A stretch of 64,000 nt of DNA from Halobaculum rubrum (GTDB lineage Archaea; Halobacteriota; Halobacteria; Halobacteriales; Haloferacaceae), in NCBI RefSeq assembly GCF_019880225.1, contig NZ_CP082284.1, positions 1,860,001 through 1,924,000 on the forward strand, written 5' to 3'. A program made the translations under genes and the position numbers. Shown one piece after another: positions 1 through 64,000 of this stretch. Positions within the stretch are counted from its first letter, which is position 1. Each line of letters opens with the position of its first letter. The notes beneath the pieces were generated by a model. The model saw only the letters and a program-made list of their open reading frames with translations. It was not told where the DNA came from and did no database searches.

Positions 1-1
1 G

Positions 2-1504
2 ACCCGCCAGTCGATCCAGCTCCACTGGATCCGGCTGGAGGACATCCCCGAGATCTTCGAGAAGCTGGAGGCCAACGGCCTGTCGACCCAGCAGGCGTGC
101 GGCGACTCCTGGCGTAACATCGTGGGCTGCCCCGTCGCCGGCAAGGACTCCAACGAGTTCGTCGACGCGCTGCCCGTCGCGCTGGACCTCAACGAGACGT
201 TCAAGGGTGACGACGACCACGCGAACCTCCCGCGTAAGTGGAAGGTGAGCGTCACCGGCTGCGAGGAGGGCTGCGGGCAGGGCGACATCAACGACCTCGC
301 GTTCGAGCCGGCCGAGAAGCAGGGACAGAAGGGGTTCAACGTCCGCGTCGGCGGCGGCCTCTCGCGCAACGAGCCGCGGCTCGCTCGCGACATCGACGTG
401 TTCGTCCCGCCGGAGGACGTCGACGCCGTCGCCGGCGGCCTCTCGGCGCTGTTCGACGACCACGGCGACCGCGAGGACCGCTACAACGCTCGGATGAAGT
501 TCCTCACCGACGAGTGGGGGACCGAGAAGATCCGGCGCGTCCTCCAAGAGGACTACGTCGACTTCGGGCTCCAGCACGCCGGCCAGGACCTCCGCGACGA
601 GTACACGTACAACTCCGGGCGCAACGACGCCGGCCACCACGACCACGTCGGCGTCCACGAGCAGAACGACGGCGACTACTACGTCGGCCTGAACGTCCTC
701 GTCGGGCGGATGGGCGCCGACGACACCCGCGAACTCGCCCGGATCGCCGACGAGTACGGCTCCGGCGAGGTGCGCGTCACCCAGCGCCAGAACGTCATCG
801 TCACCGACGTGCCCGAGGCGGACCTCGACGACCTGCTCGCGGAGGACCTGCTCGACACCTACGAGCCGGACCCGCACACGTTCATGCGCGGCTCCATCGC
901 CTGCACGGGCACGGAGTTCTGCTCGCTGTCGATCGTCGAGACGAAGAACCGGCAGGTGCGGTACGCCCGCTGGCTCACGGACAACGTCGAGGTGCCCGAC
1001 GGCGTCGACGACTTCCACATCCACCTGTCGGGCTGTACGGCCTCCTGTGCGCAGCCGCAGATCGCCGACATCAGCCTGCGCGGGATGAAGACGCGCAAGG
1101 ACGGCGAGGCGGTCGAGGCGCTCGACATCGGCCTCGGCGGCGGCCTCGGCGCCGAGCCGCGCTTCGCGGAGTGGGTCGAGCAGCGCGTGCCCGCCGACGA
1201 GGTACCCGGCGCTATCGGGAACCTGCTCGCGAACTTCGAGGAGCGTCGCGAGGAGCGCGTTGTCCCGGAGGGACAACGAAAAGGAGACGGCGAAGCCGTC
1301 GAGTACGAGTCCTTCCGCGACTTCGTCGAGCGCACCGACGAGGAGACGCTCGCCGAGCTGGTCGAGCCGGAGGAGACCTCCTACGAGGACCCGTACATGC
1401 ACAACACGAAGCTGACGTGGTACCCGTACGCCGACGAGGACGACATGGACGCCTCGCCCGCGCCGGCGCGGGCGGACGGAACGCCCATCACCTCCGACGA
1501 CTGA
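2..1504 (+). CDS. nirA: Ferredoxin-type nitrite/sulfite reductase, 3' part (500 codons)
   Basis: C-terminal part of a siroheme-dependent reductase; the frame is already open at base 2, so the start lies outside the window. The family performs six-electron reduction of nitrite to ammonia or sulfite to sulfide in the cytoplasm with ferredoxin as donor. The siroheme/[4Fe-4S] ligands are visible as C-x5-C (codons at 902 and 920) and C-x3-C (1034 and 1046), and the fragment opens with the family's T-R-Q-S motif. An assimilatory nitrite reductase is my preferred reading, but a sulfite reductase cannot be excluded from sequence alone. A charged stretch near 1250-1300 looks inserted and is palindromic (see separate entry). 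The next small gene starts 8 bases downstream and is probably co-transcribed. Confidence 0.88.
   Translation, partial: TRQSIQLHWIRLEDIPEIFEKLEANGLSTQQACGDSWRNIVGCPVAGKDSNEFVDALPVALDLNETFKGDDDHANLPRKWKVSVTGCEEGCGQGDINDLAFEPAEKQGQKGFNVRVGGGLSRNEPRLARDIDVFVPPEDVDAVAGGLSALFDDHGDREDRYNARMKFLTDEWGTEKIRRVLQEDYVDFGLQHAGQDLRDEYTYNSGRNDAGHHDHVGVHEQNDGDYYVGLNVLVGRMGADDTRELARIADEYGSGEVRVTQRQNVIVTDVPEADLDDLLAEDLLDTYEPDPHTFMRGSIACTGTEFCSLSIVETKNRQVRYARWLTDNVEVPDGVDDFHIHLSGCTASCAQPQIADISLRGMKTRKDGEAVEALDIGLGGGLGAEPRFAEWVEQRVPADEVPGAIGNLLANFEERREERVVPEGQRKGDGEAVEYESFRDFVERTDEETLAELVEPEETSYEDPYMHNTKLTWYPYADEDDMDASPAPARADGTPITSDD
1258..1300. repeat. Two adjacent perfect hairpins inside the reductase gene
   Basis: Bases 1258-1266 (CGTTGTCCC) pair perfectly with 1270-1278 across a 3-base loop. 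Bases 1286-1291 (GACGGC) pair with 1295-1300 across GAA. Both lie in frame and encode a stretch around V-V-P-E-G-Q-R-K-G that breaks an otherwise conserved C-terminal region. The look is that of a small palindromic insertion that stayed in frame; this is inference. Confidence 0.6.
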
Positions 1505-1512
1505 AGGCGGGT

Positions 1513-1800
1513 ATGCCCGACCGGCTCATCCGCGTCAACGCCTACACGACCTTCGAACTGCTCGACGGCTTCGCCCGCGGGCACGACTTCGAGGAGGACG
1601 CAGTCGCCGTGTTGAACGTCACGGCGCCCCGCGAGAACCCCGAGGAGGTGACGCTCGAACTCGAACTCGACAACACCGGACTGGAGGCGCTCCCGCCCCA
1701 CGCCGAGGGCGTCACCCTCTCCGCGGCGGACGCACGCGAACTCGCCGGCGAACTGGAGAAATACGCCGCCCGCGTCGAGGCCGCGAACGGAGAGAACTGA
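1513..1800 (+). CDS. Small haloarchaeal conserved protein (DUF6360-like)
   Basis: 95-residue soluble acidic protein starting M-P-D-R-L-I-R-V-N-A-Y-T-T-F. It resembles the haloarchaeal family I know as DUF6360, whose function is unknown. There are no membrane segments, cysteines or known catalytic motifs. The pattern of short strands followed by a C-terminal helix (A-R-E-L-A-G-E-L-E-K-Y) suggests a compact alpha/beta fold. It follows the nitrite/sulfite reductase by 8 bases in the same direction, so it is probably its co-transcribed partner; an accessory role is possible but unproven. The family name is from memory, so treat it as tentative. Confidence 0.75.
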   Translation: MPDRLIRVNAYTTFELLDGFARGHDFEEDAVAVLNVTAPRENPEEVTLELELDNTGLEALPPHAEGVTLSAADARELAGELEKYAARVEAANGEN

Positions 1801-1909
1801 TCGAGGACTGTCCGGGGCCACCGGCGACTCTCCCGCGGGCGACCGCCCCGTTCTCACCGCCGAGAGTCGGGGAGGAATCCTTTTGTAGCGTCCAGATGGA
1901 GCCGGACTC

Positions 1910-2146
1910 ATGTGGGTACGGGAGCGGGACGCCGTCGACTATCTGGGGATCGCCGCCGTGACGGTCCTCGCGTGGATCCACTTCCCGTACCGATTCTTCG
2001 TGTACACGCAGCTCCACTACGCGGCGTGGTGGCTCCAGCGGTGGATCGACCAGTCGCCCACCGAAGTCGTCGGGATCGCCGTGATCGTCTCCGCGGTGGC
2101 CGGCGGCGCCCTGCTCGCCGGCATCGTTCGATCCGCCTCGGCGTAG
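1910..2146 (+). CDS. Small two-helix membrane protein, hypothetical
   Basis: 78-residue protein of unknown function with two likely membrane segments (about residues 11-32 and 53-74) joined by an aromatic-rich loop with several Trp and Tyr. The ATG at 1910 is preceded by a T-rich stretch (CCTTTTGTAG at 1879-1888) about 27 bases upstream, as expected for a leaderless archaeal promoter. The gene lies alone between the reductase cluster and an aldolase. No family is recognised. Codon use looks normal for the region (third positions G/C), which supports a real gene. Confidence 0.6.
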   Translation: MWVRERDAVDYLGIAAVTVLAWIHFPYRFFVYTQLHYAAWWLQRWIDQSPTEVVGIAVIVSAVAGGALLAGIVRSASA

Positions 2147-2218
2147 CGACCGACGGCGTAGCGGCAGTCGAACGGGGGTTGTGCGGGCTTGATGTCCCGT
2201 CGGCGAGGAGCGGTTCGT

Positions 2219-3019
2219 ATGACCGACGACCCCGGCGTCGCGGGACTGCGTTCGACCCTCCGCGAGAACCCCGCCGGCCACTGGCTGTCGACCCCCTCGC
2301 CAGGGATCGCCGAACAGCTCGCGCTCACCGACGCCGACTTCGTCGTGATCGACACCGAGCACGCGCCGACGGACACCGAGTCCGTGGAGGCGGCCGTCCG
2401 CGCGGTCGACGCCGCGAACGCCCACGGCGAGGGGAGCCGGGGCGAGCGCGAGACGGGGGCCGTGGTCCGAGTCGCGTGGAACGATCACGTCCGGATCAAG
2501 CGCGTGCTCGACACCGGCGCCGCCGGCGTGATGGCGCCACAGGTGAACACAGTCCAGCAGGCGGAGGCGTTCGTCGAGGCTGCGCGCTATCCGCCCGAGG
2601 GTCGCCGCGGCGTCGCGGGGACGCGCGCCTCGGGGTACGGCCGCGACCTCGACGACTACTACGACCGCGCGAACGACCGCATCGCCACGATCGCCCAGAT
2701 CGAAACCGAAACCGCGGTCGAGAACGCCGCCGACATCGCCGCCGTCGACGGCCTCGACGCGCTGCTCGTCGGTCCGGCCGACCTCTCCGCGGATCTGGGC
2801 GTCTTCGGGGAGTACGAGTCCGACCGGTTCCTCGGGGCCGTCGAGGCGGTACTCGCGGACAGCGAGGTGCCGGTCGGCACGCTCGCGACTTCGTCCGCGG
2901 AGATCGATCACTGGGCGTCCGTGGGGTACGACTACCAGATCGTCGGCGTCGACGCCGGGTACGTCGCCGCCGGCGCCGAGGCGGCGCTGGAGCGGTACGC
3001 CGCCGCCGAGGAGGAGTGA
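2219..3019 (+). CDS. HpcH/HpaI-family class II aldolase
   Basis: 266-residue metal-dependent pyruvate aldolase-like enzyme. The family cleaves 4-hydroxy-2-oxoacids (for example 4-hydroxy-2-oxoheptanedioate or 2-keto-3-deoxy-rhamnonate) to pyruvate plus an aldehyde; the substrate here is not known. Visible motifs are V-V-I-D-T-E-H-A-P (about residues 41-49), R-V-A-W-N-D, M-A-P-Q-V-N-T-V, the Y-P-P-E-G-R-R-G loop and the late L-L-V-G-P-A-D-L-S metal/phosphate region. A Gly/Glu/Arg-rich insertion (about residues 68-79) precedes the R-V-A-W motif. An upstream in-frame ATG at 2189 exists, but conservation begins at 2219 (M-T-D-D-P-G-V). It stands alone, with no pathway neighbours. Confidence 0.85.
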   Translation: MTDDPGVAGLRSTLRENPAGHWLSTPSPGIAEQLALTDADFVVIDTEHAPTDTESVEAAVRAVDAANAHGEGSRGERETGAVVRVAWNDHVRIKRVLDTGAAGVMAPQVNTVQQAEAFVEAARYPPEGRRGVAGTRASGYGRDLDDYYDRANDRIATIAQIETETAVENAADIAAVDGLDALLVGPADLSADLGVFGEYESDRFLGAVEAVLADSEVPVGTLATSSAEIDHWASVGYDYQIVGVDAGYVAAGAEAALERYAAAEEE

Positions 3020-3032
3020 GTCCGGCGGGAGC

Positions 3033-3224
3033 TCAGACCGCGCGGCCGGGCTCGCTCGTGCCGACCAGGTACGTCCCGTACGTGAGCAGTGCCGCCGCCG
3101 GGACCAGCGCCCAACTCGCGAGCGACCCGGACTGCGGGGCCAGGCTCGGGAAGAACAGCACGGTGCCGACGAGCATGAGGACCGCGCCGAGGATGACCGG
3201 TTTCTGCATGAGCGTCCATGGCAT
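3033..3224 (-). CDS. Small two-helix membrane protein, hypothetical
   Basis: 63-residue protein with two hydrophobic segments (about residues 10-27 and 39-55), no recognised family. A longer reading to 3311 is possible, but the extra residues would overlap the end of the neighbouring DUF1684 gene and look non-coding. The ATG at 3224 has an AT-rich stretch (AAAAGTAACCCTTAGT on this strand) about 10-25 bases upstream. A further ATG at 3209 (M-Q-K-P-V-I-L-G) is a possible alternative. It is convergent with the aldolase gene, 13 bases away. Confidence 0.6.
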   Translation of the reverse strand: MPWTLMQKPVILGAVLMLVGTVLFFPSLAPQSGSLASWALVPAAALLTYGTYLVGTSEPGRAV

Positions 3225-3307
3225 CTCGCCCGTACTAAGGGTTACTTTTCTCGCGGTCGCGACCAGGGAGACGACGATCGGACCGGCACCGACGGTCGAG
3301 CGAGCGG

Positions 3308-3913
3308 TCACTCGAGCGCCGGATCGCGCTCGCCCGCCGGGACCGCGACCTCGAGCCAGTTGTCGGTCGGCGGCAGCGGGCAGGCGAACGCGTCCGCGAA
3401 CGCGCAGAAGGGCGTGTACGCGAGGTTGAAATCCAGCGTCACCTCGTCGATCTCGCCGAGGTCGCCGTCGGGGTGGAGGTCCATGTACCGGCCGCCGTCG
3501 TACGTCTGCTGGCCGGTCGTCTTGTCGCGGAACGGGAGAAACAGCGCCGCCGAGCCTTCAGCCCGCAGCGCCGCCAGCGACGCCTCGACCTCGCCGCCGC
3601 CGGCGGCCGGGAGCGTGAACGACAGCGTCGCGACGCGGTGGAACCGCTCTGCGGTGCCGTTGCGGACCGTCAGCTCAATGGTCTCGGGATCGTCGTGCAC
3701 CTCGACGGCCGCCCGCACGCGGAAGGCGGGGTCGGGATCGAAGTAGTCGAGGCCGTCGAAGTCGTCGCGCAGCGCAGGGTCGAGCGGCGACTGCGGGTCG
3801 CTCGCGAGGAACTCGTCTTTCTCGTCGCGCATCTCGCGGAGGCGCGCGAGCCACTCGTCGTCGCCGGCTCCGGCGTCGGTGTCGTCAGCGTGGCCGTCGG
3901 CGTCGTCGGTCAT
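3308..3913 (-). CDS. DUF1684 family protein
   Basis: 201-residue soluble protein of the widespread DUF1684 family, whose biochemical role is unknown. Diagnostic features are the early L-R-E-M-R-D-E-K-D-E-F motif, a central beta-rich region, the L-F-L-P-F-R-D-K-T-T-G stretch, G-G-R-Y-M-D-L and the late D-F-N-L-A-Y-T-P-F-C-A-F with P-L-P-P-T-D-N-W-L near the C terminus. The start is set at M-T-D-D-A-D-G, because residues further upstream are Arg-rich and unlike the family. The N terminus is an acidic extension typical of halophiles. No operon partner is visible. Confidence 0.87.
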   Translation of the reverse strand: MTDDADGHADDTDAGAGDDEWLARLREMRDEKDEFLASDPQSPLDPALRDDFDGLDYFDPDPAFRVRAAVEVHDDPETIELTVRNGTAERFHRVATLSFTLPAAGGGEVEASLAALRAEGSAALFLPFRDKTTGQQTYDGGRYMDLHPDGDLGEIDEVTLDFNLAYTPFCAFADAFACPLPPTDNWLEVAVPAGERDPALE

Positions 3914-4044
3914 ACCCGGGATTCGGTGCCGCGAGGGTTCAATCCCGCGTTCCGTCCCCTCGGACACGGTCCGGCGCTCCCGCTGGGGCGGGCAACGGGC
4001 ACACGCCGGCCGAAAGATCGGTGGCGTTCGACGGGCGAGGCGGC

Positions 4045-4668
4045 TTACCGGCGGGCCAACAGCGCCGCGCCGACGAGCGCGACGAGGGCGGCGAGGGCCG
4101 TGAAGCCGGGGCCGCTCGTCTCGGTGGCCGAGTCGGTCGCGGTCGCGCCGCCGTCGTCGCTCGTGGTGGCGGCGTCAGCCTCGGTGGTCGACGCCGTCGC
4201 GGTGGCCGTCTCGGTCGCAGTCTCGGTCGTACGCGTGAACTCCTCGCTCGCGACGTACGCTGTGTCGGCGATGGCCTGGCCGTTCTCGTTCGTGTACGCG
4301 AGGTCGGCGGAGGCGTTGAACGACTCCGGGCCCTCGTTGCGGTGGGCCTGAGCCACGACGACCTGGCTTCGCGAGAGCGCCGGGGAGATCGAGACGGTGA
4401 CGTTCTCGTGCGTGCCGGCCTCCAGGTACGCGGAGTTGCCGACGAGACCGCCCGAGGAGTTGTAGACGGCGACGAAGCCGCCCTCGGGGAGCGTCACCTC
4501 GGAGACGGTGACCTCCTCGACGCCGACCTGGTCGTCGAAGGTGACGTCGGCGGAGGCGTTCGCGGTCTGTGCGGTCGCGGTGCCGGCGGCGAGGCCGCCC
4601 GCGAGGGCGACGGCGCCGACCAGCACGGAGAGCAGTACGAGTGCGGGGAGTGTAGATCGTGCGTTCAT
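4045..4668 (-). CDS. Surface protein with DUF7282-like domain and PGF-CTERM sorting signal
   Basis: 207-residue exported protein. It has an N-terminal Sec-type signal (hydrophobic core about residues 8-28, then A-T-A-Q-T). A beta-rich domain follows with the motif V-T-V-S-E-V-T-L-P-E-G-G-F-V-A-V-Y (DUF7282-like). Then comes a Thr/Ser/Ala-rich stalk (about 145-184), likely O-glycosylated. The end is P-G-F at about 187-189, a hydrophobic segment and a terminal R-R. That tail is the PGF-CTERM signal processed by archaeosortase A, which lipid-anchors proteins to the outer face of the membrane in haloarchaea. The ligand or role is unknown. It is divergent from threonine synthase across a 272-base gap. 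Confidence 0.86.
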   Translation of the reverse strand: MNARSTLPALVLLSVLVGAVALAGGLAAGTATAQTANASADVTFDDQVGVEEVTVSEVTLPEGGFVAVYNSSGGLVGNSAYLEAGTHENVTVSISPALSRSQVVVAQAHRNEGPESFNASADLAYTNENGQAIADTAYVASEEFTRTTETATETATATASTTEADAATTSDDGGATATDSATETSGPGFTALAALVALVGAALLARR

Positions 4669-4940
4669 CTGTAGCAGGAACTCGCGGCGTTCGTGACGCC
4701 GGAGCTACCTCGCGATTCACGGTTCGCAGGAAAGAGTCCGTCGCTCCCGGACGTGAAAAGTTGGCATACGGCGTGGGGATCGGTGGCGATACCCGGGACG
4801 GACCCGGGCCGGATACGGGAGGCGATCGCGGATCGATCGGGGGACGGTCGAATCCTCGCGGAGGAACTGTCGCCGCTTCAACGACCTGCCGAGCCGTGCG
4901 GTGCGCCGGGCTTTTGCCGACCGGCGACCGCGGGTGGACC

Positions 4941-6257
4941 GTGCTCATCTGCTACGCCTGCGGGCGCGCCGCGGCGTCGGGCCAGCGGTGCCCCGACTGC
5001 GGCGAGCCGCTATGGTTCGACACCGACCCGGCGGGATTCGACTGGCCCGACCGCGACGGCGTCCGGGCGTTCGCCGACCTCCTCCCGGTCGAAGCGCCCG
5101 ACTCTGGGCTCGCGGCCGCTGCGGGGTCGACGCCGTTGATTCGAGCGTCCGGCCTCGACGTCGAGGGCGTCCGCGTCCACGTGAAACTGGAGGGGACCAA
5201 CCCGACCGGCTCGTTCAAGGACCGCGGGAGCGCGGTCGGCGTCGCGGCGGCGGTCTCCGGGGACGCCGGAACGGCGGGCGTCGCCGGAGGCGAACGTGGA
5301 GGCGAGGCCGAGGCGCCGACCGCAGTCGGCACCGTCTCGCACGGCAACATGGCCGCCTCGATGGCCGCCCACGCCGCGAGCGCCGGCGTCGACTGCGTCG
5401 TGCTCGTCCCCGCCGACATCTCCGACTCCCGGCTCGACCGGATCGCGGCGTACGGCCCGCGGATCGTCCGCGTCGACGGCGACTACGGCCGGCTCTACTA
5501 CGACGCGCTCGACCTCGGACCCGAGGCGGGGATCGCGTTCGTCAACTCCGACTCGCCGCTTCGCGTCGCCGGCCAGAAGACGACGACGCTGGAGGTCCTG
5601 CGGGCGTTCGCCGCCGCCGAGGCCGAGGAGGGCGGGGAGGTCGGGACGGTCGGGGAAGAGGGGACCTCCGAGGCGGCGTCCTCGCCGGCGACGCCCGACG
5701 CGGTCGTCATGCCGGTCAGCAGCGGCGGCCACGCCAGCGCCGCGTGGAAAGCCGTCTGCGAGGCGACCGCGGCCGGACTCATCGACGACCCGCCGCGGCT
5801 CTACTTCGTACAGGCGGCGGCCTGTGCCCCCGTCGCAGACGCGTTCGCGCGCGGCGACGACGCGGTGACGCGCCTGGAGGCGGACGAGGTGGGTGAGACG
5901 GTCGCGTACTCGATCGCCAACCCGGATCCGCCGAGCGGCACCCGAGCTCTGAGGGCCGCCCGGGACACCGACGGCGCGGTCCTCGCCGTCGACGACGACG
6001 CGATCCGGACGGCGCGGCGCGACCTCGCGGCCGCCGGAATGCGGATCGAGGCCGCGTCGGCGACGACGCTGGCGGGACTCCGTCGGCTCCGCGAGCGCGG
6101 CGCGGTGGACGCGGGCGAACACGTCGTCCTCGTCGCCACCGGCGTCGGCTACGGGGAAACTGATCACGGGGACGGCGACACCGGAGCGGCGGACACCGAG
6201 ACCGTGACCCGGGGGGGACTGGCGGCCGCGCTCGGCGTCGAATCGACCGACGGCTGA
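4941..6257 (+). CDS. thrC: Threonine synthase-like PLP enzyme
   Basis: 438-residue fold-type II PLP enzyme, probably threonine synthase (O-phosphohomoserine to threonine plus phosphate). The N terminus carries a zinc-ribbon-like pair C-Y-A-C and C-P-D-C, usual for the archaeal enzyme. The PLP lysine is K93 in G-S-F-K-D-R-G, and S-H-G-N-M-A-A-S is the next active-site segment. A GTG at 4941 gives M-L-I-C-Y-A-C-G. Upstream in-frame starts would add a non-conserved Arg/Gly-rich leader and are rejected. Two Gly/Glu-rich insertions (about residues 110-130 and 230-252) look like surface loops. Other PLP lyases of the family remain possible. It stands alone. Confidence 0.82.
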   Translation: MLICYACGRAAASGQRCPDCGEPLWFDTDPAGFDWPDRDGVRAFADLLPVEAPDSGLAAAAGSTPLIRASGLDVEGVRVHVKLEGTNPTGSFKDRGSAVGVAAAVSGDAGTAGVAGGERGGEAEAPTAVGTVSHGNMAASMAAHAASAGVDCVVLVPADISDSRLDRIAAYGPRIVRVDGDYGRLYYDALDLGPEAGIAFVNSDSPLRVAGQKTTTLEVLRAFAAAEAEEGGEVGTVGEEGTSEAASSPATPDAVVMPVSSGGHASAAWKAVCEATAAGLIDDPPRLYFVQAAACAPVADAFARGDDAVTRLEADEVGETVAYSIANPDPPSGTRALRAARDTDGAVLAVDDDAIRTARRDLAAAGMRIEAASATTLAGLRRLRERGAVDAGEHVVLVATGVGYGETDHGDGDTGAADTETVTRGGLAAALGVESTDG

Positions 6258-6277
6258 AAAACGGAGAACCGAGGCGT

Positions 6278-7147
6278 CTACAGGAAGTCCTCGATGTGGT
6301 CTGCGACCTCGTTGGGCGTGTCGCCGACCGGGACGCCCGCGTCGTTGAGCGCGCCGATCTTCGACTCGGCGGTGCCGGTGCCGGAGCCGGAGACGATGGC
6401 GCCGGCGTGGCCCATGCGCTTGCCCGGCGGGGCGGTGCGCCCGGCGATGAAGCCGGCGACGGGCGTGTCCATGTTCTGAGCGATGTACCTGGCGGCCTGC
6501 TCCTCGTCCTCGCCGCCGATCTCGCCGCACATGACGACGGCCTTCGTGTCCTTGTCGGCCTCGAACGCCTCCAGCGCGTCGACGAAGGAGGTCCCGATGA
6601 TCGGGTCGCCGCCGATGCCGATGGCGGTCGTTTGCCCGATGCCGCGCTCGGTCAGGTTCGAGACGACCTGATACGTCAGGGTCCCCGATCGGGAGACGAG
6701 CCCCACGTCGCCCGACTCGAAGATGTTGCCCGGGAGGATGCCCAGCTTCGCCTCGCCGGGGGTGATGATCCCCGGACAGTTCGGCCCGATGAGACGGGTG
6801 TCGACCTCCGAGAGGCGCTTGTTCACCTTCGCCATGTCCTGGGTCGGGATCCCCTCGGTGATGGCGACCACGAGGTCCAGATCGGTGTCGAGCGCCTCGA
6901 AGACGGCGTCGCCGGCGAACGCCGGCGGGACGAACACGACGGAGGCGTCGGCGTCCTCGGCGTCGACGGCCTCGTCGACGGTGTCGTAGACGGGGACGCC
7001 GGCGACCTCCTGACCGCCCTTCCCGGGCACCGCGCCCGCGACGACGTTCGTGCCGTACTCCAGCATCTGTTCGGTGTGGAACTTGCCTTCCCCGCCCGTG
7101 ATGCCCTGCACCACGACACGGGTGTCGTCGTCGACGAAAATGCTCAC
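6278..7147 (-). CDS. sucD: Succinate-CoA ligase subunit alpha
   Basis: 289-residue alpha subunit of succinyl-CoA synthetase (TCA cycle: succinyl-CoA, ADP/GDP and phosphate to succinate, CoA and NTP). It shows the CoA-binding N-terminal fold ([11 protein letters not shown]), [10 protein letters not shown] and the phospho-histidine segment G-H-A-G-A-I-V. The start is the GTG at 7147 (M-S-I-F-V-D-D-D), chosen because GAGGTG lies 8 bases upstream as a good Shine-Dalgarno site and because homologues begin there; a GTG three codons earlier is the alternative. It lies 79 bases downstream of sucC in the same direction, with a tandem repeat between them. Confidence 0.95.
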
Positions 7148-7183
7148 GCGGACCACCTCGTGGACCGCGTGCGTTCACGAGTA

Positions 7184-7214
7184 GTGAGCGAGCGAACCGT
7201 GTGAGCGAGCGAAC
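7184..7214. repeat. Tandem 14-base repeat between sucC and sucD
   Basis: GTGAGCGAGCGAAC occurs exactly at 7184-7197 and again at 7201-7214, three bases apart. The pair fills much of the sucC-sucD spacer. Each unit itself contains the tetramer GAGC twice. The function is unknown; it could affect mRNA stability between the two cistrons or simply be slippage-prone sequence. Confidence 0.8.
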
Positions 7215-7226
7215 TTCTCGGGTAAG

Positions 7227-8372
<1,146 letters not shown>

Positions 8373-8457
8373 GCGTGTTGATAGCAGCCACTCGGGGGGT
8401 TAAATCCCGCCGATTCCGGTCGCGCTCGCGCCGCCGGTGGGGAGCGCGCCCGACGGT

Positions 8458-8748
8458 TCACGCCCGCTGCACGAGTCCTTGCCCGACCCCGGCCAGGAGA
8501 AGGCCGACGACGGCGACGACGCCCGACCACAGCACCGACGGGCGGAGGAGGATGTCGTTGCAGCCGTCGGTGTACGTCAGCGTCGGCGGCCACGCCCGCA
8601 CCCCGGTGACGGCGAACTCGACGAGCCGTCGCGGGCCGGGACAGAACACCTCGGTCGCCGCGGCGACGGGGCCGACCGTCACGAGCAACACCGTACAGAC
8701 GAGCAGCCCGGCGCCGAACAGCGTCGCGCCGGCGTGCCGGATGAACAT
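8458..8748 (-). CDS. Small two-helix membrane protein, hypothetical
   Basis: 96-residue protein with two membrane segments (about residues 7-29 and 72-92). The loop between them holds two cysteines (C36 in F-C-P-G-P-R-R and C63 in D-G-C-N-D) that could form a disulfide on the cell exterior. I do not recognise the family. It lies between sucC and a divergent reductase gene and shares no obvious operon. Base composition and codon use match the neighbours, so it is probably a real gene. Confidence 0.62.
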   Translation of the reverse strand: MFIRHAGATLFGAGLLVCTVLLVTVGPVAAATEVFCPGPRRLVEFAVTGVRAWPPTLTYTDGCNDILLRPSVLWSGVVAVVGLLLAGVGQGLVQRA

Positions 8749-8873
8749 ATCCGATGGCTACCGCGGCGGACACTTTCACTCCACCGGTCGCCGGCGGCGG
8801 TGATCGTGTCGGGACGATCGGTGCGGTTCCGCCGCCGCCCGGAGTTAAGTCACCTCGGGGGGAGAGATCGACC

Positions 8874-9836
8874 ATGCGAGCGGTCCGCTTCCACGAACAC
8901 GGTGGCGAATCGGTGCTCCAGGTGGACGACGTCGACCGGCCCGAGCCGGCGCCCGACGAGGTGCTCGTCGAGGTCGCCGCCGCGGGCGTCAACCCCGTGG
9001 ACACGTACTTCCGCGAGGGGTCGTACGAGCCGTACGGCTTGCCCGCGATCCCCGGCGTCGACGCCGCCGGAACGGCCGCCGCGGTCGGCGAGGCCGTCGA
9101 GGGGATCGCCGAGGGGGACAAGGTGTTCGCGACCGGCCTGTCGGGGGCGATGCCGGGCGGCTACGCCGAGTTCGTCGCCGTCCCCGACGACCGCGTCGCG
9201 GCGCTCCCCGACGACGCCGATCTCGTCGCCGCCGGCGCGGCCGGGGTCGCCGCCGTCACGGCCTGGCGAGCGCTCGTCCAGCACGCCACCCTCCGACCGG
9301 CCGAGACGGTGTTGATCCACGGCGGCTCCGGCGGCGTCGGCCACGCCGCCGTGCAGGTCGCCGCCGCAACCGGCGCCCACGTGATCGCCACCGCGGCCGA
9401 GGGGTACCACGACAGGGTGGCGGCGCTCGGCGCCGACGCGGTGCTCGACTACAACCGCGACGACCTCGCGGAGGCGGTCGTCGACGCCGCCGAGGGCGAC
9501 GGCGTCGACGTGATTCTCGACCATCGGCTCGACGAGTACCTCGGCCTCGACGCCGAGGTCGCAACACAGGGGTGTCGCGTCGTCGGGATCGGCGAGAACG
9601 ACCCCGCGATCGGGTTCCCGGAGTCGGCGGCGGCCCGGGGCAAGGACCTGAACCTCCAGCTCATGTCGATGTTCAACACGCCGAGCCTCGCGGACGCGCT
9701 CGACGACCTCGCCTCCCTGTGGGGCGAGGACATCACGATCGAGGTGGCCCACAGCTACGACCTGGAGGGTGCCGCGGAGGCTCAGCGGGCGGTGATGGAG
9801 GACAGCTTCCTCGGGAAGCTGGTCATCGAGCCCTGA
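8874..9836 (+). CDS. Zinc-less alcohol dehydrogenase / NADPH:quinone reductase family
   Basis: 320-residue MDR-superfamily oxidoreductase of the quinone reductase branch. The N-terminal GroES-like domain begins M-R-A-V-R-F-H-E-H-G-G, with G-V-N-P-V-D-T and P-G-V-D-A-A-G-T. The nucleotide-binding motif is G-G-S-G-G-V-G-H-A-A at about residues 150-159. The catalytic zinc cysteine of alcohol dehydrogenases is absent, as expected for quinone/enone reductases. The ATG at 8874 follows a GAGTTAAGT box about 30 bases upstream; a longer in-frame reading from 8754 lacks similarity. The physiological substrate is unknown. Confidence 0.88.
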   Translation: MRAVRFHEHGGESVLQVDDVDRPEPAPDEVLVEVAAAGVNPVDTYFREGSYEPYGLPAIPGVDAAGTAAAVGEAVEGIAEGDKVFATGLSGAMPGGYAEFVAVPDDRVAALPDDADLVAAGAAGVAAVTAWRALVQHATLRPAETVLIHGGSGGVGHAAVQVAAATGAHVIATAAEGYHDRVAALGADAVLDYNRDDLAEAVVDAAEGDGVDVILDHRLDEYLGLDAEVATQGCRVVGIGENDPAIGFPESAAARGKDLNLQLMSMFNTPSLADALDDLASLWGEDITIEVAHSYDLEGAAEAQRAVMEDSFLGKLVIEP

Positions 9837-9947
9837 CGGGGTCGGTTCGATCGGCGCGGACGACGACGGGGAACCGCGGAGGGGACGGATCGGCGGGGAC
9901 CGGCCGGAAGCGGGGAACGGTCCGGGCGAGTGGGGGTCGGTGCCGCC

Positions 9948-10094
9948 TCAGTTCTTCTTCGCGCGGACGTCCTTGCCGCGCCGGACCATGTCCTCGCAGT
10001 GGGGACACGCGCGGGGCCGGGTGATCTCCTCCGGTTCGAACACCTTCACGTATCGCTCGGTCACGAACGATTCGCAGTTCTGGCAGGTGGGCAT
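9948..10094 (-). CDS. 48-residue zinc-ribbon-like protein (DUF7563-like)
   Basis: Very small protein with two CxxC pairs, C-Q-N-C at residues 4-7 and C-P-H-C about 25 residues later, consistent with one zinc site. The motif order M-P-T-C-Q-N-C-E-S-F-V-T matches a haloarchaeal family I recall as DUF7563. Haloarchaea encode many such mini-zinc proteins, mostly of unknown function. The ATG at 10094 is preferred; an upstream reading to 10151 adds a basic leader without conservation. A protein-protein or nucleic-acid binding role is possible. Confidence 0.75.
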   Translation of the reverse strand: MPTCQNCESFVTERYVKVFEPEEITRPRACPHCEDMVRRGKDVRAKKN

Positions 10095-10176
10095 ACAACT
10101 CCGGCGGGGCACCTCGAATAAACGAATTACGGTCGACGGCTTCCGGGTCACGCGGTATCACGTTCCGGATCCGGCG

Positions 10177-10911
10177 CTAGTCGGCCGCTTGCTCGTCGCT
10201 TCGCCCCGTGTTCACGGCCAGCGGGTCGGCGGTCGACGACGCGGTGACCAACCGCAGGAACTGTCCCGCGTTGGTGAGGAGTTTGTTCTCGGCCTTCCGG
10301 AGGTGCTCCTCGTACGTCGAACGGGCGACGGCGGTCATGTCGGCGAGGTCCCGCAGGGAGGTCTTCCGGGGCTGCTCGTAGTAGCCGCTCTCCAGCGCCA
10401 GCCGCAGCGCCGCCAACTGGCGCTCGGTCACGTCCTCGAACAGTCGATCGACCGGCGCGAGCATGCTGTGGGGGATCTCCTGCTCGGCGATCGACGTCTT
10501 CGAGAGGACCTCGATGTCGCGGTCGGCCTCGAGATCGCGCAGCAGCGCGCGAACGTCGCCCTCGTCGAACGCGATCACGGTGTAGTGCTCCCAGCCCTGT
10601 CGGTGGACTGTCGGCGGCTGGTACAGACAGTTGTGCGACTCGAAGCGTTCGACGATCGAGTCCTCCAGCGAGCAGAGACACGACTGCGTGACGACGTGGA
10701 GTCCGGTCTCGTCGACCGACTCGTGGAGGACCGTCCCGATCGCGTCGATCTCCGCGAGCAACTCGTCGCTGGGGTCCCCCGGCGCGGTGATCTCGATCAC
10801 CTGGCAGTCGCTCAGGTACCACTCGCGGATCGTCAGATCCGGATGACGCTCGGAGATCTCCCGGTACGGACACTCGTGTCTGACCCGGAAGGAGGCCTCG
10901 TACAGGCTCAT
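10177..10911 (-). CDS. HTH-10 (Bat-type) transcriptional regulator, Cys-rich sensor half
   Basis: 244-residue regulator. The C-terminal region (about residues 165-220) is the HTH-10 domain of bacterio-opsin-activator-type proteins: L-T-E-R-Q-L..., G-Y-Y-E-Q-P-R-K-T-S-L-R-D-L-A-D, then S-T-Y-E-E-H-L-R-K-A-E. The N-terminal half is a sensor-like domain unusually rich in cysteine for a haloarchaeal protein (H-E-C-P-Y, S-D-C-Q-V, S-C-L-C-S, H-N-C-L), a set that could react with sulfane sulfur or bind metal. It is divergently transcribed from the rhodanese-MBL operon with a shared palindrome, so it very likely controls that operon and itself. The start is at M-S-L-Y-E-A-S; its TATA box lies about 26 bases upstream. 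Confidence 0.85.
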   Translation of the reverse strand: MSLYEASFRVRHECPYREISERHPDLTIREWYLSDCQVIEITAPGDPSDELLAEIDAIGTVLHESVDETGLHVVTQSCLCSLEDSIVERFESHNCLYQPPTVHRQGWEHYTVIAFDEGDVRALLRDLEADRDIEVLSKTSIAEQEIPHSMLAPVDRLFEDVTERQLAALRLALESGYYEQPRKTSLRDLADMTAVARSTYEEHLRKAENKLLTNAGQFLRLVTASSTADPLAVNTGRSDEQAAD

Positions 10912-10934
10912 ACCCCGATATCCGAACCGGGCCG

Positions 10935-10971
10935 AAATAACACTGCCGGCCATGTCCGGCAGTCCCTATAT
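10935..10971. promoter_or_regulatory. Divergent TATA boxes with a 22-base palindrome between them
   Basis: On the minus strand TTATTT (10935-10940) sits about 26 bases before the regulator ATG. On the plus strand TATAT (10967-10971) sits about 32 bases before the MBL gene ATG. Exactly between them ACTGCCGG (10942-10949) is perfectly inverted at 10956-10963 with a 6-base spacer. A regulator bound here would sit over the BRE side of both promoters, so it could control both directions at once. Confidence 0.75.
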
Positions 10972-11000
10972 GCCAATACGCCCTGTACGAACGAGCACCC

Positions 11001-12113
11001 ATGCAGGAGATCTCGCCAGACCGACTCGGCGAACGACTTCAGAACGACGACGACGACGTGTTCGTCCTCGACATCCGCCACGAGACCGAGTTCGACGACT
11101 GGCACGTTCCGGACAGCACTACCGTCGACGTGTACGACGAACTCACCACCGACCCCGAGACGGCGATGAAGGCGCTCGAAGCCGTCCCGGAGGACCGGGA
11201 TATCGTGACTGTCTGTGCGGCGGGCATCGTCGCGGACACCGCGACCGACGTCCTCCGGGGGATGGGCCGCGACGCGAAGACGCTCGCCGACGGAATGAGC
11301 GGCTGGAGCCGGGTTCACCGACGTTCACCCGTCGACGTCGACCTCGATGCCACGCTGGTGCAGGTTGCGCGGCCGGGCAAGGGCTGTCTCTCGCACGTCC
11401 TCGTCTCCGACGGCGACGCCGCCGTCTTCGATCCCTCGCACTACCTCGACGAGTACGAGGCGGTGCTCGACGAGCACGACGCCGATCTCGTCGGCGTGTT
11501 CGACACCCACGCCCACGCCGACCACGTCTCCGGGGGCGCCGACCTGGCGGCCGAGCACGACGTTCCCTACTACCTCCACGGGAAGGACGCGCTCGCGATC
11601 GACGCGACGCCGCTCGCGGACGGACGGGTCGTCGAGGTCGGCGACGTCGACGTCGAGGCGATCCACACCCCCGGTCACAGCGAGGGGAGCGTCTCCTTCG
11701 ACGTCGGCGGCGCGGCGCTGTTGACGGGCGACACGCTGTTCCACGAGAGTGTCGGACGCGTGGAACTCGGCGTCGAGGCCGGTATCGAGGACTCCGACGT
11801 GGAATCCAACGCCGCGACCCTGTACGAGAGCCTTCGGCGACTGCTCGACCGGCCCGCCGAGGCGCTGGTGTTGCCGTCGCACGATCCGGGCTCGCCGGAG
11901 CCTCCGGTGACCGCGACGCTCGCCGAGGTGCGCGAGCGGAACGAGGACCTCTCGCGCGACCGCGACGAGTTCGTCCGGGAACTCGCTTCGGATATCCCGG
12001 ACCACCCGCCGAACTTCGAGCGCGTCAAGCGGACGAACGTCGGGCAGGAGTCCGTCCCCGACGCCGAGCTGTCCGAACTCGAACTGGGTCCCAACAACTG
12101 CGCGGCCGAGTGA
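11001..12113 (+). CDS. Rhodanese-metallo-beta-lactamase fusion, persulfide dioxygenase-like
   Basis: 370-residue two-domain protein. The N-terminal rhodanese domain (residues 1-105) has its active-site cysteine at C72 in V-C-A-A-G-I. The C-terminal metallo-beta-lactamase domain carries T-H-A-H-A-D-H (H170, H172, D174, H175), H226 in H-T-P-G-H and D244 in T-G-D-T-L-F, the full metal set of the ETHE1/glyoxalase II clade. Such proteins oxidise glutathione- or thiol-persulfides, and the rhodanese domain passes sulfane sulfur. Which thiol serves here is unknown (haloarchaea use gamma-glutamylcysteine). It is followed after 3 bases by an MFS transporter and controlled from a palindromic divergent promoter. 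Confidence 0.88.
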   Translation: MQEISPDRLGERLQNDDDDVFVLDIRHETEFDDWHVPDSTTVDVYDELTTDPETAMKALEAVPEDRDIVTVCAAGIVADTATDVLRGMGRDAKTLADGMSGWSRVHRRSPVDVDLDATLVQVARPGKGCLSHVLVSDGDAAVFDPSHYLDEYEAVLDEHDADLVGVFDTHAHADHVSGGADLAAEHDVPYYLHGKDALAIDATPLADGRVVEVGDVDVEAIHTPGHSEGSVSFDVGGAALLTGDTLFHESVGRVELGVEAGIEDSDVESNAATLYESLRRLLDRPAEALVLPSHDPGSPEPPVTATLAEVRERNEDLSRDRDEFVRELASDIPDHPPNFERVKRTNVGQESVPDAELSELELGPNNCAAE

Positions 12114-12116
12114 CCC

Positions 12117-13412
12117 ATGAGTACGGCAACCGAACTCAAACAGGGGATCCGCGAACACCTCGGGCAGTTCTCGCTGCACGTTCTGCTCGTGTTCGCGACC
12201 GGACTGACCATCGGGTCCGAGCGCACCGTCGTCCCCGCGCTGGGGGAGGACGTCCTCGGCGTCGAGTCGTTCCTCGTTATCGGCTCGTTCGTCGTCTCGT
12301 TCGGGATCGTGAAGTCGATCCTCAACCTCTATGCGGGCAAATGGGGCGAGGAGTACGGCCGCAAACCCGTGCTCGTCGCCGGATGGGTGACGGCGCTTCC
12401 CCTGCCGATCATCCTCATCTTCGCCCCGAGCTGGGGGTGGATCACCGTCGGAAACGTCTTGCTGGGTATCAACCAAGCGTTGACCTGGAGCATGGCGATC
12501 AACGCGAAGATCGACCTCGCCGGTCCCGACCAGCGCGGCCTCGCGGTCGGTATCGACGAGTCGTTCGGATACACCGGCGTGGCCGTCGGTGCCTGGATCA
12601 CGGGCGTCATCGCCAGCCGGTGGAGCCTCCGGCCGGAGCCGTTCTACTTCCTCGCCGTCGTCGTGGTGTTGGCGTTCCTCGTCTCGATCTTCCTGATCAA
12701 GGAGACCGTCCAGTACGCGCAGGCCGAGGGGGACGACGACGACCACGACGCGAACCTCCCGTTCGATGAGGTGCTGAAGCGGGCAACCTACGGCGATCGG
12801 ACGCTGTTCGCGGCGGCGCAGGCCGGCCACGTCGAGAACTTCGTCGACACGCTGTTCTGGATCGCGGTCCCGCTGTACCTGCTGAGCCAGGGGCTCGATA
12901 TCGCAGCGGTCGGGGCCGTGGTCGGCATCCACAGCGCGATGTACTTCCTCCAGATCGGAACCGGCGGGCTCGCGGACCGGATCGGCCGACGGCCGCCGGT
13001 TATCGCCGGGATGTTCTTGGCAGGCGCGGGCGTGCTCGGGATGGTACTGGTCGACGGCTACCTCCCGTGGGCCGCCTTCGCTGGCGTGTCCGGGATCGGG
13101 ATGGCGCTGCTGTACCCGAACCTGATGACGGTCCCCAGCGACGCGGCACACCCGACGTGGCGCTCGGCGGGGATGGGCGTCTACCGGATGTGGCGCGACT
13201 CCGGATACGCCGTGGGCGCGATCCTGATCGGGCTCTCGATGGAGTTCGTGAACGCCGAGGCCGCGTTCTACATGACCGCCGGCCTGATGTTCGTCTCCGG
13301 CGCGATGGTGTTCCTCTGGATGGAGGAGACCCACCCCGAGTTCGGCACGCACGAGCCGCCCGCGCCGGCGACGGAGGCGGAGTCTCCGGGACGGGCCGCC
13401 TCCGACGACTGA
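12117..13412 (+). CDS. MFS transporter
   Basis: 431-residue major facilitator with about 12 membrane segments. The first cytosolic loop has the MFS motif G-K-W-G-E-E-Y-G-R-K-P and the second half repeats it as G-G-L-A-D-R-I-G-R-R-P. A charged acidic loop (about residues 200-220, many Asp) separates the two halves. The gene begins 3 bases after the rhodanese-MBL gene and is certainly co-transcribed. Export or import of a sulfur compound (for example sulfite, thiosulfate or an organosulfur compound) is an inference from this context only. The C terminus is an acidic/Pro-rich tail. Confidence 0.9.
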   Translation: MSTATELKQGIREHLGQFSLHVLLVFATGLTIGSERTVVPALGEDVLGVESFLVIGSFVVSFGIVKSILNLYAGKWGEEYGRKPVLVAGWVTALPLPIILIFAPSWGWITVGNVLLGINQALTWSMAINAKIDLAGPDQRGLAVGIDESFGYTGVAVGAWITGVIASRWSLRPEPFYFLAVVVVLAFLVSIFLIKETVQYAQAEGDDDDHDANLPFDEVLKRATYGDRTLFAAAQAGHVENFVDTLFWIAVPLYLLSQGLDIAAVGAVVGIHSAMYFLQIGTGGLADRIGRRPPVIAGMFLAGAGVLGMVLVDGYLPWAAFAGVSGIGMALLYPNLMTVPSDAAHPTWRSAGMGVYRMWRDSGYAVGAILIGLSMEFVNAEAAFYMTAGLMFVSGAMVFLWMEETHPEFGTHEPPAPATEAESPGRAASDD

Positions 13413-13466
13413 CCGGCGGCCCATGTCCGTGCCGACGGCCGTACTCCTTTCTGCGGTACCGTCGTG

Positions 13467-14429
13467 CTACCGACGAAGCCGAACAGCGGTTCCGTCCTCG
13501 CCGTCCGTCACCTCGACGAGGCCGTCGTCCGCGAGGTCGCCCACCAATCCGCGGAGCCAGTCCTCGCTGCCCTCGCCGTCACCGTCGGGGCTGTAATCCA
13601 CGCGGATCCGCGGGCCGAGTTCGCCGAGCATCAACTCGTCGTGGTTCCCGAGCGCGCGCACGACCTTGCCACGGAACTGCCGCCTGCTCCCCTCGAAGCT
13701 CGGCTGTTCGGGTACGTCCGGCGCGGTGAAATTCCCCGTCTCGTAGGCCCGACACCAGCGACGCCACGGGCAGCCCGCCTCGTCGCAGCGGGGGGACTGC
13801 CCGCAGGCGACCCCGCCCAGTTCCATGATCGCGTTGTTCCAGACGCGCGATTCGCCGTCGGGCATGAGGTCGACGGCGGACTCGGCGAATTCGGCGTCGT
13901 CGTCGGGAACGCCGAACGCGCGGTGGAGCACCCGCTTCACGTTCGTGTCGACGACCGCGTCGCCGTTGTTGAACGCGAAGGAGGCGACCGCGTTGGCGGT
14001 GTACGGGCCGACGCCCATCAGCTCCTGTAGCTCGTCGGGGTCGGTCGGGAACTCGCCGTCGGCTTCGGCGGTATCACTGCCTCCCGGAGGTCGGTCCGCG
14101 GGACCGACCTCCCCCTCGGTCACCTGTGTGGCGGCCTCGTGGAGGTACTTCGCGCGGTTGTTGTAGCCGAGCGAGTGGTCCGACCAGAAGGAGACGACCT
14201 CCCCGCGCTCGGCGGCCGCGAGGTCGGCCACCTCGGGCCAGCGGTCGAGGAAGTCGGCGTACGCCTCCTCGACCCGGGAGAGCTGCGTCTGCTGGCTCAT
14301 CACCTCCGAGACGAGGATCCGGTAGGGGTCGTCGGTGCGCCGCCACGGGAACTGGCGGTGGTCGTCCTCGTACCACGCGATCAGGGCCTCCCGCACCGCG
14401 TCGCGGTCGTCGGGGAGGTGTGCGCTCAT
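13467..14429 (-). CDS. mutY: A/G-specific adenine DNA glycosylase
   Basis: 320-residue HhH-GPD glycosylase that removes adenine opposite 8-oxoguanine. Key elements: catalytic Glu E42 in S-E-V-M-S-Q-Q-T-Q, the HhH motif M-G-V-G-P-Y-T-A-N-A, catalytic Asp D161 in V-V-D-T-N-V-K-R-V-L, and four iron-sulfur cysteines C209, C215, C220 and C226. The cysteine spacing (5-4-5) differs from the classical 6-2-5. The C-terminal about 90 residues do not look like the NUDIX-type 8-oxoG domain of bacterial MutY but like a short winged-helix segment. Residues about 106-125 are an insertion containing a perfect palindrome. The gene is convergent with the MFS transporter. Confidence 0.9.
   Translation of the reverse strand: MSAHLPDDRDAVREALIAWYEDDHRQFPWRRTDDPYRILVSEVMSQQTQLSRVEEAYADFLDRWPEVADLAAAERGEVVSFWSDHSLGYNNRAKYLHEAATQVTEGEVGPADRPPGGSDTAEADGEFPTDPDELQELMGVGPYTANAVASFAFNNGDAVVDTNVKRVLHRAFGVPDDDAEFAESAVDLMPDGESRVWNNAIMELGGVACGQSPRCDEAGCPWRRWCRAYETGNFTAPDVPEQPSFEGSRRQFRGKVVRALGNHDELMLGELGPRIRVDYSPDGDGEGSEDWLRGLVGDLADDGLVEVTDGEDGTAVRLRR
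14086..14112. repeat. 27-base perfect palindrome inside mutY
   Basis: GGAGGTCGGTCC (14086-14097) is perfectly inverted at 14101-14112 around a 3-base loop (GCG). It lies in frame and encodes about nine residues (E-V-G-P-A-D-R-P-P) within a loop that is longer than in other MutY proteins. Its position just before the HhH motif suggests an insertion tolerated as a surface loop. Confidence 0.75.
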
Positions 14430-14543
14430 TACCGGATCGGGGGACCGCGAGCGAAAAGCGCTGACGGTCCCGGGTCGGCGACCGAAACGAGGGAACCGAG
14501 CCAGAGCGCAACGGGTTTCCGCCCGCCGCGAGACCGATCGAGC

Positions 14544-14879
14544 ATGGGACTCGACGATCTCGACGACGCGATCACCGCGGAGTACGGCGACCTCGACGAC
14601 GAGATCGCCGTCGAACTGGACCGCGAGACGAAACACGAGCTGTCGCTGTTGGCGGCGGCGCTGGGGACCGACCGCAACGAACTGGTCCGACGAGGGATCC
14701 ACGCGCTGTTCCGGCGGACGCTCGACACCGGCGACCTGGACTTCCACCTCCGGCAGGCGTTCGACGTGACGTACGACGAGTACCTCTCGGGGATGACGTA
14801 CGACGAGATGACCGGGGGCGCCAGCGGCGGGGGCGGCGGCTACCCCGAGCGAAGCGACGAGCGCCGGTACCAGCAGTAG
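14544..14879 (+). CDS. Ribbon-helix-helix-like small protein, hypothetical
   Basis: 111-residue protein. Residues about 20-55 (I-A-V-E-L-D-R-E-T-K-H-E-L..., G-T-D-R-N-E-L-V-R-R-G-I) have the strand-helix-helix pattern of ribbon-helix-helix DNA-binding proteins. The rest is a helical segment and a Gly-rich charged tail. It could be a small transcription regulator, or the fold could serve dimerisation only. No specific family is recognised. It starts 114 bases after the divergent mutY start, so the two genes share an upstream region. Confidence 0.65.
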   Translation: MGLDDLDDAITAEYGDLDDEIAVELDRETKHELSLLAAALGTDRNELVRRGIHALFRRTLDTGDLDFHLRQAFDVTYDEYLSGMTYDEMTGGASGGGGGYPERSDERRYQQ

Positions 14880-14926
14880 GATCGAACGACGAGGGAGAGC
14901 GAACGGGGCCGGAGTGGCGATATCCG

Positions 14927-16276
14927 TCAGTTCACGTCGACTGCGGCCTCGATCAGCAGTTTCGCTCCCAGCTCGATCTCTCGCTCGGTCACGTCCAGCG
15001 GCGGGAGGAACCGGATCACGTTCGACCCGCACGCGAGCGTGAGCAGGCCGCGGCGTAGCGCCGCCTCCTGCACGGCGTCGCGGAGGTCCGGGGATTCGAA
15101 CTCGACGGCGAGCATCAGCCCCTTCCCGCGCACGTCGGTCACGCCGTCGAGGGCGGCGTCGCGGACGGTCTCCTTGAACTGCTCGCCGCGGACGGTCGCG
15201 TTGTCGAGCAGGTCGTACTCGTCGATGGCACGCAGCGTGAACACGCCCTGCGCCGCGGCGACGATATCGCCAGCGCCCCACGTCGAGGAGAGCCGAGATC
15301 GCTCGTCGGGAAAGCTGTCCTCGTTGGCGATGGTGGCGCCGACGCGCATTCCCTTCGCGCCGGTGATCACGTCCGGCTCGATCGGGTAGTGGTCCGAGCC
15401 CCACAGCTCGCCGGTGCGGCCCATCCCCGACTGGATCTCGTCGGCGATCAGCGGGATGTCGTGCTCGGCGGCGAGATCGGCGACCTCCTCCATGAACGGC
15501 TCCGAGGGGAAGCGGTAGCCGCCCTCGCCCTGGATCGGCTCCATGACGATGTAGGAGGTCTCCTCGGGGTTGACGTGGCCCGTTTTCGGGTCGAGTTTCT
15601 CCCGTAGCAGCGAGGTGTCGCCGTCGTCGACGAAGAAGCCACACGAGCACGTCTCGGGCGAACACGCGCGGTCATCGCAGTACGGTACGTCGTGGACGCC
15701 GGGCACCTCGGGGAACCGCTTGCGATACACGGACTTCGAGCGATTGAGCGAGAGGGCCCCGAGCGTCCGCCCGTGGAACGCGCCGTCGAAGGTGACGCCG
15801 TACTTCCCGCCGCCGGAGTCGTCGTAGCAGATCTTGATCGCGTTCTCGACGGCCTCGGCGCCGGAGTTCGAGAGGAAGACGGTGTCGAGGTCGTAGTGAC
15901 CCGTGCGGTCGACGAGCTCGTGCATCAGGTCCGCGGGGCCTGGAAGCGCCGACTCGCCCGGGTCCGAGCCGTCGGAGACGTAGAAGTCCTGCCCGGCGAT
16001 CTTCGTCGGGTCGACCATGTCGAACTCGGCCATCCGGTCCATGATCTTCGGGTTGTTGTAGCCGAGCGGCGCGGCGGCGACGTGGGAGGTGAAATCCAGC
16101 AGGACGTTGCCGTCGACGTCGGTGCAGAACGGTCCCTCCGCGTCCTCGGTGATGTCCCACACGAAGTCGTACACGTACGTCGTCGTCGCGGCGACATCGC
16201 GGTGATACTCGGCCCATTCGCGGGCGCGAGCGCCCGGCATCTCGGTGACGCTCACCTCGGCCGTGTCTCGGTCCAT
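14927..16276 (-). CDS. Class III PLP aminotransferase (GabT/ArgD-like)
   Basis: 449-residue fold-type I aminotransferase of the omega-amino acid group (4-aminobutyrate, acetylornithine and related). Visible: F-L-S-N-S-G-A-E-A-V-E-N-A (PLP phosphate site), F-H-G-R-T-L-G-A, I-V-M-E-P-I-Q-G-E-G-G, I-A-D-E-I-Q-S-G-M-G-R-T-G and the Schiff-base lysine in T-G-A-K-G-M. A Cys-rich insertion (C-D-D-R-A-C-S-P-E-T-C-S-C) lies mid-protein and could bind metal; this is unusual for the family. The substrate cannot be assigned. A strong TATA box sits about 27 bases upstream, so the transcript is probably leaderless. Confidence 0.88.
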   Translation of the reverse strand: MDRDTAEVSVTEMPGARAREWAEYHRDVAATTTYVYDFVWDITEDAEGPFCTDVDGNVLLDFTSHVAAAPLGYNNPKIMDRMAEFDMVDPTKIAGQDFYVSDGSDPGESALPGPADLMHELVDRTGHYDLDTVFLSNSGAEAVENAIKICYDDSGGGKYGVTFDGAFHGRTLGALSLNRSKSVYRKRFPEVPGVHDVPYCDDRACSPETCSCGFFVDDGDTSLLREKLDPKTGHVNPEETSYIVMEPIQGEGGYRFPSEPFMEEVADLAAEHDIPLIADEIQSGMGRTGELWGSDHYPIEPDVITGAKGMRVGATIANEDSFPDERSRLSSTWGAGDIVAAAQGVFTLRAIDEYDLLDNATVRGEQFKETVRDAALDGVTDVRGKGLMLAVEFESPDLRDAVQEAALRRGLLTLACGSNVIRFLPPLDVTEREIELGAKLLIEAAVDVN

Positions 16277-16297
16277 GCGTGTGGATGCGAACGGTCG

Positions 16298-16308
16298 ATT
16301 ATAAAATA
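16298..16308 (-). promoter_or_regulatory. TATA box of the class III aminotransferase gene
   Basis: On the minus strand TATTTTATAAT is centred about 27 bases before the ATG at 16276. That spacing places the transcription start at or next to the start codon, as in leaderless haloarchaeal transcripts. Confidence 0.75.
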
Positions 16309-16380
16309 GTGGTCCACTCGATGCTGGTTCGAATATTCGCCTCGGATCTTGACTCCGACTTCAATCGGATACCGTGGTGG

Positions 16381-16398
16381 GCCGGCGGATTCGCCGGC
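16381..16398. other. Stem-loop in the 219-base gap between two genes
   Basis: GCCGGCG (16381-16387) pairs perfectly with 16392-16398 across a GATT loop. It lies downstream of the DUF4010 gene stop (minus strand) and upstream of the aminotransferase promoter. It might end the DUF4010 transcript, though no T-run follows it. Confidence 0.4.
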
Positions 16399-16495
16399 TA
16401 TCGATCACGCGGGCGCGGCGAGTTTGCGGTATGGTGAGTCGGCGGCGACACGGTGCGTCGGCTGTGTCGGTCGTCGTTCACACAATGGTGGTCGC

Positions 16496-17779
16496 TCACG
16501 CGATCGTCGTCGCGAGCGCGACGACCCCACCCCCGGCGACGATCGCGAGGCTGTAGGCGGCCACGCGGCGCACGAACGCCCGGGGACCGGCGAACGCCAG
16601 CCCCGCCTTCACCGCGACGCTGGAGACGGTCGCGAGCAGGACGGCGACGGTCGCTGCGTCGGCGCCGACGGTGCCGCCGCGGTACAACAGGACGGCCGAG
16701 GTGGTCGCGCCGGCGGAGGACACCAGCCCCGAGAGGGCCGCCGACGCGTACAGTCCGGCGGTACCGAAGCGAGCCTGTGCCAGGCTGCTGACCGCGAGGA
16801 TGACGAGGAACGCCGCGCCGAACGCCAGCGCGTTGCGCAGCGAGAACGGCGACTCGAGTCTGAGGTCGACCCGCGTGCGCCAGTCGGCCGTCGCCGCCGC
16901 CACGGCGACGGCGCCGAGCGCGAGCGCGCCCAGCGGCGCGGCGACGCCGACGAGGACCGGCAGATCGCCGCCGACGGTGAACGCGATGGCGATCGCGAGG
17001 TTACGCAGGGCCATCGCCGCGTCCGCCAACAGGACCCCGGCGACGGCGTACGAGACCGACTCCGCCCGGTCGGTCGCGTGATCGAGCATCGTCCCGACGA
17101 CGGCCGTCGAGGACGCGAGCCCGCCGAGAAAGCCGGTGACTGCGATGCCGCGGCCGCCGTACGTCCGTACCAGCGCGTAGTTCACGATGCCGATCCCGGC
17201 GACGGTGACGACCATGAGCCACGCGACGCGCGGCTCCAGCGGAATACCGAACACCACCCGCTCGCCCGCCGGCAACACCGGGTAGACGACGAACGCGAGG
17301 ACGGCGAACTCGGTCATCGAGCGAAGCTCCGGGCGCGAGAGGTCGCCCGCGAACGAGTGTAACTCCCGTTTCAACACCAACAGCGCGGCCGACACGACCG
17401 CGACTGTCACTCCCTCCACGACGGCGCCGACGGCGACGAGCGCCCCGACTCCGTACGCCGCCAGCAACGAGACGGAGGTCGTCAGCGACAGCGAGCCGTC
17501 GGCGTCGGCCCGAAGCCCGCGGACCGCCAGCAACACCCCCTGCACGATGACGAGCACGCCGCCGACCGCGAGGAGCGCGCCACCCACCTCTGTCTCGATC
17601 GCCAGGTACGTGAACACCGCGGCGACGAGGCTGGTCAGCGAGAACGTCCGGATCCCCGCGGACCGCTCGGACCACTCGCGCTCCAACCCGAGGAACAGCC
17701 CCAGCGCCGCCGCCAATGCCAGCCGTGCGACCGGCAGCGACAGCGGATCGCCGACGATCTCGGCGCCCGTCGCGGTCAT
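16496..17779 (-). CDS. MgtC/DUF4010 family membrane protein
   Basis: 427-residue integral membrane protein with about 11-12 hydrophobic segments. The N-terminal part shows the MgtC-type L-F-L-G-L-E-R-E-W-S motif near residue 29; the remainder matches DUF4010. The family is found in many prokaryotes and is loosely linked to magnesium or membrane-stress responses, but transport activity has not been demonstrated for it. The start at 17779 follows a clear TATA box (see next entry). It is divergent from the AI-2E family gene. Confidence 0.85.
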   Translation of the reverse strand: MTATGAEIVGDPLSLPVARLALAAALGLFLGLEREWSERSAGIRTFSLTSLVAAVFTYLAIETEVGGALLAVGGVLVIVQGVLLAVRGLRADADGSLSLTTSVSLLAAYGVGALVAVGAVVEGVTVAVVSAALLVLKRELHSFAGDLSRPELRSMTEFAVLAFVVYPVLPAGERVVFGIPLEPRVAWLMVVTVAGIGIVNYALVRTYGGRGIAVTGFLGGLASSTAVVGTMLDHATDRAESVSYAVAGVLLADAAMALRNLAIAIAFTVGGDLPVLVGVAAPLGALALGAVAVAAATADWRTRVDLRLESPFSLRNALAFGAAFLVILAVSSLAQARFGTAGLYASAALSGLVSSAGATTSAVLLYRGGTVGADAATVAVLLATVSSVAVKAGLAFAGPRAFVRRVAAYSLAIVAGGGVVALATTIA

Positions 17780-17800
17780 GGGCTCAATATTACTCTATAG

Positions 17801-17811
17801 TGGTATATACT
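17801..17811 (-). promoter_or_regulatory. TATA box of the DUF4010 gene
   Basis: AGTATATACC on the minus strand is centred about 26 bases before the ATG at 17779, giving a leaderless transcript. The 104-base divergent region also holds a T-run (GTTTTTGT, 17856-17863) about 25 bases before the AI-2E family ATG, which is that gene's likely core promoter. Confidence 0.65.
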
Positions 17812-17883
17812 TTTTCGGGCGGCGTCCGCGAACGCGGGGTCGTCCCGCGACACGTTTTTGTCGGCGGACTGAGGGGGCTGGAT

Positions 17884-19110
17884 ATGGCGCTCTCCGATGT
17901 CGACTGGTCGCGGACGGCGTGGTGGGGCGTCGGTGCGGTGTTGGCCGCGGCGCTCACGTTCGTCGTCCACTCGTTCGTCGGCACGTTCGTCTTCGGGGTG
18001 TTCATCTACTACGCGACGCGCCCGGTTTACAACCGGATCCGCAGGCGGATCCCACAGCCGAGCGTCGCCGCCGCGGTCGCCATCTTCGCGATGGTGCTCC
18101 CGGCGCTGCTGCTTGCGGGGTACGCCCTGCTCATCGTCGCCAATCAGATCCGGGAGCTCGACATCGCCGGGAACGGGTATCTCGATCAGCTCCCGTTCAC
18201 GCAGGAGACCCTCGACGTGCTGACCGACCCGTCGCAGGTCGCGGCGCTCGACTGGCAGCAGTACGTCACGCTCGACACCGTCGGCGGCGCCCTGAACTCG
18301 GTGGCGCAGGCGGCCGACACCGTCGCGTTCGTCGGCATCGGCGCGATCCACTTGTTCGTCATGCTCGCGGTCGCGTTCTACCTCCTCCGCGACGGCGGAC
18401 GGCTCGGCCGCTATCTCGTTCGATTCACGGACCAGGCGGGGATCGTCGACGCCTACGGCCTCGCGGTCGACCGCGACCTGAAGTCGATCTTCTTCGGGAA
18501 CATCCTCAACGCGATCGTCACCGGCACGATCGGGGTGATCGTCTACTCGGTCCTCAACGTGTTCGCCCCCGACGGGGGGGCGGTCCCGGCGGCCGCGCTG
18601 GTCGGACTGATCGCGGGCGTCGCGAGCCTGATCCCGATCGTCGGGATGAAGCTGGTGTACGTCCCGGTCGCGGCGTTCATGACGGTTCGGGCGGTGGCGA
18701 ACGACGTCACCGGTGGACTGGCGTTCGTGCTCGTGTTCGCGCTCGCCTCGCTGATCGTCGTTGACACCATCCCCGATCTCGTGTTGCGACCGTACGTCTC
18801 CGGGCGCTCGTTGCACGTCGGGGCGGTGATGATCGCGTACACGCTCGGTCCGCTGCTGTTCGGCTGGTACGGGATCTTCCTCATGCCGGTCCTCCTCGTG
18901 TTGGTCGTGCACTTCTTCCGGATCGTCCTGCCGGAACTGCTCTCCGGGGAGCCGTTGCGCCCGTACGCGGTCGACCCGACGTATCTCACGGCCGAAGGGC
19001 CGTCGATCCCCTCCCCGGATCCGGATGCAGCCCCCGCCGAGGGTGGCGGTGGAGACGCGGTCGCCTCTCCGGGCGAACAGCCGACGGAAGACAAAGCTGG
19101 GGAGGGGTGA
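17884..19110 (+). CDS. AI-2E family transporter
   Basis: 408-residue membrane protein of the AI-2E/UPF0118 family with about 8 membrane segments. It has the usual early double-helix hairpin, a long central periplasm-facing region (about residues 95-145) and the conserved late segment with I-P-I-V-G, P-D-L-V-L-R-P-Y-V-S-G and L-G-P-L-L-F-G. Members export autoinducer-2, indole or sodium/protons; no substrate is known in archaea. The C-terminal 50 residues are a disordered acidic/Pro tail. The ATG at 17884 is the first in the conserved region. Confidence 0.88.
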   Translation: MALSDVDWSRTAWWGVGAVLAAALTFVVHSFVGTFVFGVFIYYATRPVYNRIRRRIPQPSVAAAVAIFAMVLPALLLAGYALLIVANQIRELDIAGNGYLDQLPFTQETLDVLTDPSQVAALDWQQYVTLDTVGGALNSVAQAADTVAFVGIGAIHLFVMLAVAFYLLRDGGRLGRYLVRFTDQAGIVDAYGLAVDRDLKSIFFGNILNAIVTGTIGVIVYSVLNVFAPDGGAVPAAALVGLIAGVASLIPIVGMKLVYVPVAAFMTVRAVANDVTGGLAFVLVFALASLIVVDTIPDLVLRPYVSGRSLHVGAVMIAYTLGPLLFGWYGIFLMPVLLVLVVHFFRIVLPELLSGEPLRPYAVDPTYLTAEGPSIPSPDPDAAPAEGGGGDAVASPGEQPTEDKAGEG

Positions 19111-19126
19111 CCGACCTCCGATCGGG

Positions 19127-19405
19127 TCACTCCAGGTCGACGTAGCGTTGCTCCCATTCGCTGCGGGCCTCGATCTCCCGACGTCCGCGGCGCGTGAGCG
19201 TGTAGTAGTTGGTTCGCTGGTCGCGTTGGCCCTTCTCGACGAGCCCCTTCTCCACGAGTGTGTCGAGGTTCGGGTACAGGCGCCCGTGATGGATCTCCTT
19301 TTCGTAGTAGTCCTCGAGCTCCGCTTTGATCGCCAGCCCGTGCGGCTCGTCTTGCCCGGCTATCACGTACAGCAGGTCGCGCTGAAACCCCGTCAGATCG
19401 TACAT
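19127..19405 (-). CDS. PadR family transcriptional regulator
   Basis: 92-residue single-domain PadR-type winged-helix regulator. It shows L-T-G-F-Q-R-D-L-L-Y-V-I-A-G, the recognition helix region with H-H-G-R-L-Y-P-N-L-D-T-L-V-E-K-G-L-V and the wing R-T-N-Y-Y-T-L-T-R-R-G-R. It lacks the C-terminal dimerisation helix of long PadR proteins, as is common in haloarchaea. The bases ACAT (19402-19405) and ATGT (19411-19414) are inverted around the start codon and could be an autoregulatory half-site pair; this is weak. An AT-rich promoter (TTTATTTGG on its strand, about 19436-19444) lies upstream. Confidence 0.88.
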   Translation of the reverse strand: MYDLTGFQRDLLYVIAGQDEPHGLAIKAELEDYYEKEIHHGRLYPNLDTLVEKGLVEKGQRDQRTNYYTLTRRGRREIEARSEWEQRYVDLE

Positions 19406-19628
19406 GGGTTATGTCTAAAAAACTGTTATTCTCCGACCAAATAAACGTATCGCCGATCGAAAACGCCGTTGTAAGCTATGACGCGGCAGCTTCCGTGGTC
19501 GACGGACTCGTCCGGTACTGTAGATGAAACGGTACTTCGCTGCTCCTATCACGAACGGTGACTGTTCGATAGCGGGGGGCGGTCGTCGTGAGCCGATCGC
19601 GATCGCGGCAGGTCGCCGCCGCCTCGAC

Positions 19629-19648
19629 CGGGATCGTGTTCGATCCCG
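19629..19648. promoter_or_regulatory. 20-base palindrome upstream of the amphi-Trp gene
   Basis: CGGGATCG (19629-19636) is perfectly inverted at 19641-19648 around TGTT. It lies about 20-35 bases upstream of a T-rich box (GCTTTTTG, 19668-19675) that fits the leaderless promoter of the gene starting at 19699. It is an operator candidate. The rest of the 293-base gap shows no gene. Confidence 0.45.
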
Positions 19649-19698
19649 CCGTCGTTTCGGCCGACTGCTTTTTGTCCGCGCTCGACGAACAGTCCGGT

Positions 19699-19980
19699 AT
19701 GCCGGAAAAAGTGCTGTTCGAATCCGAGATCCGTCAGGACCGCGCCGAGATCGCCGCCCACCTTCGGGATGTCGCCACGAGGCTCGAGGCGGACGGCGAG
19801 CTCACGCTCGCGGACGGCGACGAACCGGTCACGATGTCCGTGCCCGCGAGCGCGACGTTCGAGGTGAAGGCCGAACGCGAGACCGGCTCCGGGCCGGACG
19901 AGCTGAGCGTCGAGTTCGAGATCGAGTGGGCCGACGGCGACGACCAGGACGCCGTCGGCTCGGGGTTATCTATCGAATGA
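19699..19980 (+). CDS. Amphi-Trp domain protein
   Basis: 93-residue protein composed of one amphi-Trp domain: M-P-E-K-V-L-F-E-S-E at the start, a helix with R-D-V-A-T-R-L-E, the strand G-E-L-T-L, and a C-terminal strand ending in V-E-F-E-I-E-W. The family is small, soluble, frequent in haloarchaea and of unknown function. The conserved C-terminal Trp is present (E-I-E-W). The ATG at 19699 is the first codon with similarity; in-frame starts further upstream are not conserved. Confidence 0.85.
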   Translation: MPEKVLFESEIRQDRAEIAAHLRDVATRLEADGELTLADGDEPVTMSVPASATFEVKAERETGSGPDELSVEFEIEWADGDDQDAVGSGLSIE

Positions 19981-20042
19981 CGGACCCGGTCGAGCAGCCG
20001 ACACGGCGGTCGCTCGCGGCGTCGGTTCCGAGAACGAACGGG

Positions 20043-20119
20043 GGCACGCGGCGGAAACACCCGCGCGTGCCGCCCGGATCGGTCCCCGCTGACGCTTCGG
20101 CCCTCCAGTCGAAGCGTCA
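20043..20119. repeat. Two consecutive stem-loops downstream of the amphi-Trp gene
   Basis: GGCACGCG (20043-20050) pairs with 20064-20071, and TGACGCTTCG (20090-20099) pairs perfectly with 20110-20119 across a 10-base loop. They lie between two convergent genes, so they may be a bidirectional terminator or a structured RNA. Confidence 0.55.
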
Positions 20120-20169
20120 CCGATCGATATTCGGGGGATAGCGATAAAACTACCGGGGAGATCGAGCGC

Positions 20170-20316
20170 TCACATGTGCTCCTCCTCGAGCGCCCAGCCC
20201 AGAGCACGCTTGTAGTGCGTGAACAACTGCCTGACGCCCTCGTGGCGCATCTCCTCGGAGTCCAACTGCTCGGCGAGATACTCGTACTGCTCTCTGATCT
20301 CCGCCTCGTCGCGCAT
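20170..20316 (-). CDS. 48-residue acidic helical protein, conserved-looking
   Basis: Very short gene: it starts M-R-D-E-A-E-I-R-E-Q-Y-E-Y-L and ends L-G-W-A-L-E-E-E-H-M. It is rich in Glu and in heptad-like leucines and aromatics, so it probably forms two helices or a small coiled coil. Third codon positions are mostly G/C, as in neighbouring real genes. No function is known. It is convergent with the amphi-Trp gene. Confidence 0.65.
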   Translation of the reverse strand: MRDEAEIREQYEYLAEQLDSEEMRHEGVRQLFTHYKRALGWALEEEHM

Positions 20317-20484
20317 GGTCGACCGTACGGCCACCGGTGACTTGAACGCCGGGGCGGCGCGGTCGGCGGCTGTGACGATCTATCGCAGGTGAGGAATGGC
20401 GTACCGCGCGGTCAACCGCGCTGAACCGGTAGCTGTTTCGGAGAAACCGGCAGAACGTTCGATCGCGGTGGGGAAATCCGTTGA

Positions 20485-21288
20485 TTACGCGCCGAGGCCG
20501 GTCGGCGCGGTCAGCGAGGCGCTCCCGCCGTCCGAACCGGTCTGGCTGTCGACGAACTCGTCGTAGGTTCCCTGCTCGACGACGACGACGGTGAAGTACA
20601 TGTTGGAGTGAGCGACGCCGCAGTACTCCGTGCAGTAGCCCTGGTAGACGCCCGTCTCCTGTGCCACCGTCTTGAGCGTGTTCGTCTGTCCGGGGATGGC
20701 GTCCTGCTTCAGCCCGAGTTCGGGCACGCTAAAGCCGTGGATCACGTCGTCGGAGGTCGAACTGAAGTACAGATCCTGTCCCGCTGGGACGACTATCACC
20801 GGCCCCTCTATCCCCTCGGCTTGCGGGACCACCGACGTGTCGATGTCGCTCGCCGTCAGCTCGCTGATGTTCGATGTCTGGTAGTTCATCCGCCAGTTCC
20901 ACTGGTAGGCGACGGTTTCGACGTGCACGTCGCCCTCGGCGGGCTCGATCTCCTCGGCACCGGTGTAGGTCACGTCGGGGTTCGCCAGCACGCCGTAGGA
21001 GGCGACGCCGACGAACAGGAGGATGATCGCGGTCGCGACCGTCCATGTGACCTCGAGACGTCGGTTCTCCCGGGTCGGCTCCGGCTCGTCGTTGTCCTTG
21101 AACTTCAGGACGGTGTACACGAGAATGACCTCGACGAGCAACGTGATCGGGACCGCGACGTACAACAGATCGGTGTTCAGGCCGTTGATCAGCTCCGCCG
21201 TCGTCGACGGCTGTGCCGCGACCGGCGTCGCGAACAGCGCCGACCCGACGAGCCCGACCAACAGGCTCCCCAGTCGCGTACGCGTCAT
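20485..21288 (-). CDS. coxB: Cytochrome c oxidase subunit II
   Basis: 267-residue CuA-containing subunit of a heme-copper terminal oxidase. It has an N-terminal signal-like helix (residues 6-25), two further membrane helices (about 40-60 and 82-102) and then the extracellular cupredoxin domain. CuA ligands are intact: H184 in D-V-I-H-G-F and the C219-x3-C223-x3-H227-x2-M230 cluster. V-A-Y-Q-W-N-W is the conserved Trp region for electron entry, probably from halocyanin. The TATA-like TATTTAGG on this strand (about 21313-21320) is about 28 bases upstream. The gene is divergent from the heme-O synthase; subunit I is not in the window. Confidence 0.95.
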   Translation of the reverse strand: MTRTRLGSLLVGLVGSALFATPVAAQPSTTAELINGLNTDLLYVAVPITLLVEVILVYTVLKFKDNDEPEPTRENRRLEVTWTVATAIILLFVGVASYGVLANPDVTYTGAEEIEPAEGDVHVETVAYQWNWRMNYQTSNISELTASDIDTSVVPQAEGIEGPVIVVPAGQDLYFSSTSDDVIHGFSVPELGLKQDAIPGQTNTLKTVAQETGVYQGYCTEYCGVAHSNMYFTVVVVEQGTYDEFVDSQTGSDGGSASLTAPTGLGA

Positions 21289-21477
21289 TACAACCGTGGT
21301 TGGCGCAGGCCACCTAAATACCTACTGTTGTCGCGCGAAACACCGGATGGCGGGAGTGTACGCTGTGACCGGTGCGAACATCTTTCCCCCCTGAAAGCAC
21401 CATCGACGCCGCTGTTCGGGGCCGAATCGAACGTGAAAAGCGCGGGGTTGATATGCGGCGGGTCGCAAGGTCCGACA

Positions 21478-22914
21478 GTGATATCGAAGCGGTTCCCGCC
21501 GCTGCTCGCGGCCAGCGCGATGGGCGTGTACCTGCTGCTCGTAGTGGGTGCAACGACGGCCGTCACCGATGCCGCCACGGCGTGTACGGCGTGGCCGGCG
21601 TGCGGGGACGGGTTCGCCCTTCCGACAGCCGACGCCGGCTGGATCGCGCTCGGACACCGACTGGTGGCGTTCGCCGTCGGACTGCTCGTCCTCGCGACGG
21701 CCGTCGCGGCCTGGCGGGTTCGTCCGAGTCGCCGGGTCGCTGGGGCGCTCGCGTTGTCGTTCCTTCTGTATCCAGCCCAGTCGCTACTGGGTGCGTACGT
21801 CGCGACCGGCGGCCGCGAGACGCTCGCGGTTGTCGCGGGCGTTCCGGTGACGCTGTCGGCGATACATCTCGTGGGGGGACTGGCCGTGTTCTTCGGGCTG
21901 CTCGCCGCGCTCGCGTGGGAACTGGAGGCTCGAACGGGCGATCCCGACGACGAACCCGCGGTCGCGTCCGGCGGTCCGGAGCCGGCGGCCGAGCCGGTTA
22001 GCTCCGGGGGGCGCCCGCCGATCCCCTCCTGGCGTGCGGACCCTGTCCGCCGCGCCCGGCTCACGGCCGCGGCGTACTTCCGGCTGATGAAGCCGCGGCT
22101 GATGTGGCTGCTGTGTCTCGTCGCCAGCGCCGCGATGGCCCTGGCCGGCGGCCCCGGGCTCTCGGTGCCCGTCGTCGCCGCGACGCTCGCGGGCGGGGCC
22201 CTCTCCATCGGCGCCTCCGGCACGTTCAATCACGTGTTCGAGCGCGACATCGACCGACGGATGCAGCGCACGAGCGACCGGCCGCTGGCGGTCGATCTGG
22301 TGTCGGTGCGCAACGCGACCGCGTTCGGGCTGCTGCTCACCGTCCTCTCCGTCGGCCTGTTCGCGTGGGTGAACGTGCTCGCGGCCGTCCTCGGGTTCGT
22401 CGCGATCGTGTTCTACTCGGTCGTGTACACGCTCATGTTGAAGCCGAACACGGTCCAGAACACCGTCATCGGCGGCGCCGCCGGCGCGCTCCCCGCGCTC
22501 ATCGGCTGGGCCGCCGTCACCGGGGAGATCGGCCTCGGCGGGCTCGCGCTCGCGGCGCTCATCTTCCTGTGGACGCCGGCACACTTCTACAACCTCGCGC
22601 TCGCGTACAAGGACGACTACGAGCGCGGCGGCTTCCCGATGATGCCCGTCGTGCGCGGCGAGACGGCGACGCGGCGCCACATCGTCTGGTACTTCGGCGC
22701 GACGTTGGCGGTCGCCGCCGGGATGGTCAGCCTCGGTCGGTTGGACTGGGTGTACGCGCTCGCCGGCGTCGTCGGCGGCGCCGTGTTCCTGTGGACGATC
22801 GTCCGCCTCCACTACGAGCGCGACGAGTCCGCGGCGTTTCGGGCGTTCCACGCGTCGAACGCCTACCTCGGAGTCGTCCTGCTGGCGGTCGTCGTCGACG
22901 CGCTCGCGCTGTAA
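21478..22914 (+). CDS. ctaB: Heme O synthase with N-terminal heme-A-synthase-like domain
   Basis: 478-residue membrane protein. The C-terminal two thirds (from about residue 200) are UbiA-family protoheme IX farnesyltransferase: N-H-V-F-E-R-D-I-D-R-R-M-x-R-T-x-x-R-P is the prenyl-diphosphate/metal motif, and W-T-P-A-H-F-Y-N-L-A follows. The N-terminal four helices carry C-T-A-W-P-A-C and a G-H-R-L-V-A-F motif, as in CtaA/Cox15 heme A synthase. An Ala/Pro/Gly linker separates the halves. The GTG at 21478 is chosen because TTGATATG lies about 25 bases upstream. It makes the heme for the oxidase whose subunit II is divergent from it. Confidence 0.92.
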   Translation: MISKRFPPLLAASAMGVYLLLVVGATTAVTDAATACTAWPACGDGFALPTADAGWIALGHRLVAFAVGLLVLATAVAAWRVRPSRRVAGALALSFLLYPAQSLLGAYVATGGRETLAVVAGVPVTLSAIHLVGGLAVFFGLLAALAWELEARTGDPDDEPAVASGGPEPAAEPVSSGGRPPIPSWRADPVRRARLTAAAYFRLMKPRLMWLLCLVASAAMALAGGPGLSVPVVAATLAGGALSIGASGTFNHVFERDIDRRMQRTSDRPLAVDLVSVRNATAFGLLLTVLSVGLFAWVNVLAAVLGFVAIVFYSVVYTLMLKPNTVQNTVIGGAAGALPALIGWAAVTGEIGLGGLALAALIFLWTPAHFYNLALAYKDDYERGGFPMMPVVRGETATRRHIVWYFGATLAVAAGMVSLGRLDWVYALAGVVGGAVFLWTIVRLHYERDESAAFRAFHASNAYLGVVLLAVVVDALAL

Positions 22915-22929
22915 CTCCCGAGCACGCAC

Positions 22930-23607
22930 ATGAGCACCCGACGCCTTTCGATCGCCGGCATCGATCTGTCCGTCGGCCGTCGCGATCTACTGGTCGCGGC
23001 GCTGGTGGTCAACGTCGAGCTCGCGGCCGTCGTCGCGTACTTCGCGTTCACGTCCGCCAGCCTCGCGTCACCCGCGTTCACGCTGTACGGGCTGACCTGG
23101 GTCAACCTCGCGCTCGTCGTGTTCGCGCGCTACCGTCCGTCTGCGGGTACTACCCGGACACGCCGTCGCGCGCTCGTCGTCGCCGTCGGCTACATACTCC
23201 TCTTGGCCGTCTTCGGCGGCGTCGTCGGGGTCGCGCCGCCGCGGACGACGCCGGGCGTGGAGGTGGCGTTGCTTCCGCCCGGATGGGGGCCCGCGCTTAT
23301 CGTCAACGTCGGCGTCGCCGCCGCGGTGCTCATGCCCGCGAAGGTGCTCGGCTACGGCGCGCTGGCGTACCTCCTGTATGGCACCGTCGTCGACGCCGCG
23401 AGCGCGGGGGTGGCGGGCGTGCTCGGGCTGTTCTCGTGCGTCTCCTGCTCGCTGCCGATCCTCGCCGGTGCGGCCACCGCGGTCGTCGGCGGCGGGGGGT
23501 TCGTCGTCGCGGCCGTCGGCGGGATCGGCTACGGTCCCTCGACGCTCGTGTTCGTCGTCACGGTCGCGCTGCTGTGGTGGCGACCCGGGTTCGACCTGCT
23601 TCGGTAG
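22930..23607 (+). CDS. Multi-pass membrane protein near oxidase genes (possibly DUF7546)
   Basis: 225-residue protein with about six hydrophobic helices. A C-x-x-C motif (C-V-S-C-S-L-P) lies at the start of the fifth helix and could bind copper or a heme-related cofactor; this is inference. I tentatively recall a haloarchaeal family DUF7546 associated with cytochrome oxidase loci. It begins 15 bases after the heme-O synthase and is clearly in the same transcription unit, which suggests a role in oxidase assembly or heme handling. Confidence 0.75.
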   Translation: MSTRRLSIAGIDLSVGRRDLLVAALVVNVELAAVVAYFAFTSASLASPAFTLYGLTWVNLALVVFARYRPSAGTTRTRRRALVVAVGYILLLAVFGGVVGVAPPRTTPGVEVALLPPGWGPALIVNVGVAAAVLMPAKVLGYGALAYLLYGTVVDAASAGVAGVLGLFSCVSCSLPILAGAATAVVGGGGFVVAAVGGIGYGPSTLVFVVTVALLWWRPGFDLLR

Positions 23608-23703
23608 CTCGAACGCACGACACCGCACAAATAACTCTACACCATTACCTCCCGCTCGGATGCAACCGCTAGTGATTATGTCGCGCCGGTCCGTGTGCCG
23701 AAC

Positions 23704-23943
23704 ATGGCGCGTCTCTCCCGCTTGCGATCGCCGCTCCAGCACAGAAAACGCGCGATCGCCAAGACACTGTGTTATCGGGCGCTGATGGTCGTTATCACGG
23801 TGATCGTGGCGTGGGCCGTCGTCGGCGACGTGAGCGACGCGGTGAACATCGGGCTCGTCGCGAACGTGGTGAAGACGGCGACGTACTACACCTACGAGCG
23901 CGTGTGGGACCAGATCGCGTGGGGGATCGCCGACAGGACGTGA
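23704..23943 (+). CDS. DUF2061 small membrane protein
   Basis: 79-residue protein of the DUF2061 family. Motifs: K-R-A-I-A-K-T-L-C-Y-R, the first membrane helix (A-L-M-V-V-I-T-V-I-V-A-W), a G-D-V-S-D-A-V-N-I-G turn, the second helix region and T-Y-Y-T-Y-E-R-V-W-D at the end. Function unknown. The ATG at 23704 is preferred over an in-frame GTG at 23695. It lies just upstream of the transposon; the transposon is 57 bases past its stop and does not disrupt it. Confidence 0.85.
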   Translation: MARLSRLRSPLQHRKRAIAKTLCYRALMVVITVIVAWAVVGDVSDAVNIGLVANVVKTATYYTYERVWDQIAWGIADRT

Positions 23944-24014
23944 CGGTCGGATGGATCGCCCTCTCGGTCGCCGAAGGGTGGCGCTCGTCGTCGGACTTAC
24001 GGAAGTGCGAGGAG

Positions 24015-24039
24015 AAAGCCTCGCCCTTCAGGGCGGGGA
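24015..24039 (+). repeat. Left-end guide (AAAG) and hairpin of the IS608-like element
   Basis: AAAG at 24015-24018 is followed directly by the palindrome region 24019-24039. In the IS608 family the tetranucleotide recognises the TTAC cleavage site by base pairing, and the hairpin is bound by the Y1 transposase as single strand. Confidence 0.8.
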
Positions 24040-24139
24040 TGAATTCGACAACTCCTACGCAATCACCGTTCGATGGCAGGGCCGGATATTCCACGCTCGA
24101 ATCCACACATTCAAGTAATTCTTCCTACATAGGTTACGT

Positions 24140-25420
24140 ATGGCGAAACGGGTCGTCACACGCACCTACACTGCTTCCATACAGAACCAGAAACAGGTGT
24201 CCGACGACCTCGATTCGCTCGGGTTCTCAGCCTCGAAACTCTGGAACGTCGGACGATGGGTTTGTGACCGCGTGTGGTCAGAGATCGGTCACATTCCCGG
24301 TCACAACGAGCTCACCTCGTACCTGAAGTCGCACGAACGCTACGATGACCTGCATTCGCAGTCAAGTCAGCGAGTCCTTCAAGAACTCGCTGAGGCGTTC
24401 ACCGGCTGGTACGGCAAACGACAAAACGGAGATACGAACGCGAACCCGCCGAAGTACCGCAAACACGGCGACGAACACCCGCGAAGCACTGTCACGTTCA
24501 AAGACGCAGGCTTCAAACTCGACACTACGTACAACCGAGTCCGACTCTCCAAGGGATCGAATCTCAAGGAGTATTGGTCTGACTTCATCCTCTGCGAGTA
24601 TCAGACTCGTCCTGATGTTGACCTCTCCACTCTGGAGAACGTCCAACAAGTGCGGGCAGTCTGGACAGGTGACGAGTGGGAACTGCACTTCGTGTGCAAA
24701 GTCGAGATCGAGGTTGCTGAAGCGCCCGGTGAGAAGACAGTGGGTGTTGATCTCGGCATCAACAACTTCGCCGCACTCGCCTACGAAGACGGTCACAGCG
24801 AGTTGTACCCGCTCAACTGTCTGAAGCAGGATGACTACTACTTCAGCAAGCGACTCGCCCAGTGTGACGATTCGGACTCCGAGCAGGCCACCCGGTTGAA
24901 CCAGAAGAAGTCGGCTCGTCGCACACACTACTTCCACACCCTTTCCAAGCACATCGTTCAGCGGTGTGTTGAGGAAGGTGTTGGAACGATCGTGGTTGGC
25001 GACCTCTCTGGGATCCGCGAGGGCGACGAGAACGGCGAGTCGAAAAACTGGGGGAAGCACGGCAACCTCGACCTGCACTCGTGGGCGTTTGACCGCTTCA
25101 CCGACCTCCTCGAATACAAAGCCGAGATGGAAGGAATCACGGTTGAGTCGGTGTCAGAGCGCGATACATCGAAGTCGTGTTCGTGCTGTGGTCGGAAGCG
25201 TGACGCGAATCGTGTTGAACGTGGACTGTATGTCTGCGATGAGTGCGGGGCGCTGGCGAATGCAGACGTGAACGGCGCTGAGAACATTCGGCAGAAAGTA
25301 TCTCCGAGTCCCGCCACGGATGGTGGTGATAGGAGTAACGGCTGGTTGGCACAGCCATCGACGTACCTGTTCGATCAAGAGAGCGGATGTTTCGCATCGC
25401 GAGAACAGGCCACGTCGTAA
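24140..25420 (+). CDS. tnpB: TnpB, RNA-guided nuclease of IS200/IS605 element
   Basis: 426-residue TnpB (OrfB, IS1341-type). Domains in order: an N-terminal helical/WED-like region, RuvC I with D204 in G-V-D-L-G-I-N-N, the RuvC II region at 283-290 (T-I-V-V-G-D-L-S), a C-terminal zinc finger C347-x2-C350 and C366-x2-C369, and RuvC III with D376 in A-D-V-N-G-A-E-N-I. The RuvC II catalytic glutamate position is glycine (G287), so a rearranged active site or a defective nuclease must be considered. Base composition is clearly lower in GC than the flanks. TnpB proteins use an RNA from the element's 3' end to cut DNA next to the transposon's target motif and so keep the element in the population. 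Confidence 0.93.
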   Translation: MAKRVVTRTYTASIQNQKQVSDDLDSLGFSASKLWNVGRWVCDRVWSEIGHIPGHNELTSYLKSHERYDDLHSQSSQRVLQELAEAFTGWYGKRQNGDTNANPPKYRKHGDEHPRSTVTFKDAGFKLDTTYNRVRLSKGSNLKEYWSDFILCEYQTRPDVDLSTLENVQQVRAVWTGDEWELHFVCKVEIEVAEAPGEKTVGVDLGINNFAALAYEDGHSELYPLNCLKQDDYYFSKRLAQCDDSDSEQATRLNQKKSARRTHYFHTLSKHIVQRCVEEGVGTIVVGDLSGIREGDENGESKNWGKHGNLDLHSWAFDRFTDLLEYKAEMEGITVESVSERDTSKSCSCCGRKRDANRVERGLYVCDECGALANADVNGAENIRQKVSPSPATDGGDRSNGWLAQPSTYLFDQESGCFASREQATS

Positions 25421-25498
25421 ACCACAATATCCCAACGCGGTCGGGAATCCTCGCCCTTCAGGGCGGGGAGGAAGTCAAGAGTCAGACAGCCGCGCGAC
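25330..25498 (+). ncRNA. Predicted omegaRNA (TnpB guide RNA) region, approximate bounds
   Basis: In TnpB systems the guide RNA overlaps the 3' end of tnpB, runs through the right-end hairpin (here 25449-25469) and ends in a guide taken from the flank just past the element (here starting at 25479, within the methyltransferase gene). Bounds are inferred from family architecture; no transcription evidence is visible. Confidence 0.4.
25445..25478 (+). repeat. Right-end guide (GAAT), hairpin and TCAA tip
   Basis: GAAT (25445-25448) precedes the hairpin 25449-25469, and TCAA (25475-25478) is the terminal cleavage site. The TCA of the tip, read on the minus strand, also serves as the stop codon of the neighbouring methyltransferase gene. 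Confidence 0.8.
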
Positions 25499-26188
25499 CA
25501 CCTGGGTCCACGCCTCCTCGTGGTCGCCGTCCGACCAGGAAGTCCGGTGTTCGTCGACGATCAGGAAGCCCGCCTCGCGGAGCTGCTCGCGTGTCCGATC
25601 GATCCCCGGAAACGACCACGCCATCAGTACGCCGGTGTCTAACCAGTCCGGGTTCGCGCCGGACCAGCCGTCGGCGTCGGGCGCCGCCGTGAGGAGGAGG
25701 CGACCGCCGGGCCGGAGCACGCGAGCGAACTCTCGGTACACCGACGGGTGTTGCTCGATCGGGACGTGGATCACCGACCCCATCGCGGTCACGGCGTCGA
25801 CGGCGTCCGCGGCGACCGGGAGCCGCGTCATGTCCCCGCGGACGAGGTCTGCGCCGGTCACCTCTCGGGCGAGCCGGAGCTGTGCCGCCGATAGGTCGAC
25901 GCCGACGGCGTCGACGCCCGCCGGGAGTCGGTCCAGCACTGGCGTCCCCTGCCCGCAACCGGCGTCGACGAGCCGGCTTCCCGCATCGAGGTCCGCCAGG
26001 AACGACTCCACGACGGCGCCGTCGGTCGACGCGGACGACTCCCGCCACCGCCGGTAGTCCTCGGCCATTCCGTCGTAGCCGTCGCGCACCGCAGCCCGCT
26101 GTGTGTGTGGGTCGATATCTGGGCCGGCGTCGTCGTCCGCGTCGGAGGCGGGACAGCCGTCCGTCCCGTCGGAGGGTCCGTCGTCCAT
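25475..26188 (-). CDS. Class I SAM-dependent methyltransferase
   Basis: 237-residue Rossmann-fold methyltransferase of the Methyltransf_11/25 type; the substrate is unknown. SAM motif I is V-D-A-G-C-G-Q-G-T-P (about residues 74-83), followed by V-G-V-D-L-S (motif II acidic residue), R-G-D-M-T-R-L-P-V and R-V-L-R-P-G-G-R-L-L-L. The N-terminal 30 residues are an acidic extension. The last codon pair (Ser-stop) is shared with the right tip of the transposon. Reconstructing the pre-insertion site (TTAC joined to 25479) gives TCG TAA instead of TCT TGA, so the protein is unchanged by the insertion. Confidence 0.88.
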   Translation of the reverse strand: MDDGPSDGTDGCPASDADDDAGPDIDPHTQRAAVRDGYDGMAEDYRRWRESSASTDGAVVESFLADLDAGSRLVDAGCGQGTPVLDRLPAGVDAVGVDLSAAQLRLAREVTGADLVRGDMTRLPVAADAVDAVTAMGSVIHVPIEQHPSVYREFARVLRPGGRLLLTAAPDADGWSGANPDWLDTGVLMAWSFPGIDRTREQLREAGFLIVDEHRTSWSDGDHEEAWTQVVARLSDS

Positions 26189-26249
26189 ACGCGGCGGTCC
26201 GGTCGGGATGACAAAACTGTTCGGCCGCCTCGGGGGGCGCTCACACGGT

Positions 26250-26292
26250 ACCGATATGATCGGTTCGATATTCGTCCCGGTGGAATTATACC
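26250..26292. promoter_or_regulatory. Palindrome and TATA box between divergent genes
   Basis: ACCGAT (26250-26255) is inverted at 26259-26264 around ATG. A TATA-like AATTATACC (about 26284-26292) lies about 30 bases before the ATG at 26317. The palindrome sits just upstream of this core promoter and could be an operator. Confidence 0.5.
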
Positions 26293-26316
26293 CTGGAGCC
26301 GCGGAACCGCACGGAT

Positions 26317-26577
26317 ATGGCGGGGGGACCGATCGAGCCGTGGGCCTCGGTGTCGGAGCCGAGCGACGCCGTCCGCGACGCGCTCGCGGGCGAGCCCGGC
26401 GGCTTCGTCGCGCTCGGCGCGACGCTCTCGCCGGTCTGGGCGCTGCACGCGTGTCACGGCTGGCTCGTCGGCGCGGGGGTCGACCCGGGCGCGGCCGCCG
26501 CGACCGTCGTCGCCGCGGCGGTCGTCCGGTGGGCCGTCGGCGTCTCGCTGTTCGCGACGCGGGCGGTCGAGTGGTGA
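26317..26577 (+). CDS. Small membrane protein, hypothetical
   Basis: 86-residue Ala-rich protein with hydrophobic stretches at about residues 30-50 and 58-80; two membrane passes are likely. No family recognised. It has its own promoter-like TATA box and lies 134 bases before an ABC exporter operon in the same direction. A link to that exporter is possible but unsupported. Normal codon use argues for a real gene. Confidence 0.55.
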   Translation: MAGGPIEPWASVSEPSDAVRDALAGEPGGFVALGATLSPVWALHACHGWLVGAGVDPGAAAATVVAAAVVRWAVGVSLFATRAVEW

Positions 26578-26711
26578 ACGGGGCGGCTGACTGGTACCTG
26601 CGCCGGGTGCGTCATCGCCGCCGTGGACACTGTCGACGTCATGGCGGTTCCGTCGCCGTCCCGGGCGTCGTCTTCGGCACCCTTACTTCCGCAAGGGCCG
26701 GACCGGACTCC

Positions 26712-27722
26712 ATGAACGACGCGACGGTCGTCCGCGCGGTCGACGCCCGCAAGTCCTACGACGGGACGGTCGCGCTCGACGGCGTCTCGCTCGACGTGCG
26801 CGAGGGCGAGGTGTTCGGCCTGATCGGGCCGAACGGGGCGGGGAAGACGACGCTCGTGCGTGCGCTCACGGGCACCGTCGACGCCGACGGCACCCTCGAA
26901 CTGTTCGGGGACGCCGCCGACGACTCGGACCGATCCCGTGTCGGGCTGCTCCCCCAGGAGTTCGAGCCGCCCCAGCGGCTGACCGCCCGCGAACTCGTCG
27001 CGTACTACGGCGGCCTGTACGGGGAGTCGCGACCCGTCGAGGACGTGCTCGCGGACGTGGGGCTGGCGGACGACGCCGACACGTGGTACGAGAACCTCTC
27101 GGGCGGCCAAAAACGCCGCGCGTGCGTCGCAACCGCGCTCGTGAACGACCCCGACGTGCTGTTCCTTGACGAGCCGACGACCGGCATCGACCCGGCCGGG
27201 CGGCGCGCGCTGTGGGGGCTGCTCGACTCGCTCGCCGACAGCGGGGTGACCGTGTTCCTGACGAGCCACTCGATGGAGGAGGTCGAGCGGCTCGCCGACC
27301 GCGTCGGGCTGTTGCGCGACGGGGAACTCGTCGCCGTCGGCACGCCCGCGGAGTTGGTCGCCGAGCACGGCGGTCCCGCCCGCTTCGTCGTCGCCGGTCC
27401 CGACGTTGGGGCGGGCGCCGACCCGCTCCGGGACGCCGGATTCGCCGTCGAGGTCGGCACCGACGAACTCGTGCTCGGCGACGTGACGCCCGCTGAACTC
27501 GGCGACGCCGTGACCGCGCTCGCCGACGCGGGCGTCGACTACGAGTCGCTCACGTGGACCGAGCCGACCTTGGAGGACGTGTACCTCCGGCTGACCGGCG
27601 AGACGTTCGAGGGAACGTTCACGCCCGGCGCCAGCGCGGTCGGGACCGATGCCGACACTGACACCGCCGGCGGCGTCGCCGGCGACGGCGACCCGGCCGC
27701 GACCGCGGAGGTGGAGCGGTGA
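26712..27722 (+). CDS. ABC transporter ATP-binding protein (drug/heme-export type)
   Basis: 336-residue ATPase of the CcmA/DrrA-like exporter group. Walker A is G-P-N-G-A-G-K-T-T, the signature L-S-G-G-Q-K-R-R, Walker B V-L-F-L-D-E-P-T-T-G, and the switch His lies in T-S-H-S-M-E-E. A C-terminal domain of about 100 residues follows the ATPase core, ending T-L-E-D-V-Y-L-R-L-T-G-E and an acidic tail, typical of DrrA-like subunits. Its stop overlaps the start of the permease by 4 bases (GTGA), so the two form one translationally coupled transporter. Substrate unknown. Confidence 0.92.
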   Translation: MNDATVVRAVDARKSYDGTVALDGVSLDVREGEVFGLIGPNGAGKTTLVRALTGTVDADGTLELFGDAADDSDRSRVGLLPQEFEPPQRLTARELVAYYGGLYGESRPVEDVLADVGLADDADTWYENLSGGQKRRACVATALVNDPDVLFLDEPTTGIDPAGRRALWGLLDSLADSGVTVFLTSHSMEEVERLADRVGLLRDGELVAVGTPAELVAEHGGPARFVVAGPDVGAGADPLRDAGFAVEVGTDELVLGDVTPAELGDAVTALADAGVDYESLTWTEPTLEDVYLRLTGETFEGTFTPGASAVGTDADTDTAGGVAGDGDPAATAEVER

Positions 27723-28498
27723 GCCGAACCGGGCGGATCCGCGCGGAGACGGCCGCCGCGGCGCGGTCGTTCCTCCGACGCCGGACGGCGGTGATATTCA
27801 CGTTCTTCTTCCCGCTGTTGCTCGTGCTCATCTTCGGCGTCCTCGTGCGGACCCAGCCGGGCGGCGGCGGCCTGTTCGCCCGCCCGGACGCGTACTACCT
27901 CCCCGGCTATCTCGCGACGGTCGTGCTGTTCACGCCGCTGTCGCGGATCGGCTCGGAGATCGCCCGGCACCGCGACGGCCACCGCTTCGAGAAGCTGGCG
28001 ACGACGCCGCTGACGCGGGCGGAGTGGCTGCTGGCACACACGCTCGTCAACGTCGGCGTCATCGGGGTCGCCTCGCTGCTCGTGTTCGCGCTCGTGACGC
28101 TCGTCACCGGCGCGGACATCCCGGTGTCGGGTGACCTGCTGCTGTTGGTCCCGTTCGTCGCGCTCGCGGTCGTGCTGTTCTGCGGTATCGGGTCCGTGCT
28201 CGGCCGGGTGTCGGACTCGCAGGACGGGGTTATCGCCGCCTCGAATTCGGTTGCGCTGCCGCTGTTGTTCCTCTCGGACACGTTCGTCTCGCCGGATCTC
28301 TTGCCCGAGTGGTTCCTCCCCGCGGTGAACCTCTCGCCGCTGACGTACTTCTCGCGCGGCGTCCGCGCGGTGACGTTCGCGGCGCCCGACGGCGCCGGCC
28401 TGGCGGGCGTCGGTGCGGTCGGGAACCTCGCGATCCTCGCGGCGCTCTCGGTCGTGTGCTTCGCCGTCGGCGCGGCGGCGGTGCCGCGCGGGGACTGA
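27719..28498 (+). CDS. ABC transporter permease (ABC-2 type)
   Basis: 259-residue ABC-2 type permease with six membrane segments. The ABC-2 pattern shows an early amphipathic helix, F-F-F-P-L-L-L-V-L-I-F-G, the cytosolic segment R-F-E-K-L-A-T-T-P-L-T-R that contacts the ATPase, and P-L-L-F-L-S-D-T-F near the C terminus. It begins with GTG overlapping the stop of the ATPase gene by 4 bases. Exported substrate unknown (lipids, drugs or peptides are typical for the group). Confidence 0.9.
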   Translation: MSRTGRIRAETAAAARSFLRRRTAVIFTFFFPLLLVLIFGVLVRTQPGGGGLFARPDAYYLPGYLATVVLFTPLSRIGSEIARHRDGHRFEKLATTPLTRAEWLLAHTLVNVGVIGVASLLVFALVTLVTGADIPVSGDLLLLVPFVALAVVLFCGIGSVLGRVSDSQDGVIAASNSVALPLLFLSDTFVSPDLLPEWFLPAVNLSPLTYFSRGVRAVTFAAPDGAGLAGVGAVGNLAILAALSVVCFAVGAAAVPRGD

Positions 28499-28580
28499 CA
28501 CCGCGGAACGCGCTTTTCGGCGGTATTGAGACGGCTACGGGGAGATACTGCGTCCCGGCGACGGTCGGTCCATCCGTCGG

Positions 28581-28587
28581 TTTTATT
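28581..28587 (+). promoter_or_regulatory. TATA box of the KDPG aldolase gene
   Basis: TTTTATT is centred about 28 bases before the ATG at 28612, the spacing expected for a leaderless transcript. It separates this gene from the ABC transporter operon. Confidence 0.65.
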
Positions 28588-28611
28588 CTCCGCGCCGGGA
28601 GTTACTCGGGT

Positions 28612-29256
28612 ATGAGTACCACCGATGCGTTCGTGGCGATGCGCGAGTCCGGCGTCGTCGCGGTGTTGCGCGGCGCCGAGCCCGAGACCGTCGTCGACAC
28701 CGCCGAGGCGCTCGTCGCCGGCGGCGTCACCGCGCTGGAGGTCACCGCCGATACCGCCGGCGCGACCGACATGATCGCCACGCTGTCGGAGGAGTTGGGC
28801 GACGATGCGCTCGTCGGCGCCGGCACCGTCCTCGACAGCGAGACCGCCCGCGCGGCGATCGCCGCCGGCGCGGAGTTCGTCGTCGCCCCCTCCTTCGATG
28901 CGGGCGTCGTGGAGACGTGTAACCGCTACGGCGTGCTCTGTGCGCCGGGCGTGATGACCCCGACCGAGGCCGTCGAGGCGTACGAGGCCGGCGCCGAGGT
29001 CGTGAAGGTGTTCCCGGCGAAGACCGTCGGCCCGGACCACGTCGCCGCGCTGAAGGGCCCGCTCGGGCAGCTGGAGATCATGCCTACAGGCGGTGTCTCC
29101 CCCGACAACGCCGGCGCCTACATCGAGGCGGGGGCCGTCTGCGTCGGCGCCGGCTCCGCGCTGGTCGACCGCGACCTCGTCGACGCCGGCGACTTCGACG
29201 CCATCACCGAGCGCGCCGAGGCGTTCCGCGAGGTCATCGAGGCGGCTCGGGAGTAG
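28612..29256 (+). CDS. eda: KDPG/4-hydroxy-2-oxoglutarate aldolase (bacterial type)
   Basis: 214-residue class I aldolase of the Entner-Doudoroff enzyme family (2-keto-3-deoxy-6-phosphogluconate to pyruvate and glyceraldehyde 3-phosphate). The Schiff-base lysine lies in V-V-K-V-F-P-A-K, the general base E in T-A-L-E-V-T, and the phosphate loop in I-M-P-T-G-G-V-S. Haloarchaea use the semi-phosphorylative pathway for glucose, which fits. The start M-S-T-T-D-A-F at 28612 follows a TATA box; in-frame starts further upstream are non-conserved. It has no pathway neighbours here. Confidence 0.9.
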   Translation: MSTTDAFVAMRESGVVAVLRGAEPETVVDTAEALVAGGVTALEVTADTAGATDMIATLSEELGDDALVGAGTVLDSETARAAIAAGAEFVVAPSFDAGVVETCNRYGVLCAPGVMTPTEAVEAYEAGAEVVKVFPAKTVGPDHVAALKGPLGQLEIMPTGGVSPDNAGAYIEAGAVCVGAGSALVDRDLVDAGDFDAITERAEAFREVIEAARE

Positions 29257-29388
29257 CGGGTCGAGGCGCGTGTGATAGAACGGTTCGCACACCCACATTG
29301 AGGGTTCCGTGGTTCGCTACGTACAGGGCGCTTATTCCTCAAGAGGTCAGCGTCGAACCGTTAAGAACAGCCATTTGTTCCGATCAGA

Positions 29389-30135
29389 TTACGGAGTGAA
29401 ACTGCCTAGTATCACCCAAGTGTCGTTGTTCTCTTTTGAGAACGTGACGTTCACTTGGTACTCGCTTTCGACGCCGACGGTCAATTCATCACCAGGACTT
29501 AATCGAGTCCGATCCGTCGCTTCGGCTAGTGTAGTGCCGCTCGTCACAATCTCCGGATCGACATCGTCGGGATTCACAATCGTCCCGTTGAACTCCGTCT
29601 CCGCCGCCGGCACGATACCACCACCGCCGTGGGTCAGTGTCAGCACACCGGTCTCGTCGCTACCGGTTGCGTCCGTGTTGTACGACGACTCGAGGAAAAT
29701 CGGCGGTGGAGCGAGCACCGTGCCGTTGATGAAAAGGCCACTTCCGAAGAGGATACTGCTGATCGTCCACCCGTCATATTTGTCAAGTTGGAACGAGGTC
29801 TCCTCTTCCTGCATTTCCTCCTCGTGGGTGAGTGTAAGATCCGTCTTGATCGTCGCACTCTTGTCGTCGTCAGCGGTTCGGCGCAACTCACCGTATTCAA
29901 GCGTATATTGGTCAATATTCCCCTCAGTAAACCCGCCCGCTGCCCACGTTGTCACCGACTCTTGGACCGTTTCTATGTCGTTCTCGTTGACCGCGGTGAC
30001 GAAGCGTTCGACAGCCGCTTTCTGATTCTGCAATTTTTCCTCTCCGAGTGTCTCGGAAACCGACGAACAGCCGGCCAGTCCAGCGATCGAAAGGCTCCCC
30101 GCCGCCGCCAAGAACCGCCGGCGTTGTGATGGCAT
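29389..30135 (-). CDS. Tat-exported lipoprotein, hypothetical, low GC
   Basis: 248-residue exported protein. The N terminus has a twin-arginine region (S-Q-R-R-R-F-L-A-A-A-G) and a lipobox L-A-G-C, so it is a Tat lipoprotein anchored outside the membrane, the usual haloarchaeal route. After about residue 35 comes an alpha/beta NTF2-like region (K-A-A-V-E-R-F-V-T-A-V-N-E-N-D-I-E-T-V), then a beta-rich half. No family recognised with confidence. GC content is much lower than in the flanking genes, which suggests recent acquisition. The ATG at 30135 is preferred over an adjacent GTG. Confidence 0.72.
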   Translation of the reverse strand: MPSQRRRFLAAAGSLSIAGLAGCSSVSETLGEEKLQNQKAAVERFVTAVNENDIETVQESVTTWAAGGFTEGNIDQYTLEYGELRRTADDDKSATIKTDLTLTHEEEMQEEETSFQLDKYDGWTISSILFGSGLFINGTVLAPPPIFLESSYNTDATGSDETGVLTLTHGGGGIVPAAETEFNGTIVNPDDVDPEIVTSGTTLAEATDRTRLSPGDELTVGVESEYQVNVTFSKENNDTWVILGSFTP

Positions 30136-30495
30136 CACCCGAGTTAACGAGGGGTGGGTCTTATTCGCTTCCCAAATGACACCTTCTCCGCCGATACCGC
30201 CACCGACGCAATATTCTACGACAATGATGACGGCTGGTAAGTGCTTAATCTTGAGTTATAGTTAGATCACGCCCTGTTGAAATCCTCCGACAATATTGGC
30301 GTGGAAATACAGAGGGTGTATTCGCAACTGCACCGCACTTTGTTTCACCGAAAAACAATTGAATCATCCGTCAGATACGCAGTCATACCCACCAAGCCTT
30401 CCGGGCGATTTCGCGGTGAAAACAACCCCTTCGAGAAGAGTTCCATGCCACCCTCGGCCGAAGGCTATTCGGCGCCGCCGGCTGTCGAGTCGCGT
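30136..30495. other. AT-rich intergenic stretch, no gene seen
   Basis: About 360 bases between two divergent genes. The left 240 bases are AT-rich (for example around 30236-30270 and 30337-30372), unlike the flanks. Short in-frame stretches exist but show neither coding bias nor similarity. It may be the edge of an acquired segment together with the low-GC lipoprotein gene; I could not match it to an insertion sequence. Confidence 0.6.
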
Positions 30496-30858
30496 ATGTC
30501 CCGCCCCGCCGGCCTCGTCTTCTTCCGCACCGCGAATCGCGACCGCGTCGTCGACTGGTACCGCGAGGTCGTCGACTGTACCGTGTGGCTCGAACAACCG
30601 GGCTGTACGATTCTCGAACGCGACGACTTCCGGTTCGGCTTCTGTGACGCCGACGGGGGAGCCACCGAGACCGAGGGCATCCTCACGTTCGTCTTCCCGG
30701 ATCGCGCGGGCGTCGACCGCATGCACGAGCGCGTCGGCGACGCCGCCCGCGAGGGGCCGCACGTGAACGAGCAGTACGACATCTACCAGTTCTTCGCCGA
30801 CGATCCGGACGGCCGGACCGCTGAGTTCCAGACGTTCCTCCACGACCTGCCGGAGTGA
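30496..30858 (+). CDS. VOC family protein (glyoxalase/dioxygenase fold)
   Basis: 120-residue vicinal-oxygen-chelate protein with the paired beta-alpha-beta-beta-beta modules: G-L-V-F-F-R-T, the helix R-V-V-D-W-Y-R-E-V-V, V-W-L-E-Q, the second module from about residue 66, and the late Y-Q-F-F-A-D-D-P-D-G-R-T-A-E-F-Q-T-F. Metal ligands are not obvious at all usual positions, so it may be a binding protein rather than an enzyme. The start at 30496 (M-S-R-P-A-G-L) is where similarity begins. Confidence 0.82.
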   Translation: MSRPAGLVFFRTANRDRVVDWYREVVDCTVWLEQPGCTILERDDFRFGFCDADGGATETEGILTFVFPDRAGVDRMHERVGDAAREGPHVNEQYDIYQFFADDPDGRTAEFQTFLHDLPE

Positions 30859-30936
30859 CGGGGACGAAGCTCGCCGACGCCCGCGCGGCCGGGTCGGCGT
30901 CGGTCGTCCTCACGGTCGGTCATCCTTTGCCGTCGG

Positions 30937-31467
30937 TCATCCCTCCGTCCGTCCGCCCTCGGCGCGCTCGCGGTGGACCGACTCCCCGTCGATCCAGTAG
31001 ACGTACGTCTGCGTGAACCAGTCGGCGTGGACGACCGTCGAGGTGGCGGTGCCGTCGGCGGTCGACTCGCCGCCGGTGTTCGAGTAGGCGGTGCAGGTGA
31101 CGACCGCCCGCCAGGCGTCGCCGCGGCGCTCGACGGCGTCGAGTTCGCACTCGGCGGACACCTCGCTCGTCTCGTCGTACCAGAGGCTGTTGTACACGTA
31201 GCGGTACTCGTACGTTCGAGCGAACGAGCCGACCGAGGACTCGTTCAGCGCCGTCGGGCGCTCCGGGCGCTCCTTCGGTCCGTCGGGCCAGTCGATCGAC
31301 GTCCCGGGAAGGGACGTCGACGCGGCTGTCGCGCTCGTGTCGCCGGCGGACGTCGCCGACGGCGACCCGTCACCCGTTGTAGGGGTGCCGGGCGTCGCAA
31401 GGCAGCCGCTCGTCACGAGGAGGGCGACGGCGACCGCCGCGATGAGGGTTCGACTGCGGGGACACAT
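30937..31467 (-). CDS. Lipoprotein, hypothetical
   Basis: 176-residue exported lipoprotein. The hydrophobic signal runs residues 8-19 and ends in the lipobox V-T-S-G-C; there is no twin arginine, so Sec export is likelier. A Thr/Ser/Pro-rich spacer follows (about 22-62), then a domain with a patterned Y-E-Y-R-Y-V-Y-N-S-L-W-Y and two later cysteines (S-A-E-C-E-L, V-T-C-T-A-Y) that may form a disulfide. Function unknown. The start M-C-P-R-S-R-T is chosen over an upstream in-frame ATG without conservation. Confidence 0.7.
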   Translation of the reverse strand: MCPRSRTLIAAVAVALLVTSGCLATPGTPTTGDGSPSATSAGDTSATAASTSLPGTSIDWPDGPKERPERPTALNESSVGSFARTYEYRYVYNSLWYDETSEVSAECELDAVERRGDAWRAVVTCTAYSNTGGESTADGTATSTVVHADWFTQTYVYWIDGESVHRERAEGGRTEG

Positions 31468-31520
31468 GCGTCCGGAACACTCCGGGCGGCCGTCAAGTGC
31501 CTTGTGTCGATATCGACCCG

Positions 31521-32276
31521 TCAATCATCGGCGGCCTCGACCGGGATCTCGACGCTCGAGTCGTCGCCGTCGGGCGTGTCAGTCGCGTTCGTATCGAGCC
31601 GCCGGATCCGGTCGGCGGTCACCTCTGTCCCGGGCGAGTAGTGGCAGATCGGCTCCCCGGCCGGCGCCTCGAAGCCGTTTGCCTCGAACAGCGTGTTCGT
31701 CCGGAGCTCCACGTCGGCGTCGGCCAGCGGCCACGGCTCGTGTGCGATGTCGCCGTAGTACACCCGGCCGCGACCCTCGGTGTAGAATCGGTAGTTCTCC
31801 ACGAGGAACGCCTCGAGGCTTCCCGGTTCGGGCGTCCGGGTCTCGCCGGCGGGTCCGTACGTCGCGTCGAAGTCGGCCTCCGGGGCGCGGCGGTGGGTCC
31901 GGTGGCTGGTGACCGTCACGCGGTCGCCGTCGCGAGTCACGTCCATCGCGGCGCGGTAGTACGGCAGCCGGAACAGCGCCCGGGCGACGCCGACACCGAT
32001 CGGGTCGGCCGCGTCGAGGTTGAAGAAGTACACCCCCTTCGTGTCGCCGTCGGTGACGTACGTCCGGAGGTTCAGCTCCGGGAACGACAGCCCGAACGGC
32101 GCCCCGCGCGGCCGGATGTCCGTCATCTCGAAGGGGACGACCCCGAGGTAGGCGTCGCCCTCGTGTGTCGCCACCGAGAGGGGATCCGGGAGGCGGGCCT
32201 CCACCGTCGCGGGGTCGACGCGCCAGTGGGCGAACAGGGCGTCGCGCCACCGCATCGACAGCAGGCGTCGCTGCAT
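31521..32276 (-). CDS. DUF2071 (YqjF-like) protein
   Basis: 251-residue protein of the DUF2071/YqjF family, a lipocalin-like barrel with unknown ligand. Motifs: W-R-D-A-L-F-A-H-W-R-V-D at the start, L-P-D-P-L-S-V-A-T-H-E-G-D-A-Y-L-G-V-V-P-F, F-P-E-L-N-L-R-T-Y-V, G-V-Y-F-F-N-L-D-A and the late R-F-Y-T segment. It is divergent from the DUF4349 lipoprotein (87 bases apart) with a shared promoter region. The start at 32276 is chosen; an in-frame leader before it is not conserved. Confidence 0.84.
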   Translation of the reverse strand: MQRRLLSMRWRDALFAHWRVDPATVEARLPDPLSVATHEGDAYLGVVPFEMTDIRPRGAPFGLSFPELNLRTYVTDGDTKGVYFFNLDAADPIGVGVARALFRLPYYRAAMDVTRDGDRVTVTSHRTHRRAPEADFDATYGPAGETRTPEPGSLEAFLVENYRFYTEGRGRVYYGDIAHEPWPLADADVELRTNTLFEANGFEAPAGEPICHYSPGTEVTADRIRRLDTNATDTPDGDDSSVEIPVEAADD

Positions 32277-32363
32277 ACGATCCGTAGGCGCCGCGCACGG
32301 AAGGGTCAAACGGCCCTTTGAGCGTACCGAACGGGTATACGCGCCGCCTCGGTACGGTGTCGT

Positions 32364-33254
32364 ATGCGACGTGGCTCACTCGCGACGGTCTGTTGTGTCC
32401 TGCTCGTGGTGCTCGCCGGCTGCGCCGGAGCGGGCGGCGGTGGGGACGGCGCGGCGACGGGCTTGGAGGCTGACGCGCAGGCGACGGCCGCACCCGAGTC
32501 GGCCGACGAAGGGTCCGGAGGCGGCGGCTCCGGAGGCGACGGCGCCGGCGCGAACGTGAACGCACAGGTGGCCGACCGCCAGCTGATCTACGAGGCGACC
32601 GTGGAGCTTCGCGTCGACGACTACGAGGCCGCCAGCGCGGACCTGACCGCGATGGTCCGCGAGCGCGGCGGCTACGTCGGCAGTTCGCGGACGGAGGTCC
32701 GCGGTGAGGGCAACGAGACGTGGACGACCGGCCGGCTCGTCCTCCGCGTGCCGTCGGACAATTACTCCGGCGCGATGGAGGCGATCAACGGGACCGGCGA
32801 GGTCCGATCGGTCGAGCAGTCGACGCAGGACGTGACCTCGCAGATCGTCGACTTGGAGGCTCGCTTGGAGAGCCTCCGCGCCGAGCGGGACCGCCTTCGG
32901 GAGCTGTACGACCGAGCCAACGACACCGAGGACGTGCTCGCGGTCCAGCGCGAGCTCTCGGACGTGCAAACGGAGATCGAACGCACCGAGGCGCGGCTTC
33001 AGGGCCTCGAACGCCGCGTCGCCTACTCGACGATCACCGTCGAGCTTCGCGAACCCCGGCCGGACTACGAGCCGCCCGAGCGGAGCGCGTGGTACGAGAC
33101 GCCGCTGACCGAGGCGTTCCTCGACTCCGTCCAGGGCGTGATCGTTCTCGGCCGCGGCGCGGTCGTCCTCACCGCGTACGCGCTCCCGTACCTGCTCGTG
33201 CTCGCGGTTCCGGCGGTCGGAGTCGCGTGGGGGTACCGGCGCGCACGCCGGTGA
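32364..33254 (+). CDS. DUF4349 membrane-anchored lipoprotein
   Basis: 296-residue envelope protein. A Sec signal with lipobox L-A-G-C-A (residues 17-21) is followed by a Gly/Ala/Glu-rich linker. The DUF4349 domain runs from about residue 70 (R-Q-L-I-Y-E-A-T-V-E-L-R-V) and contains a coiled-coil (about 155-215, with heptads L-E-A-R-L-E-S-L-R and L-Q-G-L-E-R-R). One C-terminal membrane helix ends in R-R-A-R-R. The architecture suggests a periplasm-facing coiled-coil held at both ends. Function unknown. TATA-like GGTATACG lies about 30 bases upstream. Confidence 0.87.
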   Translation: MRRGSLATVCCVLLVVLAGCAGAGGGGDGAATGLEADAQATAAPESADEGSGGGGSGGDGAGANVNAQVADRQLIYEATVELRVDDYEAASADLTAMVRERGGYVGSSRTEVRGEGNETWTTGRLVLRVPSDNYSGAMEAINGTGEVRSVEQSTQDVTSQIVDLEARLESLRAERDRLRELYDRANDTEDVLAVQRELSDVQTEIERTEARLQGLERRVAYSTITVELREPRPDYEPPERSAWYETPLTEAFLDSVQGVIVLGRGAVVLTAYALPYLLVLAVPAVGVAWGYRRARR

Positions 33255-33313
33255 CTCGGGGAGCGACGCCGGCCGTTCGGAGCTATCTCTCCGCACAGCC
33301 CCCTCCCGCGATC

Positions 33314-34213
33314 TCACCCGCGGACTGATTCTCGGACCTGGTCGGGAAGCGCCTCCACGAGCGCCGTGAGCGTCGCCTCGTCGACGGCGCCGACGTAGTA
33401 GCCGTCGCCCGAGACGGAGACGACGCCCGCCTCGCTCGCGAGCAGCTCGCCGGCCGCCTGTTCGAACGGGTCGGGGTACGCGCAGACGACGCCGGCGATG
33501 CTCCCGCGGGCGAGCAGCCCCCAGTCGACGCACGGCGACCACGTCTCAAGCACCCGCTTGCACCGCCCCGACAGCGCGTCGCGGACGGCGTCCGCCTCCG
33601 TGCGGAGTTCCTCGTCGCGGACGGCCGGCAGCCCGACGACGAGCGAGAGCGTCGAGCGATCGAGGGGCCTGCCACGCGGTGTCACCACCAGCGGTTCCCC
33701 GTTCACCGTCGCGCCCGCGCCGCGGACGGCGACGTAGCAGTCGTCGACAAGCGGCTCGTGGACCGCGGCGACGAGCGTCTCGCCGTCGACTTGCGCCGCG
33801 ACGGCGCTGGCGATCGAGGGGTAGTCGATCGCGTAGTTGTTCGTTCCGTCGAGCGGGTCGACGATCCACTCCACGCGCCCGTCGCCCGAGCGCCCCGACT
33901 CCTCGCCGTGGAGCGTGTGGCCCGGAAACTCTCCGCGGATCTCCCCGAACACCAGCTCCTCGGCCGCCTCGTCCGCCTCGGCCTTCACGTCGTCCGTGTG
34001 GAACTCCCCGACGGTGCCGCCGTCTCGAAAGCGCTCGGCGAGGTAGTCGCCGGCCGCGCGAACCGCCGCCTCCGCGGTCTCCGCGAGCGCCTCGGGGGTC
34101 GGAACACCGGCGGCGTCCCAGGCGTCCGCGGCGTCGCCGTCGTCCACGGTATCGTGGCCGTCCGTGGCGTCCTCGCGGTCCCCGCGTTCGGGACCGCCGT
34201 CATCGTCGGTCAT
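33314..34213 (-). CDS. Inositol monophosphatase/FBPase family phosphatase
   Basis: 299-residue Mg-dependent phosphatase of the IMPase fold. The metal motifs are H-G-E-E-S-G-R and W-I-V-D-P-L-D-G-T-N-N-Y; the third metal aspartate is in S-P-C-V-D-W-G. The N-terminal about 35 residues are a disordered acidic leader. Archaeal members often hydrolyse both inositol-1-phosphate and fructose-1,6-bisphosphate, so the physiological substrate is open. The start M-T-D-D-D-G-G at 34213 is chosen over a longer Pro/Arg-rich reading. It is divergent from the S9 peptidase. Confidence 0.87.
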   Translation of the reverse strand: MTDDDGGPERGDREDATDGHDTVDDGDAADAWDAAGVPTPEALAETAEAAVRAAGDYLAERFRDGGTVGEFHTDDVKAEADEAAEELVFGEIRGEFPGHTLHGEESGRSGDGRVEWIVDPLDGTNNYAIDYPSIASAVAAQVDGETLVAAVHEPLVDDCYVAVRGAGATVNGEPLVVTPRGRPLDRSTLSLVVGLPAVRDEELRTEADAVRDALSGRCKRVLETWSPCVDWGLLARGSIAGVVCAYPDPFEQAAGELLASEAGVVSVSGDGYYVGAVDEATLTALVEALPDQVRESVRG

Positions 34214-34388
34214 TGTCGGGGATGGGCCGCTCCGGCGCTTCAACGCCCCGGTTCCCGCGGGCGGCTCCGGCCGTGGCGGCGATGTGACCACGGCTGCGAC
34301 GCGACCACGACAGCACGCCGGAACCGCGGATGCGGCCGCGACGACCGGATGACGAAGCTATTTCCGGCGGCCACCGGCACCACGTTTC

Positions 34389-36551
34389 ATGACGGAACTA
34401 CCGTTGGACGCCTTCTACGACCTGACGCAGGTCGGCGAGGTCGCGGTCTCGCCGACGGGCGACCGGGTCGCGTTCACCACCACCGAGTACGACGACGACG
34501 CCGACGAGCCGGTCGGGTCGCTGTTCGTCGCGCCCGCGGACGGGAGCCGCGATCCACACCGCCTCACCCGCGTCTCGGGGGCTTCCGCGCCCGCGTGGTC
34601 GCCCGACGGCGACAGACTCGCCTTCCTCGCCGCGCGCGACGAGGACGCCGAACGTCGCGTCGGGCGCGACGACGGTGACGAGTCGGACGACGACGAGGAT
34701 GCGGAGGACGCCCCCGCCAACGGCGACAACGGCGACGAGGAGCCGACCCGGCAGGTGTGGGCGTTCGACCTCGCGCTCGGCGGCGACGCGACACAGATCA
34801 CCGACTTCGAGGAGGGTGCGAAGGAGTTCGACTGGAGCCCCGACGGGGAGCGCCTCGCCGTCGCCGCGCGCGACCCCACCGAGGCCGAACGGGCGTACCT
34901 CGACGGCCGGACGGAAGGCGAGCCGGTCGAGACGGAGCGCCTCCAGCACAAGCTCGACGGCGTCGGCTACACCGACACCGTCCGCACGTACCTCCACGTC
35001 GTCGACGCGGACACCGGCGAGGCCGAGCGCCTCGACGACGCGCACGGCGGCGGCGCCTATCAGGACCTCTCGGGGCTCCAGCCCGACTGGGGCGCGAACG
35101 ACCGCATCGCGTTCACCTCCTGTCGCGAGGACGAGCCCGACGACACGCTCGTTCGCGACGTGTTCACGATCGCGCCCGACGGCACCGGACTTCGAAAGCT
35201 CACCGACGGCGACCTCTCGGCGAACGCGCCCGTCTGGTCGCCCGACGGCGACAGACTCGCCTTCCTCGGCGGCGACCCCGTGAACTGGTGCATCCCGACG
35301 CAGGTGTACCTGTACGAGGACGGCGAGTACGCGTCGCTGACTGCGGATCTCGACCGCACGGTCGCCCGCGGCGGCGCGCCAGTCTGGGCCGACGAGGGGA
35401 CGCTGTACTGCCTGTTCGCCGACGAGGCGCGCACCCGGCTGATGCGCGTCGACGCCGGTGGCGACGCGGTCGAGGCCGGAGCCGCCGGCGACGACGCCGA
35501 CGATCACGCCGCCGAGCGCGTCTTCGAGGCGCAGGGGACCGACCGCGCGATGGCCGGCTTCGACCTCTCGGCCGACGGCGAGCGCGCGGGCGTCGTCCTC
35601 TCGCATCCGAGCGACGGACAGGACGTGTACGGCGTCGATTCGGCGGACCTCGACGCCGAATCCGAGAGCGAGGCGGCGTCGCTGACGCGGCTCTCCGCGG
35701 TCAACGCCGACCTCACCGAGGCGTATCCGATGCCCGAATCGAGGCGTATCGAGTGGGAGAGCGACGGCGAGACGATCTCGGGGATCGTGTATCACGACCC
35801 CGACGTGGACCTCTCGGACGGCGACCACCCGCTCGTCGTCGCGATCCACGGCGGCCCGATCAGCTACGACGAGCCGGTGTTCAGCTTCGACCACGCCGCG
35901 CTGACGAGTCGCGGCTACGTCGTCCTCCGGCCGAACTACCGCGGCGGCTCCTCGTACGGCCGGGAGTTCGCCGAGGCACTGCGCGGCCAGTGGGGCACCC
36001 ACGAGGTGACCGACATCGCCAACGGCGTCGCCGACGTGGTCGAGCGCGGCTGGGTCGACGACGAGCGCGTGTTCGGCTACGGCTTCTCCTACGGCGGCAT
36101 CGCGCAGGGGTTCCTCGTCACGCAGGAGCCGGATCTCTTCACGGCGGCCGCGCCCGAGCACGGCATCTACGACCTCCGCTCGGCGTACGGGACCGACGAC
36201 TCCCACATCTGGATGGAGAACGAGTACGGGCTCCCGTGGGAGAACCCGGAGGGCATCGACGCCTCGTCGTCGATCACCGACGCGGGGAACATCGAGACGC
36301 CGCTGCTCGTCACCGCCGGGCAGGAGGACTGGCGGTGTCCCCCGAGCCAGAGCGAGCAGCTGTACGTCGCCGCGAGGAAGCAGGGCGTCGAGGCGCGCCT
36401 CGTCCTGTACGAGGACGAGCACCACAACATCGGCACGCCCGACCGCGCGATCCACCGGCTGGAGGAGCTGACCGCGTGGTACGCGCGTCACGACCCCGCA
36501 GTCGACGACCCCGACGCCGACGACCCGCACGGTCGCGAGGACGAGGAGTAA
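34389..36551 (+). CDS. S9 family prolyl oligopeptidase-like peptidase
   Basis: 720-residue serine peptidase of the S9C (acylaminoacyl-peptidase-like) group, cytosolic. The N-terminal beta-propeller (about residues 1-440) has repeated W-S-P-D-G-D-R-L-A-F blades and an acidic loop at about 90-120 rich in Asp/Glu. The alpha/beta-hydrolase domain begins near 470 (V-V-A-I-H-G-G-P). The catalytic triad is visible: S567 in G-F-S-Y-G-G, D647 in G-Q-E-D-W and a His at 678/679 in D-E-H-H-N. It probably trims or recycles peptides. It stands alone. Confidence 0.92.
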   Translation: MTELPLDAFYDLTQVGEVAVSPTGDRVAFTTTEYDDDADEPVGSLFVAPADGSRDPHRLTRVSGASAPAWSPDGDRLAFLAARDEDAERRVGRDDGDESDDDEDAEDAPANGDNGDEEPTRQVWAFDLALGGDATQITDFEEGAKEFDWSPDGERLAVAARDPTEAERAYLDGRTEGEPVETERLQHKLDGVGYTDTVRTYLHVVDADTGEAERLDDAHGGGAYQDLSGLQPDWGANDRIAFTSCREDEPDDTLVRDVFTIAPDGTGLRKLTDGDLSANAPVWSPDGDRLAFLGGDPVNWCIPTQVYLYEDGEYASLTADLDRTVARGGAPVWADEGTLYCLFADEARTRLMRVDAGGDAVEAGAAGDDADDHAAERVFEAQGTDRAMAGFDLSADGERAGVVLSHPSDGQDVYGVDSADLDAESESEAASLTRLSAVNADLTEAYPMPESRRIEWESDGETISGIVYHDPDVDLSDGDHPLVVAIHGGPISYDEPVFSFDHAALTSRGYVVLRPNYRGGSSYGREFAEALRGQWGTHEVTDIANGVADVVERGWVDDERVFGYGFSYGGIAQGFLVTQEPDLFTAAAPEHGIYDLRSAYGTDDSHIWMENEYGLPWENPEGIDASSSITDAGNIETPLLVTAGQEDWRCPPSQSEQLYVAARKQGVEARLVLYEDEHHNIGTPDRAIHRLEELTAWYARHDPAVDDPDADDPHGREDEE

Positions 36552-36624
36552 GGCCGATATACGCGGGAAGCACCGTCACCGCAGCCGGACAAACGATTTG
36601 CGGATCGACACGGATCCCCCGAAC

Positions 36625-37125
36625 ATGGAGTTCGAGGTGATCCGGGGCGACATCGCCGGCCAGTCGGCAGACGCGTTGGTGAACGCCGCCGGTACCAGCC
36701 TGAAGATGGGCAGCGGCGTCGCCGGCGCGCTCCGCCGGGCTGCGGGGGTCGGCCTGAACGAGGAAGCGATGTCGAAGGGACCGATCGATCTGGGCGAGGT
36801 CGCCGTCACCGACGCGTACGACCTCGACGCCGAGTACGTGATCCACGCGGCCGCGATGCCACACTACGGGGACGGGAAGGCCACCGAGGCGAGCGTCCGC
36901 GACGCGACCCGGAACGCCCTCGCGGCCGCCGACGAGCGCGACTGTGTGTCGCTCGTGATCCCCGCGCTCGGCTGTGGCGTCGCGGGCTTCGCCCTCCGCG
37001 AGGGAGCCGGGATCATCGTCGAGGAGATCCGTGCGTTCGATCCCGAGTCGCTGAGTGACGTTCGGTTCATCGCGTACTCACAGGAGGAGTTCGAGACGGT
37101 TCGAGAGGCGGCGAAGTCGGCGTGA
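36625..37125 (+). CDS. Macro domain protein
   Basis: 166-residue single macro domain. Visible: V-I-R-G-D-I-A (first strand and the D of the adenine site), A-L-V-N-A-A-G-T-S-L-K-M-G-S-G-V-A-G-A-L (ribose/phosphate loop), V-I-H-A-A-A-M, and the late I-P-A-L-G-C-G-V-A-G-F loop. Such domains bind or hydrolyse ADP-ribose and its esters. The start M-E-F-E-V-I-R at 36625 is chosen over an in-frame TTG at 36598. It follows the S9 peptidase by 73 bases. The target is unknown. Confidence 0.9.
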   Translation: MEFEVIRGDIAGQSADALVNAAGTSLKMGSGVAGALRRAAGVGLNEEAMSKGPIDLGEVAVTDAYDLDAEYVIHAAAMPHYGDGKATEASVRDATRNALAAADERDCVSLVIPALGCGVAGFALREGAGIIVEEIRAFDPESLSDVRFIAYSQEEFETVREAAKSA

Positions 37126-37183
37126 TCCGCCGGCGACGCCCGCTGTCAGGGTGCGGTTTCGGCTTGGCCGTCCGACTGCCGGG

Positions 37184-37420
37184 CTACGCCGGCTGCCCGA
37201 CCGCGAACCGGATTGCGGCGTGCGTGCAGAGCCGTCGACCGGCTGCGCGGAGGAGCCGGGGACCGAGAACGCCGGCGAGGAGGCCGAGCGCGAGGTTCGG
37301 GCGGCGGAGGGCCGCGAGCGTCATCAGCGGGAGCAGGGCGAGCGCGACCGCGACCGCGAGCGACGGGTCGCGCCGTCGTCGTTCGTGCGGTGACTGCGTG
37401 CGTGGGTGTGTCGTGTACAT
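37184..37420 (-). CDS. Possible small membrane protein
   Basis: 78-residue reading with a hydrophobic stretch (about residues 20-38, then L-A-L-G-L-L-A-G-V-L-G) and several Arg. No TATA box or family is recognised, and the composition is less convincing than for neighbouring small genes. It may be spurious. It is listed because the frame is free of conflicts and the hydrophobic segments look deliberate. Confidence 0.35.
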   Translation of the reverse strand: MYTTHPRTQSPHERRRRDPSLAVAVALALLPLMTLAALRRPNLALGLLAGVLGPRLLRAAGRRLCTHAAIRFAVGQPA

Positions 37421-37671
37421 GGTGGCGTGGGTGGGAGGCGGTCGACGAACGGTTCGAACGGGCGCGGGACCGCCCGCCAGCACGCCGGAATCGCGGAAAA
37501 CGACGCCGGAGGGACGGACGGACTATCGCGCGTGACGTGGGTCGAACACTTGGATCATCACGACAACACGTCTGTTCCCGGACAGAAAAAGCGTGGTCCG
37601 AGAACGTCACACATTCACACGGTCGTCGACGCCGGCGTCACCGCTTTGGCCGTCGCGGCCGACGGACGAAC

Positions 37672-37884
37672 GTGGACGTTCCCGCCGACCCGCCGGCGAC
37701 GTGTCCGGTCTGCGACGCCGCCTACGACTCCGTCTCGGTTCACGACGCCGGACTGCTGGTGAACCTCCTCGACAACGAGCGTTACTGTCGGGTGTGCTTC
37801 GACCCCGTCGCCGGCGACGACGGGACGCCGCTGGTGGAGTTCTACCACCACACGCACGAGCAGGTCGGTATCGGTGGGGAGTGA
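37672..37884 (+). CDS. Small zinc-binding protein, hypothetical
   Basis: 70-residue protein with two CxxC pairs, C-P-V-C near residue 12 and C-R-V-C near 40, flanking a helix (V-H-D-A-G-L-L-V-N-L-L-D-N). This is the pattern of a treble-clef or zinc-ribbon mini-protein. It starts with GTG (M-D-V-P-A-D-P). A family could not be named. It lies about 110 bases upstream of carbonic anhydrase in the same direction, possibly in one unit. The 251 bases before it show no gene. Confidence 0.6.
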   Translation: MDVPADPPATCPVCDAAYDSVSVHDAGLLVNLLDNERYCRVCFDPVAGDDGTPLVEFYHHTHEQVGIGGE

Positions 37885-37994
37885 CCGGGCGCCACGGTCG
37901 GCTCGAACCGGCTATCGTTTCCGCTTTCCGGGATCACCGGTCGCTCTCGCGGATGACACAACGACCCCGTCGGTGCGGCCCGTGTGATCCGACG

Positions 37995-38621
37995 ATGTCC
38001 GACACCGACGCCGACGACCACGAGCACAGCCACGTCCACGAGCACGTCGACGAGTCGGTCGACGCCCGGGACGACTGGGCGCGACGGCGACGCAAGGGGA
38101 TCCCCACCGACGAGAACCTCCTCGTCGTCGCCTGCATGGACGAGCGCATCCCCGTCGAGGACGCGCTCGGCCTCGAACTGGGCGACGCACAGATCTACCG
38201 CAACGCCGGCGGGAAGGTGACCGACGACGTGATCCGCTCGGCGGCGCTGACGACCAACTTCTTCGAGACCGACGAGATCGTCGTCGTGAACCACACCGAC
38301 TGCGGGATGATGTCCGCGAGCGACGACGACGTCGCCGCGGGCCTCGAAGCGCAGGCCGAGGCGGCGGGCGTCGATCTCGACGAGGTCGATCTGGACCCCG
38401 CGCTTCCCGAACTCGATATCGGCGACGCGAGCGTCGATGAGTGGGTCCGGATGACCGACGACATCGACGAAGCCTGCGCCGCGCAGGTCGAGTTCCTGGA
38501 GAACCACGAGCTGATCCCGGAGGACGTGACCGTCTCGGGCTACGTGTACGAGGTCGAGTCCGACGAACTCCGCCGCCCGGGCGAGCGCGTCGCCGAGGAG
38601 ATCAGCGAACGCCGCGCCTGA
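37995..38621 (+). CDS. Beta-class carbonic anhydrase
   Basis: 208-residue zinc enzyme interconverting CO2 and bicarbonate in the cytoplasm. The zinc ligands are Cys in V-A-C-M-D-E-R-I and the pair in N-H-T-D-C-G-M; the C-x-D-x-R dyad is present. It resembles the short clade lacking extra N-terminal helices. The first 20 residues include a His-rich run (H-E-H-S-H-V-H-E-H) that could bind zinc before insertion. The start M-S-D-T-D-A-D-D at 37995 is chosen over an in-frame upstream ATG. It is alone before the old yellow enzyme gene. Confidence 0.88.
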   Translation: MSDTDADDHEHSHVHEHVDESVDARDDWARRRRKGIPTDENLLVVACMDERIPVEDALGLELGDAQIYRNAGGKVTDDVIRSAALTTNFFETDEIVVVNHTDCGMMSASDDDVAAGLEAQAEAAGVDLDEVDLDPALPELDIGDASVDEWVRMTDDIDEACAAQVEFLENHELIPEDVTVSGYVYEVESDELRRPGERVAEEISERRA

Positions 38622-38712
38622 GGCGCCGAACCGCCCGCACGACAGACGGAGACCGCGCCCGCCGTCCGCGCCGGCGACGGCCCCCCTGCCGGGATCTCCC
38701 GGCCGAGCGTTC

Positions 38713-40053
38713 ATGCTCCCGGAGCGCGAGCGTTCGCCCGTGCCGGCGATCACCGACCCGCTGGAGATCGGAGGTGTCACGCTCTCGAACGGGCTCTACC
38801 GCGCGCCGCTGCTCGAACACGCGGGCAACGGTCCAGACGCGGTCGACACGCTGGTCGACGAGCTGGAGCCGGCGGCCGCCGCCGGCGCGGGCCTCGTCTG
38901 CCAGGGGGCCACGATCGTCCGCGGCGAGGGCGGCTGTGCCGCGCCGGGGATGACCCGCGTCCACGATCCTGACTTCGTCGCCGGCCTCGAACGCCTCACG
39001 GACGCGATCCACGAGCACGGCGGCCGGATCGCGATACAGCTCGAACACGGCGGCCTGCGCTCGATGGAGACGTGGCACCGCGGTCACCGCGAGCGCAACC
39101 CGGACCTCCGGCAACTCGCCGTCTCTCGCCCGCCCCGCCCCCTCCGCCTGCTGGACCGACTCGGCTTCCTCGAGTACGACGCCCACGTCCTCTCTACCGA
39201 GGAGTGCTACGAACTCGCCGCGGACTTCGGGCGCTCGGCGGCCGCCGCCGTCGATGCCGGCTACGATCTGGTCCATCTCGCGGGCGCCAACATGGGGATC
39301 CTCCACCAGTTCGCCTCGCCGTTCTACAACCGTCGCGACGACGAGTTCGACGACCCCGCCCGCTTTTTCGAGGTCGTCCTCGCGGAGATCCGCGAGCGCG
39401 CCGGCGACGTACCGGTGCTGACGAAGGTGCCCGCCGAAACGGAGGCGCCGCCGGGGATCGGGCCGACCCTGTCGGCGGGTGACTGCGTCCGCCTGTGTGA
39501 GCGCCTCACGGACGCCGGCTACGACGCGCTCGTCCCCGTGAACGGCTCGGTGTTCTGGGACATGAGCGTGATACGGGGGGCGTTTCCCGGGCGGTCGTGG
39601 CGCGACGAGCGCTTCCGCGAGGGGTACGTCGACGCGTTCGGGTCGCGCCCGCGGGCCGCGCTCGTCGCCGCCGCGAACTGGACCGAGTCGCTCGTCTACT
39701 CCCGCGAGCCGGCGTGGAACGCCGATCTCTGCGGCAGGGTCCGAGGCCGCGTCGACGTGCCCGTGCTGTGTGAAGGCGGGATCAGAGACCGAGAGACGAT
39801 CGACGGCCTGCTCGGCGACGTCGCCGATGCGGTGGGGATGGCCCGCCCGTTCTACGCCGAACCCGAGTTGCCGGCACGCCTGCTCCGGGAGGGCGCGGCG
39901 GCCGACGGCGTCGCGGTCGTCTGCGAGGACTGCAACAACTGCGTCGTCCCGCAGGCGGCCGGCGAGCCGGGCGTGTGCCGGACTCCCGGGGTGCTCCGCG
40001 AGGCCGGGGAACTCCGGAACGCTGGCGCCTACGAGCGCGGGGATCGGGACTGA
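38713..40053 (+). CDS. Old yellow enzyme family NADH:flavin oxidoreductase with C-terminal Cys cluster
   Basis: 446-residue FMN TIM-barrel oxidoreductase. It starts with the family's I-T-D-P-L-E-I-G-G-V-T-L-S-N-G. I-A-I-Q-L-E-H-G-G-L-R-S is the substrate/proton-donor region, and R-G-R-V-D-V-P-V-L-C-E-G-G and A-D-A-V-G-M-A-R-P hold the FMN phosphate. The C-terminal C-E-D-C-N-N-C-V... with a later Cys (V-C-R-T-P) matches the Fe-S motif seen in 2,4-dienoyl-CoA reductase-type members, but the FAD/NAD domain of those is absent. The electron donor and substrate are unknown. It is convergent with the helicase gene. Confidence 0.86.
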   Translation: MLPERERSPVPAITDPLEIGGVTLSNGLYRAPLLEHAGNGPDAVDTLVDELEPAAAAGAGLVCQGATIVRGEGGCAAPGMTRVHDPDFVAGLERLTDAIHEHGGRIAIQLEHGGLRSMETWHRGHRERNPDLRQLAVSRPPRPLRLLDRLGFLEYDAHVLSTEECYELAADFGRSAAAAVDAGYDLVHLAGANMGILHQFASPFYNRRDDEFDDPARFFEVVLAEIRERAGDVPVLTKVPAETEAPPGIGPTLSAGDCVRLCERLTDAGYDALVPVNGSVFWDMSVIRGAFPGRSWRDERFREGYVDAFGSRPRAALVAAANWTESLVYSREPAWNADLCGRVRGRVDVPVLCEGGIRDRETIDGLLGDVADAVGMARPFYAEPELPARLLREGAAADGVAVVCEDCNNCVVPQAAGEPGVCRTPGVLREAGELRNAGAYERGDRD

Positions 40054-40059
40054 CCCGAC

Positions 40060-42111
40060 TCACAGCTTCGACCGCGCGGACGCGAAGGTCGGCATGTCGA
40101 CGCCGACCACGTCCGCGAGCGCGTCGGCCGCCCCCAGCAGCCACTCGGCGCGCTCGATCCGCGACTCCAGGTCGCCGGGGCCGATCCGGTACGCCTCGAC
40201 CAGCTCCTCGACGCTCGCGCCGTCGACCCACTCCGTCAGGATCCGGGCGGTCTTCACCGACTCCAGCCACGCCTCGAAGTCGGTGGCCTCGCTCATTCCC
40301 GTCGTGAGCTCCGCCGAGCGATCGCGGGCGAACTGGTAGATCTCCGCGCGCTCGGCGTTGCCGAGGTAGGTGTCGACCATGTCCGGGGTGTCACAGACGA
40401 TCTCGAACGCCGTCAGCTCGGTCACGTCCTCGTCGTTCATCCCCGCGACCGCCTCCAGCCCCTCCACGATCCGGACGCCCGTCTCGGGGGTGACGTACTG
40501 CCGGGACACCTGCGCGCCGAGGTCGGTCGCCTCGATGCCGCTGCCGGCGTCTCCGGTGCCTCCGTCGCCGCCGGCGCTCCCCTTCGCCGTCCCGCCCCCC
40601 GCCTCCGCCGCCTCCGCCGCTGCCAGCATCCCGTCGTCGATGAGGCTCGCGATGGCGTCGCCGACGGCGCCGCCGAGGTCGGGGTTCGCGGTCCGGGAGG
40701 CGTAGAAGGTGCCGGAGAGCGCGTCGAGCACCGCGGCCTGCGACCCGGCGAGGCCGGTGGCGACGAGCGCGAGCGTGTGCGTGCGGAGCGCGGCGGGGTC
40801 GCGGAGCTTCGACTCCACCCGCTCGGGGTCGGCGGTGACGTAGCGGCTCCACAGTTCCTCCCGCCCGTCGGCGTCGTCGGCGACGAGCACCGCCTCGCCG
40901 TACGGGTCGAGGTGCGGGCGACCCGCCCGTCCGCACATCTGGTGCACCTCCAGCACGGGGAGCCACTCGGTCCCCTCGCCGGTGTAGCGCCGCTGGTCGC
41001 GCACGACCACCCGCCGCGCGGGGACGTTGACGCCGGCGGCGAGGGTCGGAGTCGCACAGATGACCGCCAGCCGGCGCTCGCGGAACGCCCGCTCGACGAG
41101 CGCGCGGTGGTCCGAGGAGAGGCCGGCATGGTGGAACGCGACGCCCCACGCGGCCGCCTCGGCGAGGCGCTCGCCGGTTCCAGTGCCGCCCGCCTCCCGG
41201 AGTTCCTCGGCGACCTCGGCGGCGGCGCGTTCGGGGTCGGCGACCGAAGCGTCGTGGTCGTCGCCGTCGCGGTCCACCTCGGCCGCGACCGCCGCGAGGC
41301 GCTCCTCGCTCAATCGGTCGGCCAGCGCCTCCGCCTCCCGCCGGGAGCTGACGAACGCCAGCGCCTGGCCGCCGTCCTCGACGGCGCCGCGGACGAGGTC
41401 GACCGTCGCCTCGGTGTCCGCGTCGCTCGTGGGGTCGTCGGCGTCGACGGGTGAGGGGAAGCCGGTGCCGTCGTCGAACCGCACCTCGTCGTCGGCGTGG
41501 ACGCCCACCCGGAGGTCGACCGGGCGCCACGTCGACTCCACCAGCTCGGCGTCCAGCCACGCCGCGATGTCCTCGGGGTTGTCGACCGTGGCCGACAGCG
41601 CGACGACCTGCACCTCTGGCGTCCGCCGGCGGAGGGTCGCGAGCGTCACCTCCAGCGTGGGGCCGCGGCCGGGCGACCCGAGCAGGTGAACCTCGTCGAC
41701 GACGACACACGCGAGGTCGTCGACCCACTCGGCGCCGTTGCGAATGGCCGAGTCCACCTTCTCGCTGGTCGCGACGATAATGTCGTTATCCGCCAGATCG
41801 CTCGCGGCCGAGTCGTAGTCACCGGTGGAGATGCCGGCGTCGACGCCCGGGAGCGCGTCGAACTCCTCGTACTTCTCGCGGGCGAGCGCGCGCAGCGGGC
41901 AGACGTACAGCCCCGGGCCGTCGGCCGTCAGGAGCGCGAGCTCGGCGACGAACGTCTTGCCGGAGGCCGTCGGCACCGCGGCGACGACGTCGTCGCCGTC
42001 GCAGACGCCCGCCTCCACCGCCGCGACCTGCGGCGGGTACAGCTCCGCGATCCCCGCCTGCTCGAAGTGGTCGACGTACTCGGGGGCCAGCGGGAGGTCG
42101 GCGACGCGCAT
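40060..42111 (-). CDS. Hel308-like superfamily 2 DNA helicase
   Basis: 683-residue Ski2-like helicase. It starts M-R-V-A-D-L-P-L and has the Q-like L-Y-P-P-Q, Walker A A-V-P-T-A-S-G-K-T, DEVH motif II, S-A-T-V motif III, and motif VI H-Q-M-C-G-R-A-G-R-P. This matches the Hel308 group, which unwinds lagging strands at stalled forks. It is shorter than classical Hel308 in the C-terminal ratchet region and contains two Gly/Ala/Asp-rich insertions (about residues 270-310 and 505-530), so another Ski2-like paralogue is possible. Upstream TATA-like GATTTATCC lies about 35 bases before the ATG. Confidence 0.85.
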   Translation of the reverse strand: MRVADLPLAPEYVDHFEQAGIAELYPPQVAAVEAGVCDGDDVVAAVPTASGKTFVAELALLTADGPGLYVCPLRALAREKYEEFDALPGVDAGISTGDYDSAASDLADNDIIVATSEKVDSAIRNGAEWVDDLACVVVDEVHLLGSPGRGPTLEVTLATLRRRTPEVQVVALSATVDNPEDIAAWLDAELVESTWRPVDLRVGVHADDEVRFDDGTGFPSPVDADDPTSDADTEATVDLVRGAVEDGGQALAFVSSRREAEALADRLSEERLAAVAAEVDRDGDDHDASVADPERAAAEVAEELREAGGTGTGERLAEAAAWGVAFHHAGLSSDHRALVERAFRERRLAVICATPTLAAGVNVPARRVVVRDQRRYTGEGTEWLPVLEVHQMCGRAGRPHLDPYGEAVLVADDADGREELWSRYVTADPERVESKLRDPAALRTHTLALVATGLAGSQAAVLDALSGTFYASRTANPDLGGAVGDAIASLIDDGMLAAAEAAEAGGGTAKGSAGGDGGTGDAGSGIEATDLGAQVSRQYVTPETGVRIVEGLEAVAGMNDEDVTELTAFEIVCDTPDMVDTYLGNAERAEIYQFARDRSAELTTGMSEATDFEAWLESVKTARILTEWVDGASVEELVEAYRIGPGDLESRIERAEWLLGAADALADVVGVDMPTFASARSKL

Positions 42112-42184
42112 TCGATACCGGTGCTGGGTCCCTCTCGGGGATAAATCTCCGTGCGCCGAGCGGTTCGCCCCGCGGCCGCGACGA

Positions 42185-43357
42185 TCAGTGGTGGTGGCTG
42201 TGGTCGTGATCGTCGCCGTGGCCGTGGTGGTCCGAGCCGTCCGCGTGGCCCTCGGGCAACTGGTCGGCGTGGGCGTGGGGGTCGCCCTCGACGAACTCGT
42301 GGGCGTTGCGCTCGCCGTCGGCGAACGCGGTCGCGCGGGCGGAGAAGTCCGCCTCGTCGACGAGGTCGCGCTCGGTCAGGAAGCGCTCCAGCGCCGCGAG
42401 CCACGCCCCGTAGTAGTCGGCGTCGCTCCCGTCCTCGGCGCCCGGGTCGGCGTCGAGTTCGGCGACGAGCTCGCGCTGGAAGTCGTCCCACGCGCGGCCC
42501 GGCTCGTCCTCGTCGGTGAGCGCAACCGCGAGCGCGAACGACCGCGCCATCCACGGCTCCGCGAACGTCGGGCCGTCGTCGTCGACGCGGGGGATCGGCT
42601 TGCCCGCGGTGTCGAACTCGGCGGTCGCGCTCGCGTCCGCACCGGCGCCCGCGTCCGCGCCGGAGTCGCCCTGCGCCGCCCGCGCGCCGCCGTCGGAGGC
42701 GATGGCGCCGCCGTCGCCGAGGCGCTCGACGCCGATCATCGCGTTCCGGGAGACGAGTTCTGCCAGCTCCGCCTCGCTCAGGTCCTCGGTTCCCTCGGGA
42801 CGCTGCGGGAGGACCATGTAGCGCACCTCGGAGTTGGAGTCCCACACCTCGACGTCGACCGAGTCGTCCAGGTCGGTGTCGAACTCCTCGCGCAACAGCG
42901 CGCGCGGCTCGTCCACGACGCGCGATCGATACGCGGGCGACTTGTACCACGTCGGCGGCAGCCCCAACACGGCCCACGGGTAACACGAGCACAGCGTGCA
43001 GACGACGACGTTGTGCGTGTCGGGGGCGTTCTCGATCACCCGCAGCTCCATCACCTCGTCGTTCACGGAGATGTCGAGGTCGGCGACGGCCTCGATACCG
43101 TCCTCCAGCAGCCACTCGCGGTACTCGGGGTCGGTCCACGCCCGCGCGACGACCCGGGCGCCGTTCATCGGCCCCACGTCGCCCTCGTAGGTCGCGATCA
43201 CCTCGTCGACGGCGTCGGTGCTCAAGATTCCCTTCTCGGTCAACAGCGACTGGAGCGCACGCGCCCTCGCCTGCGGGTCGATCTCGTCGCGGAGTTCCGG
43301 GTCCGGGTGGGACGGCGGGTCGGCGTCGTCGTCGCGAGTGCCGTGGTCGTCGGTCAT
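42185..43357 (-). CDS. Nitrile hydratase alpha subunit fused to activator-like domain with His-rich tail
   Basis: 390-residue protein. Residues 1-212 are a nitrile hydratase alpha subunit: the metal claw is C120-T-L-C123-S-C125 (C-T-L-C-S-C is the cobalt type), followed by Y-P-W-A-V-L-G-L-P-P and W-Y-K-S-P-A-Y-R. An Ala/Gly/Asp linker (about 213-262) leads to residues 264-350. These resemble the nitrile hydratase accessory/beta-like domain (F-A-E-P-W-M-A-R-S-F-A-L-A-V-A-L ... Y-Y-G-A-W-L-A-A-L-E). The last 38 residues hold 12 histidines. The enzyme hydrates nitriles to amides. The beta subunit gene lies 67 bases upstream in the same operon. The fusion of enzyme, maturation-like domain and metal-binding tail in one chain is unusual. 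Confidence 0.88.
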   Translation of the reverse strand: MTDDHGTRDDDADPPSHPDPELRDEIDPQARARALQSLLTEKGILSTDAVDEVIATYEGDVGPMNGARVVARAWTDPEYREWLLEDGIEAVADLDISVNDEVMELRVIENAPDTHNVVVCTLCSCYPWAVLGLPPTWYKSPAYRSRVVDEPRALLREEFDTDLDDSVDVEVWDSNSEVRYMVLPQRPEGTEDLSEAELAELVSRNAMIGVERLGDGGAIASDGGARAAQGDSGADAGAGADASATAEFDTAGKPIPRVDDDGPTFAEPWMARSFALAVALTDEDEPGRAWDDFQRELVAELDADPGAEDGSDADYYGAWLAALERFLTERDLVDEADFSARATAFADGERNAHEFVEGDPHAHADQLPEGHADGSDHHGHGDDHDHSHHH

Positions 43358-43424
43358 GAGGTATGGTGACGCGTGTGGGGGCTTAGGCGTTCGCCTCGAC
43401 CCGCGGCGATTCGGGGTCGGTCGG

Positions 43425-44117
43425 CTACTCGGCCTCGCGGTCGATCAGGTACGGCTCCCACAGTTCGATGTGCAGGCCGTCGGCGTCGGTGCAGCCCTCT
43501 CCCCACAGATCCTCGGCGTCGAAGCGGACGTTGTACAGCTGTTCGGCGCGCTCGTCGTCGCCTCCCTTCCGGGCGTTCTCATCGGGGTACACGTGCGCGC
43601 CGCGGTCGGCGACGATCTCGCCCACGGCGCCGCGGACGTAGCGCGGACACCGCGTGTGTTCCGCGGGGTGACGCTTCGCCACCCGGATTCGGTCGCCGAC
43701 GGCGAACGCCGGGTCGCCGTCGCCGCGGCGGCTCAGGTACTTCTCGCGGACGCCCTCAAGCAGCGCGGGGAGGCGTTCCGGATCATCCACGTCCGGCACC
43801 TCGGCCTCGCCCGCGGCTATCGCCTCGGCACGGTCGCGAAGCTCCGCGGCGTCGACGACGCCCGCCTCGACGAACAGCGTCTCGAGGGCGCCCAGCCAGC
43901 GCTCGTAGTAGGGGACCGTCAGATAGCGCTCGGGGTCGTCGCCCTCCAGCGTGTACCGGAAGCGGTCGAGTTCGAACGTGTCGGAGCCGAGGCCCGTGAT
44001 GTACAGCGACTGGACGACGCCCTCCCACTCGTGGTGGAACGGGCTGGCGTCGTCGGGTTGGTCCGGCGGGAGCTCGTGAAAGGAGTCCATCCCGCCGATG
44101 TCGTGGATCCCGTCCAT
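43425..44117 (-). CDS. Nitrile hydratase beta subunit
   Basis: 230-residue full-length beta subunit starting M-D-G-I-H-D-I-G-G-M-D-S-F, the family signature. The N-terminal helical arm (Y-Y-E-R-W-L-G-A-L-E-T-L-F) wraps the alpha subunit. The C-terminal SH3-like barrel contains F-A-V-G-D-R-I-R-V, C-P-R-Y-V-R-G and L-Y-N-V-R-F. A single unsplit beta gene argues for nitrile hydratase rather than thiocyanate hydrolase. The start at 44117 follows a TATA box at correct leaderless distance. No amidase is in the window to process the amide product. Confidence 0.9.
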   Translation of the reverse strand: MDGIHDIGGMDSFHELPPDQPDDASPFHHEWEGVVQSLYITGLGSDTFELDRFRYTLEGDDPERYLTVPYYERWLGALETLFVEAGVVDAAELRDRAEAIAAGEAEVPDVDDPERLPALLEGVREKYLSRRGDGDPAFAVGDRIRVAKRHPAEHTRCPRYVRGAVGEIVADRGAHVYPDENARKGGDDERAEQLYNVRFDAEDLWGEGCTDADGLHIELWEPYLIDREAE

Positions 44118-44469
44118 ACACGGTTGATTCCGGCGCGACTGATAAAATCTCGCCACGCGGTAGCATGGGCCCCGCGATCGGTGGGGCGATCGACGCCGTG
44201 AACACGACCGCGAAAGCCCCCGCCGGTCTCGACTCGGTGCGGGCGGCGCGCTCCTCGGCTCGGTCGCTATGCTCCCTCGCCTGCGGTGCTGACCGCTCCG
44301 CGCCTTCGCCGAGACCGGCGGCCCCTTTCAGTCCCACCCGAGGCCCGGACGGGCGCCGTCGTTCGCCGGTTGGACGGGCGTCGCTGTCGGTGGTTCGTCG
44401 GGGATCGTCGAACCCGGACTCCCGCGAGAACCCGCGGCGGGGAGTCGGTGTCGTCGCTTTCTCGCTTCC
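44118..44469. other. 352-base gap, promoter at one side and no gene seen
   Basis: Apart from the nitrile hydratase promoter at its left end I see no convincing gene. Frames that run through it are Arg/Ser/Pro-rich and overlap the aminotransferase on the other strand, as expected for shadow frames in GC-rich DNA. Confidence 0.6.
44142..44151 (-). promoter_or_regulatory. TATA box of the nitrile hydratase operon
   Basis: GATTTTATCA on this strand is centred about 29 bases before the beta subunit ATG, placing transcription start at the first codon. No second promoter is obvious before the alpha gene. Confidence 0.65.
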
Positions 44470-45654
44470 TCAGTCGTCGCCGAGGAGACCGGCGTCGAAG
44501 AGGCGCTGCATTCCCTCCCGAAGGCGCTCCTCGCTCGCGGCGTAGCTGATGCGGGCGTAGCCGGGCGCACCGAAGGCGGAGCCGGGGACCGTGGCGACGT
44601 GCGCGTCCTGGATCGCTTCCTCGGCCCACGCGGAGTCGTCGTCGGCCACCGGGAGCATCATGTAGAACGCGCCGTCGGGGACGGTCACGTCGACGCCGTG
44701 GTCGTCGAACAGGTCGACGAGCATGTCGCGGCGCGACTCGAAGGCCGCGCGCATCTCCTCGACGGACTCGTCGGTGTTGCGAAGGGCCTCGATGCCCGCG
44801 CGCTGGACGAAGTTCGTCGCACACGAGACGGAGTGGCTGTGGAGCTTGCCCGCCTGCGACACCAGGTCGCCCGTCGCGTGCAGGTAGCCGAGCCGCCAGC
44901 CCGTCATCGAGTACGCCTTCGAGAAACCGTTGATCGTGACCGTGCGGTCGGCCATCCCGTCTAGGCTCGCGAGGCTCGTCTGCTCGACGCCGTAGACGAT
45001 CTCGTCGTAGATCTCGTCGGAGATAACCGCGAAATCGTGCTCGACGGCGAGGTCGCGAACGCCCTCCAGCCCCTCGTCGGAGTAGACGGCGCCCGTCGGG
45101 TTCGACGGCGAGTTAACGATCAGGAGCTCGGTGTCGTCGGAGACCGTCGCCGCGAGGTCGTCGAGGCCGTCGGCCAGCGAGAACCCGTGGGGAGCCAGAT
45201 CGACGCGGGCGAGATCGCCGCCCGCGAGCTTCACCATCGCCTCGTAGGACACCCACGCCGGGTCGAGGAGGACGACCTCGTCGCCGTCGTCCACGAGCGT
45301 CTGGACCGTCTCGTACAGCGCCTGCTTGGCGCCGGGCGTGACGATCACGTCGTCGGCGTCGGCGTCGATGTCGTCGGCGCGGAGCTTCTCGGCGATGGCC
45401 TCCTTCAGCTCCGGGACGCCGTTCGAGGAGGTGTAGCCCGTGTGGCCCGCGTCCATCGCGTCCTTGCCGGCCTCGACGACGTTCTCGGGCGTGGGGAAGT
45501 CGGGCGCGCCGACCGATAGGTCGACCACGTCGTGGCCGGCCTCCTCCAGTTCGTTCGCGGCGTTGGAGATGGCCAGCGTCGCCGACGGCTCGACGCGGCC
45601 GACGCGGTCGGCGAAGTCGTAGGCGAACCCGTCGCCGGCTTCCTGTCCACTCAT
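44470..45654 (-). CDS. aspC: Class I/II PLP aminotransferase (aspartate aminotransferase-like)
   Basis: 394-residue fold-type I aminotransferase. Visible: V-D-L-S-V-G-A-P-D-F-P-T-P, Y-T-S-S-N-G-V-P-E-L-K-E-A-I, N-S-P-S-N-P-T-G-A-V, the PLP lysine in I-N-G-F-S-K-A-Y-S-M-T-G-W-R-L-G-Y and the C-terminal A-R-I-S-Y-A. This is the I-gamma aspartate aminotransferase type; another amino donor is possible. Its ATG overlaps the stop of ribH by 4 bases (ATGA), so the two are translationally coupled. Confidence 0.9.
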   Translation of the reverse strand: MSGQEAGDGFAYDFADRVGRVEPSATLAISNAANELEEAGHDVVDLSVGAPDFPTPENVVEAGKDAMDAGHTGYTSSNGVPELKEAIAEKLRADDIDADADDVIVTPGAKQALYETVQTLVDDGDEVVLLDPAWVSYEAMVKLAGGDLARVDLAPHGFSLADGLDDLAATVSDDTELLIVNSPSNPTGAVYSDEGLEGVRDLAVEHDFAVISDEIYDEIVYGVEQTSLASLDGMADRTVTINGFSKAYSMTGWRLGYLHATGDLVSQAGKLHSHSVSCATNFVQRAGIEALRNTDESVEEMRAAFESRRDMLVDLFDDHGVDVTVPDGAFYMMLPVADDDSAWAEEAIQDAHVATVPGSAFGAPGYARISYAASEERLREGMQRLFDAGLLGDD

Positions 45655-46079
45655 GCGGCCACCTCCGGGGCGGGAAGCTCCTCCGCGAGATCCACGGCGG
45701 CGTCGGCGGCCTCGGCACCCTTCTCGGCGCGCTCGCGCGCTTCGGCCCCCGATTGGCCCGGTCCGGATACGCCGAAGGTAACGGGCGTGTCGCGGTCGAG
45801 GCTCACCTCCGCAAGCTTCGTCGCGATCGCCTGCCCGATCACTTGGTCGTGGTCGGTGTCGCCGGACACGATGGTGCCGACGACGGCGACGGCATCGATG
45901 TCGTTGCGGCGGGCCAGCCGGTCGGCCGCCAGCGGCGTGTCGTAGGCGCCGGGGACGTCGACGGTCTCTGCGACGGCGGCGCCGCGCTCGGCGAGCGCCT
46001 CGCGGGCGGACTCCTCCATGGCCTCGGCGATGGACGCGTAGTAGCGCGCGACCACCAGGCCGAGTGTCGTCTCGGTCAT
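45651..46079 (-). CDS. ribH: 6,7-dimethyl-8-ribityllumazine synthase
   Basis: 142-residue lumazine synthase, penultimate step of riboflavin synthesis. Motifs: L-G-L-V-V-A-R-Y-Y at the start, V-D-V-P-G-A-Y-D-T-P-L-A-A, G-T-I-V-S-G-D-T-D-H-D-Q-V (catalytic His region) and V-T-F-G-V-S. Its stop overlaps the aminotransferase start. The start M-T-E-T-T-L-G at 46079 is supported by the family; longer readings are rejected. Confidence 0.93.
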   Translation of the reverse strand: MTETTLGLVVARYYASIAEAMEESAREALAERGAAVAETVDVPGAYDTPLAADRLARRNDIDAVAVVGTIVSGDTDHDQVIGQAIATKLAEVSLDRDTPVTFGVSGPGQSGAEARERAEKGAEAADAAVDLAEELPAPEVAA

Positions 46080-46215
46080 TGTGCGAGCCGACGGCCGGCC
46101 CGCAGAAATGCGTACCGTTCCGGGCGGATGTGTCCGGGCGGGTGCGTCCGATGCGGAACGGATCCGACGATCCATTCCACAAGAGTTGTTACCGGCGGCG
46201 TGCGACCGCTGCGCA

Positions 46216-48246
46216 ATGAGTGACCCCGCCGGCGGGGACGAGTCCGCCCCCGACGGGACCGAGGGCGACGGCGACGCTCCCGCCGACGCGGTCGGTTCGG
46301 ACGCCGCCGTCGACGCCGAGGGGCCGAGCGACGGCGACGACGCCGCGTCCGTCGATGCCGGCATCGGGCCCAGCAGCGGCGACGACTCGCCGCTGGCCGC
46401 CCTCCGCGATCGCGTCGACGACCCCGCGAGGGCCGCCGTCCTCCTGATCGTCGTCGGGTCGCTGCTGCTCCGGACGGTCCAGCTCGGGCAGCGGATCTTC
46501 CACTGGGACGAGGGACGCGTCGGCTACTGGATCCTTCGGTTCGACGCCACCGGCGAGTTCTTCTACCGGCCGATCATCCACGGGCCGTTCCTCCCCGTCG
46601 TCAACAACGCCCTCTTCGATCTGATCGGTGCCTCGGACTTCGCCGCGCGGCTCCCGGTCGCCCTCGTCGGCGGGCTACTCCCGCTGGTCGCGCTGCTGCT
46701 TCGGCACCGGCTCCGCGATCGCGAGGTGGTCGCGCTCGCGCTGGTGCTTTCGGTCGACCCGCTGCTCGTCTACTACGGTCGGTTCATGCGCGGCGATGTA
46801 CTCGTCGGCTCGTTCGCCGTCGCCGCGTTCGCGCTCGTCGTGTACGCGATCGACACGCGCCGGACGCTCCCGCTGTTCGGGTCGGCCGCCCTGCTCGCGC
46901 TCGGATTCACGGCGAAGGAGAACGCGCTCGTGTATCTCGCGTGCTTCCTCGGCGCCGGAGTCCTCCTGCTCGATCACCGCCTCGTCCGGACGGCCCGCCG
47001 GACCGGGTCGCCGCTGGACGCCCTCGTCGCCGAGGCGGTCGCGCTCGGCCGCTTCCTCGAGGAGTGGACCGCGGGGTCGCGAACCAGACGGTGGATCGAG
47101 CGTCGCGTCCGCGAGCGCGACCCGGACGCACACTGGGGCTGGGAAGCCGGCTTCCTCGGCCACCTCGCGGTCTGGGGACCGCTCGGCGCCGTCGGCGTCG
47201 TCGCGACGTTCCTCGGGGTCGTCGCGTTCTTCTACGCGCCGCGCCCCGACCTGTGGCAGGCGCTGGGCGTCGCGTCGGCGTCCGCCGGGACCGCGGGCGT
47301 CGACGCCGCGGCGCCGACGCTGGGGTCGGTGCTGCACGACGCGACGTGGGGGGCCGGCGAGAAGTTCTGGGGTACGTGGGCCTCCGGCGACCACTCGGGA
47401 CATCCGTACGTCCCGTACCTCTGGGATATCCTGGAGACCTTGGCGTACGGCTCGGGCGTCCTCGTCGTGCTCGCGGTCGTGGGTTTCCTCGCGGACGGCT
47501 ACGGCGAGGCGCGGGGGACCCGCTCGCTCGTCGCGTACGCGACGTACTGGGGCGCCGCGTCGCTGGTCGGCTACCCCGTCGCGACGGACATCCAGGCGCC
47601 GTGGGCGGCGATCCACATCGTCCTCCCGCTGGCGATCCCCGCGGCGGTGGGCCTCGCCTCGGTCGCCGACTCGGTGCGGGGTGCGGTCGCGAGCGGGGAC
47701 GCCGTCACCGCGGCGCTCGCCGGGTTGGTCGTGCTCGCGGCCGTCGGTGGCGTCGCCGCCCCGAACGCCGACTACTGGAACTCCGCGTCCGAGGAGGACA
47801 AACAGGTGCTGCAGTGGGCGCAGCCCGAGAACGCCTACAAGGAGGCGCTGCAGGACGCCGGCGCCGTCGCCCGAAACAACGACGAGGGCGCCGACGTGCT
47901 GTGGGTGGGAACGAGCACCGGGCGCGGGACGCGGCTGTACGTCTCCGACGAGTCGAGCGTCGACCGGATGCCGCCCGGCGGACCGAGCTGGCACTCCCGG
48001 CTTCCGACGCCGTGGTATCTCGAACTCCACGACGCGAACGTCACCTCGACGCCGCCGGAGGCCCGCTACGAGGGGCTCCCGCCGGCCGAGGAGATGCCGC
48101 CGGTCGTCATCGCCAAGCCCAACGACGCCGAGGAGCTGGAGTCCCGCCTCGACGGCTACGAGTCCCGGGAGTACGCCTTCCGGCTGTGGTCCGAACGGAT
48201 CGTCGTGTTCATCGACGAGGAGGCGCTCGCGGACGCCCGCGAGTGA
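46216..48246 (+). CDS. Agl23-like TIGR03663 membrane glycosyltransferase-like protein
   Basis: 676-residue membrane protein of the TIGR03663 family, called flippase activity-associated protein Agl23. About 12 membrane helices follow an acidic disordered N terminus of about 70 residues. The first extracellular loop has F-H-W-D-E-G-R-V-G-Y-W, the D-E motif of GT-C glycosyltransferases, and W-G-A-G-E-K-F-W-G-T-W occurs later. A role in N-glycan assembly or lipid-linked sugar transfer is inferred. The C-terminal 150 residues form an external alpha/beta domain (D-V-L-W-V-G-T-S-T-G). It is divergent from ribH. Confidence 0.87.
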   Translation: MSDPAGGDESAPDGTEGDGDAPADAVGSDAAVDAEGPSDGDDAASVDAGIGPSSGDDSPLAALRDRVDDPARAAVLLIVVGSLLLRTVQLGQRIFHWDEGRVGYWILRFDATGEFFYRPIIHGPFLPVVNNALFDLIGASDFAARLPVALVGGLLPLVALLLRHRLRDREVVALALVLSVDPLLVYYGRFMRGDVLVGSFAVAAFALVVYAIDTRRTLPLFGSAALLALGFTAKENALVYLACFLGAGVLLLDHRLVRTARRTGSPLDALVAEAVALGRFLEEWTAGSRTRRWIERRVRERDPDAHWGWEAGFLGHLAVWGPLGAVGVVATFLGVVAFFYAPRPDLWQALGVASASAGTAGVDAAAPTLGSVLHDATWGAGEKFWGTWASGDHSGHPYVPYLWDILETLAYGSGVLVVLAVVGFLADGYGEARGTRSLVAYATYWGAASLVGYPVATDIQAPWAAIHIVLPLAIPAAVGLASVADSVRGAVASGDAVTAALAGLVVLAAVGGVAAPNADYWNSASEEDKQVLQWAQPENAYKEALQDAGAVARNNDEGADVLWVGTSTGRGTRLYVSDESSVDRMPPGGPSWHSRLPTPWYLELHDANVTSTPPEARYEGLPPAEEMPPVVIAKPNDAEELESRLDGYESREYAFRLWSERIVVFIDEEALADARE

Positions 48247-48322
48247 ACCGAAGGGCTCGAACCCGGGTCGAATCGTCGATGAGGTAGCCACGATCGTGTA
48301 CAGTTATCGGGCCGTGAAGCAA

Positions 48323-48330
48323 GATTTATT
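48323..48330 (+). promoter_or_regulatory. TATA box of purK
   Basis: GATTTATT lies about 28 bases before the GTG at 48355, giving a leaderless transcript. It supports the GTG start and separates purK from the Agl23-like gene upstream. Confidence 0.7.
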
Positions 48331-48354
48331 CGCGGACCTGCCGAACCGCCGCCC

Positions 48355-49545
48355 GTGACACCGACCTGTCCCGGACCGACGCTGGGCGTCGTCGGCGGGG
48401 GCCAACTCGGCCGTATGCTCGCGGAGGCCGCCTCGCCGCTGGGCGTCGACGTGGTGGTGCTCGATCCGACCCCCGACTGTCCGGCCGCCCGCGTCGCCGA
48501 GCAGATCGAGGGGTCGTTCGACGACCGCGACGCCGTCCGTGAGCTGGCCGAGCGGGCCGACGCGCTGACGCTGGAGATCGAGCTCGCGGACCCCGACGTG
48601 CTCGCGTCGGTCGGCGAGGAGTACGACGTGCCGGTTCACCCCTCGCCGGACGCGCTGCGGACGATCCAGGACAAGCTCGTCCAGAAGCGGACGTTCGCGG
48701 ACGCCGCGATCCCCGTTCCGGAGTTCGTCGCCGTCGATACCGCCGCGGATCTGGCGGACGCCGTCGAGCGCTTCGACGGCTGCATGCTGAAGGCCCGCAC
48801 CGGCGGCTACGACGGCCGCGGCAACCTCCCCGTCGAGCCGGGCGACGACTACGAGGCCAAGCTGGCCGCGGTCGGCGCCGGCGACGACGGCGCGATGGCC
48901 GAGGAGCTGATCGACTTCGAGCGCGAGCTCTCGGTCGTGGCCGTCCGCGGCGACGACGAACGTCGAGCGTTCCCCGTCGTCGAGAACGTCCACCGCGAGG
49001 AGATCCTGCGCGAGACAGTCGCGCCCGCCCGGTGTTCCGAGGCGGTCGCCGAGCGCGCCCGCGAGGTCGCGCTCGACACGCTGGAGACGCTCGACGGGCG
49101 GGGCGTGTTCGCGATGGAGCTGTTTGAAGAGCCCGACGGCACTGTCTCCGTCAACGAGGTCGCCCCTCGCCCGCACAACTCCGGTCACTGGAGCATCGAG
49201 GGGGCGGCGACCTCCCAGTTCGAACAGCACGCTCGCGCCGTCCTCGGCTGGCCCCTCGGGGCGGCCGAGGCGCGAGCGCCGACCGTGATGGCGAACGTTC
49301 TCGGCGACGTGCCCGAGCCGCGCCCGGCGTCGCTGTCGGGCGTCGGCGACGTGCTCGCGGCGCCGAACGCGAACCTCCACTGGTACGGAAAGCGGGAGGC
49401 CCGCCCGCTGCGGAAGCTGGGCCATCTGACGCTCGTCGGCGCCGACGGCGACCGCGATTGCGACGCCGCAGCGGACGACACCGTCGCCCGCAACGACCTG
49501 CTCGCCCGCGCCCGCGACCTGCGGGACGGACTGACCTTCGAGTGA
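48355..49545 (+). CDS. purK: N5-carboxyaminoimidazole ribonucleotide synthase
   Basis: 396-residue ATP-grasp enzyme converting AIR, bicarbonate and ATP to N5-CAIR in purine synthesis. It starts at GTG (M-T-P-T-C-P-G-P-T-L-G-V-V-G-G-G-Q-L-G-R). Further marks are I-Q-D-K-L-V-Q-K, L-K-A-R-T-G-G-Y-D-G-R-G, the ATP-grasp glutamate E-L-F and N-E-V-A-P-R-P-H-N-S-G-H. purE starts 22 bases downstream, so they form an operon. Confidence 0.95.
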   Translation: MTPTCPGPTLGVVGGGQLGRMLAEAASPLGVDVVVLDPTPDCPAARVAEQIEGSFDDRDAVRELAERADALTLEIELADPDVLASVGEEYDVPVHPSPDALRTIQDKLVQKRTFADAAIPVPEFVAVDTAADLADAVERFDGCMLKARTGGYDGRGNLPVEPGDDYEAKLAAVGAGDDGAMAEELIDFERELSVVAVRGDDERRAFPVVENVHREEILRETVAPARCSEAVAERAREVALDTLETLDGRGVFAMELFEEPDGTVSVNEVAPRPHNSGHWSIEGAATSQFEQHARAVLGWPLGAAEARAPTVMANVLGDVPEPRPASLSGVGDVLAAPNANLHWYGKREARPLRKLGHLTLVGADGDRDCDAAADDTVARNDLLARARDLRDGLTFE

Positions 49546-49567
49546 CGACCGACGAAACCGACCGACC

Positions 49568-50191
49568 ATGACAACCGTTCAGGACCTCATCGACCGACTC
49601 GAATCGGAGGCGACCAGCGACGTCGACCCGGACTCGACCCCCGACGTGGGCGTGATAATGGGATCGGACTCGGATCTGGACACCATGCAGGGCGCGTTCG
49701 ACGCGCTCGACGAGCTGGGGTTCGCCGAACAGACCGACTTCGACGACCCGCCGGCGGTGCGGTTCACCTACGAGGCGTACGTCGTCTCCGCCCACCGCAC
49801 TCCCGAACTCATGTACGCGTACGGGGAGACCGCCGCCGACCGCGGCCTCGACGTTATCATCGCGGGGGCCGGCGGGAAGTCGGCGGACCTGCCGAACATG
49901 ACCGCGAGCCTCGCGTATCCGATCCCGGTGATCGGCGTGCCGGTCCAGGAGAAGTCCGTCGACTCGGTGATCGGGATGCCGACGGGTGCGCCCATCGTCG
50001 CCGTCGACGCGGGCAAGTCGTTCAACGCGGCGCTGTCGGCCGCACAGATCCTCGCCCGGGAGCACGACGAGGTCGAGGAGCGACTGATCGAGTACCACGA
50101 GAACCTGAAGGGTGGGGTCGCCGAGGTGTCCGCGGACCTCCACGACCTCGGGGTCGAGAGGTTCCGCACGTCCCGCTCGGACGAGACGTAG
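49568..50191 (+). CDS. purE: N5-CAIR mutase
   Basis: 207-residue class I PurE converting N5-CAIR to CAIR, the step after PurK. The active-site motifs are G-V-I-M-G-S-D-S-D-L-D and V-V-S-A-H-R-T-P-E, plus the loop A-G-A-G-G-K-S-A-D-L-P. A haloarchaeal insertion (D-F-D-D-P-P-A-V-R-F-T) sits between the first two motifs, and a C-terminal extension of about 40 residues follows. It is co-transcribed with purK. Confidence 0.95.
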   Translation: MTTVQDLIDRLESEATSDVDPDSTPDVGVIMGSDSDLDTMQGAFDALDELGFAEQTDFDDPPAVRFTYEAYVVSAHRTPELMYAYGETAADRGLDVIIAGAGGKSADLPNMTASLAYPIPVIGVPVQEKSVDSVIGMPTGAPIVAVDAGKSFNAALSAAQILAREHDEVEERLIEYHENLKGGVAEVSADLHDLGVERFRTSRSDET

Positions 50192-50270
50192 GCAGGGCGC
50201 CCACCTCGCCGACCGGGCCGGCGGTTCGACTCCGATCGGGGCGTTCGGGGCGGTTCCGCGCGTGCACGCG

Positions 50271-50285
50271 TAAGTGAAGCACTTA
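50271..50285. promoter_or_regulatory. Palindrome overlapping the nuo operon promoter
   Basis: TAAGTG (50271-50276) is inverted at 50280-50285 around AAG. The right arm is part of the TATA-like CACTTATCT, about 45 bases before the nuoA ATG, so the leader would be about 20 bases. A protein bound here would block or recruit TBP/TFB. Confidence 0.5.
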
Positions 50286-50328
50286 TCTGTGGGGCCGCCA
50301 AACCGGCGTATGATACGGAGAACCCGGT

Positions 50329-50742
50329 ATGAATGCATGGATAGCGATCGGCGCGTTGGCGGTGATGGGCGTGGGCATCCCCCTTGCGATGATGACGGTG
50401 TCCGCACTCCTCCGCCCCAGCGTGCCGGAACAGGGCAAGAGCGCCACCTACGAGTCCGGTGAGATCCCGACGGGGTCGGCGACGGGCATCCAGTTCAACA
50501 TCCAGTACTACATGGTTGCGCTGCTGTTCGTCGTGTTCGACATCGAGACCGTTCTGATCTTCCCGTGGGCCGTCATCTACGGGCCCGCGCTGGAGGCGGG
50601 CGTCGGGTTGACGACGGTGCTGCTTCCGATGCTGATCTTCATCGGGATACTGGTCGTCGGACTCGTGTGGGCGTGGCGACAGGGCGCCGTGAAGTGGGTT
50701 TCCAGCCCGCGTGCGGCGAGACAGAAGACGGAGCGTTCCTGA
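50329..50742 (+). CDS. nuoA: NADH-quinone oxidoreductase subunit A
   Basis: 137-residue three-helix membrane subunit at the quinone side of complex I. It shows the typical Y-E-S-G-E-I-P and N-I-Q-Y-Y-M-V-A-L-L-F-V-V-F-D-I-E-T-V segments. It is the first gene of the nuo operon, and nuoB begins 1 base after its stop. Confidence 0.95.
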   Translation: MNAWIAIGALAVMGVGIPLAMMTVSALLRPSVPEQGKSATYESGEIPTGSATGIQFNIQYYMVALLFVVFDIETVLIFPWAVIYGPALEAGVGLTTVLLPMLIFIGILVVGLVWAWRQGAVKWVSSPRAARQKTERS

Positions 50743-50743
50743 T

Positions 50744-51445
50744 ATGAGCAGCGACAACAGACCGTTCGTCACGGACGACAGCCAGGTACTGACCGACACC
50801 CGGGACGCCCGGATGACGGGCGAGGACAACCGCTTCAACTCGAAGCTGCGCGAGGCGTTCGGCTCCTCGCCGTTCATCCTCACCAAGTTCGACAAGTTCA
50901 TGAACTGGGTGCGGGGCTCCTCGATGTTCATGCTGCAGTTCGGGATCGCCTGCTGCAGCATCGAGATGATGCACACCTACGCGGTCAAACACGACCTCGA
51001 CCGCTTCGGCGCCGGTGTGCCGCGCGCGTCGCCGCGACAGGCCGACGTGATCATCGTCCCCGGGACGATCGTCTCGAAGTTCGCGCCGCGGATGAAGCGC
51101 GTGTACGACCAGATGCCCGAGCCCAAGTTCGTCATCGGTATGGGCTCGTGCACGATCTCCGGCGGCCCGTTCCAGGAGGGCTACAACGTGATCAAGGGCG
51201 CCGAGGAGGTCATCCCGGTCGACATCCACGTCCCCGGCTGTCCGCCGCGCCCCGAGGCGCTGGTGTACGGCGTGGCGAAGCTCCAGGAGCGCATCGCCAA
51301 CGGCGAGTCGTCGCCGGTGACGGTGAAACCCTACGAGCTCGAGCAGTTCGGCGACCTCGACCGCGACGAGATCGTCGACCAGCTCGCACGGGAGATCGAC
51401 GAGGAGGACCTCGTCATGCGGTACAACTGGGCGGACTCCCCGTAA
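50744..51445 (+). CDS. nuoB: NADH-quinone oxidoreductase subunit B
   Basis: 233-residue peripheral subunit holding cluster N2, which reduces quinone. Cluster ligands are the adjacent cysteines in G-I-A-C-C-S-I-E-M-M, then G-S-C-T-I-S-G-G and P-G-C-P-P-R-P-E-A. It has an N-terminal extension of about 45 residues typical of halophiles. The start at 50744 directly follows the nuoA stop. Confidence 0.96.
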   Translation: MSSDNRPFVTDDSQVLTDTRDARMTGEDNRFNSKLREAFGSSPFILTKFDKFMNWVRGSSMFMLQFGIACCSIEMMHTYAVKHDLDRFGAGVPRASPRQADVIIVPGTIVSKFAPRMKRVYDQMPEPKFVIGMGSCTISGGPFQEGYNVIKGAEEVIPVDIHVPGCPPRPEALVYGVAKLQERIANGESSPVTVKPYELEQFGDLDRDEIVDQLAREIDEEDLVMRYNWADSP

Positions 51446-51447
51446 CC

Positions 51448-53118
51448 ATGAGTTTAGAAGAACCCGAGCCGGACGCGCCGGCACCGGTCGAGGAACAGTC
51501 CCCCGACGAGCTCGCCGAGCTGCTGGGCGATCGCGTGATCGGTCGCGAGGAGCACCTGAACGCGCCCGGCTACGTGATCCGCCCGGACGCGGTGCAGGAC
51601 GTGCTCTCGACGCTGAAAACCGAGGCCGGCTACGACCACCTCTCGTGTGTCACCGCTCAGGAGTACGAGGACCGCTACGAGTCCATCTACCACCTGAAGA
51701 AGTTCGACGACCCGACCCAGGAGGTCAGCGTCGTCGTCCCCACCGACCGGGAGAACCCGGTCAGCGAATCGGCCGAACCGGTGTTCCGGACGGCCGACTG
51801 GCACGAGCGTGAGGCGTACGATCTGGTCGGCATCGACTACGACGACCACCCCGACCTGCGCCGCATCCTCCTCCCCGAGACGTGGCAGGGTCACCCCCTT
51901 GCGGCCGACTACGATCAGGACCGCCCGCAGGTCGTCCCGCTTCGCGAGAACGCGAACCCGCTGCAGGAGGATACCCGCTCGGAGCAGGACGCGGACACGA
52001 TGTTCCTCAACATCGGTCCCCACCATCCCGCGACCCACGGCGTCCTCCACCTGAAGACGACGCTCGACGGCGAGCAGGTGGCCGACGTCGAATCCGACAT
52101 CGGCTACCTCCACCGCTGTGAGGAGCAGATCTGCCAGAACGGCACCTATCGCCACCAGATCATGCCGTACCCCGACCGCTGGGACTACATCTCGGCGGGC
52201 CTGCTCAACGAGTGGGCGTACGCGCGCGCGGCCGAGGACATGGCCGACATCGAGGTGCCGGAGTACGCGCAGGTCATCCGGACGATGGGCGCGGAGCTGT
52301 GCCGGATCGCCGCGCACATGCTCGCGGTCGGGACGTTCGCGCTGGACGTGTACGGCGACTTCACCGCCATCTTCATGTACGCGATCCGGGACCGCGAGAA
52401 GGTCCAGAACATCCTGGAGGACCTGACCGGGCAGCGGCTCATGTTCAACTACTTCCGCCTCGGCGGGGTCGTCTGGGACCTGCCCGAACCCCGCGAGGAG
52501 TTCTTCGAAAAGACCCGCGACTTCCTCGAGGACCTCCCGGAGGCGCTGGAGGAGTACCACGACCTCATCTCCGGAAACGAGATCCTCCAGATGCGCACCA
52601 TCGATACGGGCGTGTTGCCGCCGGAGGTCGCCAAGAACTACGGCGCGACCGGGCCGGTCGCCCGCGGCTCGGGGGTCGACTACGACCTCCGCCGCGACGA
52701 CCCGTACGGCTACTACGACGAGCTCGACTGGGACGTCGTCACCGAGGACGGCTGCGACAACTACAGCCGCCTCCTCGTGCGACTGCGTGAGGTCGAGGAG
52801 TCCGCGAAGATCATCGAGCAGTGCATCGACCTGCTCGAGGACTGGCCCGAGGAGGACCGCACCATCCAGGCCAACGTCCCGCGGACGCTGAAGCCGGACG
52901 ACGACACCGAGATCTACCGCGCGGTCGAGGGCGCCAAAGGCGAGCTCGGCATCTACATGCGCTCGGACGGCACGGACAAGCCGGCCCGCTTCAAGATCCG
53001 GTCGCCGTGCTTCTCGAACCTGCAGACGTTGCCCGAGATGGCCGAGGGCGAGTACGTGCCCGACCTCGTCGCCGCGCTCGGTAGCCTGGACATCGTCCTC
53101 GGCGAGGTGGACAGATGA
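51448..53118 (+). CDS. nuoCD: NADH-quinone oxidoreductase fused subunit C/D
   Basis: 556-residue natural fusion of the 30 kDa (NuoC, about residues 1-180) and 49 kDa (NuoD, from about 187) subunits. NuoD marks are F-L-N-I-G-P-H-H-P-A-T-H-G-V-L (quinone-site His), Y-L-H-R-C-E-E-Q and the C-terminal R-S-P-C-F-S-N-L. Its stop overlaps nuoH by 4 bases. The fusion is common in haloarchaea. Confidence 0.96.
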   Translation: MSLEEPEPDAPAPVEEQSPDELAELLGDRVIGREEHLNAPGYVIRPDAVQDVLSTLKTEAGYDHLSCVTAQEYEDRYESIYHLKKFDDPTQEVSVVVPTDRENPVSESAEPVFRTADWHEREAYDLVGIDYDDHPDLRRILLPETWQGHPLAADYDQDRPQVVPLRENANPLQEDTRSEQDADTMFLNIGPHHPATHGVLHLKTTLDGEQVADVESDIGYLHRCEEQICQNGTYRHQIMPYPDRWDYISAGLLNEWAYARAAEDMADIEVPEYAQVIRTMGAELCRIAAHMLAVGTFALDVYGDFTAIFMYAIRDREKVQNILEDLTGQRLMFNYFRLGGVVWDLPEPREEFFEKTRDFLEDLPEALEEYHDLISGNEILQMRTIDTGVLPPEVAKNYGATGPVARGSGVDYDLRRDDPYGYYDELDWDVVTEDGCDNYSRLLVRLREVEESAKIIEQCIDLLEDWPEEDRTIQANVPRTLKPDDDTEIYRAVEGAKGELGIYMRSDGTDKPARFKIRSPCFSNLQTLPEMAEGEYVPDLVAALGSLDIVLGEVDR

Positions 53119-54191
53119 CCGGGGCGGTCCCGCTCCAACAGGGGATGCTCCCCGACACCATCGCGAACCTCCTGGGACTCAACGCCTACGGGATCGCAGG
53201 CGAGGTCGTCGCCGCGCTGCTGGGCGCGTTCCTCATCGCCAACTTCCTGCTCATCAACACGGCCTTCGCCGGCCCGTGGGCGAAACGGAAGATCACGGCG
53301 GCGTTCACCGACCGCATCGCGGTCAACCGGATCGGGCCGTTCGGCCTGTTCGTCATCGTCGCCGACGCGGTCCGGCTTCTCTCGAAGGAGCTGATCGTCC
53401 CCGAGGGCGCCGACCGCCCCGCGTGGGACCTCGGGCCGCTCCTCATCCCGTTCTCGGCGCTGCTCGGCTTCGCAGTCATTCCGATGGGCAGCGGCCTGCA
53501 GTTGGCCGACCCCGAGACGGGACTGGCGTTCGCGTTCGCCGCCTCCTCGATCGCCTCGCTCGGGCTGATCATGATGGGCTACGCGTCGAACAACAAGTAC
53601 AGCCTGCTCGGCGGCCTCCGCGCCGTCGCCTCGAACATCGCCTACGAGATCCCGCTCATCGTCACCGGCGTCTCCGTCGTGCTGTTCACGGGGACGCTCC
53701 AGATGAGCGCGATCGTCGAGGCCCAGCAGGTCGCGTTCATCTCGGTCGCCGGCGTCACGATCCCGCAGTGGTTCGCGTTCGTGAACCCGTTCGCGTTCGT
53801 GCTGTTCGTGGTGGCGAACGTCGCCGAGGTCGGCCGGAACCCGTTCGACATCCCCGAGGCGCCCACCGAGATCGTCGCCGGGTACCAGACGGAGTACTCC
53901 TCCGTCTACTTCGTGCTCATCTACCTGGGCGAGTTCATCCACATCTTCCTGGGCGGCGCCATCGCGGCGACGCTGTTCCTCGGCGGCCCGGCCGGGCCCG
54001 GCCCGGCGGCGCTCGGGATCGTCTGGTTCACCGCGAAGATCTGGGCGTTCTTCCTGTTCACCCAGTGGCTGCGCTCTGCGGTCCCGCGGCTTCGCGTCGA
54101 CCAGTTCATCGAGATCGGCTGGAAGGGCATGCTGGTGCTCGCGTTTGCGAACCTCGTCCTCACCGCGGTCATCGTGGGGGTGCTCGCGTAA
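53115..54191 (+). CDS. nuoH: NADH-quinone oxidoreductase subunit H
   Basis: 358-residue eight-helix subunit that forms the quinone entry channel and joins the peripheral arm to the membrane arm. Marks: the E-rich cytosolic loop N-P-F-D-I-P-E-A-P-T-E-I-V-A-G-Y-Q-T-E-Y and G-P-F-G-L-F...D-A-V-R-L-L-S-K-E. It starts 4 bases inside nuoCD (ATGA) and is translationally coupled. Confidence 0.96.
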   Translation: MTGAVPLQQGMLPDTIANLLGLNAYGIAGEVVAALLGAFLIANFLLINTAFAGPWAKRKITAAFTDRIAVNRIGPFGLFVIVADAVRLLSKELIVPEGADRPAWDLGPLLIPFSALLGFAVIPMGSGLQLADPETGLAFAFAASSIASLGLIMMGYASNNKYSLLGGLRAVASNIAYEIPLIVTGVSVVLFTGTLQMSAIVEAQQVAFISVAGVTIPQWFAFVNPFAFVLFVVANVAEVGRNPFDIPEAPTEIVAGYQTEYSSVYFVLIYLGEFIHIFLGGAIAATLFLGGPAGPGPAALGIVWFTAKIWAFFLFTQWLRSAVPRLRVDQFIEIGWKGMLVLAFANLVLTAVIVGVLA

Positions 54192-54193
54192 CA

Positions 54194-54655
54194 ATGATCG
54201 GAATCCTGAAAGGAATGGCGACGACGATGAAGCACGCGCTGGACGGCACGACGTTCACGGTTGAGTACCCGGACGTCGCGCCCGAGGTGAGCCCGCGTTT
54301 TCGCGGGGTCCACAAGTTCTCCCAGGAGCGGTGCATCTGGTGCCGCCAGTGTGAGAACGTCTGTCCGAACGACACGATCCAGATCGTGCAGGACGACCAG
54401 CGCAACGGCGAACAGTACAACCTCCACATCGGGCAGTGCATCTACTGCCGGCTGTGTGAGGAGGTGTGTCCGGTGGACGCGATCCTGCTGACGCAGAACT
54501 TCGAGTTCACCGCCGACACGAAAGACGAGTTCGTCTACAACAAAGAGCAGCTGAAGAACGTCCCCTGGTACAAGGGGATCGACCCGCTCAACTCGCGCAA
54601 CCCCGACCGCGGCGCGTGGGTCGGCGAGGGCGACGGCGAGATCGACTACCAGTAG
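54194..54655 (+). CDS. nuoI: NADH-quinone oxidoreductase subunit I
   Basis: 153-residue ferredoxin-like subunit carrying two [4Fe-4S] clusters: C-I-W-C-R-Q-C-E-N-V-C-P and C-I-Y-C-R-L-C-E-E-V-C-P. It passes electrons towards NuoB. It begins 2 bases after nuoH. With no nuoE, F or G around, the electron donor to this subunit is unknown. Confidence 0.95.
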   Translation: MIGILKGMATTMKHALDGTTFTVEYPDVAPEVSPRFRGVHKFSQERCIWCRQCENVCPNDTIQIVQDDQRNGEQYNLHIGQCIYCRLCEEVCPVDAILLTQNFEFTADTKDEFVYNKEQLKNVPWYKGIDPLNSRNPDRGAWVGEGDGEIDYQ

Positions 54656-55043
54656 CCGGTCGCAGTTGCCGATGCGGCCGCGGTTCCGGCGCTCGTGCCG
54701 GGTTCTCCTTCGACGCGCTCGCTCGAGAGCGATGTGCTTCTCCCCGGGACGGCCCACACCTCGTCGAGAGTCCGGGTGGCCGATCCGCTCGGAATCTGAT
54801 CGACGGCCTGATCGCCCCACGTGCCGGTGACGACCCGGACCGTTGGGCGGATCCGGCGGCGTCCCGAGCGACCCCGCCCGAGTCGGAGTCGATCCCTCGA
54901 CGGGGCGACGCCGCGCTCGTGGACTCGCCGCAATCTCATATAAAAACGATCCGGCCGAGTGCTCCGAAACTCGCACACGCGCATCCACACACGCGCAAAC
55001 GTTCTCGAAACCTTCAAACGGACTCCGACGGGAGTGTCGCGTA
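54656..55043. other. 388-base gap inside the nuo operon
   Basis: No convincing gene is present. The last about 100 bases hold a promoter (see next entry) followed by a C/A-rich leader without strong structure before nuoJ. The first 270 bases are GC-rich and unassigned. Such a gap is odd inside an otherwise overlapping operon. Confidence 0.65.
54938..54947 (+). promoter_or_regulatory. Internal TATA box before nuoJ
   Basis: ATATAAAAA is the strongest TATA-like sequence in this part of the window. A start about 25 bases later would give a leader of roughly 75 bases before nuoJ1, so nuoJ1 to nuoN can probably be transcribed separately. Confidence 0.65.
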
Positions 55044-55319
55044 ATGGTTGTAGAGACTATCGCGTTCGCACTGTTCGCCCTCGTCACCGTGGGGAGCAGT
55101 TTGGGCGTGGTCCTCGTCGAGGACGTGTGGCACTCCGCACTCCTCCTCGGGGCCGCGCTCCTCAGCGTCGCGGTGCATTACGTGATGCTGCAGGCGGAGT
55201 TGCTGGCCGCCATGCAGATCCTCGTCTACGTGGGCGGGGTCCTGATCCTCATCACGTTCGCCGTGATGCTGGTGCGCAGAGATGCTGAACCGGAGCAACG
55301 TGGGGTGTCCGACGCGTGA
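55044..55319 (+). CDS. nuoJ1: NADH-quinone oxidoreductase subunit J, N-terminal part
   Basis: 91-residue protein equal to the first three membrane helices of NuoJ, including the pi-bulge helix region Y-V-G-G-V-L-I-L-I-T-F-A-V-M-L. The subunit is normally one polypeptide; here it is split, and the second half follows with a 4-base GTGA overlap. This split is typical of haloarchaea. Confidence 0.92.
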   Translation: MVVETIAFALFALVTVGSSLGVVLVEDVWHSALLLGAALLSVAVHYVMLQAELLAAMQILVYVGGVLILITFAVMLVRRDAEPEQRGVSDA

Positions 55320-55696
55320 GCGACGCCGGCTCGCGACCGCGGCTGAAACTCGGGGGGCATCTGCTGCCCGGGCTGGCGGCGGTCGCGCTGTTCGCCGTCC
55401 TCGCGATCGTGTTCCTGCAGGCGTCGTTCGGCGAGCCCGCCGGGTTCCCCGAGGGCGCGTCGATCACCGCGAGCATCGGCTACGCGATGTTCAACGTCGA
55501 CACGGACGTCATCTCCGAGACGGTCGTCTCGGCCGAGGGCTTCGTCGTGGCGTTCGTCCTCATCGCAATCGTGCTCGACGTCGCGATCGACGGGGCGGTG
55601 TTCCTGGCGAAGCGCGAGGAGGACGGCCGGATCGGCGGCGTGCTCGCCGACGGCGGTCGGGAGATCCGCGACACGCTCCGGGGGGGTGACGACTGA
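55316..55696 (+). CDS. nuoJ2: NADH-quinone oxidoreductase subunit J, C-terminal part
   Basis: 126-residue membrane protein with two helices (about residues 18-38 and 76-98) corresponding to the C-terminal portion of NuoJ. It starts with GTG inside the nuoJ1 stop region. The end overlaps nuoK by one base. Confidence 0.85.
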   Translation: MSDAGSRPRLKLGGHLLPGLAAVALFAVLAIVFLQASFGEPAGFPEGASITASIGYAMFNVDTDVISETVVSAEGFVVAFVLIAIVLDVAIDGAVFLAKREEDGRIGGVLADGGREIRDTLRGGDD

Positions 55697-55998
55697 TGGT
55701 GCCGCCGCAGTACTACCTGCTTCTGGCGGCCGCCGTGTTCTGCATCGGCGTGTTCGGGCTGCTCACGCGCCGGAACGCGTTGCTGTTTTTGATGTCGGTC
55801 GAGCTGATGCTCAACGCGGCCAACATCAACCTCGTCGCGTTCTCCTACTACTGGGGCAACGTGACGGGTCAGACGTTCGGCCTGTTCACGATGGCGCTGG
55901 CGGCCGCCGAGGTCGCCATCGGCATCGGGATCATCCTCGTGCTGTACCGCAACTTCAACGAGATCGACGTGACCGAAGCGACGACGATGAGGTGGTAA
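55696..55998 (+). CDS. nuoK: NADH-quinone oxidoreductase subunit K
   Basis: 100-residue three-helix subunit. Conserved membrane glutamates are visible in M-S-V-E-L-M-L-N-A-A-N-I-N-L and A-A-A-E-V-A-I-G; they are part of the proton path. It starts on the last base of the nuoJ2 stop codon and ends 3 bases before nuoL. Confidence 0.95.
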   Translation: MVPPQYYLLLAAAVFCIGVFGLLTRRNALLFLMSVELMLNAANINLVAFSYYWGNVTGQTFGLFTMALAAAEVAIGIGIILVLYRNFNEIDVTEATTMRW

Positions 55999-56001
55999 CA
56001 T

Positions 56002-58053
56002 ATGGCAGGAATCTTCGACTTCGCGCCGGCCATCGTACTGCTCCCGTTCCTCTCGTTCCTGATCGCGCTCGGGACCGCCCTCTCGGGGCGCGACTTGCTC
56101 CCGAAGGGCGGCGCCATCCCCGGCATCGCGGCGACCGCCGGGTCGCTGGTGTTGTCGATCGCGATGGCCGCCGCCGTGGCGGGTGGCGAGGTGTACGACG
56201 AAACGATCTACGCGTGGGCGGCGGGGGCGGTTCCCGGCAGCGATGGCCTCGAACTGACGTTCGGCGTCCTCATCGACCCGTTGTCGACGATGATGCTCGT
56301 CATCGTGACGCTGGTCGCGCTGTTGGTCCACGTGTTCTCGCTCGGCTACATGAACGACGACGGGGAGACCGGGCTCCCGCGGTACTACGCCGGCCTCGGC
56401 CTGTTCACGGCGTCGATGCTCGGGTTCGTCGTCGCCGACAACCTGCTCATGGCGTTCATGTTCTTCGAGCTGGTGGGGCTGTGCTCGTACCTCCTCATCG
56501 GCTTCCACTTCCGCGAGCCCGGCCCGCCGTCGGCCGCGAAGAAGGCGTTCCTGGTCACCCGCTTCGGCGACTACTTCTTCCTCGTCGGCGTCGTCGCGGT
56601 GTTCGCGACGTTCGGCACCGCACAGTTCGTCGGCACCGAGGCCGCGCCCGGCTTCCCGGTGCTGGCCGAACAGGCGCTGGCGGGTGAGTTCACGGCCAAC
56701 ACGTTCCTCGGCCTCGGGCCGCAGGCGTGGTTCACCGTCGTCGGCCTGCTCGTGCTCGGCGGCGTGATCGGCAAGTCCGCGCAGTTCCCGCTGCACACGT
56801 GGCTCCCCGACGCGATGGAGGGCCCCACGCCGGTCTCGGCGCTCATCCACGCGGCGACGATGGTCGCGGCGGGCGTGTACCTCGTCGCACGGATGTACGG
56901 CTTCTATGCGGTCTCGCCGACGGCGCTGGGCGTCATCGCCCTCGTCGGCGGCTTCACCGCGCTGTTTGCCGGCACGATGGGCATCGTGAAGCGGGAACTC
57001 AAGCAGGTGCTCGCGTACTCCACTATCTCGCAGTACGGCTACATGATGCTCGCGCTCGGCGCGGGCGGCTACGTGGCCGCGACGTTCCACCTGCTCACCC
57101 ACGCGTTCTTCAAGGCGCTGCTGTTCCTGGGCGCCGGCTCGGTCATCCTCGCGATGCACCACAACGAGAACATGTGGGACATGGGCGGATTGAAGGACAA
57201 GATGCCCGTCACCTACTACTCGTTCCTCGCCGGGTCGCTGGCGCTGGCGGGGATCTTCCCCTTTGCCGGCTTCTGGTCGAAAGACGAGATCCTCTACTAC
57301 TCGCTCACTCACGGGTTGGCCGGACAGCCGCTCCTGCTGGTCGGGTACGTCTTCGGCCTGCTGGCGGTGCCGGTCACCGCGTTCTACACCTTCCGGATGG
57401 TGTTCCTCACGTTCCACGGCGACGCCCGCACCGAGCAGGCGGAGTCGCCGGCGTCGGTGCGCTGGAACGTGAAGGGGCCACTGGCGGTGTTGGGCATCCT
57501 CGCGACGGTCGCGGGCGCGGTCAACCTCGCGCCGGTCCGCGTCCTCACGGGCGCGCACGTGGACTTCCTGCACTCGTGGCTGGACGGCGGCTTCTCGGAT
57601 CTGACGGTCCACCACTACGCCGAGATCGACCCGTACTCCTCGGCGTACATCGGCACCGAGCTGACGACGGTCCTCCTGGGCGCGGCGGTGTCGCTCGGGC
57701 TGGCGCTCGCGGGCCTGGTGGTGGCGTACAAGCTGTACGCCGTGCCGACGCCCGAGGAGCACACGGACAAGCTCGGCTCGGTCAAGGACCTGCTGTACGA
57801 CAACTACTACCAGGACGAGTATCAGGTGTACCTCGCGAACCGGGTCGTCCTCCCCGTCGCCCGCGCCGCGGACACCTTCGATCAGGGCGTCGTCGACGGC
57901 GCCGTCAACGCCGTCTCCAGCGTGAGCCTGTTCTCCGGCTCGCGGATCCGGCGCATCCAGACCGGCGTCGTGAGTAACTACGCCGCGCTGGTGACGCTGG
58001 GACTGACGGCGCTGCTTGTCGTCTTCGGTGTTCTCGGGGGGTGGTTACTGTGA
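56002..58053 (+). CDS. nuoL: NADH-quinone oxidoreductase subunit L
   Basis: 683-residue antiporter-like subunit at the distal end of the membrane arm. Hallmarks: F-F-E-L-V-G-L-C-S-Y-L-L-I-G, Q-F-P-L-H-T-W-L-P-D-A-M-E-G-P-T-P-V-S-A-L-I-H-A-A-T-M-V, a Lys in G-I-V-K-R-E-L-K-Q and F-S-K-D-E-I-L type motifs (W-S-K-D-E-I-L). The C-terminal horizontal helix region follows. It overlaps nuoM by 4 bases. Confidence 0.96.
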   Translation: MAGIFDFAPAIVLLPFLSFLIALGTALSGRDLLPKGGAIPGIAATAGSLVLSIAMAAAVAGGEVYDETIYAWAAGAVPGSDGLELTFGVLIDPLSTMMLVIVTLVALLVHVFSLGYMNDDGETGLPRYYAGLGLFTASMLGFVVADNLLMAFMFFELVGLCSYLLIGFHFREPGPPSAAKKAFLVTRFGDYFFLVGVVAVFATFGTAQFVGTEAAPGFPVLAEQALAGEFTANTFLGLGPQAWFTVVGLLVLGGVIGKSAQFPLHTWLPDAMEGPTPVSALIHAATMVAAGVYLVARMYGFYAVSPTALGVIALVGGFTALFAGTMGIVKRELKQVLAYSTISQYGYMMLALGAGGYVAATFHLLTHAFFKALLFLGAGSVILAMHHNENMWDMGGLKDKMPVTYYSFLAGSLALAGIFPFAGFWSKDEILYYSLTHGLAGQPLLLVGYVFGLLAVPVTAFYTFRMVFLTFHGDARTEQAESPASVRWNVKGPLAVLGILATVAGAVNLAPVRVLTGAHVDFLHSWLDGGFSDLTVHHYAEIDPYSSAYIGTELTTVLLGAAVSLGLALAGLVVAYKLYAVPTPEEHTDKLGSVKDLLYDNYYQDEYQVYLANRVVLPVARAADTFDQGVVDGAVNAVSSVSLFSGSRIRRIQTGVVSNYAALVTLGLTALLVVFGVLGGWLL

Positions 58054-59582
58054 TTATCGAAGCACTCATCGGAGTCACGTTCCTCGCCGCGCTGGTCGTC
58101 ATGCTGGCGCCCGACGAGTACGCAGGGAAGCTCGCGTTCGCGCTGAGCCTCCTGCCGGTCGTCGGGAGCCTGTACATGTGGGCCGGCTTCGACGCCGGCG
58201 GGAACGCGCTCATGGCCGGGAGCATCGCCTACGAAACCCAACTCGACTGGCTGACGGTCGCCGGCTACGAGCTCCAGTGGTTCGTCGGCGTCGACGGCAT
58301 CAGCCTCCCGCTGGTCGTTCTCTCGACGGTGCTGTCCTCGCTAGCGATCGTGTCGGCGTGGACGCCCATCGACACGCGCCAGTCGCAGTTCTACGGCCTC
58401 ATGCTGTTCATGGAGGCGAACCTGCTGGGCGTGTTCACCGCGCTCGACTTCTTCCTGTGGTTCGTCTTCTGGGAGGCCGTGCTGGTCCCGATGTACTTCC
58501 TCATCGGCGTGTGGGGCGGCCCGCGCCGGAAGTACGCCGCGATCAAGTTCTTCGTGTACACGAACATCGCCAGCCTCGTCATGTTCATCGGCTTCATGGC
58601 GCTGGTATTCAACCTCCCCATCAGCTCGTTCGGGCTGCCGGAGATCACGCAGTCGCTGCAAGCCGGGGAGTTGAGCGGCTCCGTCGGGCTCGACCCGGCG
58701 GCGCTGAAGCTCGCGGCGTTCGCGGCCATGTTCGCGGGCTTCGCGGTGAAGGTGCCCGTCGTTCCGTTCCACACGTGGCTGCCCGACGCCCACGTCGAGG
58801 CGCCGACTCCGGTGTCGGTGATGCTGGCGGGCGTCCTCCTGAAGATGGGGACGTACGCCCTGCTGCGGTTCAACTTCACGATGCTGCCCGACGTGGCGAC
58901 GCGCCCGCTGGTGGCGACGGTCATCGCGGCGGTCGCGGTGGTCTCGGTCATCTACGGCGCGATGCTCGCGCTCGCCCAGCAGGACCTCAAGCGCATCGTC
59001 GCGTACTCCTCCGTCTCGTCGATGGGGTACGTCATCCTCGGGCTCATCGCGTACACGGGCCTGGGGATCGGCGGCGCGACGTTCCAGATGGTCGCCCACG
59101 GCCTCATCTCGGGGCTGATGTTCATGGCGGTCGGCGTCATCTACAACGTCACCCACACGCGCATGGTGGGCGACATGTCCGGGATGGCAGACAGGATGCC
59201 CATCACGGTGGGCATCCTCGTCGCCGGCGCATTCGGCTACATGGGCCTCCCGCTCATGGCCGGCTTCGCCGCGGAGTACTTCATCTTCCAGGGGGCGTTC
59301 GCCTCCACGGTGATCCCGTCGGCGCCGCTGTTCACGGCGGCGGCGATGTTCGGCATCGTCATCGTGGCCGGCTACCTCCTGTTCGCGATGCAGCGCACGC
59401 TGTTCGGGGAGTTCTCCCTCGAGACGGACTACGAGGTGCGCCGCGCGCGCTTCCACGACGTGGCGCCGCTCGCGGTGCTGCTGCTTTGCACCATCGCGCT
59501 CGGCGTCGCGCCCGACATCTTCTTCGAGATGATCACTGACGCGATCGAGCCGGTGGTCGCGGTCGTCGGGGGTGGTGCCTGA
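58050..59582 (+). CDS. nuoM: NADH-quinone oxidoreductase subunit M
   Basis: 510-residue antiporter-like subunit. Hallmarks: F-W-E-A-V-L-V-P-M-Y-F-L-I-G-V-W-G, F-H-T-W-L-P-D-A-H-V-E-A-P-T-P-V-S-V and Q-Q-D-L-K-R-I-V-A-Y-S-S-V. The GTG at 58050 with a 4-base overlap to nuoL is preferred over an in-frame GTG at 58041, because this overlap recurs across the operon. It ends with a one-base overlap to nuoN. Confidence 0.95.
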   Translation: MIIEALIGVTFLAALVVMLAPDEYAGKLAFALSLLPVVGSLYMWAGFDAGGNALMAGSIAYETQLDWLTVAGYELQWFVGVDGISLPLVVLSTVLSSLAIVSAWTPIDTRQSQFYGLMLFMEANLLGVFTALDFFLWFVFWEAVLVPMYFLIGVWGGPRRKYAAIKFFVYTNIASLVMFIGFMALVFNLPISSFGLPEITQSLQAGELSGSVGLDPAALKLAAFAAMFAGFAVKVPVVPFHTWLPDAHVEAPTPVSVMLAGVLLKMGTYALLRFNFTMLPDVATRPLVATVIAAVAVVSVIYGAMLALAQQDLKRIVAYSSVSSMGYVILGLIAYTGLGIGGATFQMVAHGLISGLMFMAVGVIYNVTHTRMVGDMSGMADRMPITVGILVAGAFGYMGLPLMAGFAAEYFIFQGAFASTVIPSAPLFTAAAMFGIVIVAGYLLFAMQRTLFGEFSLETDYEVRRARFHDVAPLAVLLLCTIALGVAPDIFFEMITDAIEPVVAVVGGGA

Positions 59583-61090
59583 TGGAGCCCGTGCTCATGC
59601 AGGCCGACCAGCTCCCCACCTGGACCGCGCTCGCGCCGGCGCTGGCGCTCGCAGTGACCGGACTGCTGGTGATCCTGCTCGACAGCGTCGAGCCCGACGG
59701 CTCCCGGCCGGCGCTTCTGGCCGGCATCGCGACCGTCGGGTCGCTGGCGTCGCTCGGGCTGGCGGGGTGGTTCCTCTCCGCGGGGACCGGGCAGATGGGG
59801 ACCGGCGGCGCCATCGCGCTGTTCGGCGACGCGCTCGTCGTCGACGGCATGGCGCTGTTCTTCCAGGCGCTGTTCGCCGCCGTGACCGCGCTGGTCGTGG
59901 TCGCGAGCTACGACTACCTCCACGACCACCCGCACCGGGCGGAGTTCTACTCGCTGATGCTGTTCGCGGCGACCGGGATGGCGGTGATGGCGGCGGCCAA
60001 CTCTCTGGCCGTGGCGTTCATCGCGCTCGAGCTCGCCTCGCTGCCGTCGTACGCGCTGGTGGCGTTCCTCAAGCGCGACGCCGGCAGCGTCGAGGCGGGC
60101 CTGAAGTACTTCCTCATCGGCGCGCTGTCGTCGTCGGTGTTCGCGTTCGGCATCTCGCTGGTGTACGCCGCGACCGGAAGCCTCCTGTTGCCCGACGTGT
60201 ACGACGCGCTCTCGGGCGGCGTCGAGGGACTCACCGGCGTCGCGGCCGTCGGCATCCTGATGGTCGCCGGCGGCTTCGCGTTCAAGACCGCCTCCGTTCC
60301 GTTCCACTTCTGGGCGCCGGAGGCGTACGAGGGCGCGCCCGCGCCCGTCTCGGCGTTCCTCTCGTCGGCCTCGAAGGCGGCCGGCTTCGCGCTCGCGTTC
60401 CGCGTGTTCGTCGTCGGCTTCCCGCTGGACGCCGGCATCGACTGGGTGCTCCTGTTTCAGGTGCTCGCGGTCGTCACGATGACGCTCGGCAACTTCGCCG
60501 CCGCGACCCAAGAGGAGGTCAAGCGCATGCTCGCGTACTCCTCGATCGGGCACGCGGGGTACGCGCTCATCGGCCTGGCCGCCTTCAGTGGCGGCGCCGG
60601 CGGCGACGTTCTCGGCGCGTCGATGGCGCACCTGCTCGTGTACGGCTTCATGAACACCGGCGCGTTCCTGTTCGTCGCGCTCGCGGAACACTGGGACGTC
60701 GGCCGCACCTTCGACGACTACGCCGGGCTGGCGAGCCGGGCGCCGATGGCGTCGGTCGCCATGTCAGTGTTCATGTTCTCGCTGGCGGGCCTGCCCCCGT
60801 TCGGCGGGTTCTTCTCGAAGTACTTCCTGTTCATGGGCGCGATCGACGCCGGCTTCTGGTGGCTCGCCGCCGTCGGGGCCATCAACAGCGCGCTATCGCT
60901 GTTCTACTACAGCCGCGTCGTGAAGACACTGTGGCTCGACGACGCCGTGGGCGAGTTCGAGCTCGGCTCGACGCCGACGGCGCTGTACGCCGCGATCGTG
61001 TTCGCCGCCGTCGCGACGGTGCTGTTGTTGCCCGGCTTCGGGCCGGTCATCGAGACGGCACAGTCGGTCGCGACGACGATCGTCCCGTAG
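59582..61090 (+). CDS. nuoN: NADH-quinone oxidoreductase subunit N
   Basis: 502-residue antiporter-like subunit, last gene of the operon. Hallmarks: A-L-E-L-A-S-L-P-S-Y-A-L-V-A-F, K-T-A-S-V-P-F-H-F-W-A-P-E-A-Y-E-G-A-P, Q-E-E-V-K-R-M-L-A-Y-S-S-I and G-L-P-P-F-G-G-F-F-S-K. The following 220 bases before the next gene show no feature I can name. Confidence 0.96.
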   Translation: MEPVLMQADQLPTWTALAPALALAVTGLLVILLDSVEPDGSRPALLAGIATVGSLASLGLAGWFLSAGTGQMGTGGAIALFGDALVVDGMALFFQALFAAVTALVVVASYDYLHDHPHRAEFYSLMLFAATGMAVMAAANSLAVAFIALELASLPSYALVAFLKRDAGSVEAGLKYFLIGALSSSVFAFGISLVYAATGSLLLPDVYDALSGGVEGLTGVAAVGILMVAGGFAFKTASVPFHFWAPEAYEGAPAPVSAFLSSASKAAGFALAFRVFVVGFPLDAGIDWVLLFQVLAVVTMTLGNFAAATQEEVKRMLAYSSIGHAGYALIGLAAFSGGAGGDVLGASMAHLLVYGFMNTGAFLFVALAEHWDVGRTFDDYAGLASRAPMASVAMSVFMFSLAGLPPFGGFFSKYFLFMGAIDAGFWWLAAVGAINSALSLFYYSRVVKTLWLDDAVGEFELGSTPTALYAAIVFAAVATVLLLPGFGPVIETAQSVATTIVP

Positions 61091-61310
61091 CCGGCGGAAC
61101 GGACCGATTCGAGTCGGGCCGCTTCGGAGGTTCCTTCGGCGCGTTCGTTCAGTCCCCTTCCGCGTGTTCCGTGCGACGTAGCCGTCCACTGCCGCCGGCG
61201 ACGAATGCGATCGGCAGCGGTGGATTCGGCCGCAGGCGACGGGTGCGACCGCACGCGTCGGAGTCGGATGACGGCAGGGTTTTGCCGGTTCGGACCGACC
61301 ATCCACTGTA

Positions 61311-62768
61311 ATGCGTCGGCTGGTACTCGGCTGCGGAACAGTCGGCAACGACATCGTCGCGTCGCTGACCGACAGGTCCGGCGACCTCCACGTGATCACC
61401 GACGACAGCGGGCGGGTCTCGGCGCTGCGCGACGAACACGTCGCCGCGCTGGAGGCCGACCCTCGCGACCCCGACAACTATCCGGATCACGCCGACCTCG
61501 TCGTCGTCGCGGGCGCGTCGGCGACGGCGAACCTCACGGCCGCCGACCGCGCCGGAGAGCGGTTCCCCGACGCGGTCGTCGTCGCGTACGCCGGCGACGA
61601 CGCGACGGAGGCGGACCTCAAGGCGCTGCGGGAGCTTGCCGACCGCGTCATCGACCCGATCGGGGTCGTCGCCGACCGCGTGCTCGAGGTGTCGACGGGC
61701 GCGACGGCCGACCGGCTCCGCGGGCTGGTTCGCACGCTCCGTTCGGTCGACGGCTCGCTCGCCGTCGTCGCCCACGACAACCCCGACCCCGACGCCATCG
61801 CCTCGGCGCTCGCGCTGGTTCGGATCGCGCAGTTCGCCGGCGTCGACGCCGTGGCATGCTACTACGGCGACATCTCTCACCAGGAGAACCGCGCGCTCGT
61901 CAACCTCCTCGATATCGGCATGCGCCAGCTCGACCCCGAGGTCGACCCCCGCGAGGAGTTCGGGGCGTTCGCGCTCGTCGACCACTCGCGGCCGGGCGTC
62001 AACGACTCGCTCCCGATGGAGATCGAGCCCGTCGTCGTCGTCGACCACCACCCGCCGCGGGAGCCGATCGACGCCGGGTTCGTCGACCTTCGGGACGACG
62101 TCGGCGCCACGTCCACGCTCATGGTCGAGTACCTCGACCAGTTCGGGTTGACGCCGGATACGCAGGTGGCGACCGCGCTGCTGTACGGGATCCGGATCGA
62201 CACGAGGGACTTCACCCGCGAGGTGAGCGAGGCGGACTTCGACGCCGCGGCGTCGCTGCTGTCGCACGTTGACTCGGAGATCCTCGACCGGGTGGAGTCG
62301 CCGAGCCTCACCTCCGAGGTGTTGGACGTGCTCGCGCGTGCCATCGAAGCGCGCGACCGTCGCGGGTCGGTCGTCGCGTCCTGTGTCGGGGAGATATCCG
62401 ACCGCGACGCGCTCGCGCAGGCGTCCGAACGCCTGCTCGACATCGAGGGGGTACACACGACCCTGGTGTACGGCTACCGCGACGGCGTCGTCTACGCCTC
62501 GGGACGGACCCGCGGCACGGACCTGGACCTGGGCGAGACGCTGCGCGACGCCCTCGATCAGATGGGATCGGCGGGCGGCCACGCCGACATGGCGGGCGCG
62601 CAGGTCTCCCTCGGCATCCTCGCGGACGTGGACGACGACTCGACGGAATCGCTCACCGAGATCGTCCACGACACGATCGCCGGCCGGTTCTTCGAGGCGC
62701 TCGAGGACGCGCCGGAGACGCCCCACCGTGTCACCGACCGCCTCCTCACCCTTCCCGACGAGGACTGA
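61311..62768 (+). CDS. TrkA-N/DHH family phosphoesterase
   Basis: 485-residue fusion. The N-terminal Rossmann RCK/TrkA-N domain (about residues 1-130) starts M-R-R-L-V-L-G-C-G-T-V-G and may bind a nucleotide. The DHH phosphodiesterase domain shows A-H-D-N-P-D-P-D-A-I (D156, D159, D161), the late V-D-H-S and the DHH at D245-H246-H247. DHHA1 follows with G-S-A-G-G-H-A-D-M-A-G-A-Q. These motifs are shared by RecJ-like nucleases, oligoribonucleases and cyclic-di-AMP phosphodiesterases. Fused RCK and DHH parts make a regulator of second messengers or of potassium/c-di-AMP signalling plausible, but unproven. Confidence 0.88.
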   Translation: MRRLVLGCGTVGNDIVASLTDRSGDLHVITDDSGRVSALRDEHVAALEADPRDPDNYPDHADLVVVAGASATANLTAADRAGERFPDAVVVAYAGDDATEADLKALRELADRVIDPIGVVADRVLEVSTGATADRLRGLVRTLRSVDGSLAVVAHDNPDPDAIASALALVRIAQFAGVDAVACYYGDISHQENRALVNLLDIGMRQLDPEVDPREEFGAFALVDHSRPGVNDSLPMEIEPVVVVDHHPPREPIDAGFVDLRDDVGATSTLMVEYLDQFGLTPDTQVATALLYGIRIDTRDFTREVSEADFDAAASLLSHVDSEILDRVESPSLTSEVLDVLARAIEARDRRGSVVASCVGEISDRDALAQASERLLDIEGVHTTLVYGYRDGVVYASGRTRGTDLDLGETLRDALDQMGSAGGHADMAGAQVSLGILADVDDDSTESLTEIVHDTIAGRFFEALEDAPETPHRVTDRLLTLPDED

Positions 62769-62864
62769 TCGGCCGGGAGCCGGACGACGGTGACGGGTCG
62801 GCGGGACGCGTGTCCACCGAGAGGAACGCTTACGCCGGGGCCGGTCGAACCGCACTACGATCAC

Positions 62865-63701
62865 ATGAGTGACGGCCAGAGCGAGCTGTCGGCCCCGGCG
62901 GTCAAAGAGTACATGACCCGGGACGTGGCAACGGTGTCGCCCGACGACACGGTCGGGGGAACCGTCGATCGGATCCTCGACAGCGACCACAACGGCTTCC
63001 CCGTCACGGACGGACGGACCGTGGTCGGGTTCATCTCCGCGCGCGACCTGTTGTCGGCCGACGGCGACGCGCCGCTGTTCACCGTGATGACCGACGACAT
63101 CATCGTCGCTCACCCGGAGATGGACGTCAACGACGCCGCCCGGGTCATCCTCCGCTCCGGCATTCAGAAGCTCCCGGTCGTCGACGACGCGGGCAACCTC
63201 GTCGGCATCATCTCTAACACCGACGTGATCCGCTCGCAGATCGAGCGTGCGACTCCCGAGAAGGTGGGAAAGCTGATGCGCACGCTCGAGGAGATCCACG
63301 GCGTCTCCACCAGCGAGGAGCGACGGGAGATCCCGCTTTCGAACCTCCTCCCGACGCAAGCGCGGGTGTACGCCGACGAACTCGAGGGGCGGCGCTACGA
63401 ACTGGAGCGCGGCCTCGCCGAGCCGCTGGTCGTCATCGACAACCCGAGCGCCAGCGGCGAGCTCGAGGACGACGGCACGCTCGTGCTCGCGGACGGGCAT
63501 CACCGCGTGATGGCGGCCCACCGGCTCGGGATCGAGGAGATGGACGCGTACGTCATCGCGATCGCAGACCACGTCGAACTCGGCATGGAGAAGACGGCCC
63601 GCAAGGAGGGGCTCCAGTCGATCACGGACATCGACGTGGTCGACTACGCGCGCCACCCGTTGGTCGAGACGACGAAGCGCTTCCAGGACGACGAGACCTG
63701 A
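62865..63701 (+). CDS. CBS-pair protein with ParB-like/SerK-like domain
   Basis: 278-residue protein. Two CBS domains (about residues 12-65 and 73-125) begin Y-M-T-R-D-V-A-T-V-S-P and V-M-T-D-D-I-I-V-A-H-P; CBS pairs bind adenosine nucleotides. The C-terminal domain resembles ParB/RepB: L-S-N-L-L-P-T-Q, P-L-V-V-I-D and L-A-D-G-H-H-R-V-M-A-A. The D-G-H-H-R motif is also that of the archaeal free-serine kinase SerK, so a small-molecule kinase is an alternative to DNA partition. It is 96 bases after the DHH gene, and the ATG at 62865 is the conserved start. Confidence 0.86.
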   Translation: MSDGQSELSAPAVKEYMTRDVATVSPDDTVGGTVDRILDSDHNGFPVTDGRTVVGFISARDLLSADGDAPLFTVMTDDIIVAHPEMDVNDAARVILRSGIQKLPVVDDAGNLVGIISNTDVIRSQIERATPEKVGKLMRTLEEIHGVSTSEERREIPLSNLLPTQARVYADELEGRRYELERGLAEPLVVIDNPSASGELEDDGTLVLADGHHRVMAAHRLGIEEMDAYVIAIADHVELGMEKTARKEGLQSITDIDVVDYARHPLVETTKRFQDDET

Positions 63702-63728
63702 TCGCCGCCGGGTCCGTCACGGCCGCGT

Positions 63729-63962
63729 TCACTCACCGGGCAGATCGAACGTCCGCTTCCACTCCGACAGCAACTCGCCCGCGCGCTCGCGGTCGCCGAC
63801 GCGTTCGCGGCGGTACTCGCGGCCGTCCGGCGCCTGTTCGAGGCGATCCAGCCGAACGACGTAGCTGCCGTCCGGCTGTCCACGCACCCGAAGCGTCGCG
63901 TAGCCGTCCGTACGCTCCCATTCGTCGTACCGCTCGGTCGTCTCGACCTCCGTCCAGGCCAT
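63729..63962 (-). CDS. Small haloarchaeal protein (possibly DUF7543)
   Basis: 77-residue soluble protein: M-A-W-T-E-V-E-T-T-E-R-Y-D-E-W-E-R-T-D, then a beta strand region (Y-A-T-L-R-V-R-G, S-Y-V-V-R-L-D-R-L-E-Q-A-P-D-G) and a final helix (L-L-S-E-W-K-R-T-F). I recall a similar haloarchaeal family (DUF7543) but am not certain. Function unknown. The start at 63962 is chosen over an in-frame ATG ten codons upstream. It is convergent with the CBS/ParB-like gene, and nothing else is seen to the window edge. Confidence 0.68.
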   Translation of the reverse strand: MAWTEVETTERYDEWERTDGYATLRVRGQPDGSYVVRLDRLEQAPDGREYRRERVGDRERAGELLSEWKRTFDLPGE

Positions 63963-64000
63963 GATCACCCCTTCAACGGCATCCGTCGTCAACGCGGCGG

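What the first reader, a model, noticed from the sequence alone, without database searches (positions are those of the whole stretch)
23994..25490. Transposon inserted exactly in a stop codon without changing the protein
Seen: the methyltransferase gene (minus strand) now ends TCT TGA, the TGA read from the element's TCAA tip. Joining the left flank TTAC to base 25479 gives TCG TAA in the same frame. Both read Ser-stop, so the insertion cost the host nothing. TTAC on one strand is GTAA on the other, so genes ending with G-TAA offer natural harmless targets. It may be a general safe-haven strategy for TTAC-targeting elements.
Basis: partly seen in the sequence, partly recalled or inferred. Interest (0 to 1): 0.7.

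Follow-up and report, generated by a model that had tools for sequence, protein, structure and literature searches.

The report
Transposon swapping one stop for another
A small jumping gene in a salt-loving archaeon has landed at the very end of another gene and supplies a replacement stop signal, so the host protein is unchanged; across 202 related insertions about a third sit in exactly this kind of place, more often than the supply of sites and selection against gene damage alone would give.

Summary
Confirmed. An IS200/IS605-family (IS1341-type, TnpB-only) element occupies 24001-25478, after target TTAC (23997-24000), and ends in TCAA. The minus-strand methyltransferase ends GAC TCT TGA with it and GAC TCG TAA without it. 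The cut lies inside the last sense codon (TC|G TAA), not inside the stop. Target, tip and guides (TTAC, TCAA, AAAG, GAAT) are exactly those of IS608 (PMC5934647). Because TTAC and TCAA both carry an antisense stop in the same register, every such insertion turns NNG-TAA into NNT-TGA.

The pattern is general in haloarchaea. Of 202 distinct TTAC insertions (99 with tnpB, 26 PATEs, 77 48-nt remnants), 63 lie at such stops, against 126 of 3,515 TTAC sites around them. Matched within each locus, a stop site is used 4.3 times as often as distant non-coding TTACs and 3.5 times as often as others near gene 3' ends; 61 observed, 34.6 expected. Site supply and selection explain somewhat over half; a real excess remains, cause undecided. 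Last-residue changes (13/34) are as common as chance predicts, so 'no protein change' is partly luck. No earlier report was found in open literature.

The parts
23997..24000 (+). Target tetranucleotide TTAC, left flank; antisense it is G + TAA, the former third base of the last codon and the former stop of the methyltransferase
   Evidence: sequence
24001..25478 (+). IS1341-type (TnpB-only) IS200/IS605 element, 1,478 bp
   Evidence: ends by comparison with 98 related elements
24015..24018 (+). Left guide AAAG, directly 5' of the left hairpin
   Evidence: sequence; identical to IS608 GL (PMC5934647)
24019..24038 (+). Left-end hairpin
   Evidence: DNA fold
24140..25420 (+). tnpB, 426 aa, RNA-guided nuclease family; RuvC-II glutamate at the alternative place (VSERDTSKSC)
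   Evidence: NF040570 and Pfam
25296..25469 (+). omegaRNA scaffold (sot0042 family)
   Evidence: RF02656, 186.8 bits
25445..25448 (+). Right guide GAAT
   Evidence: sequence; identical to IS608 GR
25449..25468 (+). Right-end hairpin
   Evidence: DNA fold
25475..25478 (+). Right tip TCAA; antisense it gives T + TGA, the present end of the methyltransferase
   Evidence: sequence
25475..26188 (-). Class I SAM methyltransferase, 237 aa, ends ...RLSDS
25479..25494 (+). Expected TnpB guide region (about 16 nt right flank), antisense to the last codons of the methyltransferase
   Evidence: inferred from known TnpB/omegaRNA anatomy
23695..23943 (+). Convergent neighbour, DUF2061 membrane protein
   Evidence: Pfam PF09834

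Best explanation
An IS608-type single-strand transposition inserted this element 3' of a TTAC lying antisense over the end of the methyltransferase gene. Because the target (TTAC) and the element's right tip (TCAA) both hold an antisense stop codon in the same register, the host frame exchanges NNG-TAA for NNT-TGA and ends at the same residue (shown). Insertions inside genes are strongly removed (shown, weight about 0.16), and in GC-rich haloarchaea TTAC is rare and G-TAA stops are a large share of the non-coding TTACs (shown), so many surviving copies are expected at stops. On top of that, stop sites are used about 3.5-4.3 times more per site than other non-coding TTACs (shown). I infer an added favour for the exact stop that acts at insertion or soon after it, not by slow retention; its nature is not resolved.
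For: Geometry. Same code as IS608. TTAT subfamily with altered left foot. Enrichment; without gene calls; locus-matched: (stop weight 4.3, 2.7-6.9; against near-3' sites p = 4e-6; without the own genome p = 1e-5). Spike at the exact stop. CDS depletion. Empty G-TAA site in relatives of a sister insertion. Early action: four of five near-identical PATEs of this genome are already at stops, and stop copies are not older.
Against: Part of the excess could come from imperfect matching (own gene caller, one genome per species, several remnants from one genome). A moderate rise 4-30 nt beyond stops (7 insertions per 41 sites) suggests that nearness to gene ends also matters. In the own genome the excess over non-coding supply is modest (7 of 8, p = 0.003-0.01).
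Confidence: 0.62

Rival explanations
1. Pure survivorship: insertion is random at TTAC, insertions in genes die, and G-TAA stops are simply a big part of what is left. No special favour for stops.
For: CDS weight 0.16; in the window 8 of 23 non-coding TTACs are stops; expected stops from supply 34.6 of 61.
Against: Stop weight exceeds that of other near-3' non-coding sites 3.5-fold, p = 4e-6; 30 vs 23 insertions for 58 vs 217 sites when compared with convergent intergenic TTACs, OR 4.9.
Confidence: 0.25
2. Stop capture: once inserted, the element carries the gene's stop, so deletions of its right end are selected against and such copies last longer.
For: The present stop really lies in the element tip; left-end-damaged 48-nt copies at stops 6/13 versus 20/77 intact.
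Against: tnpB copies without a left end are not more often at stops (9/29 versus 34/98); no age difference by nearest-neighbour identity; young PATEs are already at stops.
Confidence: 0.15
3. TnpB homing: at a stop the omegaRNA guide reads the conserved coding end of the gene while the gene stays intact, so TnpB can cut empty alleles in other chromosome copies and relatives and the copy spreads.
For: The guide side is the coding side in every stop case (geometry); stop weight 6.0 in omegaRNA-bearing copies, 2.5 in 48-nt copies without it; TnpB intact in all 37 stop copies.
Against: That difference is not significant (p = 0.10); the genes hit are unrelated to one another and no more often Pfam-annotated than other G-TAA genes, 18/20 versus 18/20; nuclease activity of this TnpB is untested.
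Confidence: 0.13
4. Insertion preference: the transposase or its single-stranded target is favoured at gene ends, independent of the effect on the host.
For: Sequence preference beyond TTAC exists, G at +3 (weight 1.9); a moderate rise already 4-30 nt beyond stops.
Against: The stop effect remains after local GC and +3 are included, 3.8 (1.9-7.5); I know of no mechanism that exposes the template strand just there.
Confidence: 0.2

Closest known systems
IS608 (ISHp608, Helicobacter pylori), IS200/IS605 family
   Same: Identical target TTAC, right tip TCAA, left guide AAAG, right guide GAAT, subterminal hairpins, no target duplication (PMC5934647)
   Different: No tnpA in this copy; haloarchaeal TnpB; IS608's reported preference for C at +1 is not evident here; no stop-codon bias reported for IS608 in what I could read
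Haloarchaeal IS1341-type elements, PATEs and 52-bp terminal-only remnants (Haloquadratum, PMC3119063)
   Same: TnpB-only elements, transposase-free PATEs and remnants formed by repeat-mediated deletion; the 48-nt copies here plus TTAC are 52 nt
   Different: That paper's main text, as searched, does not mention stop-codon sites
sot0042 / omegaRNA of IS1341 elements in Halobacterium
   Same: RF02656 match over the 3' end of tnpB (PMC8303175)
   Different: Guide here is antisense to a gene end
IStrons
   Same: Transposons made harmless to the host gene (PMC4227781 abstract)
   Different: IStrons do it by splicing; here the target and tip tetranucleotides do it, and only at stops

Membership tests
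IS200/IS605 family, IS608-like target code | Insertion 3' of a fixed tetranucleotide that stays in the left flank, no target duplication | tested here: met
   TTAC at the left of the aligned relatives, right flank without repeat
IS200/IS605 family, IS608-like target code | Guides AAAG and GAAT 5' of subterminal hairpins; right tip TCAA | tested here: met
   sequence and folds, code from PMC5934647
IS200/IS605 family, IS608-like target code | Y1 transposase TnpA | tested here: not met
   absent from this element; one Y1_Tnp gene elsewhere in the genome next to a tnpB, with TTAC and AAAG at its left end. Absence is normal for the IS1341 group.
IS1341-type (TnpB-only) elements with omegaRNA | tnpB with OrfB_IS605 and TNB domains and an overlapping omegaRNA | tested here: met
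Active RNA-guided TnpB nuclease | RuvC D-E-D triad | tested here: inconclusive
   canonical E is G (VVGDL), but ExxxxxxCxxC, the alternative position described in PMC10711439, is present and conserved; activity not testable here
Stop-codon safe-haven pattern | Sites at antisense G-TAA stops used more than matched non-coding sites | tested here: met
Stop-codon safe-haven pattern | Host protein unchanged as a rule | tested here: not met
   13 of 34 change the last residue, as expected by chance; the length is kept in all

The most novel reading that the evidence does not exclude
Haloarchaeal TTAC/TCAA elements actively favour stop codons because there the TnpB guide reads a conserved coding end while the gene stays intact: an RNA-guided element that homes on gene ends and carries the gene's stop codon with it.
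Probability: 0.13. Interest if true: 0.85.

Novelty: new variant of a known kind. Interest (0 to 1): 0.58.

Why it matters
IS200/IS605 elements and their TnpB nucleases are very common mobile elements and relatives of the Cas12 nucleases. The IS608 target/tip pair turns out to be a built-in stop-codon exchange, so part of every genome is a protein-length-neutral landing zone for this chemistry. About a third of the copies examined in haloarchaea sit there, more than matched sites predict, which makes a question testable: does TnpB, insertion bias or selection create the excess? Practically, the stop codons of many host genes lie inside transposons, and the TnpB guides of such copies are antisense to gene ends.

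Tried and rejected
Artefact of my gene caller: rejected by the frame test and by strong genes only. Sequence context: rejected. The crude 9-fold occupancy was corrected to 3.5-4.3 by matching within loci. Selection for synonymous last codons: none. Preference for conserved genes: none, 18/20 versus 18/20 with Pfam hits. The same gene hit repeatedly: no. Greater age of stop copies: no. Guide-bearing versus guide-less copies: suggestive only, p = 0.10. Paper searches for an earlier report of stop-codon insertion by IS605-type elements found none in the open library; subscription journals are not covered, so this is weak evidence of novelty.

Full report
What is there. The window comes from a haloarchaeal chromosome (69% GC; genome of 3.06 Mb). 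Between a DUF2061 gene (23695-23943, +) and a class I SAM methyltransferase gene (25475-26188, -), which converge, lies a 1,478-bp IS1341-type element of the IS200/IS605 family (24001-25478): one tnpB (426 aa; NF040570), an omegaRNA scaffold of the sot0042 family over its 3' end (RF02656), and hairpins near both ends. The left flank is TTAC, the right tip TCAA, the hairpin feet AAAG and GAAT. These four tetranucleotides are exactly the cleavage and guide sequences of IS608 (PMC5934647). A sister subfamily (60-70% TnpB identity) has target TTAT, and its left feet read AAAA or AATA, as expected if guide and target pair.

The observation. With the element the methyltransferase ends GAC TCT TGA; the joined flanks give GAC TCG TAA. 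Exact geometry: the cut is between the second and third base of the last sense codon; the element supplies T plus TGA; the old G-TAA stays beyond its other end. The C-terminus is natural, since ten genus relatives end at about the same place. They use TGA, so none offers the TTAC target, and the empty site of this very gene was not found. For a sister insertion in the same genome (a 48-nt remnant at a glutamine-amidotransferase-like gene, L003) relatives do show it: GAG-GCG-TAA and GAG-ACG-TAA-GCCCGGTTCG, where the own genome has GAA-GCT-TGA, 48 nt, GTAA-GCCCGGTCG.

Why it is general. TTAC and TCAA both carry an antisense stop in positions 1-3. Any insertion at a G-TAA stop therefore yields NNT-TGA at the same protein length. 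The last residue is kept only if NNG and NNT are synonymous: 21 of 34 here, against 51 of 93 G-TAA genes nearby, so there is no sign of selection for synonymy; most changes are Glu to Asp.

Is it more than chance? I collected 99 distinct tnpB elements with both ends, 77 terminal-only copies of about 48 nt and 26 PATEs of about 375 nt. At antisense stops: 34/99, 19/77 and 10/26. Background TTACs in the same loci: 126 of 3,515 (pooled 63/202). A test without gene calls (best coding frame of the 90 nt to the right) gives 66/202 versus 167/3,755, with the other five frames depleted. The TTAT subfamily points the same way, 4/33 versus 18/865, p = 0.007. The stop genes are unrelated to one another, and 18 of 20 examined have Pfam domains, among them HMG-CoA synthase, DNA topoisomerase I, an ERCC4/helicase protein, nucleoside diphosphate kinase and an NFACT protein. 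In the own genome 7 of the 8 such elements found are at stops.

A stricter comparison. TTAC is rare in GC-rich DNA: the window has only 40 other sites, 8 of them G-TAA stops. I therefore matched each insertion with the TTACs of its own locus (conditional logit, 200 strata). Weights relative to distant non-coding sites: stop 4.3 (2.7-6.9), CDS 0.16, near 3' ends 1.24, near 5' ends 0.65. Equality of stop and near-3' sites is rejected (LR 21.3, p = 4e-6), also without the own genome (p = 1e-5). Expected stop insertions if stop sites were ordinary near-3' sites: 34.6; observed 61. With local GC and base +3 included the stop weight is 3.8 (1.9-7.5). So a little over half of the pattern is site supply plus loss of gene-breaking insertions, and the rest is a real excess. 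By distance, the spike is exactly at the stop (63 insertions per 126 background sites), then 7 per 41 at 4-30 nt beyond, 6 per 66 at 31-60 nt, and 0 per 13 within the last 30 nt of the coding side.

What causes the excess. Stop capture (the element now owns the stop, so its right end cannot be lost) predicts older copies at stops; age proxies and left-end-damaged tnpB copies do not show it, and four of five near-identical PATEs of the own genome are already at stops. TnpB homing (guide lying in a conserved gene end) predicts dependence on the omegaRNA; the stop weight is 6.0 with and 2.5 without it, p = 0.10, and the 48-nt copies may be in-place remnants of full elements (PMC3119063), so this is undecided; the genes hit are not more often Pfam-annotated than other G-TAA genes. 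A preference of insertion for gene ends cannot be excluded. I commit to IS608 chemistry plus purifying selection as the base, with an extra, early-acting favour for stop sites of unknown cause.

Caveats. The gene caller is my own; each species is represented by one genome, so strain-level empty sites are missing; several remnants come from the same genome; papers outside the open library were not searched. IS608 facts are from PMC5934647; TnpB guide anatomy and the statement that TnpB cuts resealed empty sites are general knowledge, not tested here.

Noticed in passing
L003 (G000:C1:1153543-1153595), L346 (C1:2264311), about 150 places in 79 of 392 genomes: 48-nt terminal-only copies (left tip fused to right hairpin and TCAA), 0 in the reversed-pattern control; same kind as the 52-bp remnants of PMC3119063, but spread over the whole order.
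   Followed up: partly
L004-L008 (G000:C1:931418, 86507, 2704462, 2659809, 2426756): A burst of near-identical 375-nt PATEs with an omegaRNA-like segment but no tnpB; four of five sit at stop codons.
   Followed up: partly
24140-25420 and its relatives: Haloarchaeal TnpBs of this group lack the canonical RuvC-II glutamate (VVGDL) but keep the alternative one (VSERDxSKxC, ExxxxxxCxxC) known from Fanzor-like enzymes, with DLG rather than DPG at RuvC-I.
   Followed up: partly
L390 (G000:C1:2591899-2592243, minus): The only Y1 transposase gene found in this genome, beside a tnpB; its left end also has TTAC and AAAG, so it could move the window element in trans.
   Followed up: partly
Flanks of the pooled insertions: G is over-represented at position +3 after TTAC (weight 1.9-2.5 in the pooled and tnpB sets); the C at +1 preferred by IS608 is not evident.
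   Followed up: no
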